From Niallia alba (GTDB taxonomy: Bacteria; Bacillota; Bacilli; Bacillales; Cytobacillaceae): a stretch of 64,000 nt of DNA. The notes beneath the pieces were generated by a model. That model had not been told where the DNA came from, ran no database searches, and saw nothing but the letters and a program-made list of their open reading frames with translations. Positions within the stretch are counted from its first letter, which is position 1. Each line of letters begins with the position of its first letter. The position numbers and the translations under genes are program-made. Of this stretch, positions 1 through 64,000 are shown in pieces. The DNA lies in contig NZ_JABBPK010000001.1 of assembly GCF_012933555.1 (NCBI RefSeq), positions 3,698,001 to 3,762,000 of the forward strand, written 5' to 3'.

Positions 1-150
1 TTTTTCTACGATACTTCCTGCAAATTTTTCTTCCAAGTAGTTTTTATCTCCATAATCGACAATATGCTGCTTGTCCGTAAAAACAGCTTCTACTACATGC
101 CCTTCCTCTTTAAGCGTATATATTTTCCCACCATAAATAAGTTTCCCCAT
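1..150 (-). CDS. ytcJ: YtcJ-like metal-dependent amidohydrolase, N-terminal fragment
   Basis: The first 50 codons of a gene that runs off the left edge. The ATG at 150-148 follows AGGAGGATCTG, an excellent ribosome site. The fragment begins MGKLIYGGKIYTLKEEG, the N-terminal beta-strand pattern of the YtcJ/amidohydrolase-3 group, whose members hydrolyse C-N bonds using metals held in a TIM barrel. None of the metal-binding HxH motif is inside the window, so activity cannot be judged. In B. subtilis ytcJ lies beside ytcI (mbcS), and mbcS is the next gene here, which supports the call. The two are separated here by a 384-bp repeat. Confidence 0.72.
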   Translation of the reverse strand, partial: MGKLIYGGKIYTLKEEGHVVEAVFTDKQHIVDYGDKNYLEEKFAGSIVEK

Positions 151-177
151 CAGATCCTCCTGTTATTTACTTTTCAT

Positions 178-561
178 AAAAGAGGCTGGGACATAAGTAT
201 TCCAGCCAAGGATAATTCCGAACAATTATACGAAGATGCTAATGAATGTTCCGTATAATTGTTCGGGCTTTTATTTGTTTTTCAAAGGATGTTTCCATGA
301 AGTTTGGTGCGATTCCCCGCAGCCGGAATACACTTCGCTTTCCATGGGGCTCGCGCTGAGCCGCTTCGGCCTGTGGCCTGCAGGGTCTCAGACTGTCTCG
401 CTAATCCCATAGGAGTCTTCGTGTATTCCGGCTGCTCTGTTTTTCCAACTAATTATATTTCCTCTTGTAAAAAGTATGCGAAAGCAGCCGCTATTTACTA
501 GCTATATTAGAAATTGTTCGTCTTTACAGAGTATCTATTTAGTTATGTCCCATCCTCTTTT
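178..561 (+). repeat. Dispersed repeat family 1, long form with terminal inverted repeats
   Basis: A 384-bp element ending in 19-bp inverted repeats with one mismatch: AAAAGAGGCTGGGACATAA at 178-196 and TTATGTCCCATCCTCTTTT at 543-561. Inside are a perfect 15-bp hairpin followed by a T-rich run (218-232 with 252-266, arm CCGAACAATTATACG) and the family core: GCAGCCGGAATACAC on the left, GTGTATTCCGGCTGC on the right, enclosing TTCGCTTTCC and GTCTCGCTAATCCC. The copy at 54009-54417 matches throughout in reverse orientation. There is no coding capacity. It fills the gap between ytcJ and mbcS. The structure is MITE-like, but no target-site duplication was proven. Confidence 0.85.
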
Positions 562-601
562 AAATAGACGATCCTATTAGCTGAATGCGTCATTTTCTTC
601 T

Positions 602-2179
602 TTAATACTTATTTTTCTGCTCATTTTCCCGTAATTCAACTCTTCTAATTTTACCTGAAGTTGTTTTCGGCAATTCATCCATAAATTCTATCTTGCGAGG
701 ATACTTATAAGGGGCTGTTAATTTTTTCACATGAGATTGCAGCTCTTTGATTAATTCTTCGCTTCCTTCCATTCCATCTCGAAGAACAACAAAAGCTTTC
801 ACAACATTTCCTCTGATCGAATCTGGACTTGCTACTACTGCACATTCTTTAACCGCTCTATGCTTAACTAAAGCATCCTCCACTTCAAATGGTCCAATTG
901 TATAACCAGAACTGATAATGATATCATCTCTTCGACCTTCGAACCAAAAATAGCCATCTTTATCTTTTCTCGCACGGTCACCAGTGATGTAATAATCACC
1001 GCGAAATTGATTTTTCGTTCTCTCTGGTTCTTTTAAATACTCTTTAAATAATGCAGGTGTATCTTTATGTACAGCGATATCACCAACCTCATCTATAGGA
1101 CATATTTCACCATCTTCATTGATAATTTCTACAATATTTCCTGGTGTTGGTTTCCCCATCGACCCAGGTCGTAATTCAACACCTTTTGTTATCCCAATTA
1201 GCAATGTATTTTCTGTTTGTCCATATCCATCACGTACATCTAGCTGGAAATGTTCTTTAAATACATCAATTACTTCTCTGTTTAATGGTTCTCCAGCGGA
1301 AACAGCACTTCGTAGTTGATTTAATTGATACTTATGAATATCTTCCACTTTCGCCATCAAACGATACTCAGTTGGTGTACAACAAAAAACATTTACTTCG
1401 TATTTCTCCAGAAGCTGCAAATATTTTTCTGGGTTAAATCTACCATGATAAACAAGTCCAATCGCTCCAGATCCTAATACTGATAATAAAGGACTCCAAA
1501 CCCATTTCTGCCATCCAGGTCCTGCAGTTGCCCACACTAAGTCTCCCTCTTCAATACAGAGCCAATTAGGCGCAGCCGTTCTTAGATGAGCATATGCCCA
1601 CCCATGTGTATGTACAACCCCTTTAGGATTACCGGTTGTTCCGGATGTGTATGAAATAAATGCTGTGTCTGTCTTAAGTGTATGAACGAGCTCAAGCTCA
1701 TCGGAAACATCATGTACTCGCTCATCTAAAGTCATCCAGCCTTCTTTTCCTTCTCCTAGCACAAAACGTTTAATCGTATGTATTTCTTCCACTAGTTCTA
1801 ATTCACCTATGAATGGATAATAACTAACAACTGCTTTTACGTCTCCGTGCTTGATGCGATATTGTAAGTCTTTCGCACGAAGCATTTCTGAACTAGGTAG
1901 AACGGTTAACCCTAGTTTTAATGCAGCTAAATATACTTGATAAGCTTCCATTATTCTTGGAACAATGACAAGGACGACATCCCCTTTTTGTAAGCCCTCT
2001 TCTTTAAATACATTTCCTATTCTATTTGCTGATTTCATTAAGGAGGAATAGGTAACTTCTTTTGTTTCGCCTTCTTCATTCTCCCATTTCAATGCAAGTC
2101 TATCTGGATTTTGGGCAAATTTTTCAATCTCCGAAACAAAGTTATATTGTTCTGGAGCTATTAAATCTTCCGTACTCAT
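602..2179 (-). CDS. mbcS: Acyl-CoA synthetase, MbcS/YtcI type
   Basis: A 525-residue adenylate-forming enzyme that activates a carboxylic acid through an acyl-AMP to the acyl-CoA thioester. The core motif YTSGTTGNPKG is at 177-187, GYGQTE at 318-323, YITGD at 397-401 with the hinge that follows, and the C-terminal catalytic lysine in PKTTSGKIRR at K510. Length and motifs fit the MbcS (YtcI) group, which in Listeria and Bacillus activates branched short-chain acids such as isobutyrate and 2-methylbutyrate to prime branched-chain fatty acids. That substrate is inferred from the family. The ATG follows AGGAGGAAAATATTT. A possible weak promoter (TATAAT on the minus strand at 2220-2225) lies just upstream. 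Confidence 0.9.
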   Translation of the reverse strand: MSTEDLIAPEQYNFVSEIEKFAQNPDRLALKWENEEGETKEVTYSSLMKSANRIGNVFKEEGLQKGDVVLVIVPRIMEAYQVYLAALKLGLTVLPSSEMLRAKDLQYRIKHGDVKAVVSYYPFIGELELVEEIHTIKRFVLGEGKEGWMTLDERVHDVSDELELVHTLKTDTAFISYTSGTTGNPKGVVHTHGWAYAHLRTAAPNWLCIEEGDLVWATAGPGWQKWVWSPLLSVLGSGAIGLVYHGRFNPEKYLQLLEKYEVNVFCCTPTEYRLMAKVEDIHKYQLNQLRSAVSAGEPLNREVIDVFKEHFQLDVRDGYGQTENTLLIGITKGVELRPGSMGKPTPGNIVEIINEDGEICPIDEVGDIAVHKDTPALFKEYLKEPERTKNQFRGDYYITGDRARKDKDGYFWFEGRRDDIIISSGYTIGPFEVEDALVKHRAVKECAVVASPDSIRGNVVKAFVVLRDGMEGSEELIKELQSHVKKLTAPYKYPRKIEFMDELPKTTSGKIRRVELRENEQKNKY

Positions 2180-2410
2180 AAATATTTTCCTCCTGATTCT
2201 AATTGTAAATACTTAACCCATTATACTACCCTACCTGTATTTTTTAAATTATTTAAATTTCAAACCTTCAATGAAATTAATGTATTTTTCTGAATTTTTT
2301 CAAAAAACTCTTTTCTTCTACCAGATAAACAGTTTTGAAGCATCATTCCTCTGAAAACTGCACTTCCTTTTGATGAGTAAAATTATTTTGCCAATAAAAA
2401 AGCCGTAAGA

Positions 2411-2439
2411 AAAGAGCAAGGCATGATGCCTTGCTCTTT
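2411..2439 (-). terminator. Intrinsic terminator after sspA
   Basis: The palindrome AAAGAGCAAGGCAT / ATGCCTTGCTCTTT lies directly downstream of the spore-protein gene. On the minus strand a T-rich stretch follows after a short gap (2395-2401). Confidence 0.75.
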
Positions 2440-2456
2440 GTAGCCATTGTATTAAA

Positions 2457-2657
2457 TTATTTAGAGAAACCGCCGCCTAATTGTTGCTCAGCCATTTGTA
2501 CTAAACGTTTAGTGATTTCACCACCAACAGATCCGTTAGCACGAGAAGTTGTTTCAGCACCTAAGCTTACACCAAACTCAGTAGCAATTTCATATTTCAT
2601 TTGGTCTAAAGCTTGAGAAACACCAGGAACCACTAATTGATTTGAATTGTTTGCCAT
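2457..2657 (-). CDS. sspA: Alpha/beta-type small acid-soluble spore protein
   Basis: A 66-residue spore DNA-binding protein that coats DNA in dormant spores, protects it from UV and heat, and supplies amino acids on germination. Both family signatures are present: YEIATEFGV, which contains the cleavage site of the germination protease GPR, and the C-terminal [16 protein letters not shown] block. The start chosen (ATG 2657-2655, MANNSNQ) follows AAGGAGGTGATACAC; a longer reading from 2696 would lie inside the promoter. The gene sits upstream of mbcS and downstream of thiI, the position of sspA in B. subtilis as I recall it. Which paralogue it is cannot be settled from sequence alone. Confidence 0.95.
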
Positions 2658-2679
2658 GTGTATCACCTCCTTGTGATAA

Positions 2680-2709
2680 TAGAATGTGTAATACACCTGG
2701 CATTCATTC
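2680..2709 (-). promoter_or_regulatory. Sigma-G promoter of sspA
   Basis: Read on the minus strand: -35 GAATG at 2709-2705, an 18-bp spacer, then -10 CATTCTA at 2686-2680. Both fit the known forespore sigma-G pattern (GMATR, 18 bp, CATNHTA) without mismatch. The -10 lies 23 bases before the ATG, with the ribosome site between them. Confidence 0.85.
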
Positions 2710-2806
2710 GTTTAAATTACTGGTAATTGTTCACAATAAATTTGGAAATTAATGTTATTACCATATCTTCTAGTTTTTACCGAGTTATCCCCACTTAAAA
2801 TTAGTA

Positions 2807-4015
2807 TTAGAAAAGAGAATCTGTTTCTGTGTTAATCTTTTTCTCTTCTCTTTTTAGGATTATCGTTTCCACCTTATTAACAGCTTCTTCAATCAATGGC
2901 TCAAAATCAGTAAAGCTTTCATAATACTGCACTTTTTCTTTTTTAGGTTTCGTTTTAGGAGAAGATGGTACAAATACTGTACAGCAATCCTCATATGGGC
3001 GAATCGAAATATCATGTGTATCGATTTTCTTTGCCCATTCAATTATTTCTGTTTTATCTGACGTAATTAATGGTCTCAATATTGGTGTATTTGTCACATC
3101 ATTGATCGCATACATACTTTCTAACGTTTGGCTTGCAACTTGCCCTAAGCTTTCTCCCGTTATAATCGCAAGTGCTTCTTGTCTTCTGCGAATTTCATCT
3201 GTAATTCTTAACATCATTCTTCTAGTTGCCGTCATTGTATAATTTTCTGGAATTTGTTTATGAATCAACTGTTGAATAGTAGTAAATGGAACAATATGCA
3301 ATACGAAATGACCATTAAAATGAGCAAGCTTTTCCGAAATATCAATTACCTTTTGTTTTGCTCTTTCGCTAGTAAACGGAGGACTAAAGAAATGAACGCC
3401 CTCTACTTCTAGGCCTCTTTTCATGGATAAATAACCCGCTACAGGGCTGTCTAACCCTCCTGATAACATAAGCATTGCTTTCCCGCTTGTGCCTGAAGGC
3501 AATCCACCTGCCCCTGCAATATTTTCACACGAAAGATAAATCGCTTCTTGTCTAACTTCAATTTGTACATTAATATCAGGATTTTTAACATCCACTTTTA
3601 AACCAGGGATATTTTTTAATAAATGGCCACCAATAGCTTGATTAATATCATTTGTATCAAGTTCGAACTCTTTATCAGCACGTCTAGCACTTATTTTAAA
3701 AGTACATCCGTCATTATATAAAGAAGCAACTATATCCAAAGCAGCTGCTTTTATTATTTCAATATCTCTTTCTAACTTGATTGCGGGGCTAAAAGATTGA
3801 ATTCCAAAAATACTTTTAAGAACTTTGGAAATCTCCTCAGCACTTTCCCCATTCAATAATACATACATTCTTTCCCTTTTGGCTTCAATCGCCACATTCG
3901 GAAAACCATCTAAAGACTTTACAATTGTTTGCTTCAATTTATCTACAAATTGTTTTCTGTTTCTTCCTTTTGTAGATAGCTCTCCATAACGTATTAAAAT
4001 ACGATCATATTTCAC
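2807..4015 (-). CDS. thiI: tRNA 4-thiouridine synthase / thiamine sulfurtransferase ThiI
   Basis: A 402-residue ThiI that adenylates uridine 8 of tRNA and passes sulfur to it; in many bacteria it also serves thiazole synthesis. It has an N-terminal ferredoxin-like region, a THUMP domain (roughly 60-165) and the PP-loop SGGLDS at about 185-190. It lacks the C-terminal rhodanese domain of the E. coli enzyme, so sulfur must come straight from a partner desulfurase. I chose the GTG at 4015-4013: it follows AGAGGTGTAATGAA, gives the family N-terminus KYDRILIRYGE, and overlaps the nifZ stop by four bases (GTGA), so translation is probably coupled to that of its sulfur donor. Confidence 0.95.
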   Translation of the reverse strand: MKYDRILIRYGELSTKGRNRKQFVDKLKQTIVKSLDGFPNVAIEAKRERMYVLLNGESAEEISKVLKSIFGIQSFSPAIKLERDIEIIKAAALDIVASLYNDGCTFKISARRADKEFELDTNDINQAIGGHLLKNIPGLKVDVKNPDINVQIEVRQEAIYLSCENIAGAGGLPSGTSGKAMLMLSGGLDSPVAGYLSMKRGLEVEGVHFFSPPFTSERAKQKVIDISEKLAHFNGHFVLHIVPFTTIQQLIHKQIPENYTMTATRRMMLRITDEIRRRQEALAIITGESLGQVASQTLESMYAINDVTNTPILRPLITSDKTEIIEWAKKIDTHDISIRPYEDCCTVFVPSSPKTKPKKEKVQYYESFTDFEPLIEEAVNKVETIILKREEKKINTETDSLF

Positions 4016-5160
4016 TTCATTACACCTCTCAACCATTCCTTGATGTCTTTTATTGCAGCAATTACTTTTTCCATTTCTGTCATTGTATTTTCATAAGATA
4101 GACTAATTCTAAAAGAGCTTTCCGCAATTTGTTCTGGTACACCAATTCCTAATAATGTTTTACTAACTTTATTTGTTTTGGAAGAACATGCACTCGTAGT
4201 AGAAATATAAATCCCACGTTCCTCTAAAGCATGAACAAATACCTCTGCTTTTACCCCTTCGATGGAAAAATTAAGAATATGTGGAACACTTTTTTCTAGA
4301 GCTGGAGAATGGATAGAGATGCCTTTCATTCTAGCTAGTTGCTCACGCAAATAAAGATTCATCTGTGTCAGAATAGACATTTTGTCCTTTTCATTTTGGA
4401 GCTGCATACGTAATGCTTTGGCAGTTGCTACAGCACCAGCTACATTCTCTGTTCCACTTCGGAAAGCATTCTCCTGCCCTCCACCTGCTAATAATGGTTC
4501 CATTCTTTTTCCTTCTTTTATATATAAAACTCCATTCCCTTTTAGCCCATGAAATTTATGGGCCGAGATGGTATAAGCATCCACATTAGCCTTCTTTAAT
4601 GAAATAGCTTGTTTCCCAATTCCTTGGACACCATCTACATGAAAATATATATTAGGATAATAATTAGATAAAATTTTTCCTATTTCCTCAATTGGTTGAA
4701 TCGAACCTATTTCATTGTTCACATGCATTACAGAAACTAAGATTGTTTCTTTGCGAATATGTTTGATTATATCTTCGGCGGATACTTGTCCAAATTCATT
4801 GACAGGTACATAGGAGATAGAGAAACCATCTTCTTCTAATTGTTCCATTACCTTATGAATAGAATCATGTTCAACGGTTGTTGTTATAATATGATTTCCT
4901 CTTCCCTTATACGTACGAGCAATCCCTTTTAACACAGTATTATTTCCTTCCGTTCCTCCTGAGGTGAAATAAATTTCATTACTTTTTACGCCTAAGAGTC
5001 CAGCAATTTGCTCTCTTGCTTGTATTAGCAATTTCTCTGCTTCCATACCGATTCGATGGATGGAGGAGGGGTTTCCAAAGAACTTTTGAGATACGGTTGT
5101 ATATGATGTAAGAACCTCTGAAAAAGGCCTTGTTGTTGCGCTATTGTCTAAATATATCAT
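4012..5160 (-). CDS. nifZ: Cysteine desulfurase paired with ThiI (NifZ/IscS type)
   Basis: A 382-residue PLP-dependent cysteine desulfurase. The PLP lysine is K202 in SAHKFHG; the persulfide-forming cysteine is C325 in TTSACSSKTNK. The family N-terminus IYLDNSATT is intact. Direct coupling to thiI (stop and start overlap) shows its main job: delivering sulfur for 4-thiouridine in tRNA, as known for the NifZ-ThiI pair of B. subtilis. It is a dedicated desulfurase rather than the SUF or general-purpose enzyme. The ribosome site is weak (GGAAAGGAA, about 10 bases before the ATG). Confidence 0.93.
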   Translation of the reverse strand: MIYLDNSATTRPFSEVLTSYTTVSQKFFGNPSSIHRIGMEAEKLLIQAREQIAGLLGVKSNEIYFTSGGTEGNNTVLKGIARTYKGRGNHIITTTVEHDSIHKVMEQLEEDGFSISYVPVNEFGQVSAEDIIKHIRKETILVSVMHVNNEIGSIQPIEEIGKILSNYYPNIYFHVDGVQGIGKQAISLKKANVDAYTISAHKFHGLKGNGVLYIKEGKRMEPLLAGGGQENAFRSGTENVAGAVATAKALRMQLQNEKDKMSILTQMNLYLREQLARMKGISIHSPALEKSVPHILNFSIEGVKAEVFVHALEERGIYISTTSACSSKTNKVSKTLLGIGVPEQIAESSFRISLSYENTMTEMEKVIAAIKDIKEWLRGVMK

Positions 5161-5261
5161 TACTTCGGAAGTTCCTTTCCATAATCTGCATAATAGGTAG
5201 TAAGACCCACTAATGAAAGTTTTCCTTTATTATGCTACCATATGTTAAAACTTTTGCAAAT

Positions 5262-5432
5262 ATAAGTACAAGTAGTAAAGAAAACTTCCATCGGTGAGGA
5301 GGTTTTCTCATTCCCACTGATGGTTAGTTGTACATCTCAGATTTTTATAAGAGAGTTTCAATACCTAGTTCCCTGATTTTCTGCTACTTAAGGTGACAGT
5401 ATTACTATCCGTTAAGAATGGAATAAAAAGAT
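5262..5432 (+). repeat. Dispersed repeat family 2, copy 1
   Basis: An intergenic stretch that aligns, with divergence, to 33014-33184. Shared blocks in the same order are GTAAAG/GTTAAAG, AACTTCCATC, TTAGTTG and TTACTGTCCGTTAAG (here TTACTATCCGTTAAG), then GGATAAA or GGAATAAA. A shorter relative of the last block lies at 10102-10128. No protein is encoded. It occupies most of the gap between nifZ and ezrA. Confidence 0.6.
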
Positions 5433-5486
5433 GCGGCTTTTATTTTCTTCCTGTTTTTCTTCCATAGAAATTTCCGCCGTTCCATG

Positions 5487-5520
5487 AAAAAAGTCTGAGT
5501 TAATATTCCTCAGACTTTTT
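5487..5520. terminator. Bidirectional terminator after ezrA
   Basis: The hairpin AAAAAAGTCTGAG / CTCAGACTTTTT around a 9-base loop has A- and T-runs on both sides, 30 bases past the ezrA stop codon. Confidence 0.85.
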
Positions 5521-5549
5521 CTGGACATTATCGAATTAGCTGGATGTCA

Positions 5550-7253
5550 TTAACTTTGATTTTCTTTCCATTCATTCGACCAAGCTTCGATTTTATTGGT
5601 GCTTCCTGGTTCAATTTCTTCTATTGTTGCTGCTGCATATTGCAGAGCCTCTTTATAGCGATAGTTTCTAAAATGTGCTTCAGCTTCTAGTAAGCCTTGG
5701 TGGACTTTTTGAGATTTGCGACGGTATCTGTTTCCATATTGAATTATTCTCTCTGCTAAATAAACAGTTTCAACTAATTCAATTGTTGCATTCACTAATA
5801 CTTTCACTTTTTCTTCTGTTAAATCTATAATCCTCTTCACTTCAACCATATTTAATGGCGTGCGTTCTAACATTCTTTTTACTTCATCGATACTTTCTTT
5901 CGCTTCATGCACTAGTTCATTGTACTCATCTGTAACACCTGGTAAATTGCTATTCGTCACTCTTCTAACAGCATCCGCCACTTGTTTACTTAATTCGCTC
6001 AAACGATTATGTGCAGATACTTCATCTTTACGAAGAGCATGGAGCTTTTCAAATAAGGCTTTTTGTTCTAAAGATGCATTTTCTAGCTGTTCCTTCAATT
6101 CCTTTAGCTCTTCCCCTAATAAAGTGTGTGCAGCTGATTCCTTCATTAACTTATGCTCTAATACTTCATATTGCTTGAAAAGGAAATTTAATCTCTTCTC
6201 CAGCTTAAATTGAAGCTCAATATCTTCATTATCTAGATTATAGTTCTTTTGCAATAATCCAACTTCCACTTGTAGCTGCGCATTTCCTTGTTGAACATCT
6301 TCTAGGATATCCTTTGTTGCCATCATATTATTGCTGCAATAATTTTTTGCAAGCACTTCTTTCTCTAATAAATCATAAAGTAAATCAAGTTTCTCCTGAA
6401 TTTCAGAAATAACTTTCTCTACTACCTCCACATTTCCTTCTTTTATTTCATTTTCTGTTGAAGCAAGCTCATTTGTTAAATTTTCTATCTCTTCTTCCAT
6501 TTGTAAATGTTCTAAAATGTATCCCTGCTCGATCATGTCAACATAGCCATCTTTCAACTCATCCAGCTGCTCTGGTAATTTCGTCTGACATTCAATTAGT
6601 AATGGAGGAATCTTCTCAATAAGATAAGTAATGGTTGTTAAACGATCCTGGATTTTATAGACAATTTCTCTTGCTTCTAAATAATCTCCATTATTTGTTT
6701 TTTCATCATAAGCAATAAATAATTCCGATGTTTCATGAAGCATCGTTTCAATCTTTTTCTCCGTATCGCCAAAAGTATGGCGATGAGCTAAAAGATTTTT
6801 TTTGCTTAGTCGATAGGATTCTTTCAGGTCTTCAATTTCCGTTCGGTTTTTTTCTTCACTACCTACAAGGTTATTAAGTTCCTCTAAGATTGTATCGATC
6901 CTTTTATCTACACTTTCCATTTTCATGCGAATCGTATCTTGTGTCTTTTTCGCTTTTGGAAAGTTATATTTATCAATATAACTCTCTGTATCAAAAAGAA
7001 GTTCTTCAATATCTGGTAACTCAGTTGTAACTATATCGTCCCATTCTTTTCTCCATCGTTCAAACAACTCTTCGGTTTGCCCAATCATATTCAATTGTTT
7101 AACCTTTGTGAGTTCTTCCAAAACTGGACGATTCATCATGTTTATTTTCCAATTTTCTAATTCATCGACACCATTATAATATTTTCTTTTAATAAAATAT
7201 CCCGCTACGAATAAGCAAATAGCAATGCCTATTCCTCCAATTATGTAATTCAT
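5550..7253 (-). CDS. ezrA: Septation ring regulator EzrA
   Basis: A 567-residue membrane-anchored protein that restrains FtsZ ring assembly and links the ring to cell-wall synthesis. One N-terminal transmembrane segment (roughly residues 3-20) is followed by a basic stretch (IKRKYY) and then a long, almost wholly alpha-helical cytoplasmic region of spectrin-like coiled coils. I chose the ATG at 7253 because CAGGGGG precedes it by six to seven bases and the resulting length fits the family (about 562); the ATG six codons upstream has no ribosome site. It has its own promoter and terminator, so it is probably monocistronic. Confidence 0.95.
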   Translation of the reverse strand: MNYIIGGIGIAICLFVAGYFIKRKYYNGVDELENWKINMMNRPVLEELTKVKQLNMIGQTEELFERWRKEWDDIVTTELPDIEELLFDTESYIDKYNFPKAKKTQDTIRMKMESVDKRIDTILEELNNLVGSEEKNRTEIEDLKESYRLSKKNLLAHRHTFGDTEKKIETMLHETSELFIAYDEKTNNGDYLEAREIVYKIQDRLTTITYLIEKIPPLLIECQTKLPEQLDELKDGYVDMIEQGYILEHLQMEEEIENLTNELASTENEIKEGNVEVVEKVISEIQEKLDLLYDLLEKEVLAKNYCSNNMMATKDILEDVQQGNAQLQVEVGLLQKNYNLDNEDIELQFKLEKRLNFLFKQYEVLEHKLMKESAAHTLLGEELKELKEQLENASLEQKALFEKLHALRKDEVSAHNRLSELSKQVADAVRRVTNSNLPGVTDEYNELVHEAKESIDEVKRMLERTPLNMVEVKRIIDLTEEKVKVLVNATIELVETVYLAERIIQYGNRYRRKSQKVHQGLLEAEAHFRNYRYKEALQYAAATIEEIEPGSTNKIEAWSNEWKENQS

Positions 7254-7294
7254 TTGAAGCCCCCTGTTCATACACCGGCCATAATTCCGTATCT

Positions 7295-7322
7295 ATTTTA
7301 ACTAAATTTTATCTAATATCAA
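7295..7322 (-). promoter_or_regulatory. Probable sigma-A promoter of ezrA
   Basis: On the minus strand TTGATA (7322-7317), a 16-bp spacer, then TAAAAT (7300-7295). It lies about 42 bases ahead of the ezrA start. Confidence 0.6.
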
Positions 7323-7660
7323 GGCAGTAATCCATCATTAAATAACAACAGACTAACTGTCATAAAAAACTCAATCGAGTTCAACAAATCTATCCAATAA
7401 TGCACGAGTTAAAACGATGATAGATGTCTCTTTTTAAGTAGGTTCCATTCTTTGTATTTATGATAACATGTAAACGACAATTTTTGACTATTATTTTATG
7501 TTTTTTTCATAATTTCGTCTACTTTTTTCATCGTTCGATAGATATCTTAATTATATAAGTATTTTTCATAAAAAACACGTATGGACTACTTCTTTATTAA
7601 TCTTCCTGCTATATTAGGTATAATATTGATAAAAGAATGAATGGAAAGGGTGTTATTACA
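7323..7660. other. Intergenic region between divergent ezrA and hisJ
   Basis: Very AT-rich with no convincing open frame. A TATAAT at 7619-7624 is the likely -10 for hisJ, but no good -35 stands 16-18 bases before it. I see no repeat copy here. Confidence 0.5.
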
Positions 7661-8467
7661 ATGAAAAAGGACGGGCACATCCATACACCATATTGTCCCC
7701 ATGGAACGAAGGATTCTCTTACGCAATATGCAGAACAAGCCATTGCTCTCGGTTTCACGGAAATGACATTTACTGAGCATGCTCCCTTGCCAAAAGGATT
7801 TATCGATACAACACCAACACAAGACAGTAGCATAACGCTGGAAGTTTTACCTTTTTATTTAGAGGACGTGCAAAGGATAAAAAAAGAGTACGAAAAGAGA
7901 ATCAAGATAAACGTAGGATTAGAAATAGATTATATAGAAGGATTTGAGCTAGAAATAAAAAATTTTCTAGCTGAATGGGGTCACTTTTTAGATGACAGTA
8001 TTCTAAGTGTACACTTTTTGAAGAATCCAATGTCCACTCACTATGATTGCGTTGATTATAGCCCTGAATATTTTGGAAAAATGGTCGAACAATACGGAGG
8101 AGTTTCAAAAATATATGATTGCTATTATCAAACACTTTTAAAATCGATTAAAGCAGATTTAGGACCAGCCAAGCCAAAACGAATCGGTCATATGACACTT
8201 ATACGTAAGTTCCACCATATGTACCCTTTGGAGCAAAACTTCCAAACAGTACTTTTCGCCATATTGGAAGAAGTGAAAAATCAAGGATATGAACTAGATT
8301 ATAATGGAGCAGGTGTCAATAAACCATATTGTAAAGAACCATATCCACCTAACTGGATTGTTGAAGAAGCGGTAAAACGCAATATTCCATTGATTTATGG
8401 TTCAGATGCTCATCAAGCTCAAGATTTAGGACAGGGCTGGAACGTCATGTTATGGAATGATCGATAA
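7661..8467 (+). CDS. hisJ: Histidinol-phosphatase, PHP family (HisJ/HisK)
   Basis: A 268-residue PHP-domain phosphoesterase that removes phosphate from L-histidinol phosphate in histidine synthesis. The metal-binding motifs DGHIHTPYCPHG (residues 4-15), FTEHAPLP, GLEIDY and the C-terminal GSDAHQ are all present. I chose the ATG at 7661 because GGAAAGGGTG lies nine bases ahead and the product then begins MKKDGHIHT like its relatives; an ATG at 7637 overlaps the ribosome site. Its last 18 bases overlap the end of refZ on the other strand. The hisJ-refZ neighbourhood is as in B. subtilis. Confidence 0.93.
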   Translation: MKKDGHIHTPYCPHGTKDSLTQYAEQAIALGFTEMTFTEHAPLPKGFIDTTPTQDSSITLEVLPFYLEDVQRIKKEYEKRIKINVGLEIDYIEGFELEIKNFLAEWGHFLDDSILSVHFLKNPMSTHYDCVDYSPEYFGKMVEQYGGVSKIYDCYYQTLLKSIKADLGPAKPKRIGHMTLIRKFHHMYPLEQNFQTVLFAILEEVKNQGYELDYNGAGVNKPYCKEPYPPNWIVEEAVKRNIPLIYGSDAHQAQDLGQGWNVMLWNDR

Positions 8468-9076
8468 TTCTTTCTCAGTTAAACAAACGATATCATGAAT
8501 CCACCGATGAATCTCTTCTAGGTATTTTCTTTTGAAGTAGTCTTCATGTAAGAAAACATGGAGAACTTCCGTCACATAGTAAGAATGAATAAAAGGCATG
8601 GAGAGTAACCCTTTTAATTGAATAATGCTATAGGATATAGACTGTTTTCTAAATTCTTTGCTCTCTATTCCTTTTTCAAAAATTTGCGTAAAGATGTATC
8701 TTTCTTTTACATAATAGGTGGACATTATTTCTCTTACAACCTGTGAATCAATCGAAACCTCTCGCAAAACAAATCTTGTTAGTTGAGGATTTTTACATTG
8801 ATAGGTAATAATACTGTCGACCATTCTTTTTAATTTTTCGGTTGGACTACCAGTTTGCAAGAATACCTCTTCTAACAGCTCTAAATAAGTTTCAAAAAAG
8901 TTCATATAGCAATATTCTAACAACCCCTGTTTTCCATTAAAGTAATAAGATATATTTGCTGTGTTTACCTTTGCCAATCCAGCTATATCCCTAATAGAAG
9001 TTCCATGATAGCCCTTCCGATTAAATAAGGAAATGGCTGCTTCTACAATAGCGTCCCTTGTTGAAATTTCTTTCAT
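8450..9076 (-). CDS. refZ: TetR-family regulator RefZ (YttP)
   Basis: A 208-residue protein with an N-terminal TetR helix-turn-helix (IRDIAGLAKVNTANISYYF, about residues 23-42) and an all-helical C-terminal dimer domain. In B. subtilis the protein at this locus, RefZ, binds sites near the origin and helps position FtsZ early in sporulation. Identification rests on family type and on the hisJ and ytsP neighbours. It reads toward hisJ and the two ends overlap by 18 bases, so the transcripts are antisense at the tail. Just upstream is a copy of repeat family 1. Confidence 0.85.
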   Translation of the reverse strand: MKEISTRDAIVEAAISLFNRKGYHGTSIRDIAGLAKVNTANISYYFNGKQGLLEYCYMNFFETYLELLEEVFLQTGSPTEKLKRMVDSIITYQCKNPQLTRFVLREVSIDSQVVREIMSTYYVKERYIFTQIFEKGIESKEFRKQSISYSIIQLKGLLSMPFIHSYYVTEVLHVFLHEDYFKRKYLEEIHRWIHDIVCLTEKELSIIP

Positions 9077-9197
9077 TTCGCCTTACCTCTTTTCTGTTGC
9101 GATTCCTTAAAAAGTATGGTTGAATTATTAAAAACTTCTATTATTTAGAAAGACTGTTTTTTGCAAATAAATCTTTTGGTTTTCACAATCTATTTTT

Positions 9198-9386
9198 TAG
9201 GCTGTTTTCGTAAAGTTTGTTGCTGTTACCCGCAGCTTGAATAGACTTTTCGCTTTCCGTGGGGAGAGCGGTGAGCTTGCGGAGTCTCACCTGTCTCGCT
9301 AATCCCCGTGGCGTCTACATGTATTCAGGCTGCTTAGCTTTTTCCAAATAATTAATTTTTCTATTGAAAAAACAACAAACAGCCAT
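9198..9386 (+). repeat. Dispersed repeat family 1, short form, divergent copy
   Basis: Starts with AGGCTGTTTTCGTAAAG and TTTGTTG, ends with CAACAAACAGCC. The core is recognisable but drifted: CGCAGCTTGAATAGAC on the left, GTATTCAGGCTGC on the right, with TTCGCTTTCCGTGGGG and CTGTCTCGCTAATCCCC between. The right end lacks the internal CCTTTAGAAAA seen at 45960-45969. Confidence 0.82.
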
Positions 9387-9537
9387 TTTTAAAAGAATGT
9401 AAAAATAACATTTCACCTATGATTACACTTCTTTATCAAGATGGAGAATCCTCTAAAAGATTTCCGACAAAGTACTAACTTCTTCTGTATTTATCGTCAA
9501 AAAACAACATAAAAAACGAGAAAGAATGGTGATATAC

Positions 9538-10020
9538 ATGTTTAACGTCGAAACATATAATGGTAACCGCGAGGAACAATATCAATTAGTGATAAAACAA
9601 TTAAATGCTTTATTAGCAGGAGAATCTAATGCAATAGCAAACCTTTCTAATGCGTCTGCACTCTTAAATCAATTTTTAAACCAAATCAATTGGGTGGGCT
9701 TTTATCTTGTGGAGGACAACGAGCTTGTTCTTGGTCCATTCCAAGGATTACCAGCTTGTGTCCGCATTCCTTTTGGAAAAGGTGTTTGTGGTACAGCTGC
9801 CCTTAATAAAGAAACGGTAAGAGTAGAGGACGTTCATCAATTCCCTGGCCATATTGCTTGTGATGCAGCTTCTCAATCAGAAATCGTTATCCCATTATTA
9901 AAAGAAGACGGCACTATAATGGGAGTCCTTGATATCGACTCTCCAGAAAAGAATCGATTTGACGAACTAGATCAAACCTATTTAGAACAATTTGTAAGTT
10001 CATTAATGAAGTTTTTATAA
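9538..10020 (+). CDS. ytsP: Free methionine-(R)-sulfoxide reductase (YtsP, GAF domain)
   Basis: A 160-residue single GAF-domain enzyme that reduces free methionine-R-sulfoxide. The three conserved cysteines of the family are present at C74 (GLPACVR), C84 (GVCGTAA) and C108 (HIACDAAS), and the block GPFQGLPACVRIPFGKGVCG is typical. I chose the ATG at 9538 (MFNVETYNG) by similarity to the family N-terminus; GGTGAT lies about six bases before it. It runs divergently from refZ, next to dgcP, as in B. subtilis. A strong terminator follows. Confidence 0.92.
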   Translation: MFNVETYNGNREEQYQLVIKQLNALLAGESNAIANLSNASALLNQFLNQINWVGFYLVEDNELVLGPFQGLPACVRIPFGKGVCGTAALNKETVRVEDVHQFPGHIACDAASQSEIVIPLLKEDGTIMGVLDIDSPEKNRFDELDQTYLEQFVSSLMKFL

Positions 10021-10024
10021 TAAG

Positions 10025-10128
10025 CTAGCAAGAACTGCCCTTAGCACGCTTGCAGTTAAAATGGTTTGTCATCATACGCAAGACTTCCCTTAATTTGAGG
10101 TCTTACTGCCCATTAAAAGTGAGATAAA
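10025..10128 (+). repeat. Possible partial copy of repeat family 2
   Basis: The right part, GAGGTCTTACTGCCCATTAA then GTGAGATAAA, resembles GAGTCTTACTGTCCGTTAAG then GTGGGATAAA at 33150-33184. The left part does not align clearly, so this may be a remnant. Confidence 0.4.
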
Positions 10129-10173
10129 AAAGGTGTTCTACCTTTCTCCAAAAGAGAAGTAGAACACCTTTTT
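10126..10173. terminator. Bidirectional terminator between ytsP and dgcP
   Basis: The long hairpin AAAAAGGTGTTCTAC / GTAGAACACCTTTTT, with an extra inner TTTCTC / GAGAA pair, has A- and T-runs on both sides. It serves the convergent genes ytsP and dgcP and touches the dgcP stop codon. Confidence 0.9.
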
Positions 10174-12052
10174 ATTCACTTACAAGAAGTGTATTTTGAA
10201 TAATAACCTTGTCTTTCCCTGTTTCTTTCGCTATATATAGCGCTTTGTCTGCACGCTTAAAAAGTGTATTATACGTATCCTCACTTAGCTTATTCCAATA
10301 AGAAACTCCACATGATATGGTTACAGATGGTCTAGAATTTTCCCTTACCTTTTTTACTAAACGTTCAGCAATCGTTACACCTAAAGAAAGAGGCACTTTT
10401 GGTAGGTAAATTGCTAGCTCTTCTCCACCCCATCTTGAACCAACATCTGAACTACGAATATTATCTTTAATAATATTTGCAACTTGAATGATGATATCAT
10501 CACCAATTTGATGACCATATGTATCATTTATCAATTTAAAATCATCAATATCGATTAGAATAAACGTACCTTCCTTATCTTCCATTAAAGATCGCTGAAT
10601 TTTCTCATCCAAGTAACTTCTTGAATATAGCTTTGTTAAGTGATCTGTAACGACCATTTTTTCCAATTCCTCTCGTAATAAAGAATTGGTTAAAGCAAGG
10701 GTAGAATGATGAATCAATGATTGTAAAAGTTTAAATGTATCAAACGAAAAATGATAGGCATCTGGATGCATTACGATAGCAAATCCTTTTAATATGCCTG
10801 TTTGCATCATTGGTACAGCCATTATAGATTTATACTGTGTACCTTCTAGCTGCATACTGAAATCTCCTAAAAACAGGGAGTCTTTCTCTATTTGTATTTT
10901 CTCTTTGAAATAATCAATGTATTGACGTGATTCATGCTCAAAGAAGAAAGAAGAACTTCCTAGAAGTACTGTTGTGGAATTATTTTCAAGAGAAAATAGG
11001 ATAAATCCCACTTCTTTTGCATCAAAGCTGGCGGATATTCTTTCACAAATATAGGTCATCATTTCATTTAAACGCAAATTGGAATTTAATTGGTGTGACG
11101 CCTCATTAATTAATTGTAAATCAGCAACTAATTTTTTGGATTGTTGATACAACTGAGCATTTTCCAAAGCCCCTCCTGCTGTATTAGCCAATAGAGAAAT
11201 AAATTCCACTTCGTTTTTTGGAAACGAGATAACACCTGGGACAATAATTTGCAAGACACCATATACACCTTGTTTTCCTTTCAAAGGTGCATAGATGACC
11301 GAATTTTTGTCTTCTTTTAAGTTTTCAAATTGTAATTTCGCCGTAACATACGCTTCCATCGCAGCCATGTTTTCACTATCATATTCTAAGTCTTTTACTG
11401 GTAAATCCATCGGACTATTATTGTCATGTGAAAGTAACAAGTAATAATGATACGATGGATATACTTCTTTTAACGTGAAAATAACTTCTCTTAGCACGTC
11501 TTCCATCATCATGGACGAATGAAACTTTTCTGTTACTTTAAATAATTGCTTATATTTCTTTTTGTCTTTCGTAATGTCCACCATTTTTTGCATATTTCTA
11601 AAAAATATTCCGACTTCTTTCCCTACATCATCAAATAAAGAATTTTCTTCGATTGGATTGTCCCATAATTTCTTCTGAATCTTAATCGCTAAAATATGGT
11701 CAACTTTTTCTTTTTCCTTTCCTTTTAGGGCTAACATCATATAATCATGTACTGAATCATCCTTAATAGGTGACCGACAGAATTTATGTTCGCATGCCAA
11801 TGAGACATCTTCCATTAAGCTAATAGTCTTCCCTATACGATCTTTTTTTTCGGTGGATGATACAATCGTCCAACTGACATCCCATTCTTCACTGGTATAG
11901 AGCGTAACTTCAGCTGCGTCAAATACTTCTTGGATTGCTTTAAGTGCTTCGTGGATAATTATGTCATAATTCTCATTTATCAAATTCGTGTCATATAATT
12001 CAAAAAACCGACTTTTTAATATTAATATTTTTTGGTGGCCAAGGAAGTCCAT
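10172..12052 (-). CDS. dgcP: Diguanylate cyclase with GAF domains (DgcP/YtrP)
   Basis: A 626-residue protein without transmembrane segments. The first two thirds are GAF-like sensor folds; the last ~170 residues are a GGDEF domain that makes cyclic di-GMP from two GTP. The active-site signature is RWGGEELAIYL (GGEEL at 542-546, an accepted variant). A complete allosteric inhibition site, RSSD, sits exactly five residues before it, so product feedback is expected. The metal and substrate motif ILIDIDDFKLINDTYGH is intact, so the enzyme should be active. The ATG follows AGGTGATAAATAC. Position beside rpsD and ytsP matches ytrP (dgcP) of B. subtilis. Confidence 0.92.
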   Translation of the reverse strand: MDFLGHQKILILKSRFFELYDTNLINENYDIIIHEALKAIQEVFDAAEVTLYTSEEWDVSWTIVSSTEKKDRIGKTISLMEDVSLACEHKFCRSPIKDDSVHDYMMLALKGKEKEKVDHILAIKIQKKLWDNPIEENSLFDDVGKEVGIFFRNMQKMVDITKDKKKYKQLFKVTEKFHSSMMMEDVLREVIFTLKEVYPSYHYYLLLSHDNNSPMDLPVKDLEYDSENMAAMEAYVTAKLQFENLKEDKNSVIYAPLKGKQGVYGVLQIIVPGVISFPKNEVEFISLLANTAGGALENAQLYQQSKKLVADLQLINEASHQLNSNLRLNEMMTYICERISASFDAKEVGFILFSLENNSTTVLLGSSSFFFEHESRQYIDYFKEKIQIEKDSLFLGDFSMQLEGTQYKSIMAVPMMQTGILKGFAIVMHPDAYHFSFDTFKLLQSLIHHSTLALTNSLLREELEKMVVTDHLTKLYSRSYLDEKIQRSLMEDKEGTFILIDIDDFKLINDTYGHQIGDDIIIQVANIIKDNIRSSDVGSRWGGEELAIYLPKVPLSLGVTIAERLVKKVRENSRPSVTISCGVSYWNKLSEDTYNTLFKRADKALYIAKETGKDKVIIQNTLLVSE

Positions 12053-12651
12053 GTATTTATCACCTAATTCACCTAACTATTCATTCTTTGATTTATTAAA
12101 TCATATTTCTAAATATTAATACGCTAAGAATTTATAATAGATTAAAATAAATCGAAATATCTAATATCCATCCAGTTACGAATCATTTTATTTGACTATT
12201 ATCGTATTGTTTCGTTATTTTAATACCTTTTTTGCCAATCTCAAAAGTATGTTGCTTTTAAAGCATCCAAAAACAACAGACTTTAAGAAATAACCACATA
12301 ATAAGATTAACGGGAAATTTTTTCTTTGAGGACATAAAACTAATGATGCTAATTACCAGCCTTAAAAACAGTTCTAAATACTTATCTGTTTACCAATGCA
12401 AACAGGAGGAATTCCACTCTTATAGCTCTTATATTGCCATGTAATAGACTTAAACATACTATGTAAAATGTAAAAGGATTAAGCGATTTCTGGAAATTAC
12501 AACCTAATAATATAGTTAAATTATACTAATTATATCATATTGGCAATAAATAGGTAGATAAAAATTATTTTTGTATTCTGTTAAAAATCCCTGCTTTTCT
12601 AAAGAAAATAATTCTGCGATTTCTATCATTCGAAATAATAATAAATACTAC
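12053..12651. other. AT-rich intergenic stretch ahead of the rpsD promoter
   Basis: About 600 bases with no open frame that has a ribosome site, no strong hairpin and no repeat-family match. It must contain the dgcP promoter on the minus strand, but I cannot pick one with confidence. Confidence 0.5.
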
Positions 12652-12681
12652 TTGACTTTCCACCTATAAAAATCATATAAT
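12652..12681 (+). promoter_or_regulatory. Sigma-A promoter of rpsD
   Basis: TTGACT at 12652-12657, an 18-bp spacer and a perfect TATAAT at 12676-12681. Transcription should begin near 12688, giving a leader of about 180 bases. Confidence 0.8.
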
Positions 12682-12687
12682 ATTCTT

Positions 12688-12871
12688 TGTGTAAAATAGC
12701 GCAGCATATGTAAACACTTTTTGTCTTATTTTGTTCCTCAAACTATGATTTGATGGTGTATTGTGTAACCCTTGGCTGCTAGGGCGAAGGTACATGAAGA
12801 CAAAATAAACAAGAAGACATGTTACATCTGTTTTTATTTTACCAAATAAAAACATGAAGGAGGAGTCAATT
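12688..12871 (+). promoter_or_regulatory. Structured 5' leader of rpsD, probable S4 autoregulatory RNA
   Basis: In B. subtilis ribosomal protein S4 represses its own gene by binding the rpsD leader. Here the leader contains complementary blocks (TTATTTTGT near 12728 and ACAAAATAA near 12801) and, just before the ribosome site, a perfect 10-bp hairpin: GTTTTTATTT at 12830-12839, loop TACC, AAATAAAAAC at 12844-12853. The autoregulatory role is inferred from family knowledge; I did not derive the full pseudoknot. Confidence 0.6.
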
Positions 12872-13474
12872 ATGGCTCGTTATACAGGTCCAAGCTGGAA
12901 ACTTTCTCGTCGTCTTGGTATTTCTTTAAGTGGTACAGGTAAGGAGTTAGACAAACGCCCTTACGCTCCAGGACAACATGGTCCAAACCAACGTAAAAAA
13001 TTATCAGAATACGGATTACAATTACAAGAAAAACAAAAACTTCGTCACATGTACGGTGTGAACGAACGTCAATTCCGTAATCTTTTTGATATCGCAGGCA
13101 AAATGACTGGTAAGCATGGTGAAAACTTCATGATCTTATTAGAAACTCGCCTAGATAACGTTGTTTACCGTTTAGGTTTAGCTCGTACTCGTCGTCAAGC
13201 ACGTCAGTTAGTTAACCACGGTCATATCTTAGTTGATGGCAAACGCGTTGATATCCCATCATACCGCGTTAAGGCTGGTCAAACAATCACTTTACGTGAA
13301 AAATCTCGCAACCTTGAAGTTGTTAAAGAAGCAGTAGAAGTAAATAACTTCGTACCTGATTTCTTAACTTTCGATGCAGATAAATTAGAAGGTACATTCA
13401 CTCGTTTACCAGAACGTTCTGAATTACCAGCTGAAATTAACGAAGCTCTTATCGTTGAGTTCTACTCTCGTTAA
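12872..13474 (+). CDS. rpsD: 30S ribosomal protein S4
   Basis: A 200-residue primary 16S rRNA-binding protein that nucleates 30S assembly. It opens [18 protein letters not shown] and carries the S4 RNA-binding domain (about 90-155, [20 protein letters not shown]). I chose the ATG at 12872, which follows AAGGAGGAGTCAATT; the ATG at 12854 lies before that site and would add six unrelated residues. Codon use differs from its neighbours (many CGT, GGT and GTT codons), as expected of a highly expressed gene. The four zinc-ligand cysteines of some S4 proteins are absent, so this is the zinc-free form. Confidence 0.99.
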
Positions 13475-13501
13475 TACCTTTGCTTTGCGAAGCACAATGT
13501 T

Positions 13502-13546
13502 AAAAGCCTTAGAAACCTTGTTAAATCAAGATTTCAAGGCTTTTTT
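13502..13546 (+). terminator. Terminator after rpsD
   Basis: AAAAGCCTT pairs with AAGGCTTTT around an imperfect stem, followed by a T-rich tail. It lies about 30 bases after the rpsD stop. Confidence 0.85.
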
Positions 13547-13684
13547 CTTTTTATTCACTAACCGACCGGCGTATTAAATATTAAATATGAATGAAATTGG
13601 GGCTGTGATTTCAGCGCGTGTATACAAGTAGAATTTTTGAATAAGAGATATTACTTTCCGCTCCAAGAGTTAAAATTACTATCG

Positions 13685-14185
13685 TTAGCGTTTATTTTCT
13701 TCGCTATGACGGACAATCTCGTCAACGACGTGCTCGATCGGTGCGGTGGCATCGATTATAATTCCATTTTTCGGAATGTCTTCTTTCGTTTGGTGTAATC
13801 GCACAATGCGTTCCCTTTCTGATTTCTTTCCGCCCCACTCATTTTCCGGTCGCCCATCAAGCCGCTCGTTCAATGTGGTAAGGTTCACCTCGAGGACAAA
13901 GACGCTATCAAATAGATTTATAAATTTCGGAAAGTTCCTAGAACCACCGCAGAAAAATGTTACCTCCTCATCCTGGTTGGCAACCAAAGCTTTTACTTTA
14001 TCTACACGCCAAATGTGGTGCTCATGCGTGCCACTATCCGTCGGTGTACCAGTTTCCGGATCACCTTGATAAGCCAATTCACGGTCACCATGAATGGCAT
14101 GGTAGCCGCGCCTCTGCAATTCATTACAAACCGATGTTTTGCCCGTGCAGGAAACTCCTTCAATCAGATAATTTCTAATGCCCAT
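13685..14185 (-). CDS. P-loop nucleoside/nucleotide kinase-like ATPase, likely acquired
   Basis: A 166-residue protein with a Walker A loop GVSCTGKT at residues 10-17 right after the first beta-strand, a lid-like region rich in R and E (GGKKSERERIVRLHQ) and the closing strand NGIIIDATAPI. The fold is that of small P-loop kinases (adenylate or shikimate kinase type); the substrate is unknown. I chose the ATG at 14185 because GGAGGGG lies six bases before it. Its G+C content, about 47% by eye, is well above its neighbours, and B. subtilis has nothing here between rpsD and tyrS, so horizontal transfer is likely. A 9-bp palindrome lies just upstream. Confidence 0.75.
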   Translation of the reverse strand: MGIRNYLIEGVSCTGKTSVCNELQRRGYHAIHGDRELAYQGDPETGTPTDSGTHEHHIWRVDKVKALVANQDEEVTFFCGGSRNFPKFINLFDSVFVLEVNLTTLNERLDGRPENEWGGKKSERERIVRLHQTKEDIPKNGIIIDATAPIEHVVDEIVRHSEENKR

Positions 14186-14207
14186 GGCTATCCCCTCCAT
14201 TCAGTGG

Positions 14208-14233
14208 ATAAGCATTGTAAGCTATGCTTATCA
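14208..14233. promoter_or_regulatory. Palindrome upstream of the P-loop kinase gene
   Basis: GATAAGCAT at 14208-14216 and ATGCTTATC at 14225-14233 form a perfect 9-bp inverted repeat with an 8-base centre, about 22 bases before the kinase start codon. Spacing suits an operator or a short leader hairpin. There is no T-run, so it is not a terminator. Confidence 0.5.
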
Positions 14234-14447
14234 GCGTTTATCCTTGAAATGTAATAACCGTTGGTGCAAAAAAATACGATGGCTTCACATTCACCATTTT
14301 TCATATAGACCTTAAAAGTTTGCAATCGCTTAAATTTTAACATTTCTTGTTGTTCTTGTTCAATCTGGACTGCCCCTTTATTTACAAAAAGAAACCTAAA
14401 TAAAAAGCATTAATTCTTCTTGGATTAACGCTCAATTCCTTGGTTTC

Positions 14448-14486
14448 AAAAAGCCCTGGATTCCGCAAAGAACCAGAGCTTTTTTA
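14448..14486 (-). terminator. Terminator downstream of the orphan gene at 14522
   Basis: AAAAAGC-CTGG pairs with CCAG-GCTTTTTT across a 13-base loop, ending about 36 bases past the stop codon of the minus-strand gene. A- and T-runs flank both sides. Confidence 0.75.
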
Positions 14487-14521
14487 TTATTCCGCTATTT
14501 GAATTTAATGTCTTCTTTCAA

Positions 14522-15307
14522 CTAAAAGTCGCTTTCTTCTCCCAAGGGAAACAGTAACTCCCCCCAATTAGCCTTTTCTTTCTTTTTCGGTTTTTTTACA
14601 ATAATGTTATTTATATATAAGCCTTCTTCATAAAAAAAAGTTGCTACTTGTACTTGATGGAAGAATGGAAAGAACAAATCTTTTATTTTCATCTCTATGT
14701 CTCTAGTATATTTAATATTTGGTAGGCTTATTTGAATAACCGTTTTTTCCCGTTTTTGTTCATATACAAGCCAGTATTCATGAACGACCTGATAAATTAT
14801 CTTTTGTAATTCCAATTCGTTTTTTACCTTAGTTTCTCCACTAGAAAGACCCACTCTATCTCCAAATGCTTTTTGATTCTTGGATAACTCTATTATTCCA
14901 TCTTTTTTTTGCCCGACACTCCATTCAGGCGAAACAAGATCACCAGTCAAGATTGTTGGAAAGCAATCCATACGATCCTCAACTTTCATTTGTTGATTTA
15001 AATAGTTAATAATCGTAAGATAAGCTGATTGATTTTCACATTTATTTACCTGCATTAAGATTTGTTCATATATATTCTGGCGTAAATTAATTAAAGTAAT
15101 AACATTATTTTTCCATTTTACTTTATCAAAAAGCATTTGAAATTCAGGTATCACATAACTGCTTTCAAAACGGCTTAAAGGATATTGAAAGGCGATAGAG
15201 TAATGTTCCTTTTCAAAATACTTCATCAGAAACATTCTCATCACAATATACTCTAAAAAAGGAGACGGTATATTTAAGACTTCACTGTTTAATTTCATTG
15301 ATTTCAC
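14522..15307 (-). CDS. Hypothetical protein, no family recognised
   Basis: An intact 261-codon frame encoding a soluble, charged protein with no signal peptide or membrane segment. I recognise no motif. It has alternating hydrophobic and polar strands toward the C-terminus (VATFFYEEGLYINNIIVKK), then a lysine-rich linker and an acidic end. The start is uncertain: GTG at 15307 or ATG at 15298, neither with a good ribosome site. A strong GGAGGAGGGGG lies 35-45 bases upstream and is followed by an ATG that runs straight into TAG. It lies between the acquired kinase gene and tyrS, a place where B. subtilis has no gene, and has its own terminator. Base composition matches the rest of the window. 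Confidence 0.7.
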   Translation of the reverse strand: MKSMKLNSEVLNIPSPFLEYIVMRMFLMKYFEKEHYSIAFQYPLSRFESSYVIPEFQMLFDKVKWKNNVITLINLRQNIYEQILMQVNKCENQSAYLTIINYLNQQMKVEDRMDCFPTILTGDLVSPEWSVGQKKDGIIELSKNQKAFGDRVGLSSGETKVKNELELQKIIYQVVHEYWLVYEQKREKTVIQISLPNIKYTRDIEMKIKDLFFPFFHQVQVATFFYEEGLYINNIIVKKPKKKEKANWGELLFPLGEESDF

Positions 15308-15565
15308 AGGAAAAGTAAGTCTATTCTACATCTTCCCGCTTCCCCCTCCTCCAATTAATTGTTTATGGATATAAGTATAAAGCATTTTATCCGATAAACA
15401 GATTACAATTGGAAAAAAATATATCTTTTTCACATTTTAGACAATATTTTGTAACAAAATGTTGCCATTCGAAAAAAAAGAGTTTTCAGAGGTAGTTTCT
15501 TATTTCAATTATCAATAACTTTAAGCTTTTTCCCACGGAAATTAAACTATCTTTACTAGCTAAAT

Positions 15566-15602
15566 AAAACACACCCTAAAAGTTATCCTTTCAGGGCGTT
15601 TT
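15566..15602 (-). terminator. Terminator after tyrS
   Basis: On the minus strand ACGCCCTGAAAG pairs with CTTTTAGGGTGT, followed by TTTTATTT, a few bases past the tyrS stop. Confidence 0.8.
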
Positions 15603-15605
15603 CCC

Positions 15606-16862
<1,257 letters not shown>

Positions 16863-16928
16863 TTATATTCCTCCATTAATTGAATTATTGTCCCTGTCAT
16901 ATTTTTCGCTATTGCCTAAAAATAAACG

Positions 16929-17165
16929 CAAAAAAATCCCTGCATTTAATGCAGGGACGCCAAATTAGCGCGGTACCACCCAAAACTTGAGAAAATAATA
17001 TTCTCCACTTCATTTAGAATAACGGTTCATGCCGTTCACTGCTACTAATTAAAACAACTTTCCCAGTGAAAGCTCCAGGAGGTAATTCATCCTTTTATTT
17101 ATACCATTTTCCACCGACCAATGGCTCTCTGTTCATAGTGATAAAAGAACTACTTCTTCCCTTCA
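16929..17165 (-). promoter_or_regulatory. T-box leader of tyrS, tyrosine specifier
   Basis: On the minus strand the T-box core GGGTGGTACCGCG lies at 16981-16969, followed by the terminator TCCCTGCATTAAATGCAGGG and a run of Ts (16937-16930). Stem I carries GAATTACCTCC, in which TAC (17084-17082) is a plausible specifier triplet for tRNA-Tyr. Uncharged tRNA would pair with both sites and favour the antiterminator. Confidence 0.93.
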
Positions 17166-17199
17166 ACGCAATAACGAATCAATATATAGTTAGCTTATT

Positions 17200-17227
17200 T
17201 TTATCATAAATATGCAGTTATTGTCAA
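17200..17227 (-). promoter_or_regulatory. Promoter of the tyrS T-box leader
   Basis: On the minus strand a perfect TTGACA (17227-17222), a 16-bp spacer and GATAAA (17205-17200). Its position argues against any protein start at 17212 on the plus strand. Confidence 0.6.
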
Positions 17228-17322
17228 ACAAATATTCGAAAAAACAGGAAAAATATCGAACTCTGCCTATATTTCACTCCGCTTTATGCTATAATGTATG
17301 TGATTTTAGGGGGAATGATACC

Positions 17323-20211
17323 ATGAATGAAAGGCCGAAGTGGAAAAATGCTTTAAGCCATTTTAAAAACTTCTTCACCAATAAACGAACACTAAAAGGT
17401 GCCCGTATAACCTATGAAGCAACATGGAATGTGGCTTTAGTTTTTATCATTATCATTGCAATCGGTGGTGCTTTTGGACTCGGAATTGGTGCAGGATATT
17501 TTGCTTCACTTGTAAAGGATGAGCCAATCCGTCCTTATGCAGCAATGCAAAAAGATATTTATAATTATGAAGAAACATCAGAATTATACTTTGCCAATAA
17601 TGTTTATTTAGGAAAAGTACCAACTGACCTTGAAAGAGAGGAAGTTAAAATAAATGATGTTTCAAGCTATTTAAAAGATGCTGTGATTGCTACCGAAGAT
17701 GAGAATTTCTATACTCATAACGGAGTAGTGCCCAAATCCATCTTCCGCGCATTATTTCAAGAAGTAACCAATGCTTCTACTCAATCAGGAGGAAGTACCT
17801 TAACACAGCAATTAATAAAGAATCAGATTTTAACAAACGAAGTCTCCTTTGAGAGGAAAGCAAAGGAAATTCTGCTTGCACTGAGGCTAGAGAAATTCTT
17901 TGAAAAGGATGAAATATTAGAAGCTTACTTAAACGTATCCACTTTTGGAAGAAATTCATCTGGAAGAAATATTGCTGGTGTACAATCTGCAGCAAACGGT
18001 ATTTTTGGGATTGATGCGAAGGACTTAACTTTGCCACAGGCTGCATTTATTGCTGGCCTTCCACAAAGTCCATTTGGTTACACTCCTTTTACACAAGAAG
18101 GGAAATTAAAAAAGAATTTAGAGCCTGGTCTAAACCGGATGAAAACTGTATTAAACAGAATGTATGATCAAGAGAAAATTTCTAAAAAAGATTATGATGC
18201 AGCAATGGCATATGATATAACTAAAGATTTTATCGGCCCTCAAAAAAGCCCGATTGAGGACTATCCAGCAGTAACAATTGAGATTCAACAAAGAAGTATC
18301 GAAATCATTGCTGAGTTGTTAGCAAAAGAAGATGGATACACAAAAGAAGACTTACAAGAAGATGACATATTAGCAGAACAATACACTACAATTGCTGACC
18401 GTCAAATTCATCAAAACGGCTATAAAATTCATAGTACAATCAACAAGAAAATCTATGATATTCAACAAAAAACGGTGAAAAATTACTCCCTTTTTGGACC
18501 AGATAAAGAACAACAAGTTATTGATCCAGAAACAAAAGAAAAAGTGACCATAATGGAACCAGTAGAAACCGGAGCCATTATGATTGAAAACAAAACGGGA
18601 GCTATCATAAGCTTTGTTGGAGGACGCGATTATAATCGAGAAGCGACAAACCATGCTACAAGGAGCTTGAGACCAAACGGATCAACAATGAAGCCGCTAT
18701 TAGTTTATGCTCCAGCTATTGAACTAGGCACATTATCACCAGGTAGTGTTCTTCCAGACGTACCATTACGACTAGACCCTAGTTCACCAGGAAAAATATG
18801 GCCAAAAAACTACGATAACCAATTCCATGGTTTAGTCACAGCAAGATATGCACTTCAACAATCCTATAATGTACCTGCTGTTAAGGCATATATTGATATC
18901 CTGTCGCAAAATCCAATTAAATACTTGGAAAAAATGGGTATTACTTCTTTAAATGAAAATGACTATTCAACAAGATCTGCCGCTATCGGAGGACTTTCAT
19001 ACGGTGTAACGGTTGAGGAGAATACAAATGCATTTTCTACATTTGCTAATAGTGGTAAACATATTGACGCATATATGATTGAGAAAATTGAAGATAAAAA
19101 CGGCAATGTTATTTATCAACATGAAGTAAAGCCAGTGGATGTATTTAGCCCACAAACAGCTTATTTAACGTTGGACATGATGAGAGATGTTATTAATCAA
19201 GGAACGGCGGCGGCTGTAAAAGGTCGTTTAAAATTCCAGTCAGATTGGGCTGGGAAAACTGGTACAACACAAGATCTTAATGACTCTTGGTTAATTGCCA
19301 CAAATCCGAATGTTACGTTCGGTGTATGGACAGGTTATGATACACCAAAAACATTAGAAACATCTGGTTTATCATACAGTAAACGTAATAACTATTTATG
19401 GGCAGATTTACTAAACGCAGCTTACGACGTTGCTCCTGAGCTTGTAGACCCTTCTGAAAGCTTTAAAATGCCTGGTGGAATCGTAAGACAATCTGTGTGT
19501 TCTATTTCTGGACTATTACCTTCTGAGGGCTGCTCAAAAGCTGGACTGGTCACAACCGATTTATTTAAATCTGGTATGGCACCATCGAAAAGAGATGACA
19601 GCTTAGTAGCAGGTAAATATGTTCAAATCGGCGACAAGAAATACATGGCATTAGATTCAACCCCAAGTGAGTTTTCTGAATCAGGATTAATGCTAAATCC
19701 TGATTACATCGAAAAACTTTTTGGTATTCGTATCAGTGATCCAAGTATTCTTAGCGAAAACAACCAAAAGCTGAAGAATCTTATCATTCCTAATAATAAA
19801 ATTGAAGACAATGGAAAGGCACCTAACGCACTAAAAATCAACCTTAAAGGTGATACGATAACCTGGAATAAGCATGGTGAAAAAGATGTTATTGGATATC
19901 GTGTATATAAAGACGGTAAAAAGGTGAAAAGCTTAAAAGCAGAAAATGCGTTGAGCTTTAAAGCTGGAAAAGGGACCTATATCGTTAAGGCGGTTGATAT
20001 TGCCGGTAAAGAATCAAAGGCATCGAATGAGATTGTCATAGGCAATACGCAAGAAAAAAAAGAGGATAAAAATAAAAACGAAGAGAGTAAAAAGGCAGAG
20101 AATAAAAACACAGAAAAAAAAGACGCTAATAAACCAGCAAATAATAATGAAAATAAACAGCAGGACAACAAAGAACAAACCGAAAAAGCTGATGAAAAAG
20201 AGAATACTTAA
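17323..20211 (+). CDS. Class A penicillin-binding protein (glycosyltransferase/transpeptidase)
   Basis: A 962-residue bifunctional peptidoglycan polymerase. It has a short cytoplasmic N-terminus, one transmembrane anchor (about 36-58), a GT51 glycosyltransferase (E125 in TEDENFYTHNG, GGSTLTQQLIKNQ, RKAKEILLALRLE) and a transpeptidase with S454-TMK, SYN (514-516) and KTG (645-647). A fibronectin-III-like segment follows (about 820-900), then a low-complexity K/E/N tail. The start ATG at 17323 follows TTAGGGGGAATGATACC, with TATAAT at 17290-17295. It sits between tyrS and ccpA, where B. subtilis has acsA-acuABC instead. I cannot say which B. subtilis PBP it corresponds to. Confidence 0.92.
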   Translation: MNERPKWKNALSHFKNFFTNKRTLKGARITYEATWNVALVFIIIIAIGGAFGLGIGAGYFASLVKDEPIRPYAAMQKDIYNYEETSELYFANNVYLGKVPTDLEREEVKINDVSSYLKDAVIATEDENFYTHNGVVPKSIFRALFQEVTNASTQSGGSTLTQQLIKNQILTNEVSFERKAKEILLALRLEKFFEKDEILEAYLNVSTFGRNSSGRNIAGVQSAANGIFGIDAKDLTLPQAAFIAGLPQSPFGYTPFTQEGKLKKNLEPGLNRMKTVLNRMYDQEKISKKDYDAAMAYDITKDFIGPQKSPIEDYPAVTIEIQQRSIEIIAELLAKEDGYTKEDLQEDDILAEQYTTIADRQIHQNGYKIHSTINKKIYDIQQKTVKNYSLFGPDKEQQVIDPETKEKVTIMEPVETGAIMIENKTGAIISFVGGRDYNREATNHATRSLRPNGSTMKPLLVYAPAIELGTLSPGSVLPDVPLRLDPSSPGKIWPKNYDNQFHGLVTARYALQQSYNVPAVKAYIDILSQNPIKYLEKMGITSLNENDYSTRSAAIGGLSYGVTVEENTNAFSTFANSGKHIDAYMIEKIEDKNGNVIYQHEVKPVDVFSPQTAYLTLDMMRDVINQGTAAAVKGRLKFQSDWAGKTGTTQDLNDSWLIATNPNVTFGVWTGYDTPKTLETSGLSYSKRNNYLWADLLNAAYDVAPELVDPSESFKMPGGIVRQSVCSISGLLPSEGCSKAGLVTTDLFKSGMAPSKRDDSLVAGKYVQIGDKKYMALDSTPSEFSESGLMLNPDYIEKLFGIRISDPSILSENNQKLKNLIIPNNKIEDNGKAPNALKINLKGDTITWNKHGEKDVIGYRVYKDGKKVKSLKAENALSFKAGKGTYIVKAVDIAGKESKASNEIVIGNTQEKKEDKNKNEESKKAENKNTEKKDANKPANNNENKQQDNKEQTEKADEKENT

Positions 20212-20216
20212 AAGCG

Positions 20217-20254
20217 AAAGGGAGAGTCTACTATTGATTCTCCCTTTTGTTTTT
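20217..20254 (+). terminator. Terminator after the PBP gene
   Basis: AAAGGGAGA pairs with TCTCCCTTT around a 13-base loop, followed by TGTTTTT, six bases past the stop. Confidence 0.88.
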
Positions 20255-20282
20255 ATAGTTAGCTTCCAGTTTATTGTTCTTC

Positions 20283-20314
20283 AAAAAAAACAAAGCATTC
20301 AGCTTTGTTTTTTT
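20283..20314. terminator. Terminator after ccpA (both directions)
   Basis: AAAAAAAACAAAGC pairs with GCTTTGTTTTTTT around ATTCA. It lies immediately past the ccpA stop codon on the minus strand. Confidence 0.85.
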
Positions 20315-20318
20315 AAAC

Positions 20319-21317
20319 TCATTTTGTTGAATTACGAGATTCAATTCGATGTGGAAGTGTAACAATATGATCTTCCACCGTTTCTTTATTCATATATTTA
20401 GTGAGTAATCTCATGGCTACAGCACCAATGTCATATAACGGCTGAACAACTGTTGTTAGTTGCGGACGAACCATTAACGTTAATTTTGTATTATCAGAGG
20501 TAACAATTTCGAAATCTTCCGGTACTTTATATCCTTTATCTTCTGCCCCATGAATGACACCTAGCGCCATTTCATCTGACCCTACAAAGATAGCCGTTGG
20601 TTTATTATCGCTTTCCATTAACTTATCGAAGGATTCCATACCAGATTCATAGCTATAATCACCTTCTACTACTAAGGACTCGTTATATTCGATTCCAGCA
20701 ACTTCTAGAGCCTTCTTGTAACCGCCTAATTTCTCATTTTTATTGATTGGTTCTTCCAATGATCCAAGTACGATTCCAATAGACTTATGACCCTTCTCAA
20801 CAAAACTAGTCACTACATCATATGTGGCTTGCGCATAATCAATATTAACCGAAGAAATCTTTTTACTTTCTTCAATACTAGCTGCAAGAACAATCGGCAC
20901 TGGTGACTTTTCAAACTCAGCAACATGTTCTTCTGTTATATTACCGCCCATAAAAACAATACCATCTACTTGTTTACCTAGCATTGTATTTAATAAGTGT
21001 AGCTCTTTATCTTTATTTTGATCCGAATTACTTAGAATAATATTATATTTATACATTGTAGCAATATCTTCAATACCTCTTGCTAATTCCGCAAAGAAGG
21101 TGCTTGATATGTCTGGAATAATTACGCCAACTGTAGTTGTTTTTTTGCTTGCAAGTCCTCTTGCTACTGCATTAGGACGATAACCTAATCGATCAATTAC
21201 TTCTAATACCTTTTTTCTTGTTGTTGGTTTCACATTTGGATTTCCATTAACAACACGGGAAACAGTTGCCATGGAAACACTTGCTTCTCTTGCAACGTCG
21301 TATATTGTTATATTCAT
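20319..21317 (-). CDS. ccpA: Catabolite control protein A
   Basis: A 332-residue LacI/GalR-family master regulator of carbon catabolite repression, which binds cre sites with HPr-Ser46-P as corepressor. The N-terminal helix-turn-helix and hinge are intact ([19 protein letters not shown]; hinge near [12 protein letters not shown]), followed by the periplasmic-binding-protein-like core ([16 protein letters not shown]). Length equals the family norm. Its neighbour aroA is as in B. subtilis. It has its own promoter (21433-21461) and a leader of about 110 bases. Confidence 0.97.
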
Positions 21318-21432
21318 TGTTATTTCGCACTCCTTTTAGTCGAACTAATTTCTTCTATTATTTTATGGCAAGAAGCTATTTCCTAATCATCCACGATTCT
21401 CTTTTTAGCTAATCTTGTCTAATTATGTACTA

Positions 21433-21461
21433 ATGATACGATATCACTGGAAAACCTGCAA
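21433..21461 (-). promoter_or_regulatory. Probable sigma-A promoter of ccpA
   Basis: On the minus strand TTGCAG (21461-21456), a 17-bp spacer and TATCAT (21438-21433). Confidence 0.6.
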
Positions 21462-21632
21462 TGACAAGCTTTCATTTTTTTTCAAAAAAAACCGACATTT
21501 TTCCGGTTTTCAGCTAAAAATACCTTTATTTAAGCATTCTTCCATACAGTTTACCATAAAATAAAAAAAAATATAAATGAATTTATCATATTAACATATT
21601 AAAAACTATTAATTAAGTACGTTTTTTTCAAA

Positions 21633-21681
21633 ATAAAAAATACCCTGTACTTGTTAGCAATTTTAACTAACATATACAGGG
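21633..21681 (-). terminator. Terminator after aroA
   Basis: On the minus strand CCCTGTATATGTTAG pairs with CTAACAAGTACAGGG, followed by TATTTTTTATTTT, about 30 bases past the aroA stop. Confidence 0.88.
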
Positions 21682-21713
21682 CCAATTTAACTTTCACAAA
21701 TTTTTCTATCCTT

Positions 21714-22796
21714 TTATGCTCTTACATATGGTGTAGATTGTATTGCACGGTAAAATTCATCGAATTGTTCAATATCCATTTGTTGTGCTGAATCAGATAA
21801 TGCAACTGCTGGATCAGGGTGAACCTCTGCCATTACTCCATCTGCACCAATAGCTAGAGCTGCCTTCGCACAAGGTAATAATAGATCCTTTCTTCCTGTT
21901 GAATGGGTAACATCCACGAAAACTGGAAGATGTGTTTCTTGTTTTAAAATTGGAACAGCTGAAATATCTAATGTATTTCTTGTAGCACGTTCATACGTAC
22001 GAATACCACGCTCACAAAGGATAATTTGATCATTTCCTTGTGACATAATATACTCTGCTGCATTTATAAATTCTTCAATCGTTGCTGCTAATCCACGTTT
22101 TAAAAGAATCGGTTTTTTTACACTACCAGCAGCTTTTAATAATTCAAAGTTTTGCATATTACGTGCACCAATTTGGATTACATCAATATAATCTAATGCT
22201 GTTTCAATATGTTCCGTACTAACAATTTCACTAATTACAGCTAAATCATATTCATCCGCTACTCTTTTTAAAATTTTCAAGCCTTCTACACCAAGTCCTT
22301 GGAAATCATATGGTGATGTTCTCGGTTTGAACGCACCTCCACGCAGAAGCTTTAGCCCTTTAGCCTGAACAGATGCAGCCACTTGTGCTACTTGCTCATA
22401 AGATTCTACTGAACATGGACCAAACACAAATTTAGGCGTACCATCACCAATTTTTGTTCCTTTTACGTCAACAATTGTGTCCTCTGCCTTTTTCTTACGA
22501 GATACTAATAAAGCTTTGCTATCATCTTCTTGTTGTAATTGTAAACCCATTTTAAAAATTTGCTTAAATAAATGAGAAATAGTGGCATTATCAAACGGTC
22601 CATCATTTTTATTTACAATATGATCAAGCATTTTTCTTTCACGAACAGGATCATATCGATGTGCGCCGTGGGTTCCTTTTGTCTGGCCAATTTTTTGAAC
22701 TAGACTTGCCCTCTCATTAATTTTTTCTAAAATTTCTAAGTTTAACTCATCTACTCGATTACGCAATTCTTCTAATTCTTTATTGCTCACAATCAT
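21714..22796 (-). CDS. aroA: Chorismate mutase / 3-deoxy-7-phosphoheptulonate synthase
   Basis: A 360-residue bifunctional enzyme of the Bacillus type. An AroQ-class chorismate mutase domain (about 1-90, [20 protein letters not shown]) is fused to a type I-beta DAHP synthase (about 105-355, [44 protein letters not shown]). It opens the shikimate pathway from phosphoenolpyruvate and erythrose 4-phosphate; the mutase domain gives feedback control by chorismate and prephenate. The start ATG at 22796 follows AAGGGATGAG; a GTG two codons in is less well spaced. A sigma-A promoter and a long palindrome lie upstream. B. subtilis calls this gene aroA (also aroG). Confidence 0.97.
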
Positions 22797-22882
22797 CTCA
22801 TCCCTTCATTTAAAAAGCATAAAACTGTATAATTTCATTTATACAAATGCAAAAATATGTTACATTTCTCTTAATTGGATTA

Positions 22883-22911
22883 ATTATAAATCATATTTAT
22901 CGCATTGTCAC
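22883..22911 (-). promoter_or_regulatory. Probable sigma-A promoter of aroA
   Basis: On the minus strand GTGACA (22911-22906), a 17-bp spacer and a perfect TATAAT (22888-22883). The palindrome at 22923-22962 begins 12 bases upstream of the -35. Confidence 0.65.
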
Positions 22912-22922
22912 TATTTTTCTTT

Positions 22923-22962
22923 AACAATTAAACGCTTTTAAGCGTTAAAGCGTTTAATTGTT
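22923..22962. promoter_or_regulatory. Perfect 16-bp palindrome between aroA and the FtsA-like gene
   Basis: AACAATTAAACGCTTT (22923-22938) and AAAGCGTTTAATTGTT (22947-22962) are exact inverted repeats around the 8-base centre TAAGCGTT, which itself repeats the AAGCG word. There is no adjacent T-run in either direction, so it is unlikely to be a terminator. It sits between two divergent genes, just above the aroA promoter, and may be an operator. Confidence 0.6.
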
Positions 22963-23039
22963 TCAAATAATAAATCTTTTCCTATAAATTTATCTTATAT
23001 TCTATTAACAATCTTTAAATAAAAAGAAGGTGTTTTCCC

Positions 23040-25214
23040 GTGCAAAGTAATGAGAAACTTTTTGCATTAGATATTGGTACTCGATCAGTTGTCGGAATTA
23101 TCTTAGAAAAAAAAGAGGATAGTTATCATGTTTCCGATTTATTATCCATTGAACATACCGAAAGAGCCATGTTAGATGGCCAGATTCATGACGTGTTAGC
23201 TGTTTCCAAGATTATTAAAGAAATTAGAGAACAATTAGAAGTAAAACATGGACCTTTAAAAAGAGTAAGTGTAGCTGCTGCTGGAAGAGCATTAAAGACA
23301 GAACGAGCGTCTTTTGAAATGAACATCGAAAGAAAACCGCTTATTACAAAAGAAGATATATTACATATGGAGTTAACCGCAGTCCAGCAAGCACAAAGCT
23401 CTGTCGCAGAAAAAAATGACCGTGACAAAAGTCAATTTTACTATTGTGTTGGCTATTCGGTTCTTTACTATTCTCTAGATGATCAAGAAATGGGAAGTCT
23501 AATCGATCAACAAGGATCCCTTGCAAAGGTAGAAATTATTGCTACCTTTTTACCAAGAGTGGTTGTAGAATCGCTTATCGCTGCCTTGCATCGAGCTAAT
23601 TTAGAAATGCAAGCGTTGACGTTAGAACCTATCGCTGCCATTAATGTCCTTATTCCCCCTTCTATGAGACGTTTAAATGTAGCCTTAGTAGACATTGGAG
23701 CAGGAACATCTGATATTGCAATCACAGACACAGGAACAGTTACTGCTTACGGAATGGTGCCTGTCGCGGGGGATGAAATAACGGAAGCAATCAGCGACGC
23801 ATATTTATTAGACTTTCCATTGGCCGAAAAAGCTAAAAGAGAATTATCCCAAAGTGATCAAATTACAATTTCAGATATTCTTGGTTTTACAACTGAATTA
23901 CATAAGGAAAATGTGATAAACGAAATTGAACCAGCTTTAGACAAATTAGCCGATACTATCTGTCGAGAAATTCTTTCATTAAACAATCATAAATCACCTA
24001 AAGCAGTGATGCTCGTTGGTGGTGGAAGCCAGACTCCAGCACTGCAACAAAAGATTGCTGAGATGCTAAATCTGCCTTCTAATCGTGTTGCAATTAGAGG
24101 AATTGATGCTATCACAAACTTAACCTTTGCAAAAGACTTCCATTTAGGACCTGAACTAGTAACACCAGTTGGAATTGCTATTGCGGCTGAGAAATCGCCA
24201 GTCCAATACAAAACAGTTTATATAAATGACCAACCCGTTAGATTGTTTGAAGTCAATAAACTAACCGTCGGAGATTGTATTTTAGCATCAGGTATTCGGA
24301 TGAACCAATTATACGGGAAACCCGGCAACGCAATGATTGTATCCATAAACAATCAAAAAATAACGATTCCAGGTAGTCATGGAGAAGGCCCTACCATTTT
24401 AAGAAAAGGATTGCCATGCTCCTTGGAAGATACTGTAGAAGACGGGGAATCCTTAATGGTTTATCGCGGAAAAGATGGAGAACAAGCTATTGTTCAAATA
24501 AAGGATTTACTTGATACAGAATCTGACAAAAATATAACAATAAACAATAAAAACTATACCATTCATTCCAAAATTCTTTGCAATGGAAAAGCTGTTTCTG
24601 CTGAACACCAGATAGAAGACAAAGATGTTATCGAGTATCAAGCAGATGCTACTATTCAAGAAGCATTAGAATCACTCCATTTATCGAATATGATCGAAGA
24701 ACTAAAGCCTTTTCACATTTTAATTAATGGAAAAGAAACAGTCCTTCCTGCTTTCTCAGGAAAGATTATGAAAAATGGTCTTTCTTGTCGCTTAAATCAA
24801 TTATTCGAAAATAATGATGTTATTCTATTAGAAAAGAGAAAAACGCCGACTGTTCAAGAATTGGCAGATAGAAAACAAATTTTAATGTACCAAGTACTGC
24901 CTGTATATTTTAATGATAAGAAAATAACGCTGACAAAACAGTTAGCACAAATACAAAGAAAAGGTCAAATTCTTCAAATGGATGATCTCCTATATAGCGG
25001 TGACGACATTAGAATCGAGCAAAAACCATTTGAGGGCTTTTTATTTCAAGATTTATTTGCTTTCGTAAATATCCATATGCCTCAAAATGGCGCAGGGTCT
25101 TTTCAACTGTTACGAAACGGGGAAAATGCAACCTTTTTAACGCCTATAAAAAAAGACGATCGGCTATCGATTGTTTGGCCTGCAAAAACAGAAAGCCCAA
25201 CTACAAGCAACTAA
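23040..25214 (+). CDS. FtsA/PilM-like actin-fold ATPase with long C-terminal extension
   Basis: A 724-residue protein. Residues 1-380 are an FtsA-type actin-fold ATPase: phosphate-1 FALDIGTRSVVGII at the N-terminus, phosphate-2 LVDIGAGTSDIAI near 217-229, adenosine motif VMLVGGGSQ near 324. Residues 390-715 are unlike FtsA: four or five modules, each starting with a strand of the type xIxINxxxIxI and ending in (D/N)D-hydrophobic-x-hydrophobic (EDKDVIEY, ENNDVILL, SGDDIRIE, KKDDRLSIVW), which looks beta-grasp- or SLBB-like. The amphipathic FtsA C-terminal helix is missing, so it is not the division FtsA. Function unknown; an assembly or envelope role is a guess. GTG start after AGAAGGTG. Confidence 0.8.
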   Translation: MQSNEKLFALDIGTRSVVGIILEKKEDSYHVSDLLSIEHTERAMLDGQIHDVLAVSKIIKEIREQLEVKHGPLKRVSVAAAGRALKTERASFEMNIERKPLITKEDILHMELTAVQQAQSSVAEKNDRDKSQFYYCVGYSVLYYSLDDQEMGSLIDQQGSLAKVEIIATFLPRVVVESLIAALHRANLEMQALTLEPIAAINVLIPPSMRRLNVALVDIGAGTSDIAITDTGTVTAYGMVPVAGDEITEAISDAYLLDFPLAEKAKRELSQSDQITISDILGFTTELHKENVINEIEPALDKLADTICREILSLNNHKSPKAVMLVGGGSQTPALQQKIAEMLNLPSNRVAIRGIDAITNLTFAKDFHLGPELVTPVGIAIAAEKSPVQYKTVYINDQPVRLFEVNKLTVGDCILASGIRMNQLYGKPGNAMIVSINNQKITIPGSHGEGPTILRKGLPCSLEDTVEDGESLMVYRGKDGEQAIVQIKDLLDTESDKNITINNKNYTIHSKILCNGKAVSAEHQIEDKDVIEYQADATIQEALESLHLSNMIEELKPFHILINGKETVLPAFSGKIMKNGLSCRLNQLFENNDVILLEKRKTPTVQELADRKQILMYQVLPVYFNDKKITLTKQLAQIQRKGQILQMDDLLYSGDDIRIEQKPFEGFLFQDLFAFVNIHMPQNGAGSFQLLRNGENATFLTPIKKDDRLSIVWPAKTESPTTSN

Positions 25215-25282
25215 GTGTCTCTGTTTGATAAAAGCTGCTATATCTAAAAGATGGTTAATTTCCGTATAGAGGGAATGTTTTG

Positions 25283-25372
25283 GAGTAATCTGAATACACG
25301 TAGACGCCATAAGGCTCATCACTCGCTCCATGGAAAGCGAAAAAAAAGTATTTAGACGGCGGGCAACAGCAA
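25283..25372 (-). repeat. Degenerate copy of repeat family 1
   Basis: The sequence CTGAATACACGTAGACGCC, then CGCTCCATGGAAAGCGAA and finally GGCGGGCAACAGCAAA, matches the reverse orientation of the family core (compare 54190-54296). The inner part is deleted and the right arm damaged. Confidence 0.65.
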
Positions 25373-25396
25373 ATATGAAAAAGACCTTAATAAAAA

Positions 25397-25439
25397 CAAA
25401 AAAGGAATTCAGAATTTTCTTCTTCTGAATTCCTTTTTG
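25397..25439. terminator. Bidirectional terminator between the FtsA-like gene and ytxJ
   Basis: CAAAAAAGGAATTCAGAA pairs with TTCTGAATTCCTTTTTG around an 8-base loop. It serves the two convergent genes. Confidence 0.9.
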
Positions 25440-25463
25440 TCTATATCCTGCATTATAAATATT

Positions 25464-25790
25464 CTATATTTCTTTAACGGCCTTTTGTAAAGAGGCTATA
25501 TTTATTTTCCTGTGTGATGCATGCCAAACTATATTATTATCTGCAAAAAGTAATGCTTGTGGAGATTCATGTCTTACTTGATATTTTTCAGCAATATAAT
25601 TAGATAATGGTCTAGCCTCTTGTACAGCTAAGTAGTATGTATCTATTTCTTGATTTTCTTGCTCATATTGTTTATATTCATCAAAAGCATGAGCACTAAT
25701 AGGGCATGTTAAACTATGCTTAACTAACCAAAAAGTATCAGTAGTCTTAACTAGCTCCTCAAATTTTTCGACCGTGTCTATTTTTTTCAT
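25464..25790 (-). CDS. ytxJ: YtxJ, thioredoxin-fold bacillithiol-system protein
   Basis: A 108-residue thioredoxin-fold protein with a monothiol site TCPIS (the cysteine near residue 29), the signature of YtxJ, assigned to the bacillithiol redox system as a monothiol bacilliredoxin-like protein. The block TYYLAVQEARPLSNYIAEKY is characteristic. I chose the second of two nearby ATGs (25790) because AAGGGTGG lies about seven bases ahead and the product is then exactly the B. subtilis length. It follows ytxH and is probably in the ytxGHJ stress operon, although 211 bases separate them here. Confidence 0.9.
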   Translation of the reverse strand: MKKIDTVEKFEELVKTTDTFWLVKHSLTCPISAHAFDEYKQYEQENQEIDTYYLAVQEARPLSNYIAEKYQVRHESPQALLFADNNIVWHASHRKINIASLQKAVKEI

Positions 25791-25911
25791 TTTCATCCAC
25801 CCTTTCGCTTGCCATCTAATTATTTGCAAACAACTCATTAAGATTAAACGGCGAATTTACTTAATACCTACATAGAAAAAACAGCCTATATACTTATTAC
25901 TTCCTGCTTGG

Positions 25912-25976
25912 TCCGAAAAAGATTGGCTCTCTTGGAACGCAGAAAGCAAAGTGTGTATAGACTGCAAGCTTTAACA
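25912..25976 (-). repeat. Possible fossil of repeat family 1 in the ytxH-ytxJ gap
   Basis: AGAAAGCAAAGTGTGTATAG followed by ACTGCAAGC resembles GGAAAGCGAAGTGTATTCAG then GCTGCGGG of the reverse-oriented core. One arm only; the match may be chance. Confidence 0.3.
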
Positions 25977-26001
25977 ACGTTTTATACAGATATTGTTTTT
26001 A

Positions 26002-26436
26002 TCATTGGTTATATTTACTTTCTGTCTCATCAAATGCACGTTTTGTTTCTTCTAATTTTTGTTGAATTTCATCGAATTCAGTACTTTTTAAACTTGTGCT
26101 TAAATCCGATGCTTGTTCCTTCAGCTCGTCAAAACGGTCTGAAGTATTCTCTTGACCTTTAGTGTTTTTCACCTTATCCATAATATCAACAGAAGTTTTA
26201 GTAACTACATTACTTAATTGATCTGTTTTATCTTTTGCAATAGAAATGAATTCTGATCCTTTTTCCTTTAATACTCCTGCTTGTCCGTTCAAATCTTGAA
26301 GTAATTCTTTTCCTGGCTTTGGAGCAAGAAATAACGCAGTAGCTGCTCCAACAATCCCACCTAAAAATGCACCAAATAGAAAATCCTTAGAACTTGAGCT
26401 TTCATTTGCATGGATTATTTCTTGTTCTCGCTTCAT
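26002..26436 (-). CDS. ytxH: YtxH-family general stress protein
   Basis: A 144-residue protein with one glycine- and alanine-rich hydrophobic segment near the N-terminus (FLFGAFLGGIVGAATALFLAP, about 19-39) followed by the conserved PKPGKELL and a long amphipathic, lysine/glutamate-rich helical tail. This is the YtxH/GvpP-like architecture. In B. subtilis ytxH belongs to a sigma-B and sigma-H controlled operon with ytxG and ytxJ; the molecular function is not known. The start follows AAGGAGGATGTTAGG. It is 15 bases downstream of ytxG and surely co-transcribed. Confidence 0.93.
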   Translation of the reverse strand: MKREQEIIHANESSSSKDFLFGAFLGGIVGAATALFLAPKPGKELLQDLNGQAGVLKEKGSEFISIAKDKTDQLSNVVTKTSVDIMDKVKNTKGQENTSDRFDELKEQASDLSTSLKSTEFDEIQQKLEETKRAFDETESKYNQ

Positions 26437-26451
26437 CCTAACATCCTCCTT

Positions 26452-26895
26452 TTAATTGCTTCTTACACGAGTACGATTTTGTTCTGTTTTTCTAGCTTTC
26501 CATTGATCTTTAATATTCATAAACACTTTACTATATTGAACAATTTGAGCAATTTTATCTTGATTTTTTACAAGTGTATTTTCTACATTTTGTGTAATCG
26601 ATTGTACAGATTGATTAAATCCTTGTACGCTTGATCCTACATCCTTCACTGCATCAACAACGGAATTTAAACTTTCTGATTTCTGTTGAATATCTGCCGC
26701 TAGATCATTCGTCTTTTGTAATAAAATAGTTGTTTCTCTCGTGACACCATCTAGTTGCCTTTCTAACCCGACGAGTGTTCTGGAAACACTATCCAGCGTA
26801 GTATGTAATGATTTCAATGTTCTCGCAACATAAATGACAAGAATTGTAAACGCAATAGCTATTAATGCTACGCTTAAGTATAAAAGATTTATCAT
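26452..26895 (-). CDS. ytxG: YtxG, DUF948-family membrane stress protein
   Basis: A 147-residue protein with an N-terminal transmembrane helix (about 4-24, LLYLSVALIAIAFTILVIYVA) and a long coiled-coil region of DUF948 type (LERQLDGVTRETTILLQKTNDL), giving an overall resemblance to a methyl-accepting protein without the signalling domain. It is the first gene of the ytxGHJ operon and is preceded by a strong sigma-B-like promoter (26924-26949), as expected for a general stress gene. The start follows TGGAGGTGCGATAAGG. Confidence 0.93.
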   Translation of the reverse strand: MINLLYLSVALIAIAFTILVIYVARTLKSLHTTLDSVSRTLVGLERQLDGVTRETTILLQKTNDLAADIQQKSESLNSVVDAVKDVGSSVQGFNQSVQSITQNVENTLVKNQDKIAQIVQYSKVFMNIKDQWKARKTEQNRTRVRSN

Positions 26896-26923
26896 CCTTA
26901 TCGCACCTCCACTTTATTGGTCT

Positions 26924-26949
26924 TTTCCCAGATTCGCGTTTGCTAAAAC
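26924..26949 (-). promoter_or_regulatory. Sigma-B-type promoter of ytxGHJ
   Basis: On the minus strand GTTTTA (26949-26944), a 14-bp spacer and GGGAAA (26929-26924). The known sigma-B pattern is GTTTAA, 12-15 bp, GGGWAW; there is one mismatch in the -35 and none in the -10. The -10 is about 30 bases from the ytxG start. Confidence 0.75.
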
Positions 26950-26958
26950 CTTAGTTTT

Positions 26959-26987
26959 ATTATAATTGGAAAAACTTTCAGAAACAA
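26959..26987 (-). promoter_or_regulatory. Possible sigma-A promoter of ytxG
   Basis: On the minus strand TTGTTT (26987-26982), a 17-bp spacer and a perfect TATAAT (26964-26959), just upstream of the sigma-B-like site. Confidence 0.5.
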
Positions 26988-27175
26988 ATGATTCCTTAAA
27001 AGCTCTTTTATGGTTTTATCGAGTAATAGGAAAAAGCTCTAATGAAAGGCGTAAAATATCATTTTAACTTATCCTATTTTTTCTTTTTAATGTATTTTAT
27101 TATTGTTTTTTATTTAAGGAAAAAATATTTTCGGGTACAATAAGAAAGTTATCACAAAAAAATTTGGAGGTACAT

Positions 27176-28291
27176 ATGAAAGATCCACGCATTGATCAAC
27201 TAGCAAAAAATCTAATTAATTATTCCATTCGCTTACAAAAAGGCGAAAAGGTTCTTATTGAAAATTTTGGACTTCAAAAAGAACTTGTAAAAGCACTTGT
27301 ACGCGAAGCATACGCAGCTGGTGGTTATCCTTTTGTTTCCCTAAAGGATAACGATGTAAATCGTTCTTTGCTTTTAGAAGCACAACAGGAGCAATATGAT
27401 ATGATGGCACAATTTGAAGCAAATGTGATGAGTAATATGGATGCATATATTGGGCTTCGAGCTGGTGATAACATTAATGAGCTTGCAGACGTTCCTGCAG
27501 AAAAAATGAAGATTGAAGGGTCAACCATTGGTAAACAGGTACATAGAGAAATTCGCGTTCCTAAAACAAGATGGGTTGTCCTTCGTTACCCTAGCCCATC
27601 CATGGCACAGCTTGCAAGAATGAGTACAGATGCATTTGAAGATTTCTATTTTGATGTTTGTAATCTGGATTATGGGAAAATGGACAAAGCAATGGATAAT
27701 CTTGTAGCATTAATGAACCGCACTGACAAAGTTCGCTTAACTGGTCCAGGGACAGACTTAACTTTCTCTATTAAAGACATCCCAGCAATTAAGTGTTCTG
27801 GTCAAATGAATATTCCAGATGGTGAAGTTTATACTGCTCCTGTACGTGACTCGGTTAATGGATTACTAACTTATAATACTCCTTCGCCTTACCAAGGATT
27901 TACATTTGAAAATGTTAGCTTAAAGTTTGAAAATGGAAAAATTGTCGATGCAACAGCTAACGATACGGAGAGACTAAACAAAGTATTGGATACTGATGAA
28001 GGTGCTCGTTATATTGGGGAATTTGCAATAGGAGTAAACCCATATATTCTACATCCAATGCAGGATATTTTATTTGATGAAAAAATCGATGGAAGCTTCC
28101 ACTTTACACCAGGACAAGCCTATGATAATGCTTATAACGGTAATAACTCCAATATCCACTGGGATATGGTAAATATTCAACGTCCTGATTATGGTGGTGG
28201 AGAAATCTACTTCGATGATGTTTTAATAAGAAAAGATGGAAAATTTGTTCTTCCTGAATTAGAAGCATTAAATCCAGAGAATTTAAAATAA
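27176..28291 (+). CDS. M29-family aminopeptidase (AmpS/PepS type)
   Basis: A 371-residue cytoplasmic metallo-aminopeptidase of the thermophilic aminopeptidase (M29) family, which removes N-terminal residues using a dinuclear metal site. The ligand blocks are present in order: IPDGEVYTAP, GARYIGEFAIGVNP, then SFHFTPGQAYDN with NIHWDMV, holding the conserved Glu, Glu, His, Tyr, His and Asp. I chose the ATG at 27176, which follows TTGGAGGTACAT; an in-frame TTG at 27164 is part of that ribosome site. It is transcribed away from ytxG and ends facing murC with a shared terminator. Physiological substrate unknown. Confidence 0.92.
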   Translation: MKDPRIDQLAKNLINYSIRLQKGEKVLIENFGLQKELVKALVREAYAAGGYPFVSLKDNDVNRSLLLEAQQEQYDMMAQFEANVMSNMDAYIGLRAGDNINELADVPAEKMKIEGSTIGKQVHREIRVPKTRWVVLRYPSPSMAQLARMSTDAFEDFYFDVCNLDYGKMDKAMDNLVALMNRTDKVRLTGPGTDLTFSIKDIPAIKCSGQMNIPDGEVYTAPVRDSVNGLLTYNTPSPYQGFTFENVSLKFENGKIVDATANDTERLNKVLDTDEGARYIGEFAIGVNPYILHPMQDILFDEKIDGSFHFTPGQAYDNAYNGNNSNIHWDMVNIQRPDYGGGEIYFDDVLIRKDGKFVLPELEALNPENLK

Positions 28292-28403
28292 GAAAAGCTA
28301 TGGGCACCCGTTTAGTGGCGCGACCTTCCTGAGCTTAATGGAAGTCCAGTAAACGATCGTGAATGCCATCAGCTCCTAGAAACTTATAATTTCTTAACTA
28401 TTG

Positions 28404-28442
28404 AAAAAGGACTCTTACGTATAGGCGAAAGAGTCCTTTTTT
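28404..28442. terminator. Bidirectional terminator between the M29 peptidase gene and murC
   Basis: AAAAAGGACTCTT pairs with AAGAGTCCTTTTTT around an 11-base loop. The 28292-28400 stretch before it has no frame I can support. Confidence 0.9.
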
Positions 28443-28443
28443 A

Positions 28444-29742
28444 TTATCCTAATGTTTTTTCATAAGCACTTTGATATTTTTGAATATCACCTGCACCCAT
28501 AAACAAGATTACACTATCAGTATGTTCTTTTAAGGAAGAAACAGTCTCTACTGAAATAATTTTGCTTCCAGGTACCTTTTCAGCTAAGTCCATGATACTT
28601 AACTTTCCGTGATTTTCACGAGCAGAACCAAATATATCACATAGATAAGTAGAGTCTGCTAAATTTAAGCTATCTGCAAATTCTTGAAGAAACGCTTGTG
28701 TACGAGAGAATGTATGTGGCTGAAATACAGCTACAATTTCTCGATCAGGATACTTTTGACGGGCCGCTTCTACTGTTGCTTTAATTTCAGTAGGATGGTG
28801 AGCATAATCATCAATAATAACCTGTGAGCCAATTACCTTTTCTGTAAATCTGCGTTTAACACCTTCAAAGGTCATTAATCTTTCTTTCACAATTTCCGCA
28901 TCTAATTCCTCATAATGACTAAGCGTAATAACAGCCAAAGCATTTAAAATATTATGGTCACCAAATGTTGGAATGGAGAATGTGTTGTAGTACGTATTAC
29001 GAACGTAAACTTCAAAAGTTGTACCCTCTGTCGTTTTTTCTACATTTCTCGCTTGGAAATCATTTTCATCTCCAAAACCATAAAACACAACTGGTACTTT
29101 TGCTTGAATTTTTTGCAGATGTTCATCGTCTCCACAAGCAAAAATTCCCTTTTTAACTTGCCATGCCATTTCTTGAAAAGCAGAAAAAACATCATCCACA
29201 TTAGCAAAATAGTCTGGATGGTCAAAATCGATGTTTGTCATCAACGCATAATCTGGGAAATAAGACAGAAAATGTCTTCTATATTCACATGCCTCAAAAG
29301 CAAAATATTCTGCTTCCAATACGCCTTTACCTGTTCCGTCACCAATTAAATATGCTGTAGGTTTTGCACCTTTCATTACATGGGAAAGCAAACCAGTTGT
29401 TGAAGTTTTTCCATGCGCTCCAGTAACAGCAATACTTGTAAATTGTTTCATAAAGTCTCCAAGGAAACGATGGTAACGAATAACTGGAAGACCAAGCTTT
29501 ACAGCCTCTTCTACTTCCTCATGTGTATCTGGAAATGCATTCCCTACGATAACATTCATTCCTGGTTTAATATTTTCCCGGTGAAAAGGAAGAATTTTAA
29601 TTCCCGCCTGTTCTAAAGCAATCTGAGTGAAAAATCTTTTTTCCACATCTGATCCTTGTACCTCAAAACCCATATCATGTAAAATTTGTGCTAATGCACT
29701 CATTCCCGACCCTTTTATACCTACGAAGTGGTAAATAGTCAT
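28444..29742 (-). CDS. murC: UDP-N-acetylmuramate-L-alanine ligase
   Basis: A 432-residue Mur ligase that adds L-alanine to UDP-MurNAc with ATP hydrolysis, the first step of stem peptide synthesis, in the cytoplasm. An N-terminal Rossmann-like UDP-binding domain ([18 protein letters not shown]) is followed by the ATP loop GAHGKTSTT (about 108-116) and the C-terminal domain with [10 protein letters not shown] chose the ATG at 29742, which follows TTGGAGGTTCTTTAT; the in-frame TTG at 29757 is part of the ribosome site. The length equals that of B. subtilis MurC, and sftA upstream matches synteny. Confidence 0.98.
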
Positions 29743-30000
29743 ATAAAGAACCTCCAACTACGCATATCTTTTAACAGTATATGATATCCTCATTCAATTT
29801 GCTCATTGCATTTATGTATGCAATTTTTGTTCCATTTTATTTTTCTCATTCAGCTTATTATTCATGTTCCAGCTGAACATTAACTTTTTTTTCCTTTTTT
29901 TCATTTCACATTTATACATTATACCATCTTTCATGATGAAAAACTATGCAACAATACAATTCCAATGTATGGAAATTACCAAACAGAAATGCTTCTGGTA

Positions 30001-32829
30001 TTATTCCGTTTCCTGAAATTGCAGTAATTCACTTTCTGTAATTAATACATCTCTCGGTTTTGTCCCTCTTGCTTCAGATATAAATCCTTGCTTCTCCATC
30101 ATATCAATTAACCTCGCTGCTCGATTATACCCTATTTTAAAGTTTCTTTGAAGACTAGATGTAGAAGCACCACCTTGTTCAATAATAAATTCACATGCTT
30201 CATAAAATAGCTCATCTTCTTCTTCAGACATTTGTACCTTTTTTAAAAGCTCTTCTTGCTCAAATAAATATTCTGGTTTTCTTTCTCTTCTTACGTGAGC
30301 AACCACTTGGTCAATTTCTTCATCTGATACATATGTTCCTTGTAATCGTACTGGCTTGGATGTGCCATTTTCTAAGAACAGCATATCTCCTTTTCCTAAC
30401 AGTTTTTCGGCACCACTTATATCAATCACTGTTCGTGAATCAATTTGAGAGGAAACAGAAAAGGCGATTCTTGTTGGAACATTTGCTTTTATTAAACCTG
30501 TAATAACATCTACAGATGGTCTTTGTGTTGCAATTAAGAGATGAATTCCGCAGGCTCTTGCCTTTTGGGCTATTCTGCTGATTGCTTCTTCAACATCAGC
30601 TGGAGCCATCATCATTAAATCCGCTAACTCATCAATAATAATCACTAAATAAGGCAATTTTTCACTGTATCTTTTATGCTCTTCTGCTAATTGATTATAT
30701 TTTGAAATATCTCTAACACCTACATGTGCCAAAAGTTCGTATCTTCTTTCCATTTCTTCTACGGCCCATTTTAAGGCAGCAGTTGCAGTCTTTACATCGG
30801 TAATAACCGGACTTGCCAAATGTGGTATATAGTTATATGGAGCCAACTCAACCATTTTAGGATCTACTAACAATAACTTCAGTTCCTCTGGCTTTGCCTT
30901 ATATAGCAAGCTTACAAGCATTGTATTTATACATACGCTTTTTCCAGAACCGGTTGCTCCCGCAATTAATCCATGAGGCATTTTTCGTAAATCCGTCACA
31001 ATTGGTTTACCGGAAATATCCAGCCCCATAGCAACTGTTAAAGGAGAAGAAGAATTTTTAAATTCATCGCTTTCTAAAATTTCTCTGATTAGCACTGGCC
31101 GGCTATTCCGATTCGGCACTTCAATACCGATTGTATGTTTTCCAGGGATAGGTGCTTCAATTCTTATATCCTTGGCAGCTAAACTTAATTTTAAGTCATC
31201 AGATAGGTTTGTAATTTTGCTAACCTTTACTCCTGGTTCGGGTTGAACCTCGTATCGAGTAACAGAAGGTCCTTGAGTTACATTTACCACTTTGGCATGA
31301 ACATTAAAATTAGTAAATGTATCATTCAAAAGCATCGTCTGCTCTTCAATCCATCCATCCTTTTCTATTTGTAAAATAGGGGGATGCAACAAATTTTCTT
31401 CAGGAAAAACATAGTATGGTAAGTTATGATAAACCTCTTCATCCTCTTCGCTTAAAGGTTGAACTATTTCTTCGACCTTTGGCTCTGGCTTTGGCTTATC
31501 ATAAACTTTTTTTTCGATTTTTTTATTCGCCAATGACTGTCTGTCTTTATTCAGCATCAACACATTAAATGGTAAAGGACCTTTTCGAGTAGGAGGTTTT
31601 CTCTCCAATGTTTTTTCTGAGGAATCTTTTTCTTCCTTTTCTTCAACAACCTCCTCGCTATTTTGCAGGAAGGTTTCTTCTACCTTTACTTCTGTTTCTT
31701 CAAACCGCAACAACGGTTGCTCATTATGTTCCTGCTCATCTACTAAGCTTTCTATCTGCCTATCTACTTCATTATCCTCCCAATCCCTTTCAAGACTAAC
31801 AGGTGAAGCAATCTTTCCTGGTTCTAATGAACTATCTCCGTTATTATAATGATGTGCATCTTCCTCTTCATCTAATGATTCTTCTGGATACGGAGAAAGA
31901 ATCGACTCTTGTTTATGCTCTTCCATTGTCATTGTAGCTTGTTCTCGAACTAGGTCTATCTCATCGGTCGTTTCGACTTCCTGAGTTATTGCTATCTCTT
32001 CAATTACTTCGACTTCCTGAGTTGCAGCTATCTCTTCAGTTACTTCCATTTCTGGAGTTACTACTATCTCTTCAGTTACTTCGGCTTCTGGAGTTACAGC
32101 TATCTCTTCGGTTACTTCGGCTTCTGGAGTTACAGCTATCTTTTCGGTTACTTCGGCTTCTGGAGTTACAGCTATCTCTTCGGTTACTTCTACTTCCTGA
32201 GTTGCAGCTATCTCTTCAGTTACTTCCATTTCTGAAGTTACTGCTATCTCTTCAGTTATTTCCGCTTTTGGAGTTACAAATAATGCATCAGTCACTTCCA
32301 CTATTTCCCGCACCACTTCATCTTGCCTTTCTTGTGATTGTATGACAGATGATTTTTGCCAACCGTCAACAGGCTCTTTTATTATAGGTCGTGATGTCGT
32401 TGTGCTTGTTTCTTTTCTTTCCGGACGATTATATCCATATATCGGAGAAACAACTTCCGTCGGCTTAAACGGACGATTTCCACTATATGTATTTGATACT
32501 TGTTCTTCCTTGAAATTATTTTTGGGCTGTTCCGTAAATTGTCGTTTAAATGGTTGATTGATTTCTTCCTGATCATTTACAAATGATTGCCTAGGTACTC
32601 TTCTTTTCTTTCGGTCTACTTCTTTCCTATCATCTTCATCCCCATCTGGTATTAACGGAAAACGAAAATTACCTTTTGGATATTGATAGAGAACTTTGGA
32701 ATCCATCTCTTTCTTCCATGCAGTGGATTCAACATTTGGTTGATTTTCTATCTCAACCGTTTTTTCAACTTGGTTCAGCTCCTCTTCTTCACTAACAAAC
32801 TGTTTAAATACTTTCTTGAACCAATTCAC
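30001..32829 (-). CDS. sftA: DNA translocase SftA (soluble FtsK/SpoIIIE type)
   Basis: A 942-residue septum-associated DNA pump that clears chromosomes from the closing septum. Unlike FtsK and SpoIIIE it has no membrane segments. Residues 1-470 form an acidic linker with nine tandem 12-residue units (189-296). The motor follows: Walker A GATGSGKS at 624-631, Walker B LVIIIDELADLMM, the FtsK signature IATQRPSVDVITG, and a C-terminal winged-helix gamma domain (last ~65 residues, QRNFKIGYNRAARLIDMME) that would read SRS-like polar sequences. The start is a GTG after AAAGAGTGATTAAGT. It lies next to murC as ytpT does in B. subtilis, but ytpR, normally its partner, is absent upstream. Confidence 0.95.
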   Translation of the reverse strand: MNWFKKVFKQFVSEEEELNQVEKTVEIENQPNVESTAWKKEMDSKVLYQYPKGNFRFPLIPDGDEDDRKEVDRKKRRVPRQSFVNDQEEINQPFKRQFTEQPKNNFKEEQVSNTYSGNRPFKPTEVVSPIYGYNRPERKETSTTTSRPIIKEPVDGWQKSSVIQSQERQDEVVREIVEVTDALFVTPKAEITEEIAVTSEMEVTEEIAATQEVEVTEEIAVTPEAEVTEKIAVTPEAEVTEEIAVTPEAEVTEEIVVTPEMEVTEEIAATQEVEVIEEIAITQEVETTDEIDLVREQATMTMEEHKQESILSPYPEESLDEEEDAHHYNNGDSSLEPGKIASPVSLERDWEDNEVDRQIESLVDEQEHNEQPLLRFEETEVKVEETFLQNSEEVVEEKEEKDSSEKTLERKPPTRKGPLPFNVLMLNKDRQSLANKKIEKKVYDKPKPEPKVEEIVQPLSEEDEEVYHNLPYYVFPEENLLHPPILQIEKDGWIEEQTMLLNDTFTNFNVHAKVVNVTQGPSVTRYEVQPEPGVKVSKITNLSDDLKLSLAAKDIRIEAPIPGKHTIGIEVPNRNSRPVLIREILESDEFKNSSSPLTVAMGLDISGKPIVTDLRKMPHGLIAGATGSGKSVCINTMLVSLLYKAKPEELKLLLVDPKMVELAPYNYIPHLASPVITDVKTATAALKWAVEEMERRYELLAHVGVRDISKYNQLAEEHKRYSEKLPYLVIIIDELADLMMMAPADVEEAISRIAQKARACGIHLLIATQRPSVDVITGLIKANVPTRIAFSVSSQIDSRTVIDISGAEKLLGKGDMLFLENGTSKPVRLQGTYVSDEEIDQVVAHVRRERKPEYLFEQEELLKKVQMSEEEDELFYEACEFIIEQGGASTSSLQRNFKIGYNRAARLIDMMEKQGFISEARGTKPRDVLITESELLQFQETE
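31942..32265 (-). repeat. 36-bp tandem repeat inside sftA
   Basis: Nine in-frame units of 36 bp encode variants of AEVTEEIAVTPE (residues 189-296). The middle units (about 32040-32200) are nearly identical in DNA, the outer ones drift. Slippage-prone; copy number is likely to vary between strains. It also gives rise to a long spurious frame on the opposite strand. Confidence 0.93.
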
Positions 32830-33013
32830 ACTTAATCACTCTTTCTTTCAAATCTCATTACTATTTTAACAGTTATGTTCAGAATTTCGAGTACTATTTT
32901 TTAACAACTCTCCCTTTCCCTCTTTAGATAGAGGTTAAACAAAGACAGCTGTCCCTTTTTTTGGCTCATTCTGTTCGAGGCATTCTACACGTGCCATTAT
33001 AAGATGTAAAAAC

Positions 33014-33184
33014 AAACTGCAATATGTTAAAGTGAAACTTCCATCCGAAGAGTTTTCCTTCGTCCCTCACAGCAAGTTAGTTGAACCATTTGGACCTTTA
33101 TGGACAATTGATCCCGCTCTATCTTCCTCAAATTCTCTTAAGCTTAAAGTCAGAGTCTTACTGTCCGTTAAGGGTGGGATAAAT
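33014..33184 (+). repeat. Dispersed repeat family 2, copy 2
   Basis: Aligns with 5262-5432. It includes GTTAAAGTGAAACTTCCATC, TTAGTTGAACC and CAGAGTCTTACTGTCCGTTA then GGTGGGATAAA. It lies in the 613-base gap between sftA and ytpQ, where B. subtilis has ytpR. The rest of that gap (32830-33013 and 33185-33442) is AT-rich and without a supportable gene. Confidence 0.6.
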
Positions 33185-33442
33185 GGAACAAATGAATAAA
33201 ACAAAAAAGAGACACTTTTGAAAGCTAATTTAGTCCTAATTGCCTCTTTCATTAAGTCTCTCTATATAATTAAGTTAAAACAGGGAACTTTACATATGGA
33301 AAAGATTACTTTCATTATTTAAAGAATAGACGGCATTTATTTCATTTTTTTAATCTACATAATGGTTATTTTAATATAAACACATTTCAATTAGATGTCA
33401 TTCAAAAGTAAATTATAAATCGATTTGATTACATTTTTTCTA

Positions 33443-34249
33443 TTATTTTTCTCGTTTTTTATTTTTCCCTAATATAAAGATAGGTTCTAATTCTCCACCT
33501 TCATAAAGAAAAGACAATGCCGTAATGGGAACTCTTCCACTTGCAAAAAAGCTCATTGTCATTTGAGCAAGGACATCATATCCTGTTTCATTTCGAATAT
33601 CCCCAATAATAAGCACATCTTGATGCGGTACAGCAACAGTCATGGTCCCTTCTACCTTTTCGTTCATTTCTTTTAGAAAAGCATCATTTAGTATTCTACT
33701 TGCATCATAGCCATCATTGCTATTTAAGAAATAAAAAATATTTCCTGCCACATTGTCAGACTTTACTTGTGTGGATAGAGATCGAACATTAAAAAGAGCC
33801 ATCTCTTTTATAGAAGTAGGGGTCCATTCTTCCTTCTCCATCAATTTCTCATCAACAAGACGGTAAGTATTCCCCATATCTAAAGCATAATAAACTCTTG
33901 TTTCTGCTGTATGTTCATCAGTTATAAATGGAATTTCTTCGTTTGACTGTTGCGGAAAAGAAGTCGAACGTATGACAGGAAATAGTTTCTTCTCTTTCCC
34001 TTCTATTTGCCCATCTTTTTCAATAGCACCTAATCCATGTTCGATATAATAAACAATCTCATCTACTGCTTTTTCTTTCTGTGTTTCCCATTTAGCAATG
34101 ATTTCAGGTAAAGAAACAGTAACTCCTTTTCCCGTTACTTTACTCTCTATGCGAACTTGATCTTTTTTACTATCAAAAGTAAAAGTTCGATCTTCATTGC
34201 TTATTCTTTGTTTAAGCATATCCTTCATTTTCTTACTCGTCATTTTCAT
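33443..34249 (-). CDS. ytpQ: YtpQ, DUF1444-family protein
   Basis: A 268-residue soluble protein of the DUF1444 (YtpQ) family, recognised by its N-terminus [16 protein letters not shown], the block [24 protein letters not shown] and the C-terminal [14 protein letters not shown]. Length matches B. subtilis YtpQ (269). The biochemical role is unknown. The ATG follows GGAAGTGAAGCAATC. It is 239 bases downstream of ytpP on the same strand; in B. subtilis ytpP, ytpQ and ytpR are contiguous. Confidence 0.9.
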
Positions 34250-34488
34250 GATTGCTTCACTTCCGTCCTTTAGATTTCGTCCTATTATTATACGCTAAAT
34301 GATTGTATATTCATCTCTTTTGATACTACGTTTTTTACAAACACAAGGAAAAAGGTTATCTCTTATAAAATTATAGCAAGGAACTATTTGTTTTCCTTAA
34401 CTACCTTTTTATACGAGACAACCTTTATAGTATAAACGCCTCTTTAACACGTTTCCGCCACTAATATTCCTATTACCTTATATTTTTC

Positions 34489-34803
34489 TTATAGAGACTC
34501 AATAAACTTTTCAATTTCTTCTTGTGTTTTTCGATCTTTGCTTACAAATCGACCAAGTTCTTTTCCGCCTTCAAATGCGATAAAACTTGGGATGCCAAAC
34601 ACATCTAACTCTATACATGTATCAATATATTTGTCTCGATCCACATGAACAAATGTATAGTTATCATATTTCGCTTCTACTTCTGGCATAAATGGTTCGA
34701 TAAATCGGCAGTCTCCACACCATTCTGCGGAAAAAAGAAAAATATGTCTTTCCGAGCTATTTTTTAACTCTGTAAATTCTTCCACTGATTGCAAATCTTT
34801 CAT
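34489..34803 (-). CDS. ytpP: Thioredoxin-like protein YtpP
   Basis: A 104-residue single-domain thioredoxin-fold protein with the redox motif WCGDC (C29 and C32) instead of the classical WCGPC, and the cis-proline in FGIPSFIAF. It should act as a cytoplasmic dithiol oxidoreductase, possibly in bacillithiol-linked thiol repair; the exact partners are not known from the sequence. The ATG follows AGGGGGGCAATACA. Confidence 0.92.
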   Translation of the reverse strand: MKDLQSVEEFTELKNSSERHIFLFSAEWCGDCRFIEPFMPEVEAKYDNYTFVHVDRDKYIDTCIELDVFGIPSFIAFEGGKELGRFVSKDRKTQEEIEKFIESL

Positions 34804-35041
34804 TGTATTGCCCCCCTAAATAATTGAAGCCTTTTTATAAATAGTATCAGAAAAATATGTTCCTCACTACTAATATGCTTTCCTACTGCTTCCTTTTTAT
34901 CACCTTGAATCCAAGCTTTTTCTAAGTTATTTTGACTATTTTTAAAAAAGCTTACAATGACTATTGTCCTATTTAATAATTACATCTATAATTATTAAAT
35001 ATTCAGTTTTTTAAGAATATTTAATCAAAAGAGGTGATTAA

Positions 35042-37060
35042 ATGAGAACGATTAAAGCAAAATTATATTTTATTTTAGGTTTAGCTATTTGCGGATTAAT
35101 TTCTTTATTAGGTGCTATATTATTTTTTAACAGTGTGCAAACGGAAAGTAAGCAGCAAGAACTGCATCTAGCTTCTATAGTTGGAGTGGGAAAAGAGATA
35201 AAAGCAACTATTTTGCAGACACGTAATGTGGAGGGGGAATACCTTCTATTACCAAACTATGCTTTAGGGGAAAATGTAAAAGAAGAAGTGAACAAACTGA
35301 TACTTCTAGCTGAACAATACAGTAAGGATCGTATGATTTCTGAGGAACTGCAACAGAAATTTAAGCAAATAGCATTAGAAGGAGATGCCTACTTAAAAGG
35401 ATTTGAAACATTATCATTACAGTATGAGGCGATCGGTTATGAAGCCTACGAAGGCTTAAAAGGTGATGTTCAAAGCTCTATTAAAGAACTGCAGTCCATA
35501 ATCCAGTATACGAACGATAATAGTCTTATTTCTGAGCTCCAAGAACTACATAAAAATGAAGAATATTATATCTCTACCCAAAATCCAACTTTTTATCAAA
35601 ATTTCCTTGAGGTTTCATCAGGATATGCGGAAAGACTAGAAAAGAATAATTCCCTTTCTGCAGAGCAAAAACAGTCCATTACATCTAGTTTTAATCATTA
35701 TCTTACAGCAATGCAGGAAATACACAAATCCTATGAGGGAAGTACATCCTTTATTACTGCCTTCGATTCACAATCCAAATCCATTCAAACTGAAGTACAA
35801 GAACTAGAAAAAACGATTATCAGTGAGCAAGATAAACTGAATATAGTTTTACATCAAAAAAGTAGAATGTATACAATTATTATCATTTCAGTCAGCATTC
35901 TAATTATTTTTCTTTTATTTATCATTGGGTTAATTCTTTTAAAGAGGATATCCAAGTCTATTCAATTACTAATCACAGCAGCTCAAAAAATCAGTGCAGG
36001 AAATTTATATGATCGCATTCCGATCACAACGAAAGATGAAATGAGCATACTTGCAACAGCATTTAATCAGATGGCGGAAAAAGTTCAAGATAGCTTACTT
36101 TTTATCTCTACTACAGGAGACCAACTACATGCCTCTTCGCGACAATTAAGCTCAATCTCAGAAGAAACAACCGCTCAAGCTAATGAAGTTGACCAAAGTA
36201 TTCAGCAAATTGCAATAGGAGCATCTGACCAAGCGAATCGTCTTCACAATAGTCTTCAAAATATAAAAGATGTGGAGAATAGAATAGAAGAGGCGGATAT
36301 ACTGGAAAAAGAGGTGACAAAAGAAGTTTTATCGGCTAGTCAAGAAAGTAAAACAGGACTTAGGATTGTAAAGGATTTAGAAGAAATATCATCTCATTTC
36401 CTCCAATTAACAAAAGTTCTAACAAATAAAGTGGTGCAGGCAACTCAATATTCAGAAAAAATCGCATCGATTGTTGATACAATTCAAACGATAGCAGATA
36501 GTACAAATCTCCTTGCCTTAAATGCTGCCATTGAAGCAGCTAGAGCTGGGGAAAGTGGAAAAGGATTCACCGTTGTCGCAACCGAAGTCCGCAATTTAGC
36601 AGAAAAGTCGAAGAAGGAAGCAGAAGACATTCAATTATTAGTTTCAGAAATGACACAAGAAATGAATCAGCTTAGAGAAAATGCTGACCAATTAAACGAA
36701 TTTAGTAGTAGCCAGGAAAAATCTGTTCATACGACAAAATCTGTGTTTGAAAATATAGTAGATTCCATTTCCAATATAAACATAAAAGTAGTTACCATTA
36801 ACACTGCGATTACTCAAATCAAGGAAGCTAATCAATCTCTAAAGCAGCATGTTTTGGAAGTATATGACGTTAGTCAATCTGCCGCTGCCTCAACACAAGA
36901 AGTATCTGCATCTAGTGAAGTTCAATTAGAAACTATAATAAAAATAAATGATTCTGCCTCTCTTCTCTATCAAATCTCCGTAGATCTACATAGTGAAGTT
37001 AGTCAGTTCAAACTCTATGCTATTGATGAAACGACTAATAAGCAAAACAAAATTATCTAA
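35042..37060 (+). CDS. Methyl-accepting chemotaxis protein
   Basis: A 672-residue receptor. Transmembrane helices at about 8-29 and 277-300 bracket an extracellular all-helical sensor (about 30-275) of the helical-bundle type, ligand unknown. A HAMP domain follows (about 300-352, [20 protein letters not shown]), then the cytoplasmic coiled coil with the invariant hairpin tip [20 protein letters not shown], which contacts CheA and CheW. The ATG follows AAAAGAGGTGATTAA. I find no clear sigma-D promoter (no GCCGATAT). Both neighbours (ytpP, DUF84) read on the opposite strand, and the B. subtilis locus has no receptor here, so this is probably an insertion into the syntenic block. Confidence 0.95.
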
Positions 37061-37072
37061 AACTTTATATAC

Positions 37073-37115
37073 AAGAAGGAGTAGGTTAACTTAGAATCAC
37101 TCCTTCTTCTATTTT
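37073..37115 (+). terminator. Terminator after the chemotaxis receptor gene
   Basis: AAGAAGGAGT pairs with ACTCCTTCTT around a 16-base loop, followed by CTATTTTTTTATT. Confidence 0.85.
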
Positions 37116-37116
37116 T

Positions 37117-37635
37117 TTATTCATTATGTTGCTGAAATTTCATTTGTCCTACAAGTAATTCAACAACATGTTCAAACATAGATGTTCTATTAATTCTTCC
37201 AGATGTAAATATCCCAATAGCCCCTTCATATGAACGAACATTTTCTTTGTGTGCATATTCATCCATAACTGGGCCTAATTCTCTCCCTGCAAGTAATTCT
37301 ATTTCGATTTCATTTGGCAATGGTATTCTTGCTCCGCTAGCAATAAAGGTGGTTCCATCCTTTAATACAAGTGCTCCCCAATTAGTTAAAAAGAGGATAT
37401 TATTTGTTCTTTGCACTCCACCTTCCAATCCAATTCCTATCTCTCCTTTGCCCTCTTGCAGTGCGGTCATCGCTCGATTAATTGCTCCCTTAATCGTTTC
37501 CTCATCTGAAAATGGTTGGTCGCTTACACCGGAGCTAACGTTAAATGTCGCAAACTCGATATTTTTATCTTTTCCGAGACTATTTTGCACAGCTTTTACT
37601 TTTGCCTGATTATTTGTGCCAATACAAACCTTCAC
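37117..37635 (-). CDS. DUF84 / YjjX-family inosine-xanthosine triphosphatase-like protein
   Basis: A 172-residue protein of the DUF84 (YjjX) family, relatives of which hydrolyse non-canonical purine triphosphates (ITP, XTP) to keep them out of nucleic acids. Family features are the N-terminal IGTNNQAKVKAVQ, SGVSDQPFSDEETIKGAINRA and GIGLEGGV. The start is a GTG (37635) after AGGAGAGAGAATTTAA. It lies downstream of ytoP on the same strand, with a terminator between them, so it may have its own promoter. Catalytic activity is inferred from the family. Confidence 0.82.
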   Translation of the reverse strand: MKVCIGTNNQAKVKAVQNSLGKDKNIEFATFNVSSGVSDQPFSDEETIKGAINRAMTALQEGKGEIGIGLEGGVQRTNNILFLTNWGALVLKDGTTFIASGARIPLPNEIEIELLAGRELGPVMDEYAHKENVRSYEGAIGIFTSGRINRTSMFEHVVELLVGQMKFQQHNE

Positions 37636-37679
37636 TTAAATTCTCTCTCCTAACCATTAGTATTAAAGAAAACTCCTGC

Positions 37680-37724
37680 AAAAAAGGCATCTCAACAATT
37701 AACAATTATAGTTGAGATACCTTT
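37680..37724 (-). terminator. Terminator after ytoP
   Basis: On the minus strand AAAGGTATCTCAAC pairs with GTTGAGATGCCTTTTTT around a 14-base loop. Confidence 0.85.
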
Positions 37725-37799
37725 ATCCATATATAGTTTTCGTAAACCAGTTTTATATTGTACCTAAAGTCTTAAAGATTTTTAAAATACAAACAGCTA

Positions 37800-38873
37800 T
37801 TATTGATTAGCTCGCAATGTTTCAATGGTTGTACTATCTGTCGTTTTCACTAATTTAGTAAGCAGTTCCTTGGCAGCTGCATAATCATCAATATGAATGA
37901 TGGATGCACTTGTATGAATATAACGAGAACAAATTCCAATTACAGCACTAGGTACACCTTGATTGGAAATATGAACTTGACCTGCATCAGTTCCACCAGG
38001 TGAAATAAAGTACTGATAAGCAATATTATTAGACTCTGCAGTATCTAATATAAATTCTCTCATTCCTTTATGCATAACCATTGTGCGGTCATAAATACGC
38101 AGTAACGCTCCTTTTCCAAGCTGTCCAAATTGATTTTTATCCCCTGATGCATCATTTGCCGGACTTGCATCTAAAGCATAAAATACGTCTGGTTTAATCA
38201 TATTGGCTGCTGTTCTAGCCCCTCTTAAACCAACCTCCTCCTGTACCGTAGCTCCAGAGAATAAGATATTTGGAATCTCTTCACCTTGAAGATTCTTTAA
38301 CAATTCAATCGCTAGTCCACAACCGTAACGGTTATCCCAAGCTTTCGCCATAATTTTCTTTTCATTAGCGAGTTGTGTAAATGGACAAATTGGGACAATC
38401 ATCTGACCAGGCTTAATCCCAATTTTTAACGCATCTTCTTTATCATCTGCACCGATGTCGATTAGCATGTTTTTTATATCCATTGGTTTGCTTCTTGTTG
38501 CTTCATCTAAAAGATGAGGTGGTATGGAGCCAATGACGCCAATAACCGGGCCATGATTCGTTTCTATTTGTACTCTTTGTGCCAATAAAACTTGATTCCA
38601 CCATCCGCCTATTGGTTGAAAACGAATCATTCCATTATCCGTAATGGATGTTACCATAAAACCAACTTCATCCATATGGCCTGCAACCATTACAGTCGGA
38701 CCATCCTCTTTTCCTCTTTTAACTCCGAAAATGCTTCCAAGATTATCTTGGACAATTTCATTGGTATAAAGACTTAATTGCTCTTTCATAAAAGTTCGAA
38801 CTTGATGTTCATTTCCAGCAATCCCTGGAAGTTCTGTTAAAGTTCGAAACAAATCTAATGTTTGTTGTTCCAT
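37800..38873 (-). CDS. ytoP: M42-family glutamyl/lysyl aminopeptidase YtoP
   Basis: A 357-residue M42 metallopeptidase; relatives form large tetrahedral complexes that trim peptides in the cytoplasm. The dinuclear site is complete: H66 (AGHMDEVG), D180 (WDNRYG), E212 and E213 (QEEVG), D235 (ALDASPA) and H320 (YIHTS). The ATG follows AAAGGAGCTTTGCTATA. It is next to ytzB as in B. subtilis. Substrate preference (Glu/Asp or Lys) is not decidable from the sequence. Confidence 0.93.
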
Positions 38874-39143
38874 TATAGCAAAGCTCCTTTTATTACTATG
38901 TATTTTAATAATATATTTATTGTACCGAAATATCTAAAGGCATACCACTACTTTCCACTAACTGATTGCAATTTATGCCTTTCCATTCTTTTTAGCCGAA
39001 AGGGAGAAAAAAATCCTAGGCATTTCTTCTATAACATAAATTAGATATAATAGAATTATCTAGTTTTTTTGATAGAGCTATTTCCATTGCCTAATGAAAT
39101 TTTATTGAAAATGATCTAAAAAAACAGCTAAGGGGTTAAAGTT

Positions 39144-39458
39144 ATGAATTGGAAACATATAATAGGCGGCGTTGTTGTAGGAGTAGCCGCAAGCTATATC
39201 GCCAAGGAAGCTATTTCTAAAAACAGTGGTCTTTCAAGTGAGCAGGTTTTATATATAGCCAAAACCGCTTTTAAAGAAAAGGGATCAATTAACGGATCTT
39301 GGATTAATATGGAGAAAGAGACGCTTCACACAGTGGACTCTTCTTTTACCGTTTATAGAGGTGGTATTACACGGATGAATGGTGATACACAAGAAGTATT
39401 TGAATTCGTTTCTGATAGTGAGACAGGTAAGATTATTGACATTAATCAATTATCATAA
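39144..39458 (+). CDS. ytzB: YtzB, small PepSY-like membrane-anchored protein
   Basis: A 104-residue protein with an N-terminal hydrophobic segment (about 6-22, IIGGVVVGVAASYIA) that could anchor it or act as an uncleaved signal, followed by a PepSY-like domain (SSEQVLYIAKTAFKEKGSI and a C-terminal ETGKIIDINQL strand). PepSY domains often modulate peptidases, and the gene lies divergently beside the aminopeptidase gene ytoP. A TATAAT at 39046-39051 is the likely -10, and the ATG follows AAGGGGTTAAAGTT. Confidence 0.85.
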   Translation: MNWKHIIGGVVVGVAASYIAKEAISKNSGLSSEQVLYIAKTAFKEKGSINGSWINMEKETLHTVDSSFTVYRGGITRMNGDTQEVFEFVSDSETGKIIDINQLS

Positions 39459-39506
39459 GTGTTTTTAATATTTTGCCAACACTTCTAGTAAATAGCACTC
39501 TAATCA

Positions 39507-39545
39507 TAAAAAAGAGCTATCTCCATTTATACGAGATAGCCTTTT
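39507..39545. terminator. Terminator between ytzB and trmB
   Basis: GCTATCTC (39516-39523) pairs with GAGATAGC (39533-39540), flanked by A- and T-runs in both directions, just past the trmB stop. Confidence 0.85.
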
Positions 39546-39551
39546 CCACAG

Positions 39552-40190
39552 TTATTTAAATTGCACTTCACAACGATATATTCTATTTCCTCTATTAGAA
39601 AATTTTTCTTCATACTCTGTCATAATATTGCCTTCAAAATCACTATTATGCAGGTCAAGACTTACATATTTCAAAAGCATTCCGTATTCAGAAAAACTTC
39701 TTAAAGAATACTCAAATAAACCTTGATTATCTGTTTTAAAATGGATTTCTCCTTGATTTCCAAGCACAGACTCGTAGGAAGCTAAAAACGTTTTATACGT
39801 AAGTCTTCGCTTTTCATGTCTCGTTTTTGGCCAAGGATCAGAGAAATTCAAATATACTCGTGCAATTTCCCCTTTTTCAAAGTAATCCTTTAGTTTTTCA
39901 GCATTCATATTCATTAACTTCAAGTTTGGTACCTCTGCCTCAATTAAGCGATCTAATGCAGAAACAATAACACTCTCCTGAAGCTCTACGCCGATATAAT
40001 TGATGGAAGGATTTGCTTTTGCCATTTCTGTAATAAATCGGCCTTTTCCGGTACCAATTTCAATATGGATCGGCCCTTTCTGACTAAATGCCTGATCCCA
40101 TTTACCTTTCCAATCTTCTGGGTTTTGGATAACATATTGTGGATATGCACTTAACTTATCTTTCGCCCATGGTTTATGTCTTAATCGCAT
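39552..40190 (-). CDS. trmB: tRNA (guanine-N7-)-methyltransferase TrmB
   Basis: A 212-residue SAM-dependent enzyme that makes 7-methylguanosine at position 46 of tRNA. SAM-binding motif [13 protein letters not shown] (about 41-53), then YIGVELQ and the catalytic block [20 protein letters not shown] typical of TrmB. The ATG follows AATAAGGAGTGTCCAC. Gene order ytoP, ytzB, trmB, ytzH, ytmP is that of B. subtilis as I know it. Confidence 0.97.
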
Positions 40191-40317
40191 GTGGACACTC
40201 CTTATTAATAACTATCGTTTCAAACAATATCATGCATTATACATGGATGCAATACTCTTTTCTTGGCAATTGATTTTTTTGAAGGATAAATTTACATTAC
40301 GAACATCTGTATAAAGA

Positions 40318-40352
40318 AAAAAAGAATTCACAAGCTATAAGTGAATTCCTTA
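40318..40352. other. Hairpin in the trmB-ytzH intergenic region
   Basis: AAGAATTCAC pairs with GTGAATTCCTT around an 8-base loop. No T-run follows, and it lies upstream of both divergent genes, so its role (leader or operator) is open. Confidence 0.5.
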
Positions 40353-40418
40353 ACTGGTATTTGAAAAGAATGATTTTACTCTTTTCATACTAGAACCTAT
40401 AGAAAGGGTGTTCTAAGT

Positions 40419-40697
40419 ATGCCTATAAATCATGAGCATCAACTAACTTTATTAGCTGATATTCTCAGTAATCAACAAACCGACTGCTGCGGATCTGTAG
40501 CAGAATGCGAACAAATAGAGAGGTTGATTACTTCCTTAAGAACCAATGATCAAATTGATCAAAATATTCTTCCAATATTAGAGGAAATACACCGTTACAG
40601 TGAACAAGGTGTTAATGCCTCTGATTTAGACAATCATATCCATTCATACCAAGATCAATTGTCTCAATGGGTAGATGGGATTAACAATTTTTCATAA
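40419..40697 (+). CDS. ytzH: YtzH-like protein
   Basis: A 92-residue soluble protein of the small YtzH family (MPINHEHQLTLLADILSNQQ with a CC pair in TDCCGSVAECEQI). It has an all-helical profile and no known function. It ends 25 bases from the end of ytmP on the other strand, as the ytzH-ytmP pair does in B. subtilis. The ATG follows AGAAAGGGTGTTCTAAGT. Confidence 0.88.
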   Translation: MPINHEHQLTLLADILSNQQTDCCGSVAECEQIERLITSLRTNDQIDQNILPILEEIHRYSEQGVNASDLDNHIHSYQDQLSQWVDGINNFS

Positions 40698-40721
40698 TAA
40701 CTAATCGATTTATATGCAAAC

Positions 40722-41495
40722 TTAATCAATATCATGTAAAAATTGCATCCATCTTTCCATCTCGCTATAACGCCCCTTCTTCTTGTACCAGCGTATGGAG
40801 TTGATGGTTTGGGCTATAACATACCATTTCATTCGTAAGGATAAATGATCTGTTAGTTCATACCCATATGTGTGTAACCAATTTTTCCAATCTTTCTTTG
40901 GAATATACCAATAAAGTAACATTCCTAAATCAATTGCTGGGTCTGCAATCATCGCACCATCCCAATCAATTAGATACAACTGGTTGTCTTCAGAGAGCAA
41001 CCAGTTGTTATGATTAACATCACAATGGCATACAACATGCTCCGTTGTTTTGATAAATGGAAGATTATCCTCTAAAAATTGGATATAACGTGTGATATCC
41101 TCGTTTTCTTTTAATTCATCGTCTATCTCTGCTTTTATAACTGTCAAAATCATATCAGGATGAAAAGACGTTTTACCTAGCCTTTTGAGCATCTCTAATA
41201 AAGGCTTAGAGGTATGAATTTTCTTAAGTAACATGGTTACTCTTTCATCCGTCATATCGGAATGACCAAATTCCCTACCAATCAGCCATTGCTGAGCAGT
41301 AAAAACATCTCCGTTTTCAAATCTTTTTGTCCAAACAAGTTTTGGGACGATTCCTTCTGCAGAAAGCACAGCTAAAAACGGAGAAGAATTCCGCTTCAAA
41401 AAAAGCTTTTGTCCATTATTTTGTGCAAAAAAGGCTTCGCCTGTTTCTCCACCTGCAGGGGTTATTTCCCAATCTTGCCCTAATAAATGTTCCAA
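40722..41495 (-). CDS. ytmP: YtmP, aminoglycoside/choline kinase-like phosphotransferase
   Basis: A 257-residue protein kinase-like fold of the APH/choline kinase family. The catalytic loop HCDVNHNNW (D159) and metal-binding LIDWDGA (D177) are intact, and a glycine-rich N-terminal segment (PAGGETGEAF) precedes the lysine strand LFLKRN, so it should phosphorylate a small hydroxylated substrate; which one is unknown. The start is TTG (41495) after AGTAGGTGAACAATT. It converges on ytzH. Confidence 0.88.
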   Translation of the reverse strand: MEHLLGQDWEITPAGGETGEAFFAQNNGQKLFLKRNSSPFLAVLSAEGIVPKLVWTKRFENGDVFTAQQWLIGREFGHSDMTDERVTMLLKKIHTSKPLLEMLKRLGKTSFHPDMILTVIKAEIDDELKENEDITRYIQFLEDNLPFIKTTEHVVCHCDVNHNNWLLSEDNQLYLIDWDGAMIADPAIDLGMLLYWYIPKKDWKNWLHTYGYELTDHLSLRMKWYVIAQTINSIRWYKKKGRYSEMERWMQFLHDID

Positions 41496-41687
41496 AATTG
41501 TTCACCTACTATATATTATGCTCCAAAAAAAAGATGAGAAATTCCTGTTTGAGTCTTTTTTGTCCTAAATTGGTAGGAAGAACAAACAAAAATGGTTATT
41601 AGCTATTCATCAACTATAGAAAATTTACACTCATCGTAAAGCAATCTATCTTCACATTAGCACATACGTGCCTAAAATTTAATGAGA

Positions 41688-41734
41688 TAAAAAAGAAAAA
41701 GGACATAGTATCCATACAATTATACTATGTATCC
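41688..41734 (-). terminator. Terminator downstream of amyX
   Basis: On the minus strand GGATACATAGTAT pairs with ATACTATGTCC, followed by TTTTTCTTTTTT. It lies 220 bases past the amyX stop; the stretch 41735-41953 is otherwise empty apart from a weak GCCAAG/CTTGGC hairpin at the stop codon. I see nothing else in 41496-41687. Confidence 0.75.
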
Positions 41735-41953
41735 AATATTTCCAATCATTTTATATTAAATTTCACCTAAATACATATCTTTAATAGAAAGTTTCTCATT
41801 TAAATATTATCTCTTATTTCATTTTTTAGTCAAGTGAATCTCCGGTTAAAATGAATATTTCTGCTAAATTTTTATTAGATTCTTCTATTAGGACAATCGC
41901 TCACTGTTTTTTAAATATTCAGGAAATATATCAACATACTTGCCAAGCTCCTA

Positions 41954-44104
41954 TTACTTGGCGAGTATCGTGATACTAATAGGATTCATCATAATTCTAT
42001 CTCCGTGAACACTTGGATATTCATCCTGATATACCACACCGTCTTCCACAATTATGTTCCAACCCTCTTCAGAACAATATGCTTCTTCGGCAGAATCATT
42101 TACATTAATCAATACAAGGATGGTTTCCCATTCATCCTTAAAGCCTTGTAAGTCATGTAATAGATACTGGATTATATCATTGGATTGCTGATTAATCGTT
42201 ACATGTCTTTGTATGTCTTCTACAGATTGAAGTCGAAAGGCTTTATTCCTTTTTCTTAATAAAATTAAGCCTTTTATATATTCAACATTATTTAGATATT
42301 GATCCTTTCTATTCCAATCTAGCTGATTAATTTCGTCTGGTGATTGATAACTATTTTCCACACCATACTTCGTTCGAAAAAACTCTTGCCCTGAATGCAA
42401 GAAAGGTATCCCTTGACTAAGAAGTACGAGAGACGTTGCAAGCCGATGTCTTCTTATCTTCTCTTCTGCTGACTCATTAGAAAAACATATATCAATCTTA
42501 TCCCATAACGTATGATTATCATGAGATTCCACATAATTTACAGATTGACCAGGTTCAAAAAACATCCCTTTATCCTTATAGGTTCCAATGCTTCCAGCTA
42601 ATAATTCAGGGATCTCATCTTTATATTGCTTATTTCCAAGCGCATATCCTCGATCATATATATCAAAGGTACTTCCTTTTAATTTATCTCTAAATTGGTC
42701 ATTAAACTGTCCAATCCTTGGCAGTAACTGTTGATTAGCAATAATTGCCTTCTCATCATGATTTATAGGGGTTGCAAGATCCCATCCTTCCCCAATTATT
42801 AATATGCTCTTATCGACATTATCACATATTGCACGTACTTCCTTCATCGTTTGGCAATCTAGAATCCCCATTAAATCAAAACGCAATCCATCAATTTGAT
42901 ATTCTTCTATCCAAAAACGGACAGAATCCACAATATAGCGTCTCACCATAGATCTTTCAGAAGCTATGTCGTTCCCTACTCCCGTTCCATTTGATGGCAT
43001 TCCATACTTGTCATATCGGAAGAAATAACCTGGTACAATTTTTTCAAAAGATGAATCCTCTTTTTTATAAACATGGTTATAAACAACATCTAATATGACA
43101 CGAATTCCTTGCTCTTGTACAGTATAAATCATCTCTTTTAGTTCATTAATTCTTACATAGGGATCAATGGGATCGGTTGAATAGCTACCCTCTGGAACAT
43201 TATAATGGGAAGGATTATATCCCCAATTGTACTTTTTCAATACCTCTAATTCATCAATTTCTTCAAAGTCATGTACTGGGAGAAACTCTATATGGGTAAC
43301 ACCTAAATCTTTGATATAGGACAGGCCTGAAGGCTTCTTTTTATTCGTTTCAGTATTTAATTCTGTTACACCTAGATACTTTCCTTTTTGCTGAATCCCA
43401 CTATCTGGATGGATTGTTAAATCCCTAATATGAGCTTCATATATTACACTATCGACTGCATGGTCTAGAGCTGGCAATACAGGTTTCTGTCTTCTCGTTT
43501 TATTTAAATCAACAATCACTCCTGTTTCTCCATTAACAGAAACAGCAACTGCATACGGATCTATTGCTTCTTTCCATTCTAAGTTAATCAGCACTAGATA
43601 ACTGTAAAAATATCCTTCCACCTCATCTTCATAGATTGTTTTCCAAACACCTTTTTCCTGCCTTTCCATCTCTACAATTGTTCGTTCCTTATTTGATAGG
43701 TCTGGAGATTGCAACACTAACTTCACTTGTTGTGCAGTTGGAGCCCAAAGATAAAAAATACGCTGATTCGAAGAATAATCTACCCCTAATGGACCATCAT
43801 AATAAAATTCCTCATCAAAGGAAGGTGTTCTGATAACAGCACCTATTTGTAAATCTGTTATCCCCTTGTTTCCATCTTCCACCTCATATTTTTGGCCAAT
43901 TTGTATCTTTTCGTTTAAACGACATTTGTATTTAACGAAATGCTGCATTTTTTCTTTTGATTCAATCACAAGATTAATAGGATGCTTTTCACCTTTTAAT
44001 AAAAAGGCTGTAGATTCCCCATGAAAATATGAATAGGGAAGTAGAACAGTAATTAATGACATTTCATCTAAATATGCAAAGAAACTTCTTCTTATCGACA
44101 GCAA
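41954..44104 (-). CDS. amyX: Type I pullulanase
   Basis: A 716-residue intracellular GH13 debranching enzyme that hydrolyses alpha-1,6 links in pullulan, glycogen and starch dextrins. The type I signature YNWGYNP is present, as are the catalytic blocks DGLRFDLMG (nucleophile Asp), IGEGWD (acid/base Glu) and YVESHDNHTLWD. An N-terminal carbohydrate-binding-like region of about 110 residues and a CBM48 (YLWAPTAQQVKLVL) precede the barrel. There is no signal peptide. I chose the TTG at 44104, which sits seven bases after AGGGAG and gives a start aligned with B. subtilis AmyX (M-x-SIRRSF); a GTG at 44113 overlaps the ribosome site. Confidence 0.93.
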   Translation of the reverse strand: MLSIRRSFFAYLDEMSLITVLLPYSYFHGESTAFLLKGEKHPINLVIESKEKMQHFVKYKCRLNEKIQIGQKYEVEDGNKGITDLQIGAVIRTPSFDEEFYYDGPLGVDYSSNQRIFYLWAPTAQQVKLVLQSPDLSNKERTIVEMERQEKGVWKTIYEDEVEGYFYSYLVLINLEWKEAIDPYAVAVSVNGETGVIVDLNKTRRQKPVLPALDHAVDSVIYEAHIRDLTIHPDSGIQQKGKYLGVTELNTETNKKKPSGLSYIKDLGVTHIEFLPVHDFEEIDELEVLKKYNWGYNPSHYNVPEGSYSTDPIDPYVRINELKEMIYTVQEQGIRVILDVVYNHVYKKEDSSFEKIVPGYFFRYDKYGMPSNGTGVGNDIASERSMVRRYIVDSVRFWIEEYQIDGLRFDLMGILDCQTMKEVRAICDNVDKSILIIGEGWDLATPINHDEKAIIANQQLLPRIGQFNDQFRDKLKGSTFDIYDRGYALGNKQYKDEIPELLAGSIGTYKDKGMFFEPGQSVNYVESHDNHTLWDKIDICFSNESAEEKIRRHRLATSLVLLSQGIPFLHSGQEFFRTKYGVENSYQSPDEINQLDWNRKDQYLNNVEYIKGLILLRKRNKAFRLQSVEDIQRHVTINQQSNDIIQYLLHDLQGFKDEWETILVLINVNDSAEEAYCSEEGWNIIVEDGVVYQDEYPSVHGDRIMMNPISITILAK

Positions 44105-44162
44105 ATCCCTCACTCCCTTTTCTTATGAAAATGTATCTATTCTAAATCTTCCCCGTTATTTC

Positions 44163-45134
44163 TTATGTTTCCTCTGTATCCCATTCATATCTTCTTTTTG
44201 AATTCGTCAAACCATAATGCAATAAGCTTTCTGCGGCTTTTAATTGAATTGCCTTAATGGGTGAATGATGACTTCTCATTTTGTGAAACCATTCTTCATA
44301 ATTTCTTTTTTCAATAACTTTCAAATCATACGGTGCAGATGGAAAATCGACATAACCATTTCTTGTAAGGATTACTTTATGAACAGGTAATGTAATGTCG
44401 TATTTATCTAAAATACTCTTAACAATTGTTTCTGTTCTATTTATAGATATGACAGGACTAAGTATCTTTTTCTCCTTATCTCTCTTTTTTTTAACCCAAA
44501 ATTTTTCATTTGAACCAACAAATACTGCTGAGTTTTCTGCTTCTAACACATGAATACACCAAATATCTGTCGGTGTAATAATAATCGTATCTAATTCAAC
44601 AGGTGCATTTTTCAGCTGAAACAGCGGTTGATAAAGTACTAAGAACGTATCCGGAAATCTCTGTAAGTAGTACTTTAATAAATCATCATAATAAAGCGTT
44701 TTAGTCACTTTTGATATTTCCGTGAGCGTTGAACTAGCCCATTTCAGCTGAAATTCGAATAATTGATTAAGAAATTGCTGTTTTAATTCATCTAATGTTT
44801 TTGGATGGCTATATTTTTTTGCATCGTAATCGAAGTTTAATTCTTCTACTTCTTCTTTTTCTTCCCTTTCTTTTTCATTAGTCAACTCTGCTTCTTCCAT
44901 CTTATTACGATTCAAGATTGTTTTCTTAACTCGCTCAAGAAATGAAGGGCTTTCTATCATCCAGTCTTCTTCCCGTTCGTTCTCCATGTAAAAGAGACTT
45001 CTGTCCTTTGTTTCAAATGCTTTTTTTAATCCTATCCATTGTTGTTTTTTTAAACGAACAAAGCGTGATGGATACAAGACAATGTTCTGCTCATACCTAG
45101 ACACATAATCTTGCAATTTTATTAATTGCGCCAA
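44163..45134 (-). CDS. ytlQ: YtlQ, NERD-like domain protein
   Basis: A 323-residue soluble protein. An N-terminal basic region and a glutamate-rich linker (about 80-100) precede a NERD-like nuclease-related fold (VELDTIIITPTDIWCIHVLEAENS, then KVILTRNGYVDF). Function unknown; the pairing with thpR suggests RNA or DNA processing, which is inference. I chose the TTG at 45134 (MAQLIKLQDYVSRYEQ) because AGGGGGGAAAAG precedes it directly; a reading from 45173 has no ribosome site and would run into the end of thpR. Confidence 0.8.
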   Translation of the reverse strand: MAQLIKLQDYVSRYEQNIVLYPSRFVRLKKQQWIGLKKAFETKDRSLFYMENEREEDWMIESPSFLERVKKTILNRNKMEEAELTNEKEREEKEEVEELNFDYDAKKYSHPKTLDELKQQFLNQLFEFQLKWASSTLTEISKVTKTLYYDDLLKYYLQRFPDTFLVLYQPLFQLKNAPVELDTIIITPTDIWCIHVLEAENSAVFVGSNEKFWVKKKRDKEKKILSPVISINRTETIVKSILDKYDITLPVHKVILTRNGYVDFPSAPYDLKVIEKRNYEEWFHKMRSHHSPIKAIQLKAAESLLHYGLTNSKRRYEWDTEET

Positions 45135-45169
45135 ACTTTTCCCCCCTATATTACAATGTTTCTGTTGTC

Positions 45170-45736
45170 TCAATCCTTAAAGGAATAGCTTTCGATTATT
45201 TCATATTTAGGTATTTTCTCTATATGGGTCTGAAATAAATGTATGCTCTCCACCATAAAAATTAAATCTTCTGGTAGGCTGTATTCCTTTAACATCTGCT
45301 CCAAAAACATGGTATTTTGATCCCATTTTCTTGCCAGCGTTAAATGTGGATGAAAAGGTCTTGTTTCCAGCTGAAAATCTGCCTGCATACAGATTTCAAA
45401 AACTTGTTTTCTAAGATCAAATAATTTTTTCTCTTCTTTCATACCTGCCCAGAAAATTCTCGGACTTTGAAACTGACCAAAAACACCTAATTGTTCAATA
45501 TGTAATGGAAATTCATCACTTGCTAGAACTGACTGTTTTAAAAGTGTCTGTAACTTATCCCTTTTATCCTTAGAGGCACTTCCTAAAAATGCAAGGGTAA
45601 TATGATAATCTAAAGGATGTACCCATTTTTTAAAGGAGAATTTTTGTTGTAACTCCTTACTCATTTTTTCTAATTCATTCATAACCTGAACATCTGGCTT
45701 AATACCAATAAAATAATGAGGAATTGCATTTTTCAT
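45170..45736 (-). CDS. thpR: RNA 2',3'-cyclic phosphodiesterase ThpR (YtlP)
   Basis: A 188-residue member of the 2H phosphoesterase (LigT) family that opens 2',3'-cyclic phosphate RNA ends. Both HxTx catalytic tetrapeptides are intact: HITL at 45-48 and HLTL at 131-134. The ATG follows AAGAAGGAAAAAGAAT. It is the upstream partner of ytlQ, with about 35 bases between them. A nearly intact copy of repeat family 1 lies immediately upstream (45763), so its promoter must be inside or between the repeat and the gene. Confidence 0.92.
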   Translation of the reverse strand: MKNAIPHYFIGIKPDVQVMNELEKMSKELQQKFSFKKWVHPLDYHITLAFLGSASKDKRDKLQTLLKQSVLASDEFPLHIEQLGVFGQFQSPRIFWAGMKEEKKLFDLRKQVFEICMQADFQLETRPFHPHLTLARKWDQNTMFLEQMLKEYSLPEDLIFMVESIHLFQTHIEKIPKYEIIESYSFKD

Positions 45737-45762
45737 ATTCTTTTTCCTTCTTGCTTCTTTTT

Positions 45763-45980
45763 TTAAGGCTGTTTTCGTAAAGTTTGTTGCGATTACCCGC
45801 AGCCGGAATACACTTCGCTTTCCGTGGGGCTAAGCTTTAGCCTCCTCAGCTTCGCCTCCGGGGTCTCAGACTGTCTCGCTAATCCCCGTGGCGTCTTCGT
45901 GTATTCCGGCTGCTCTATTTTTCCAACTAATTCTTTTTTCCGATTGAAAAAACAACAATCCTTTAGAAAACAGCTTTTTT
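45763..45980 (+). repeat. Dispersed repeat family 1, short form
   Basis: Ends AAGGCTGTTTTCGTAAAG...TTTGTTG on the left and CAACAATCCTTTAGAAAACAG on the right, imperfect inverted repeats. The core has perfect 15-bp arms GCAGCCGGAATACAC and GTGTATTCCGGCTGC; inside is a small hairpin GGCTAAGCTTTAGCC. It is more than 90% identical by eye to 54699-54907. Confidence 0.9.
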
Positions 45981-46125
45981 AAAGATAAATGTATTTATAA
46001 AGTTAGACACCATGGCCAATCCCTGATCTCTAACTTTATTCTATTATATAACCTATCCTATTAATTTTAACCGTATTTATATCTATGTTTTCGAAATCTA
46101 TATGATTAATATACCTTATTTTTCT

Positions 46126-46190
46126 TAAAAAAAGAAAAAGAGTCGTCTCAAAATCTAGCTATTAACCAGTTTGAAACAACTCCTTTTATT
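46126..46190 (-). terminator. Terminator after dat
   Basis: On the minus strand AAAAGGAGTTGT-TCAAA pairs with TTTGAGACGACTCTTTT, followed by TCTTTTTTT. The stem is imperfect and the loop about 17 bases. Confidence 0.75.
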
Positions 46191-46217
46191 TTTTATTTCC
46201 TAGTACTGAATTCCTTA

Positions 46218-47072
46218 TTAGCTAATCTGTCCGCACTCCCCAACAATAGCCTCAACAAATAAATCTTGTAGTTTCTTTGTAACTTCCCCAATGTTCCCTT
46301 CTTTCACGGGAACATTATTTACAGCAGTTATTGGTGTTACTTCAGCAGTTGTGCTAGATAAGAATACTTCATCCGCATCGATTAAATCTTCAATAGAAAA
46401 TGCCTTTTCTTCCACTTCTATCCCATTTTCTTCACATAATTGAATAATTTTCTGTCTTGTAATCCCATTTAATATAAATTGATTTGCTTCATGAGTCCGA
46501 ATCTTACCCCCATTAACAATCCAGATATTAGAAGAACTACCTTCCGTTACGGATAAATCCCTATACTGAATACTTTCAAAGCATCCTGCTTCTGCAGCTT
46601 TCTGTTTTGCCATGACATTTCCAAGCAAATTCAAACTTTTAATATCACATCTAGACCATCTAATATCTTCTACCGTAATCGTTCCTACTCCATTTTCTAG
46701 GTTATCAAGCGGTCTCGACAATGGTTTAGTATAAGCTACAAAAGCTGGTGCAACAGTTTCTGGATAACTATGATTTCGTGGACTTACGCCTCTTGTGAAC
46801 TGCATATAAAGGATACCGGTGCTTAATGAATTTTTCGCAATTAACTCTTCTAATAAAATTGTTAATTCTGAGATGGAATAAGAAGTAGCTATGCCTATTT
46901 TCTCGCTACTTGCAGATAAACGCTCAAGATGTTCTTTCGCCATAAACATTTTACCATTGTACACACGGATTACTTCGTAAATTCCATCGCCAAACTGATA
47001 TCCTCTGTCTTCTATATCTACTTTTGCTTCTTCTCTTGGTATAAACTCCCCATTCATTAACACCGTACTCAT
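46218..47072 (-). CDS. dat: D-alanine (D-amino acid) aminotransferase
   Basis: A 284-residue fold-type IV PLP enzyme that interconverts D-alanine and D-glutamate with their keto acids, feeding peptidoglycan precursors. The PLP lysine is K145 in RCDIKSLNLLGNV, with the phosphate-binding EGSSSN downstream and the D-selective N-terminal YQFGDGIYEV. The ATG follows AAAGGAGAAGAGAAA. It is 26 bases downstream of pepV and clearly in the same operon; pepV would supply amino acids from dipeptides. Confidence 0.95.
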   Translation of the reverse strand: MSTVLMNGEFIPREEAKVDIEDRGYQFGDGIYEVIRVYNGKMFMAKEHLERLSASSEKIGIATSYSISELTILLEELIAKNSLSTGILYMQFTRGVSPRNHSYPETVAPAFVAYTKPLSRPLDNLENGVGTITVEDIRWSRCDIKSLNLLGNVMAKQKAAEAGCFESIQYRDLSVTEGSSSNIWIVNGGKIRTHEANQFILNGITRQKIIQLCEENGIEVEEKAFSIEDLIDADEVFLSSTTAEVTPITAVNNVPVKEGNIGEVTKKLQDLFVEAIVGECGQIS

Positions 47073-47098
47073 TTTCTCTTCTCCTTTAAGTGATCTCT

Positions 47099-48517
47099 TT
47101 ATTTAGCCAATTCATATATTGCTTGTGCATAAATAGCGGTAGCTTTCAACAAATCCTCGATAAACATATACTCATCTTTTTTATGAGCAATATCTTCTCT
47201 TCCTGGAAAAAGCGGTCCAAATGCAACCCCTTTTTCTAGTGACCTTGCATACGTTCCTCCACCAATGGATAGAAGTTTCGCTTTTTCTCCCGTTTGTTCC
47301 TCATAAACCTTACTCAGCGTTTGAATTAATTCTGAGTCTTTTTCTACGTAATGTGGTTTTGAATCTGTGAAGTTCTCTAAGCTAAAACTATGTTCTGTTA
47401 ATAACTTCGTTAATTTCTCTTTTGTTTTATCCATATCATTTGTAACAGGATAACGTACTGTTTGTCCTATTTTCCCACCACGATTTGCTTCATAATCCAA
47501 TATACCGGCATTTAAAGTTAGCTCACCTGTAATATCATCCTCGTAATTAATACCGAGTTTTTTCCCTCTAGAATCATTCACAAAGAATTTTTTCACAAAT
47601 TGAAAATAATGAATCGCCTTCTCATCCAGCTTTAATTCTACAAGAAAATCAGCAAGTTTTAATCCAGCATTAACCCCATTATTAGGCTCCAGACCATGTG
47701 CTGACACCCCTTCTAATTCTAATACCAAATCACCATTATCAACCAAATAGCGTCCAGGCACATTCTCTAGTTTTAAATAATTCTGATAGCGTTGAATAAT
47801 CTCGGTTTGCTCGCCTTCTTTCACTTCTAATATGGCTTGCGCAAAGTCTGGGACCATATTATATCGTCTTCCCGAAGAAAAGCTAAGAATTTTCACTTCT
47901 CCCGAATCGGTTGCTTCTCCTGGAAATTTCTGAACGATGTCAAAATCAGCTATCCCTTTTTCCGCGAAAATAATCGGAAAGTCTGCATCTGGTGCAAATC
48001 CGATCGTAGGCATACTTTCTTCCTTGAAATACGTTTCTACACATCTCCAATCACTTTCTTCATCTGTTCCAATGATCATTCGTATCTCTTTTGTTAATGG
48101 AAGATGCAACTCTTTCACAATTTTCATCGCATAGTATGCAGCCATTGTAGGACCTTTATCATCTAATGCTCCTCTTGCATAAATTTTTCCATCGCGAATC
48201 TCTGCCTTATAAGGATCACTTGTCCATCCGTCTCCCTCTGGTACAACATCCACATGACAAAGAATACCAACATTCTCAGTACCTTCCCCATAAAGTAAAT
48301 GGCCAGCAACGTTTTGAACATTCTTACTAACGAAACCATCTTTTTCTCCCAAGGATAGCATATAGGTTAATGCCTCTTTCACCCCTTTTCCAAAAGGTGC
48401 ATCCTCTGTTGCATTTTCTTCGTCCAATACACTCCTAATTTGCAAAAGTCCCTGCAAATCCTTAATAAAGCTGTCTTTACGATTATGTACTTCATTTAAC
48501 CAATCAATTGAACTCAT
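47099..48517 (-). CDS. pepV: Dipeptidase PepV
   Basis: A 472-residue M20A metallopeptidase that hydrolyses dipeptides, including those with an N-terminal D- or beta-residue in relatives. The zinc-site blocks are present: ILCHVDVVPEGDGW (His), ARGALDDKGP (bridging Asp), GTDEES (catalytic Glu pair), APDADFP and the C-terminal DIAHKKDE. The lid domain is complete. The ATG follows AAGGAGGCAGCC. It forms an operon with dat. In B. subtilis the corresponding gene is ytjP. Confidence 0.95.
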   Translation of the reverse strand: MSSIDWLNEVHNRKDSFIKDLQGLLQIRSVLDEENATEDAPFGKGVKEALTYMLSLGEKDGFVSKNVQNVAGHLLYGEGTENVGILCHVDVVPEGDGWTSDPYKAEIRDGKIYARGALDDKGPTMAAYYAMKIVKELHLPLTKEIRMIIGTDEESDWRCVETYFKEESMPTIGFAPDADFPIIFAEKGIADFDIVQKFPGEATDSGEVKILSFSSGRRYNMVPDFAQAILEVKEGEQTEIIQRYQNYLKLENVPGRYLVDNGDLVLELEGVSAHGLEPNNGVNAGLKLADFLVELKLDEKAIHYFQFVKKFFVNDSRGKKLGINYEDDITGELTLNAGILDYEANRGGKIGQTVRYPVTNDMDKTKEKLTKLLTEHSFSLENFTDSKPHYVEKDSELIQTLSKVYEEQTGEKAKLLSIGGGTYARSLEKGVAFGPLFPGREDIAHKKDEYMFIEDLLKATAIYAQAIYELAK

Positions 48518-48696
48518 GGCTGCCTCCTTGCAAACTTATAAATATATTATAGGAAAAACATATCATAAAACGCTTTATATGAAAAATAAAACCTTTAAAA
48601 CCACATTTCACTAAATTATCATTAAGTATAGTATACCTTTTATTGAAAACAAAGCTATACTATAGTTAATCTAGCATATGGAAGGAATGTATTTAA

Positions 48697-49155
48697 TTGG
48701 GATATATAGAAGATTTAAGAAAACTTGTTGGCAAGATGCCTCTTATTCTTGTTGGAGCAGTTGTCATTCTACTAGATAAGGACCAGAAAGTTCTCTTACA
48801 AGAAAGAAAGCATCCAAAAAATGTTTGGGGATTACCTGGTGGACTAATGGAAATAGGAGAAAGCACCGAAGAAACGGCGAAGCGCGAAGTATTCGAAGAA
48901 ACAGGACTTCAAGTAACAAATCTTCAATTACTATCCGTTTATTCTGGAAAAGACTACTTTGCTGTTGCTGCAAACGGAGATCCTTTTTATACGGTCACAA
49001 CTACCTACTGTACTTCTGAATATGAAGGAAAACTTGAGAACAATCACGAAGAATCATTCAGCCTGCAATTCTTCCCATTACACAATCTACCAGAAAAAAT
49101 GGTCGGCAGCCATCGTAGAATGATAGAGGACTTTAAAATACGTTCAATAGTATAA
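48697..49155 (+). CDS. NUDIX hydrolase
   Basis: A 152-residue NUDIX pyrophosphohydrolase. The signature is exact: G49, five residues, E55, seven residues, R63-E-V-F-E-E-T-G70-L. The preceding GLPGG and VLLQERKHPKNVW are typical of enzymes that clean up or sense nucleotide-sugar or oxidised nucleotide diphosphates; the substrate is unknown. The start is TTG (48697) after GGAAGGAATGTATTTAA. It is divergent from pepV. A remnant of repeat family 1 follows. Confidence 0.92.
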   Translation: MGYIEDLRKLVGKMPLILVGAVVILLDKDQKVLLQERKHPKNVWGLPGGLMEIGESTEETAKREVFEETGLQVTNLQLLSVYSGKDYFAVAANGDPFYTVTTTYCTSEYEGKLENNHEESFSLQFFPLHNLPEKMVGSHRRMIEDFKIRSIV

Positions 49156-49231
49156 AGTTAGAGAGAAGAAAAAATTTTATCCTTTTGATACTACTTTTGC
49201 AGAGGAAATTAAAAAGTTTATAAGAACAATG

Positions 49232-49286
49232 AGCAGCTCGAATACAAATTCACGGAAAGCGAAGTGTATTCAGGCTGCGGGTTAAT
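49232..49286 (-). repeat. Internally deleted remnant of repeat family 1
   Basis: GAGCAGCTCGAATACA joins directly to CACGGAAAGCGAAGTGTATT, then CAGGCTGCGGGTTA: the two ends of the reverse-oriented core without its middle. Confidence 0.7.
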
Positions 49287-49682
49287 AGGAACATGCTCTT
49301 CCAAAAAAACTTTTTAAATTTAGTTTACCAAATATAAAATTGGGGAAATAAAATTTATTTATAACCTTTTTACATTTTTATTCATATCATAATCGTATAT
49401 CCCATATGATGAATGTAAAGAAACCCTACAGGGGGTGGTAAATACATACGTAAATAAGCAAATATTTTGTAAATTAACGCAAATAATGTAGAATATATTA
49501 GTAAATAGGGGTACAATATTTATATAGAATATCATTCTATTGAATGTATCACTATTTAGCCATTTGAAAAGGGGTTGTCTGTGGAAAAGAAAATTACATA
49601 CGCTTGAAGAATTTGTTCTTCAAATAAGCTGTCGGTCGCTGGAATTTGCCAAAGGTTTGAAAAAAGGATAGGGAGTGGTTTA
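49287..49682. other. Intergenic region upstream of ytzE
   Basis: AT-rich, no supportable frame. Contains a short perfect hairpin TTGAAGAA/TTCTTCAA (49605-49624) and a GGGTACAATATTTATATAGAAT stretch split over 49507-49530 that may hold a promoter. Confidence 0.4.
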
Positions 49683-49904
49683 TTGAAACCTTCAACTAAC
49701 CGGATGTTAAACCGTATCAAATCCGTCTACATGTTTATTAGTAAGCGTGGAACTGTCACAACACAAGAGCTAGTGGAGGAATTTGGTATTACTCCGCGAA
49801 CGATTCAAAGAGATTTGAATGTGTTAGCTTATAATGACTTGGTTCAAAGTCCAAGTCGTGGAAAATGGACAACAACTAGAAAAAAAGTGAAAATGACATC
49901 CTAA
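49683..49904 (+). CDS. ytzE: YtzE, small DeoR-type helix-turn-helix protein
   Basis: A 73-residue protein that is nothing but a DeoR-family winged helix-turn-helix (TTQELVEEFGITPRTIQRDLNVL, about 26-48). The effector-binding domain of full-length DeoR regulators is absent; this short form is normal for YtzE and is not a truncation. It may act as a minimal DNA-binding repressor; targets unknown. The start is TTG after AGGGAGTGGTTTA. Confidence 0.88.
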   Translation: MKPSTNRMLNRIKSVYMFISKRGTVTTQELVEEFGITPRTIQRDLNVLAYNDLVQSPSRGKWTTTRKKVKMTS

Positions 49905-49945
49905 ACCAATTAGAAACAACCGAGATTTTAAACTTGTATAATAAA

Positions 49946-50011
49946 ACAAAACCTCACTGTAAGGCTTTCAGTTTTTAAACTTACGCTAAAAGGCCTTAGT
50001 GAGGTTTTTGT
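49946..50011. terminator. Bidirectional terminator between ytzE and rsuA
   Basis: AAAACCTCACTGTAAGGC pairs with GGCCTTAGTGAGGTTTT around an AT-rich loop of roughly 25 bases, with A- and T-runs on both sides. Confidence 0.88.
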
Positions 50012-50022
50012 TGTGTGAAATT

Positions 50023-50763
50023 TTAATGGTTTTCACTAATATTACTATTAACTTGATAGTTTTTTAATAATTCTACTTCCTCTTCTGTTAACTCCCGATA
50101 TTCTCCTAATTCTAGTGATTCATCGAGTTCCAACGGTCCCATTGAAATCCGTTTTAAATAAATGACCTTTTTTCCAACACTTTCAAACATTCTTTTTACT
50201 TGATGAAATTTCCCCTCTGAAATCGTTAACTCAATATCAGAGGTTTCTCCCGCTTTCAAAATAACCAGATCTCCAGGCTTCGTAAGATATCCATCATCTA
50301 AAACAACGCCTTTTTTAAATGCTGCAATATCGCCTTCTCCCACCTCTCCTCTTATTACGGCAAAATAGGTTTTAGGGACATGCTTTTTCGGCGATAGTAG
50401 TTGATGTGCTAATTTCCCATCATTCGTTAAGAGAAGCAACCCTTCCGTATCTTTATCCAATCTACCAACAGGAAATGGATTATACACAGAGTCTTCTATT
50501 TGCAAAATATCTATCACCGTTTCTTCTCTTGTATCCTCTGTTGCGGAAATAAGTCCTGGCGGTTTATTCATCATTAAATATATAAACTCTTTATATTCAA
50601 TGATTTCATTATATAAAGATACTTCATCTTTTTCTGGATCGACTTGAAATTTTGCATCTTTTATTACTTCATCATTTACTTTGACTGCTTTATTTTTGAG
50701 GAGCATTTTCACTTCTTTTCTACTCCCATAGCCCAAATTAGCGAGCATTTTATCAATTCGCAT
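50023..50763 (-). CDS. rsuA: 16S rRNA pseudouridine(516)-type synthase RsuA
   Basis: A 246-residue RsuA/RluB/E/F-family pseudouridine synthase. An N-terminal S4 RNA-binding domain (MRIDKMLANLGYGSRKEV) precedes the catalytic domain with D103 in GRLDKDTEGLL and the closing motif GKFHQVKRM. By family and locus (ytzG of B. subtilis) it modifies 16S rRNA at position 516. The ATG follows ATAGGGTTGAGTTTAC. It is 50 bases downstream of ytgP and may be co-transcribed with it. Confidence 0.92.
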   Translation of the reverse strand: MRIDKMLANLGYGSRKEVKMLLKNKAVKVNDEVIKDAKFQVDPEKDEVSLYNEIIEYKEFIYLMMNKPPGLISATEDTREETVIDILQIEDSVYNPFPVGRLDKDTEGLLLLTNDGKLAHQLLSPKKHVPKTYFAVIRGEVGEGDIAAFKKGVVLDDGYLTKPGDLVILKAGETSDIELTISEGKFHQVKRMFESVGKKVIYLKRISMGPLELDESLELGEYRELTEEEVELLKNYQVNSNISENH

Positions 50764-50813
50764 GTAAACTCAACCCTATCCTTCTTTTCATTTCTTTTAA
50801 AAAGAGTACTAAA

Positions 50814-52439
50814 TTAAAACGGAAGTTTTAGTTTTTGCTTTAGTCGTCGCGCTTGATCTCCAAATAAGCGATAGATTAATTTTGAGCGGAAAGCTAAATA
50901 AACATAAACTAGAATACCTAAAACTGCTACAATCACAACCATTAGAAGAGAAGCGAATACAGACTCGGTAGATAAGAATAATTCAAGCAATCGATATACG
51001 GTCGTTGTCACGATATACATCATAATCGAAAATCCGACAATTAAAATACTTCTTCGAATAACAATTTTAAAGGAATAATTAGCATATGCTTTGATTACCC
51101 CTAAATTGATTAAGATAGATACCGTGTATCCTAAAGTAGTCGCAAGGATAGCACCATTTGTTTCCCATCTTTCAATAAATGGCATATTTAAACTTAATTT
51201 AATTAAAATACCTACCAATAAACTTAGTATCGTAAAGCGCTGCTCATTTAATCCTTGTAGGATGGAGGCTGTTACCGGGTAAAGAGAAAAAAGAATCGCA
51301 ACTGGAGCATATAGTTTTAATACTTCTGCCCCCATTAGAATATCTTCTGTTCCATAAAACAGGCGGTAAACAGGTTCAGCAAGAACAGAAAGACCAATAC
51401 ACGCAGGTAAAGTAATAAATAATAAAACTTGGAAAGTTTGATTTAAGTTTGTTGTTAAATCAGACTGATCATCTTTTATAAAAGCTCTAGTAATCATCGG
51501 AATTAACGCCATCGAAAATCCTGTTGCTAGTGATACTGGAATAATAATAATTTTATGTGTTTGGTAATTAAAAATATTTAGAGCTGTTTCAGAAATAGCA
51601 GTTAATCCGATACTACTCATTGCTCGGTTGAAGGTAACGGTATCTACTAATTGAAATAATGGATTAGCTAATCCCACAAATACAAATGGAGCTGCTGACA
51701 AGATTATTTCTTTATACATAGAACGTAAAGGAAGCTCTGTTTGCGTACCTCGATCGTTTAATAAAAGGTCATCATACTCACCTTTACTTTTTCGCCAATA
51801 CAATAAAAGCACAGCTAAGCCGCCAATTGCACCAACAAATGCAGCAAAAACGGAAATACTGACTGCTGTTATGAGCTTGCCATTTAACACGTATAGAACG
51901 ATTGCCGAGCCACCAAGCAAGAAAACAATTCGAACAATCTGCTCGATGACTTGAGACACAGCAGAAGGAGCCATCGCATCGTGCCCTTGAAAAAACCCTC
52001 TGATTAAGCTCATAAATGGAACAACAATTAACGCGAAGCTTACTGCACGAATGACAGTTGTTACCTGACCAACAGTTGAAGTTAAATCATCATCTGTGAT
52101 AATAATTTCAGCAAGAAAAGGTGCTACTGCATATAAAGCTAGAAAAGATAGTACCCCACTTGCTAACATTATCATTAATCCTGATTTAAATAGCCTTCTC
52201 CCAACTTTATATTCTCCCATTGCATTATATTTCGAGATAAATTTGCTTACAGCTAATGGAATACCAGCTGTTGCAATACTTATGACAATAGTATAAGCTA
52301 CATAAGAATATTGATATAACACGGTTCCTTGTTTTCCAACAATCATATTAAATGGTATAACATAAAATAATCCTAACGCTTTGGATATAATTGTCCCAAG
52401 TGTTAAAATAAATGTGCCTTTAAGCAATTTTGATGACAT
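50814..52439 (-). CDS. murJ: Lipid II flippase MurJ (YtgP), MOP superfamily
   Basis: A 541-residue integral membrane protein with about 14 predicted transmembrane helices throughout and a short basic C-terminal tail. It belongs to the MATE/MVF (MOP) superfamily; YtgP of B. subtilis is MurJ, which flips lipid II across the cytoplasmic membrane for peptidoglycan synthesis. Conserved features are the N-terminal GTIISKALGLFYVIPF and arginines in the central helices (LIRGFFQGHDAMAPSA). The start ATG follows AAGGAAGGGATTTT. Its neighbours rsuA and ytfP match the B. subtilis order. Confidence 0.9.
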   Translation of the reverse strand: MSSKLLKGTFILTLGTIISKALGLFYVIPFNMIVGKQGTVLYQYSYVAYTIVISIATAGIPLAVSKFISKYNAMGEYKVGRRLFKSGLMIMLASGVLSFLALYAVAPFLAEIIITDDDLTSTVGQVTTVIRAVSFALIVVPFMSLIRGFFQGHDAMAPSAVSQVIEQIVRIVFLLGGSAIVLYVLNGKLITAVSISVFAAFVGAIGGLAVLLLYWRKSKGEYDDLLLNDRGTQTELPLRSMYKEIILSAAPFVFVGLANPLFQLVDTVTFNRAMSSIGLTAISETALNIFNYQTHKIIIIPVSLATGFSMALIPMITRAFIKDDQSDLTTNLNQTFQVLLFITLPACIGLSVLAEPVYRLFYGTEDILMGAEVLKLYAPVAILFSLYPVTASILQGLNEQRFTILSLLVGILIKLSLNMPFIERWETNGAILATTLGYTVSILINLGVIKAYANYSFKIVIRRSILIVGFSIMMYIVTTTVYRLLELFLSTESVFASLLMVVIVAVLGILVYVYLAFRSKLIYRLFGDQARRLKQKLKLPF

Positions 52440-52737
52440 AAAATCCCTTCCTTAAACGAAGCTCTCTTAAAACGTTACATAAGTAAGTATTTTACCACGA
52501 AAACAGGTAATAAAATATATTCGATCACAAGTAAATATGAACATTTTTTAACACACTATTAGTAGTTTACCCTTTCTTAAATAGAAACGCTACTTTTAAA
52601 AGGACAAGTTACCACTAGATGCTAGATTTAGGATGAAATAAGCAATCTAGAAGCAGCTTAAACCACACATTCCTTTCATCTATGGAACAAAAAATAACAA
52701 AGAAAAATGAAACTTCTTCAAGAAAGTAGGATGTAAT

Positions 52738-54006
52738 ATGCAATATGATGTAATCGTGATCGGTGGAGGACCATCAGGATTAATGGCTGCAATTGGAGCA
52801 GCGGAGCAAAAGACAAAGGTATTACTTATTGATAAAGGAAATAAGCTTGGCCGCAAATTGGCTATTTCAGGAGGCGGTCGCTGTAATGTAACAAATCGGC
52901 TGCCAATAGAGGAAATCATTAAACATATCCCTGGAAACGGACGTTTTCTATACAGTGGGTTTTCCGAATTTAGCAACGAAGATATTATCACTTACTTTGA
53001 AAATCTTGGTATTGCTTTAAAAGAAGAAGATCATGGCAGAATGTTTCCAGTTTCTAATAAGGCACAATCAGTCGTAGATGCTTTATTAAGTGAATTAGAC
53101 AAATTAGGTGTAACTATTCAAACAAATTCCCCTGTTAAGACAGTTAACTATCATGAAAATAACTCGAAAACAGTGATTTTACAAAATGGAGAATCAATAA
53201 CATGTAAATCACTTATTATCGCGGTCGGTGGAAAGTCTGTTCCTCATACTGGTTCTACAGGAGATGGCTATGCTTGGGCTAAAAAAGCAGGCCACACTAT
53301 TACAGAACTTTTCCCAACAGAAGTACCAGTCACTTCTAAAGAAGCATTTATTCAAAATAAAACCTTACAAGGGGTTTCATTAAGAAATGTAGGATTGAGT
53401 GTGCTTAATCCAAAAGGAAAACCAATCATTACCCATCAAATGGATATGATTTTTACCCACTTCGGAATAAGTGGACCAGCTGTTTTACGTTGCAGCCAAT
53501 TTGTTGTAAAAGCACAGAAAAAATGGAATTCATCTGAAGTGAAGGTCTCTATTGACTCTTTCCCTGATACGAAAGAAGAACTGCTTTTTCAAGATATAAT
53601 GGCTACATTAAAGGCTGAACCAAAAAAAGCAATTAAAAACACATTAAAAGGTCTTTTGGTCGAACGATTTTTACTATATTTATTGGAATTAGCAACTATT
53701 GATCCAGCAGAAACATGTGCAACTGTTTCTCCAGATAAAATAAAACAGTTTGTTGCTCTATGTAAAGCATTCACCTTTAATGTTAACGGAACGTTACCGT
53801 TAGAAAAGGCGTTTGTTACAGGTGGTGGTGTGTCTATTAAGGAAATTGCCCCTAAAACAATGGAATCAAAATTGATGGAAGGTTTATTCTTTTGTGGGGA
53901 AATACTAGATATTCATGGATATACTGGAGGATACAATATTACTTCCGCTTTTGTTACAGGTAGGCTAGCTGGTGTGAATGCTGCTCTTGTTGCTAAAAAT
54001 GTTTAA
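52738..54006 (+). CDS. ytfP: FAD-dependent oxidoreductase, HI0933/YtfP family
   Basis: A 422-residue flavoprotein of the BaiN/HI0933-like family. N-terminal dinucleotide-binding loop [17 protein letters not shown], the family hallmark [20 protein letters not shown], and a C-terminal FAD contact block [19 protein letters not shown]. The substrate is not known; relatives have been proposed to reduce flavin-linked or bile-acid-type substrates. Start ATG after AGTAGGATGTAAT. It is divergent from murJ. Three bases after its stop begins a long-form repeat that runs to the stop of cse60. Confidence 0.92.
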
Positions 54007-54008
54007 GG

Positions 54009-54417
54009 AAAGGCTGGGACAGAACAAAATATATAATAGATAAAGACGAACAATCTCTCATTTAGTAGCGAAACCAACTCGTTCCATTACGCTACAGACA
54101 CTCCATTTCACTTCGTTTTTAAATGTTGTTTCGTTCCATCATTTTTTTAAAAGAAAATATAATTAGTAAGAAAAACGAAGCAGCCTGAATACACGTAGAC
54201 TCCTATGGGAGCTGCGAGAAAGTCCAAGACCCCGCAGGAACGAGGAGGCTTGGCGCTCGCCCCATGGAAAGCGAAGTGTATTCAAGTTGCGGGTGATCAC
54301 CACAAACCTTCTTTCTTAAAATGAATAAAACCCCAAACAATCATACGAACTTTTCTTAGCATGTACGTATAATCTTTTTCGGGGTTATTTGGTTGAAAAT
54401 ACTTATGTCCCAGCTTC
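54009..54417 (-). repeat. Dispersed repeat family 1, long form, reverse orientation
   Basis: A 409-bp copy whose ends are AAGGCTGGGACAGAA on the left and TTATGTCCCAGCTT on the right. Reverse-complemented, it matches 178-561 block by block: the outer hairpin with T-run (here AACCCCGAAAAAGATTATAC / GTATGATTGTTTGGGG), the core arms GCAGCCTGAATACACG and GTGTATTCAAGTTGC, and the AGACGAACAATCT end block. It fills exactly the space between the stops of ytfP and cse60 and probably serves as their terminator. Confidence 0.88.
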
Positions 54418-54600
54418 TTATGTTCTATAAATGATCATAGAGGAAAAGCAGTAGATTTGTTCCTCTTCATCCTCTTGCATCGCTGCCACGTTATATTTTA
54501 TATCTATTAGTTTTTTCTCATCTATTTTCTGTAAAAATTTATTCATCTGTAGCTCTAGATCTTTCTCATGCTCTTGATCAAATAGCTTCACTTTTATCAT
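54418..54600 (-). CDS. cse60: Sporulation protein Cse60
   Basis: A 60-residue acidic protein matching Cse60 (YteV) of B. subtilis in length and pattern: MIKVKLFDQEHEKDLE at the start, LIDIKYNVA in the middle and EQIYCFSSMIIY at the end. In B. subtilis the gene is expressed in the mother cell under sigma-E; the protein's function is unknown. I could not find a convincing sigma-E promoter here. The ATG follows AGGGAGAGAAAAAT. It is flanked on both sides by copies of repeat family 1. Confidence 0.88.
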   Translation of the reverse strand: MIKVKLFDQEHEKDLELQMNKFLQKIDEKKLIDIKYNVAAMQEDEEEQIYCFSSMIIYRT

Positions 54601-54698
54601 ATTTTTCTCTCCCTATTGTTTTGTACCCTATAAGTAAAGGATAGACAAAATTCTTACTATTCAATCAATTACATTGGATGTTTTTTAACTTTCTTTTT

Positions 54699-54907
54699 GG
54701 CTGTTTTCGTAAAGTTTGTTGCTATTATCCGCAGCCGGAATACACTTCGCTTTCCGTGGGGCTAAGCTTAAGCCTCCTCAGCTTCGCCTCCGGGGTCTCA
54801 GGCTGTCTCGCTAATCCCACATTAGTCTACGTGTATTCCGGCTGCTCCATTTTTCCAACTAATTCTTTTTTTTCTATTAAAAAACAACAATCCTTTAGAA
54901 AACAGCC
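54699..54907 (+). repeat. Dispersed repeat family 1, short form
   Basis: Begins GGCTGTTTTCGTAAAG, ends CCTTTAGAAAACAGCC. Perfect core arms GCAGCCGGAATACAC / GTGTATTCCGGCTGC. Nearly the same as 45763-45980; differences cluster at the right inner block (CCCACATTAGTC here, CCCCGTGGCGTC there). It lies between cse60 and ytwF, 282 bases from the long-form copy. Confidence 0.9.
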
Positions 54908-54935
54908 TTCTTTAAAAACGAAAAAACAGCCATAT

Positions 54936-54980
54936 AAAAAAACTCAAAGATAAGGAAAATTAGAATCTTCATTCTTTGAG
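54936..54980 (-). terminator. Terminator after ytwF
   Basis: On the minus strand CTCAAAGA pairs with TCTTTGAG and is followed by a run of Ts (54942-54936). The loop is long and AT-rich. Confidence 0.75.
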
Positions 54981-55010
54981 CTTCTTTTAAATTGCTATAA
55001 ACTGCTAGTT

Positions 55011-55316
55011 TTATACTGTTTTACCATGCCAATCTAGCATGCCGCCTTCCATATTAACTACTTTAAACCCTTGGTCTTGTAAGTAGTAACATACGTTTTC
55101 GCTTCTTCTGCCGGAACGGCAAATAAAAATATATTCTTTTTCTTTTGAGAAATAATCTAGGTTTTCAGGGATGGTATTCATTGGTATATGCTTTGCTCCT
55201 GGGATGATTCCTTCTGCTACTTCTTCGTCTTCACGGACATCCACTAATTCTAGCTTTTCCTGGTTATTTAGCTTTTTCTCTAGTTCTTCTGTTGTTATTG
55301 TTTTAATTGTATCCAT
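55011..55316 (-). CDS. ytwF: Rhodanese-like sulfurtransferase YtwF
   Basis: A 101-residue single-domain rhodanese. The catalytic cysteine is C66 in the loop CRSGRRS, which is typical of a persulfide-carrying active site; LVDVREDEEVAEGIIPGA is the family signature. It probably carries sulfane sulfur or detoxifies it; partners unknown. The ATG follows CGGAGGGATACG. It is 141 bases downstream of leuS in the B. subtilis neighbourhood. Confidence 0.9.
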   Translation of the reverse strand: MDTIKTITTEELEKKLNNQEKLELVDVREDEEVAEGIIPGAKHIPMNTIPENLDYFSKEKEYIFICRSGRRSENVCYYLQDQGFKVVNMEGGMLDWHGKTV

Positions 55317-55425
55317 CGTATCCCTCCGTTATCACCTTTTTGTACAGTACATATAGTAATATCTCATTGTAATATAGTTTAATTTTATGGAATATGCAAT
55401 TAGTCTGCCCACATTACATAAAGAT

Positions 55426-55448
55426 GAGGCTGCCAAATGGACAGCCTC
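55426..55448. terminator. Hairpin after leuS
   Basis: GAGGCTG pairs with CAGCCTC around a 9-base loop, 10 bases past the leuS stop. In the leuS direction it lacks a good T-run; the T-run lies on the opposite side, so leuS termination may be partial. Confidence 0.5.
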
Positions 55449-55457
55449 CCCCCTTTT

Positions 55458-57878
55458 TTAATTTGCAACGATATTAACTAATTTACCTGGAACCGCAATT
55501 ACTTTGCGTATTTGCTTGCCGTCAATTTGTTCTTTTACTTGGCTGTCTTCCATAGCAATTTGCTCCAACGCATCTTTGTTTGCATCTGCTGGAACCATTA
55601 ATTTCGCTTTTACTTTTCCGTTAATCTGAATCACAATTTCTATTTCATCATCCACCAATTTTGCTTCATCATACGCAGGCCATGCTTCATAAGCAATTGA
55701 TTGATTAGAACCAGTTATGATTTGCCATAGTTCTTCTGTAATATGCGGGCAAATTGGTGAAAGTAATTTCACAAATCCTTCTACATATTTCTTTGGTATA
55801 CTATCGGCTTTATAGCATTCATTGATAAATACCATCATTTGCGAAATTGCTGTATTAAAACGAAGTGCTTCAAAGTCCTCTGTCACTTTTTTCACTGTTT
55901 GATGGTAAATTTTATCTAAAACCTTCATTTCCTCTATATCTTGAACTTTTGATGCTAGCTTTCCATCATCCTCCACCAACAATCTCCAAATACGATCAAG
56001 GAATCTTCTTGAACCATCTAGACCATTTGTTGACCATGCGATCGCAGCATCTAATGGTCCCATGAACATTTCATATAAACGAAGTGTATCTGCACCATGG
56101 CTAGCTACAATTTCATCTGGATTAACAACATTTCCTTTTGATTTACTCATTTTTTCATTATTTTCACCTAGAATCATTCCTTGGTTAAATAATTTTTGGA
56201 ATGGTTCTTTCGTTGGGACAACTCCTAAATCATAAAGCACTTTATGCCAGAAGCGTGCATATAGAAGATGCAATACAGCATGTTCTACTCCACCAATATA
56301 CATATCGACTGGAAGCCATTCTTTTATTTTTTCAGGATCTGCAATTTGCTCATTATTTTTTGGATCGATATAGCGTAAATAGTACCAGCTGCTTCCAGCC
56401 CATTGTGGCATTGTATTTGTTTCACGTCTGCCCTTCTTGCCAGTGACAGGGTCTACAACATTTACCCATTCCGAAATATTTGCTAATGGAGATTCACCAG
56501 TTCCCGATGGTTTAATTTCTGATGTTTCCGGAAGTGTTAATGGCAATTCTTCTTCCGGTACACCTGTCATTGTGCCATCTTCCCAATGAATAATCGGTAT
56601 TGGTTCTCCCCAGTAACGTTGACGACTAAATAACCAGTCTCGTAATCTGTAAGTTATTTTTTTCGTTCCAATTTCTTTCTCTTCTAACCAGCTAATCATT
56701 TTGCTAATAGCTTCTTCTTTATTTAAACCATTTAAGAAATCAGAGTTGACATGTTCACCGTCACCAGTATAGACTTCTGCTTCTACATTTCCGCCAGCTA
56801 CTACTTCTTTAATTGGTAAATTAAATGTTTTCGCAAACTCATAGTCTCTTTCATCATGGGCAGGAACAGCCATAATGCTTCCTGTACCATAGCTTACAAG
56901 GACATAATCAGCAATCCAAATTGGCATTTTTTCACCATTAGCTGGATTTATTGCGTAAGCACCTGTAAATACACCTGTTTTTTCTTTTGCCAAGTCCGTT
57001 CTTTCTAAATCGCTTTTGCTTTTAATTTTTTCTAAGTATGCTTCTACTGCAGACTTTTGTTCTGCAGTTGTAATTGTTTCTACAAGCGCATGCTCTGGTG
57101 CTAGTACCGCATAAGTAGCACCAAATAATGTATCAGGTCTTGTTGTAAATACAGTAAATTTTTCTTTATGATTGTCAATTTGGAAGGTTACTTCTGCTCC
57201 TTCTGAACGACCAATCCAATTACGTTGCATTTCTTTAATACTTTCTGGCCAATCTACTTCATCTAAATCTTCTAATAAACGATCAGCATACTCTGTTATT
57301 TTTAGTACCCATTGACGCATTGGGCGTCTTTCAACAGGATGTCCGCCACGTTCACTTTTCCCATCAATAACTTCCTCGTTTGCTAGAACAGTTCCTAATG
57401 CTGGGCACCAGTTAACTGCTACTTCATCGACATATGCTAAGCCCATTTCATGAAGCTTTAGAAAAATCCATTGTGTCCACTTATAGTACTCAGGATCTGT
57501 TGTGTTAATTTCACGATCCCAATCATAAGAAAAACCTAACGATTTAATTTGACGACGGAATGTATCAATATTTTTCTGGGTAAATTCTGCTGGATGATTA
57601 CCAGTATCTAATGCATATTGCTCTGCTGGCAATCCAAATGCATCCCACCCCATTGGATGAAGGACATTAAAATCCTGCATTCTCTTCATACGAGAAAGAA
57701 TATCTGTTGCTGTATATCCTTCTGGATGTCCAACATGAAGTCCCGCACCGGATGGATATGGGAACATATCTAGTGCATAAAACTTTTTCTTGCTTTTTTC
57801 TTCACTTGTTTTAAAAGTTTTGTTTTCTTCCCAAAACTTTTGCCATTTCTGTTCTATTTTCTGATGATTAAAGCTCAT
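55458..57878 (-). CDS. leuS: Leucyl-tRNA synthetase
   Basis: An 806-residue class Ia synthetase that charges tRNA-Leu and hydrolyses mischarged products. HIGH-type motif HVGH at 48-51 ([18 protein letters not shown]), the CP1 editing domain (about 220-420, including [14 protein letters not shown] and [12 protein letters not shown]), the KMSKS motif in [10 protein letters not shown] near 580, and an anticodon-binding C-terminal domain. Length is normal. The ATG follows AGGAGGATTTTAAG. A leucine T-box leader and its promoter precede it. Confidence 0.98.
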
Positions 57879-57911
57879 CTTAAAATCCTCCTATAAAGTT
57901 GTTTTTACCAA

Positions 57912-58165
57912 AATAAAAAGCCTCTCATCCCAAATAGGGACGAGAGGCATTATGTATAATCTCCCGCGGTACCACCCACAATTAGTGAATAAATCACTCG
58001 CTTCATTATCCTTTAACGCAGGTGTACGGCAAGCATTACTAAAAGTTCACACTTGCAACTCAAAGGTGAGTTCAAGATGTTTTTGACTGACTTGCACCAC
58101 CCGTCAGTTCTCTTCGTTTCAAAAGGGCATCTTTACTATTCCTTATCTGTGTTGATTACTTATAT
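57912..58165 (-). promoter_or_regulatory. T-box leader of leuS, leucine specifier
   Basis: On the minus strand the T-box core GGGTGGTACCGCGGGAG begins at 57978; the terminator GCCTCTCGTCCC / GGGATGAGAGGC with TTTTTATTTT is at 57950-57910. Stem I holds GAACTCACC, with CTC (58070-58068) as a plausible Leu specifier. Confidence 0.93.
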
Positions 58166-58172
58166 GATTTTT

Positions 58173-58201
58173 ATTGTATTGTATTTTGATGCATGTTGCA
58201 A
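58173..58201 (-). promoter_or_regulatory. Promoter of the leuS T-box leader
   Basis: On the minus strand TTGCAA (58201-58196), a 17-bp spacer and TACAAT (58178-58173), placed just ahead of the T-box stem I. Confidence 0.65.
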
Positions 58202-58279
58202 GTAGTTTTCAGATTGACCAACTATCTGATCTTCTCTACTTTCTATATTATATGTCTACTGCTATTTAATGTTCCGCTA

Positions 58280-59446
58280 TTACCATTTCTCCGTCCATTC
58301 AGAAACCAATCGAAGCAATTTTCTATCTTGATTTCTACCAGCTATAAAGGAAAGACCAACTGGTATTCCATTTAATGTGGTCAATGGTAGATTCACTTGA
58401 GGAAAGCCAGTTAACCCCGCCATACAACATAACTGGAATGTTTGGTTTCTTCTTACTTCTAACTCACGAGTAGGAAGGTTTATAAGCGGTGCTATCCCTG
58501 GTGCTGTTGGAATAATTAAAATTCCATCATCTTCAAGCAGTTTCTCCATTCTTTGTTGAATTATACGTCTCTTCTGCTGATATTGTGCTATGTCTTCCTC
58601 TTTCAAAGTACTAGCCCACCGGAATCTCTCTGCTATCCCTGGCCCAAACGTTGGATTTACCCTTTGGATCCATGCTCCATGTTCTTGCCAAATTTCTCTT
58701 CCTTGGAGCATGCGAAAAACCTCTGCCCACTTCTGAAGCCCTTCTTCTGCAATGATAGTAGTTGAATAACTTGGCACAGACTTCTCTAATTTTTCCAATA
58801 AAGGAAGTAAGGCTTTCTTAACCTCTTCATCAGCCAGTGCCCAAGCATCCTTTCCCATTATAAACCGTGAAAAAGAGCCATTCTCTTGAGGAGGAAGAAG
58901 CACATCCCCAACTTTCATAAGCATTTCCGCTGTTTGAGTCATCCAACCGACGGTATCAAAGCTTTTTGCAAGAGGAATTACCCCGTCTATATTAACTACT
59001 CCATGAGAGGGACGAATACCATATATTCCACAATAAGAAGATGGAATTCTTACCGAACCTCCTGTATCCGTTCCTAAGGAAAAATCGGTCAATTTAGCTC
59101 CGACCGTGACAGCAGAACCGCAAGAAGAGCCACCTGGAATTCGACTCGGGTCCCTAGGATTAATAGGAGTACCATAATGATAATTTTCTCCATTTAAGCT
59201 ATACATCAGTTCATCTGTAATAGTGGTTCCTTTTAGCGTGGCACCATTATTCAACAGGCTAATAATGGCTGGTGCTGTTTCATTAGCAGGTTTATGGCTA
59301 TGAAGCCAATCAGGATTTCCTGCAGAAGGTACATAATCTTTAATAGCAAATACATCTTTAACCGCAAATGTCAGCCCATCTAAACTCCCTTTTTGCGTAG
59401 GTTCCAATGAAATATTTCTATCCATATATGCACCGAAATCACTCAT
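58280..59446 (-). CDS. Amidase-signature-family hydrolase
   Basis: A 388-residue amidase. The Ser-cisSer-Lys triad is visible: K30 in TFAVKDVF, the serine pair in GGSSCGSA (107-108) and the nucleophile S131 in DTGGSVRIP. It is shorter than the usual ~470 residues because the N-terminal helices before the lysine strand are nearly absent and the middle region is compact; plant indole-acetamide hydrolase-like and other short amidases share this layout. The substrate is unknown. The ATG follows AAGGGGATGGCTTAAAAA. It is 27 bases downstream of the phosphatase gene and in its operon. Confidence 0.88.
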   Translation of the reverse strand: MSDFGAYMDRNISLEPTQKGSLDGLTFAVKDVFAIKDYVPSAGNPDWLHSHKPANETAPAIISLLNNGATLKGTTITDELMYSLNGENYHYGTPINPRDPSRIPGGSSCGSAVTVGAKLTDFSLGTDTGGSVRIPSSYCGIYGIRPSHGVVNIDGVIPLAKSFDTVGWMTQTAEMLMKVGDVLLPPQENGSFSRFIMGKDAWALADEEVKKALLPLLEKLEKSVPSYSTTIIAEEGLQKWAEVFRMLQGREIWQEHGAWIQRVNPTFGPGIAERFRWASTLKEEDIAQYQQKRRIIQQRMEKLLEDDGILIIPTAPGIAPLINLPTRELEVRRNQTFQLCCMAGLTGFPQVNLPLTTLNGIPVGLSFIAGRNQDRKLLRLVSEWTEKW

Positions 59447-59473
59447 TTTTTAAGCCATCCCCTTGTCATCTTA

Positions 59474-60049
59474 TTAATTTATTTCCACCAGATGATCGAC
59501 CAAATTATAATCTTCTACTACCCATTTCTTTTCTTTAAAGTGAATATTACTGATACAAGCATTCGATAAGTATTTTTCAATCGAAAGTTGATCTTCTGAA
59601 ACTACTGTTAATAAGGTATGTATAACTGCACCATGTGCAACTAGTAATACTTTTTGGTCTAGAAACTGAACTAGAATTTTTTCTAGACCATTCATAATTC
59701 TATTTACTAATTCCTCTCTTGATTCCTGATTTGGATACTGTTGATCTGGATATAGAATCGCTCTTTCTTCTCTCGTTTTCCCTTCTGCATCGCCAAAACT
59801 GCGCTCCATAAATTCAGCCATTTCTACAACCTGTAGTTGTAACGCTTCATTAATAATGAACGCTGTTTGTTTTGCCCTTTTAAGAGGACTTGTGACGATG
59901 ATATCCCAATTTGAATCCTTTAAATAATCTCGGCATTGCTGTGCCTGCCTCGTTCCATTTTCATTTAAAGGAATATCCGTTTTTCCTTGAATTTTCCCCA
60001 TTGCGTTCCAATCTGTTTCCCCATGTCTTATTAAACATATTTTTGTCAT
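59474..60049 (-). CDS. Histidine phosphatase family protein
   Basis: A 191-residue histidine (phosphoglycerate mutase-like) phosphatase. The phospho-accepting RHGET motif lies at about residues 8-12, then IQGKTDIPLNENGTRQA, the second arginine in TSPLKRAKQTA, an acidic FMERSFGDAEGKT and the second histidine in LLVAHGAVIH. It fits the small broad-specificity phosphatases (PhoE/YhfR type) rather than glycolytic mutases. Two ATGs stand in tandem (60052 and 60049); I prefer the second for spacing from AAAGGA. First gene of an operon with the amidase. Confidence 0.88.
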   Translation of the reverse strand: MTKICLIRHGETDWNAMGKIQGKTDIPLNENGTRQAQQCRDYLKDSNWDIIVTSPLKRAKQTAFIINEALQLQVVEMAEFMERSFGDAEGKTREERAILYPDQQYPNQESREELVNRIMNGLEKILVQFLDQKVLLVAHGAVIHTLLTVVSEDQLSIEKYLSNACISNIHFKEKKWVVEDYNLVDHLVEIN

Positions 60050-60285
60050 CATTTAGTCCTTTCTACGCATTATGCTAAAATTTAGAGTTATATCTACTTT
60101 ATTAGAAAAAGACTTATTTTTCAAACAAATTCAACATTTAAACTAATTGGAATTTAGAATAAATCTCTTCATTCTATCAGAAAATTCCGCCTATAGAAAA
60201 ATAGATACTCTTCTATTGCAGCTTTGCTTAAAAGCAACTACACTTATTTTTGGTATTTAGAATAAAGTTGCAAAGGAGCATCAAT

Positions 60286-61491
60286 ATGCCTCGTTCACTT
60301 TGGCTTTTAGTTATCGGAATGGCAGTAAACGTTACTGGTTCTTCCTTACTCTGGCCTTTAAATAGTATTTACATTCATGAGCATTTAGGGAAGACACTAA
60401 CGGTTGCAGGTTTTATCCTTATGCTCAATTCTGGAGCAAGTGTGATCGGTAATTTAATCGGAGGCATTCTTTACGATAAGTTAGGTGGGTATCTATCTAT
60501 ATTATTAGGTATCACGCTAACTACCTTCTCTTTACTAGGCCTTACTCTTTTTCATAATTGGGGTGCTTACTGTACCTTTTTCACTTTATCTGGGTTTGGA
60601 TCAGGTATTATTTATCCTAGCATGTATGCAATGGCGGGAAATGTTTGGCCTGAAGGGGGAAGAAAATCCTTCAATAGTATTTATGTTGCACAAAACGTTG
60701 GTGTGGCACTTGGATCAGCCATCGGCGGTTTCATCGCCTCACACTCGTTTCAATTAATCTTCTTGTCAAACACCCTAATGTATGGGGTATTTTTCCTTAT
60801 CGCTTTCTTCAGTTATAAAAACATTCAAGTAAAAGCGGATATCCTTCCGTCTTCAAATGTGAAAGTACCTAAAAGAAAAGGAAAGCACTTATTAAAAGGA
60901 AGCCCGGCTATGTATTCGCTTGGCATTTTAGGATTTGGTTATTTATTATGCTGGATCTGCTATGTCCAATGGCAAGCCACTATCTCTACTCATACGCAAG
61001 AGTTAGGTATTCCTTTAACGCAATATAGTTTATTATGGGCAGTTAATGGTGGACTCATTGTGTTCGGCCAACCATTAATTTCTTTTTTCACAAAAAAAAT
61101 ATGTACTTCAATAAAGAAACAAATGCTTATCGGGATCGGTATTTTTATTCTTTCCTTCCTTATTGTTGGAAAAGCAGAATTGTTTACTGGCTTTCTTGTG
61201 GCAATGATCATTTTAACTATTGGTGAAATGCTTATTTGGCCAGCTGTACCAACGATTGCTGATAAATTAGCTCCTAAAGGAAAAGAAGGCTTTTTCCAAG
61301 GAATCGTGAACAGTACGGCAACGGGAGGAAGAATGATTGGACCTCTTCTTGGAGGAATGCTTGTCGATAGTAGTGGTATGACATTGCTCGTACCTGTTTT
61401 AGTGGTCTTACTTGTCATTAGCTTACTTACTGCATTTTTCTATGATTATCCAACGAAAGAAGCTGCTAAATTAGCTCCTAAAACAAATTAA
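60286..61491 (+). CDS. yttB: Major facilitator superfamily transporter (YttB-like)
   Basis: A 401-residue 12-helix MFS transporter. The A-type loop between helices 2 and 3 reads GGILYDKLGGYLSI, and a drug/H+ antiporter-like helix 5 segment GGRMIGPLLGGMLVD lies in the second half. The chosen ATG (60286) follows CAAAGGAGCATCAAT; a reading from 60250 has no ribosome site. YttB of B. subtilis, near ytqA in that genome, is the best match I can suggest from memory. Substrate unknown, export likely. Confidence 0.85.
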   Translation: MPRSLWLLVIGMAVNVTGSSLLWPLNSIYIHEHLGKTLTVAGFILMLNSGASVIGNLIGGILYDKLGGYLSILLGITLTTFSLLGLTLFHNWGAYCTFFTLSGFGSGIIYPSMYAMAGNVWPEGGRKSFNSIYVAQNVGVALGSAIGGFIASHSFQLIFLSNTLMYGVFFLIAFFSYKNIQVKADILPSSNVKVPKRKGKHLLKGSPAMYSLGILGFGYLLCWICYVQWQATISTHTQELGIPLTQYSLLWAVNGGLIVFGQPLISFFTKKICTSIKKQMLIGIGIFILSFLIVGKAELFTGFLVAMIILTIGEMLIWPAVPTIADKLAPKGKEGFFQGIVNSTATGGRMIGPLLGGMLVDSSGMTLLVPVLVVLLVISLLTAFFYDYPTKEAAKLAPKTN

Positions 61492-61494
61492 TAT

Positions 61495-61533
61495 GAATGT
61501 CCCAACTGATACAACGGCTGGGACATTCTTTTT
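61495..61533 (+). terminator. Terminator after yttB
   Basis: GAATGTCCCA pairs exactly with TGGGACATTC around a 14-base loop, followed by TTTTT. The words GTCCCA/TGGGAC echo the ends of the long-form repeats, but no core is present. Confidence 0.88.
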
Positions 61534-61540
61534 GCCATAG

Positions 61541-61705
61541 TTATTCTTGTCTTGTTTTTGATTTAGCTGGTTGACCACCAGATTGCTCATACTTTTTCTT
61601 GGCTGCTTTTACTAAATCAACATCTTTCCCCAATTCTAAATCCTGATTGTTGATGCCATTGCGTGTTTTTTGTTCAGGATTATTTTGCTTTGAACGTTTA
61701 TCCAT
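61541..61705 (-). CDS. Small basic, glutamine-rich protein, possibly a spore protein
   Basis: A 54-residue frame with a strong ribosome site (AAGGAGGATCCTAAAAT before the ATG at 61705), beginning MDKRSKQNNPEQKTR and ending AKSKTRQE. It is hydrophilic, rich in Lys, Gln, Asn and Glu, without cysteine or tryptophan and with one tyrosine, a composition like minor small acid-soluble spore proteins. I recognise no exact family. The ytzC stop TAA overlaps its ribosome site (TAAGGAGG), so the two are one transcription unit. Confidence 0.8.
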   Translation of the reverse strand: MDKRSKQNNPEQKTRNGINNQDLELGKDVDLVKAAKKKYEQSGGQPAKSKTRQE

Positions 61706-61720
61706 ATTTTAGGATCCTCC

Positions 61721-61984
61721 TTAATGCAATCTTAATGTCATTTGATTTTGCATTTGCTCCACAAGCAACCTCATTCGATGCAACTCTTCTCGTTGCTGTT
61801 GATTTGCACTCTGATCCATCGTGTGCAATTCATTATAGATAGTTTCTAACTGCATTTGAGCATCTGTATATTCCGTTTCATTATAATGTTCTTGACGTCT
61901 TCCTGCTTCATATTGCTGTTCTGCATAATTAATAACTTCATTACATCTTTGTAATAATTCACTCATAGAATCGCGTGTAGCCAA
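61721..61984 (-). CDS. ytzC: YtzC, DUF2524-family protein
   Basis: An 87-residue all-helical, glutamine- and glutamate-rich protein (ELLQRCNEVINYAEQQYEAG, then two further amphipathic helices) of the DUF2524 family, YtzC in B. subtilis. No function is known. The start is TTG (61984) after GGGAGGGTTATTAT. It precedes the 54-residue gene in a small operon and reads away from ytqA, as in related genomes. Confidence 0.85.
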   Translation of the reverse strand: MATRDSMSELLQRCNEVINYAEQQYEAGRRQEHYNETEYTDAQMQLETIYNELHTMDQSANQQQREELHRMRLLVEQMQNQMTLRLH

Positions 61985-62190
61985 ATAATAACCCTCCCAA
62001 CAATCGTTTCAAGTTAGAAGCAGATTGCTTCAACAATAGTATCTGTTTATTCCTTGCAACTATGACTTCCTTTTCTTAACTAATCTTGAAATTCTGTTGG
62101 ATAAAGACAATAGTCATGTTAAAATTCATAGGTGGAATTAATGAAATTAAACAAAAAAAGAATCTAAATTATTGAGGAGGTTACACTGAT

Positions 62191-63156
62191 ATGAATCAGA
62201 ATAACCCATTCCCATATGCTTCTGATAATAAAAGATACCATACTTGGAATTATCATCTTCGTAACGAGTTTGGACACAAAGTTTTCAAAATTGCATTAGA
62301 TGGAGGATTTGATTGCCCAAACAGAGACGGTACGGTCGCTCATGGCGGCTGCACCTTTTGCAGTGCAGCTGGTTCGGGAGATTTTGCCGGCAATCGTGCT
62401 GACAGCCTAGAGCAACAATTCCATGATATAAAAAATAAGATGCATACGAAATGGAAAGACGGAAAATATATGGCCTATTTCCAAGCCTATACAAATACAC
62501 ACGCACCAGTAGATGTATTACGTGAAAAATACGAAGTAGTTCTTAAACAGGAAAACGTCGTTGGTCTTTCGATTGCAACTCGTCCAGATTGCTTACCAGA
62601 TGACGTTGTCGAGTATCTGGCGGAACTAAATGAACGTACTTATTTATGGGTTGAACTTGGTCTTCAGACAGTCCATGAAAAAACAGCAACACTTATTAAT
62701 CGAGCACATGATTTTCAAACATATGTCGAAGGCGTTAATAAGCTCAGAAAACATAACATTCGTATTTGCTCCCATATTATTAATGGACTGCCAATGGAAA
62801 CAAATGAAATGATGATGGAAACAGCTAAAAGCGTCAGTGAATTAGATGTACAGGGAATAAAGATTCACTTACTACATCTATTAAAAGGCACTCCAATGGT
62901 AAAGCAATATGAAAAAGGCATGCTTGAATTTTTAACCCTTGATCAATATATATCATTAGTTTGTGATCAGTTAGAAATTTTACCACCAGACATGATTATT
63001 CATCGCATTACAGGTGATGGACCAATTGAATTGATGGTTGGGCCAATGTGGAGTGTTAATAAATGGGAAGTATTAAATAAAATTGATGCAGAATTAAAAA
63101 GCCGCAATAGTTGGCAAGGAAAATATTATCAGGCAAATAAGAAGGTGACACAATGA
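62191..63156 (+). CDS. ytqA: Radical SAM protein YtqA (MnmL)
   Basis: A 321-residue radical SAM enzyme of the YtqA/TIGR01212 family. The cluster-binding cysteines are C42, C54 and C57 (CPNRDG...HGGCTFC), a spacing wider than the usual CxxxCxxC and typical of the family. The TIM-barrel core follows (ATRPDCLPDD, WVELGLQT, HIINGLP, IKIHLLHLLKGTPM). Recent work, from memory, assigns YtqA and YtqB to an alternate route to mnm5s2U in tRNA (names MnmL and MnmM). The ATG follows TTGAGGAGGTTACACTGAT. Its stop overlaps the ytqB start by four bases. Confidence 0.93.
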   Translation: MNQNNPFPYASDNKRYHTWNYHLRNEFGHKVFKIALDGGFDCPNRDGTVAHGGCTFCSAAGSGDFAGNRADSLEQQFHDIKNKMHTKWKDGKYMAYFQAYTNTHAPVDVLREKYEVVLKQENVVGLSIATRPDCLPDDVVEYLAELNERTYLWVELGLQTVHEKTATLINRAHDFQTYVEGVNKLRKHNIRICSHIINGLPMETNEMMMETAKSVSELDVQGIKIHLLHLLKGTPMVKQYEKGMLEFLTLDQYISLVCDQLEILPPDMIIHRITGDGPIELMVGPMWSVNKWEVLNKIDAELKSRNSWQGKYYQANKKVTQ

Positions 63157-63725
63157 AGCTAGACAGAGTCATTCCATTTGCCCATCAATTATTAGGAAAA
63201 GCTGTTTCGAACGGAGAAATTGCGATCGATGCTACAATGGGAAATGGACATGATACCGTTTTTTTAGCAACTCTTGTGGGTGATAATGGGAAAGTATTTA
63301 GCTTTGATATCCAAAAGGATGCTTTACATGCCACAAAAGAAAAACTCACGAGTCAAAAACTACAAGATATTGTATCTCTTCATTTGTGTGGACATGAACA
63401 TATCATGGAAATTGTCCCTTCCACTTATCATGGGAAGGTTTCAGGAGCTATTTTCAACTTAGGCTACTTGCCTGGTGGAGATAAATCTATTGTAACAAAA
63501 GCGGAAACAACCATTGCCGCCATTGAACAGCTATTACAAATCCTGTCTAAAGAAGGAGTTATTGTATTAGTTATTTATCACGGGCATCCAGAAGGTGCTA
63601 TCGAACGGGATAAGCTTATAGCGTATGTGGAAAATATTGATCAGCAAAAAGCCCATGTGCTACGCTACCAATTTATAAATGGGATTAATAATCCACCTTT
63701 TATTATCGCGATTGAAAAAAGATGA
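63153..63725 (+). CDS. ytqB: SAM-dependent methyltransferase YtqB (MnmM)
   Basis: A 190-residue Rossmann-fold methyltransferase. SAM-binding motif IAIDATMGNGHDTVFLA (about 23-39), the acidic end of strand 2 VFSFDIQ, and the catalytic-strand motif IFNLGYLPGGDK that defines the family. B. subtilis YtqB is the tRNA methyltransferase MnmM, completing mnm5s2U by methylating nm5s2U. It overlaps ytqA by ATGA, so translation is coupled, consistent with consecutive steps of one modification pathway. Confidence 0.94.
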   Translation: MKLDRVIPFAHQLLGKAVSNGEIAIDATMGNGHDTVFLATLVGDNGKVFSFDIQKDALHATKEKLTSQKLQDIVSLHLCGHEHIMEIVPSTYHGKVSGAIFNLGYLPGGDKSIVTKAETTIAAIEQLLQILSKEGVIVLVIYHGHPEGAIERDKLIAYVENIDQQKAHVLRYQFINGINNPPFIIAIEKR

Positions 63726-63737
63726 ATTTCACCATAC

Positions 63738-63776
63738 TTATCAAACAGGGCAGAAATTACATGCCTTGTTTGATAA
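63738..63776 (+). terminator. Terminator after ytqB
   Basis: TTATCAAACAGGGCA pairs with TGCCTTGTTTGATAA (one G-T pair), followed by TGATTTTATT. Confidence 0.75.
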
Positions 63777-63865
63777 TGATTTTATTCTGTGTTGGATCAT
63801 ATCTCTTTATTCTAAAATATATCCCTTATTCTATTCCTTTCTAAAAATAAATTCCCCTTCCGTAA

Positions 63866-63911
63866 AACAAAAAATTAGACAAACTATCCTTGAAAAAGGT
63901 GTTTGCCTAAC
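63866..63911 (-). terminator. Terminator of the gene entering from the right edge
   Basis: On the minus strand AGGCAAAC pairs with GTTTGTCT and is followed by AATTTTTTG. It stands just past the stop codon at 63927-63929. Confidence 0.7.
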
Positions 63912-63926
63912 CTAACTAAGCTTCAT

Positions 63927-64000
63927 TTATTTACTTAACGCTCTTAATGCACTTGCAGGAACTACCTTCTGGAACTTTCTATAGGCTCTTCCATTTAAAT
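63927..64000 (-). CDS. C-terminal end of an unidentified protein
   Basis: A 23-codon open frame entering from the right edge and ending at TAA (63929-63927). The last residues read KFQKVVPASALRALSK. A terminator follows on the same strand, which supports a real gene. Too short to name. Confidence 0.5.
   Translation of the reverse strand, partial: LNGRAYRKFQKVVPASALRALSK

Follow-up and report, generated by a model that had tools for sequence, protein, structure and literature searches.

Two groups of described proteins come close to the two-part protein analysed here. For its N-terminal part these are FtsA (TIGR01174, PF14450), PilM (TIGR01175, PF11104) and MreB/Mbl (PF06723), and for its C-terminal tail ThiS, MoaD, TGS and ubiquitin. 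In its available part, PMC12645912 lists the actin-like proteins ParM, FtsA, MamK and MreB and adds FcmB, a cyanobacterial protein acting in bacterial morphology. Among other sources accessible in part, PMC4938410 is about ftsA adjoining ftsZ, PMC6971209 and PMC5210280 refer to an indel in FtsA and a mutation in PilM, and PMC9871819 gives general background; a word search of the accessible text of PMC12700454 did not return the term 'FtsA'.

The window, a stretch of 64,000 nt of Niallia alba DNA, contains a plus-strand ORF with a GTG start (23040-25214) encoding a protein of 724 aa plus stop (Table 1). Its closest named relative is a protein of Niallia circulans (89%). In the open-licence PMC literature we found neither a paper on a family joining an FtsA-like domain to beta-grasp modules nor experimental work on it, and met no description of a bacterial cytoskeletal protein that uses ubiquitin-like modules. 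The family is a real and common kind of two-part protein and, by our literature searches, an undescribed one. As an actin-like ATPase it is ordinary; what makes it unusual is the ubiquitin-like tail and the Mre-Min-RodA setting. FcmB is likewise actin-like; it differs in being cyanobacterial, and the available part of PMC12645912 mentions no beta-grasp tail; the two are compared here by description.

Upstream of the ORF, AAGAAGGTGT at the probable ribosome-binding site is kept in all seven aligned upstream regions. Also on the upstream side, within the divergent region (22797-23039), is a 40-nt inverted repeat (22923-22962), AACAATTAAACGCTTT and its complement flanking 8 nt, which we take to resemble a site of the CcpA (cre) type. 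Its core, TTAAACGCTTTTAAG, is preserved in 7/7 aligned relatives, and a good promoter match on the other strand points away from the repeat. Elsewhere in the window, an FtsK/SftA-like ORF on the minus strand (30001-32829) includes a tandem repeat at 31972-32279 with 8.5 copies of a 36-bp unit (also readable as 2.9 copies of 108 bp).

Table 1. Features of the actin-like/beta-grasp gene (positions in the window; motif names are our assignment, module identities are predicted, and the borders of modules 2 and 3 were set by reading)
Feature	Position	Strand	Basis
Whole ORF, 724 aa plus stop	23040..25214	+	ORF call
Probable ribosome-binding site, AAGGTG	23027..23032	+	Sequence
Actin-like (FtsA/PilM type) nucleotide domain, residues 1-382	23040..24185	+	Pfam PilM_2, FtsA; NCBIfam ftsA
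Presumed phosphate-1 motif LDIGTRSVVG, residues 10-19	23067..23096	+	Conservation
Family signature RAMLDGQIHD, residues 42-51	23163..23192	+	Conservation
Presumed phosphate-2 motif DIGAGTSDIAI, residues 218-228	23691..23723	+	Conservation
Presumed adenosine motif VGGGS, residues 326-330	24015..24029	+	Conservation
Predicted beta-grasp module 1, ~residues 387-481	24198..24482	+	VIA-align: SAMP1, ThiS, MoaD over model residues 2-96
Predicted beta-grasp module 2, ~residues 495-557	24522..24710	+	HHalign repeat; strands and helix in tail model
Predicted beta-grasp module 3, ~residues 558-614	24711..24881	+	Repeat, tail model; ubiquitin/TtuB matches over residues 555-664
Predicted beta-grasp module 4, ~residues 615-716	24882..25187	+	Weak Pfam ThiS match, residues 670-714

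The actin-like domain compared with FtsA, PilM and MreB

Pfam matches of the window protein were led by PilM_2 (E 7.2e-14), followed by FtsA (8.3e-11) and MreB_Mbl (1.4e-6); the top PDB sequence match was FtsA, entry 7q6g (4.5e-11). The NCBIfam ftsA profile TIGR01174 aligned to residues 8-353 (E 1.7e-24). Across 43 aligned sequences, the window's included, the three nucleotide motifs were invariant or nearly so at most of their positions. The preliminary description, made from the sequence of the window, had proposed an FtsA-like ATPase half with three nucleotide motifs, and these results bear it out.

The actin-type domain and the nucleotide motifs are what the family shares with FtsA. Unlike FtsA, the window protein scored half the TIGR01174 cut-off (86.6 versus 175.85 bits), carries an added beta-grasp tail and lacks two FtsA features. 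The arginine of the IxxR motif, which we take to be part of the FtsA site binding the FtsZ tail, was present in 13/13 canonical FtsA and 0/27 family members. The C-terminus of the window protein is a strand (IVW) followed by a polar tail. The largest amphipathic moment of any 14-residue stretch in the last 30 residues was 0.31, against 0.58-0.87 in 13 canonical FtsA and 0.25-0.55 in 12 family members; by this test the FtsA-type C-terminal amphipathic membrane helix is absent from the window protein, as had been claimed. The highest value among the 12 members (0.55) belongs to the long member L031, so the long forms may have a membrane anchor. The window genome also encodes a canonical FtsA (427.6 bits) and two more, shorter FtsA-profile matches, in ORFs 343 and 351 aa long.

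A maximum-likelihood tree of 51 actin-type domains grouped all 27 family rows in one clade (support 100/100). The 13 canonical FtsA formed another (97/98), with the family outside it, and three MreB and eight PilM-type rows also fell outside the family clade. Since the PilM and stem branches are long and were flagged, this tree can be relied on only for the unity of the family. FtsA membership was rejected on the sub-cut-off score, the missing membrane helix and IxxR arginine and the position outside the FtsA clade, and the earlier claim that the protein is distinct from FtsA holds. PilM has a related actin-type domain, but the window protein scored 76.2 bits against the TIGR01175 cut-off of 133 and has the beta-grasp tail, the PilM-type rows lie outside the family clade, and separate PilM genes coexist with the family gene in some genomes (see below); PilM membership was likewise rejected. 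MreB/Mbl has the actin fold in common with the window protein, and mreBCD lie near the family gene at nine loci; it differs in its separate long branch and in that MreB-type genes accompany the family gene (e.g. at L003). By the tests run, the family is neither FtsA nor PilM.

Beta-grasp modules in the C-terminal tail

The C-terminal repeats noticed earlier go beyond chance. HHalign was run on 15 pairs of tail segments. Two pairs overlapped trivially; of the rest, 11 produced non-self matches with probabilities of 96.2-99.6%, one reached 94.1% and one only 49.2%. The 11 matches were offset by approximate multiples of 60 residues, indicating a repeat of ~60 residues. In a 76-member alignment, hairpins with VNG and NG...GD strands and a TVxDALL-type helix recur along the tail.

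Pfam ThiS (PF02597) was found at E ≤ 0.1 in 25 of the 33 tails scanned, the window's among them, with a best E-value of 4.6e-14. Other matches at the same threshold were Ub-Mut7C (23 tails), TGS (PF02824; 21), S4 (8) and DUF348 (8). The window tail taken alone matched ThiS with E 0.0026, under Pfam's cut-off, and PDB sequence searches with tail alignments gave best E-values of 0.076 and 0.018.

Structure models were built from six sequences. The full-length model had a mean pLDDT of 61.2 and the tail model 71.8; from residue 151 of the latter, ten-residue means were 77-90 apart from a single value of 63 and a final value of 45, and confidence was low across module 1 (38-69). A Foldseek search with the tail model returned nothing below E 0.001, and its list consisted mostly of ubiquitin-like chains. 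VIA-align, which re-scores that list, placed near the top SAMP1 (Z 8.0), a multi-ubiquitin protein (7.9), TtuB (7.8), a chain of molybdopterin synthase (7.6) and ThiS (7.4); Z below 8 may reflect no more than a common arrangement, and many of these matches fall on the low-confidence module 1. The model resembles SAMP1, ThiS, MoaD and ubiquitin.

It is because the sequence matches and the model are taken together that we regard the tail as composed of beta-grasp modules. By our reading of strand order, the window tail would hold about four tandem ThiS/ubiquitin-like modules and the shortest members two (member length ranges from 587 to 866 aa). The preliminary description had offered beta-grasp or SLBB modules; the first stands and the second is unsupported, SLBB being absent among the 25 families listed of the 32 matching the tails (a weak match to Poly_export, 0.049, came from one member).

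The modules are like those of ThiS, MoaD, TGS and ubiquitin in sequence and in the model. In contrast to these proteins, the family has several modules in tandem on an ATPase, and none of 96 members ends in GG. Therefore no sulfur carrier of the ThiS/MoaD type is expected in the family, and we rejected this role for the tail.

Distribution and gene neighbourhood

The family was present in 163 of 299 sampled Bacillota genomes and absent from 136 (presence meaning E < 1e-40, with up to three candidates scored per genome). In the sample of relatives it was found in 32/41 genomes, the window genome counted. The longest members (816-866 aa) are L031, L032, L035, L042 and L052, all of genome family f49; no FtsA in their genomes passes the cut-off, and each of these genomes has two SepF matches.

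A scan of viral contigs (viral_contigs) gave two loci, L097 and L098. On inspection by eye, L097 (4524-6380, on a 228-kb IMG/VR viral contig) reads as a DnaK-type chaperone ORF of 618 aa, and viral origin was rejected; a second scan with a short-type member as query found no relative. Family members also occur in gut records filed as 'Bacteriophage sp.' (L140, 5001-6587, and other MT83xxxx records). These are probably bacterial DNA filed as phage, since the one inspected is an UNVERIFIED, unannotated scaffold.

In the window the family gene is solitary, between a divergent DAHP-synthase-like gene and ytxJ/H/G-like genes. With minor changes, this order recurs in all 15 loci of the type, with the DAHP-synthase-like gene divergent on one side and ytxJ/H/G-like genes and murC on the other (names assigned by reading).

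Another 48 loci with different gene orders were read. At nine of them the family gene lies between minE and rodA, in the order mreB-mreC-mreD-PBP2-minC-minD-minE-[family]-rodA-(M23)-M50. The three genes share a strand; the distance to minE, where an ORF was called for it, is -14 to 138 nt, and that to rodA is -22 to 194 nt. Neighbours were named by Pfam in L069 and by BLAST to L069 in the other cluster loci; in L124 minE was visible by tblastn only, and in L123, in the ORF selection used, the place of M23 is held by an opposite-strand ORF. The nine loci come from three genome families. The fraction 9/48 overstates the frequency of the cluster, because only two of the nine were among the first 28 loci and the other seven were fetched for kinship or length.

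At three further loci the family gene comes after an MreB/Mbl-type gene, a second gene and one of TagA type, and a CtsR-like gene follows it (TagA-type and CtsR-like being labels given by reading). Neither setting was found at the remaining 36/48 loci.

In C. difficile, according to the available part of PMC12548448, an ftsA orthologue is reported absent and a possible polar effect on rodA is given as the reason why minCDE is essential; min and rodA would therefore lie in one transcription unit there too. In C. beijerinckii, mre and min genes are co-located and regulated separately (PMC6362236, available part). In some lineages the family would be an addition to the Mre-Min-RodA cluster, in others a gene on its own. 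The envelope link suggested earlier draws support only from the gene order of some relatives (the mre-min-rodA cluster); in the window the gene stands alone.

Proposed function and alternatives

The analysis shows the fold family, motifs, modules, lost FtsA features, Bacillota distribution and gene order in relatives. From them we infer a distinct, FtsA-related, cytoplasmic and soluble actin-like ATPase of Bacillota. Its nucleotide domain probably binds ATP, which it may use, and may self-assemble as FtsA does; the tail would probably be a docking scaffold for shape and division proteins, with MinD, MreB/MreC, RodA/PBP2 and the divisome as candidate partners. Control of the division site and of elongation could in this way be coupled to peptidoglycan synthesis without the FtsA membrane helix. 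A scaffold role in shape or division is probable because some lineages place the gene within a shape and division-site cluster. We tentatively favour, at somewhat short of even confidence, a cytoplasmic actin-like scaffold tying Min/Mre positioning to wall synthesis. We counted for it the nucleotide motifs, the beta-grasp tail, the family's own clade, the nine plus three loci and the 11 of 30 genomes with no FtsA over the cut-off; counted against it were the 36/48 loci with neither setting, the solitary gene in all 15 loci of the window's order, the 136 of 299 genomes lacking the family and the choice of seven of the nine cluster loci by kinship or length.

The likeliest alternative is that the protein is a functional FtsA which tethers or regulates FtsZ, with the tail standing in for the membrane helix, especially in genomes that lack canonical FtsA. 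FtsA is the closest HMM match, and 11 of 30 family-bearing genomes (hand-picked carriers) had no FtsA over the cut-off, but in the other 19 both proteins occur together. The missing IxxR arginine and membrane helix also speak against this role. So does SepF, another FtsZ anchor, which was found in 12/12 genomes, namely the 11 lacking FtsA and the window genome. We consider a functional FtsA unlikely.

A part in sporulation, such as asymmetric division or engulfment, would agree with the excess of the family among genomes encoding SpoIIR: 150/251 versus 13/48 of those without it (odds ratio 4.0, p 3.3e-5, with kinship ignored). Still, 101 SpoIIR-bearing genomes lack the family, 13 SpoIIR-less ones carry it (five belonging to a single genome family), and the mre-min-rodA setting points to vegetative growth. 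We therefore see little probability in a sporulation role, and since 13/48 SpoIIR-less genomes carry the family, a role confined to sporulation is unlikely.

The top Pfam match and one record annotated PilM (Anoxybacillus amylolyticus) might suggest that the protein serves a pilus or secretion machine as its PilM-type subunit. This is very improbable given the score below the pilM cut-off, a separate PilM over the cut-off in 6/15 family-bearing genomes (in the window genome none at E 1e-20) and PilM-type rows on long branches outside the family clade. By eye, no pilus gene was recognised beside the family gene in the window.

To return to the scaffold reading, a fuller form of it, which we regard as doubtful, has a separate actin family whose polyubiquitin-like scaffold tail couples Min and Mre to RodA/PBP2 and which takes on part of the regulatory role of FtsA in FtsA-less lineages. 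If this were true, the module count of the tail would determine how many partners a subunit holds.

The family occurs in over half of the Bacillota genomes sampled, and some Bacillota are without FtsA. For C. difficile, substitutes for FtsA and related proteins are said to remain to be discovered (PMC10693644, available part). With its gene placed between minE and rodA, this conserved ATPase offers a concrete candidate for a link from division-site control to wall synthesis.
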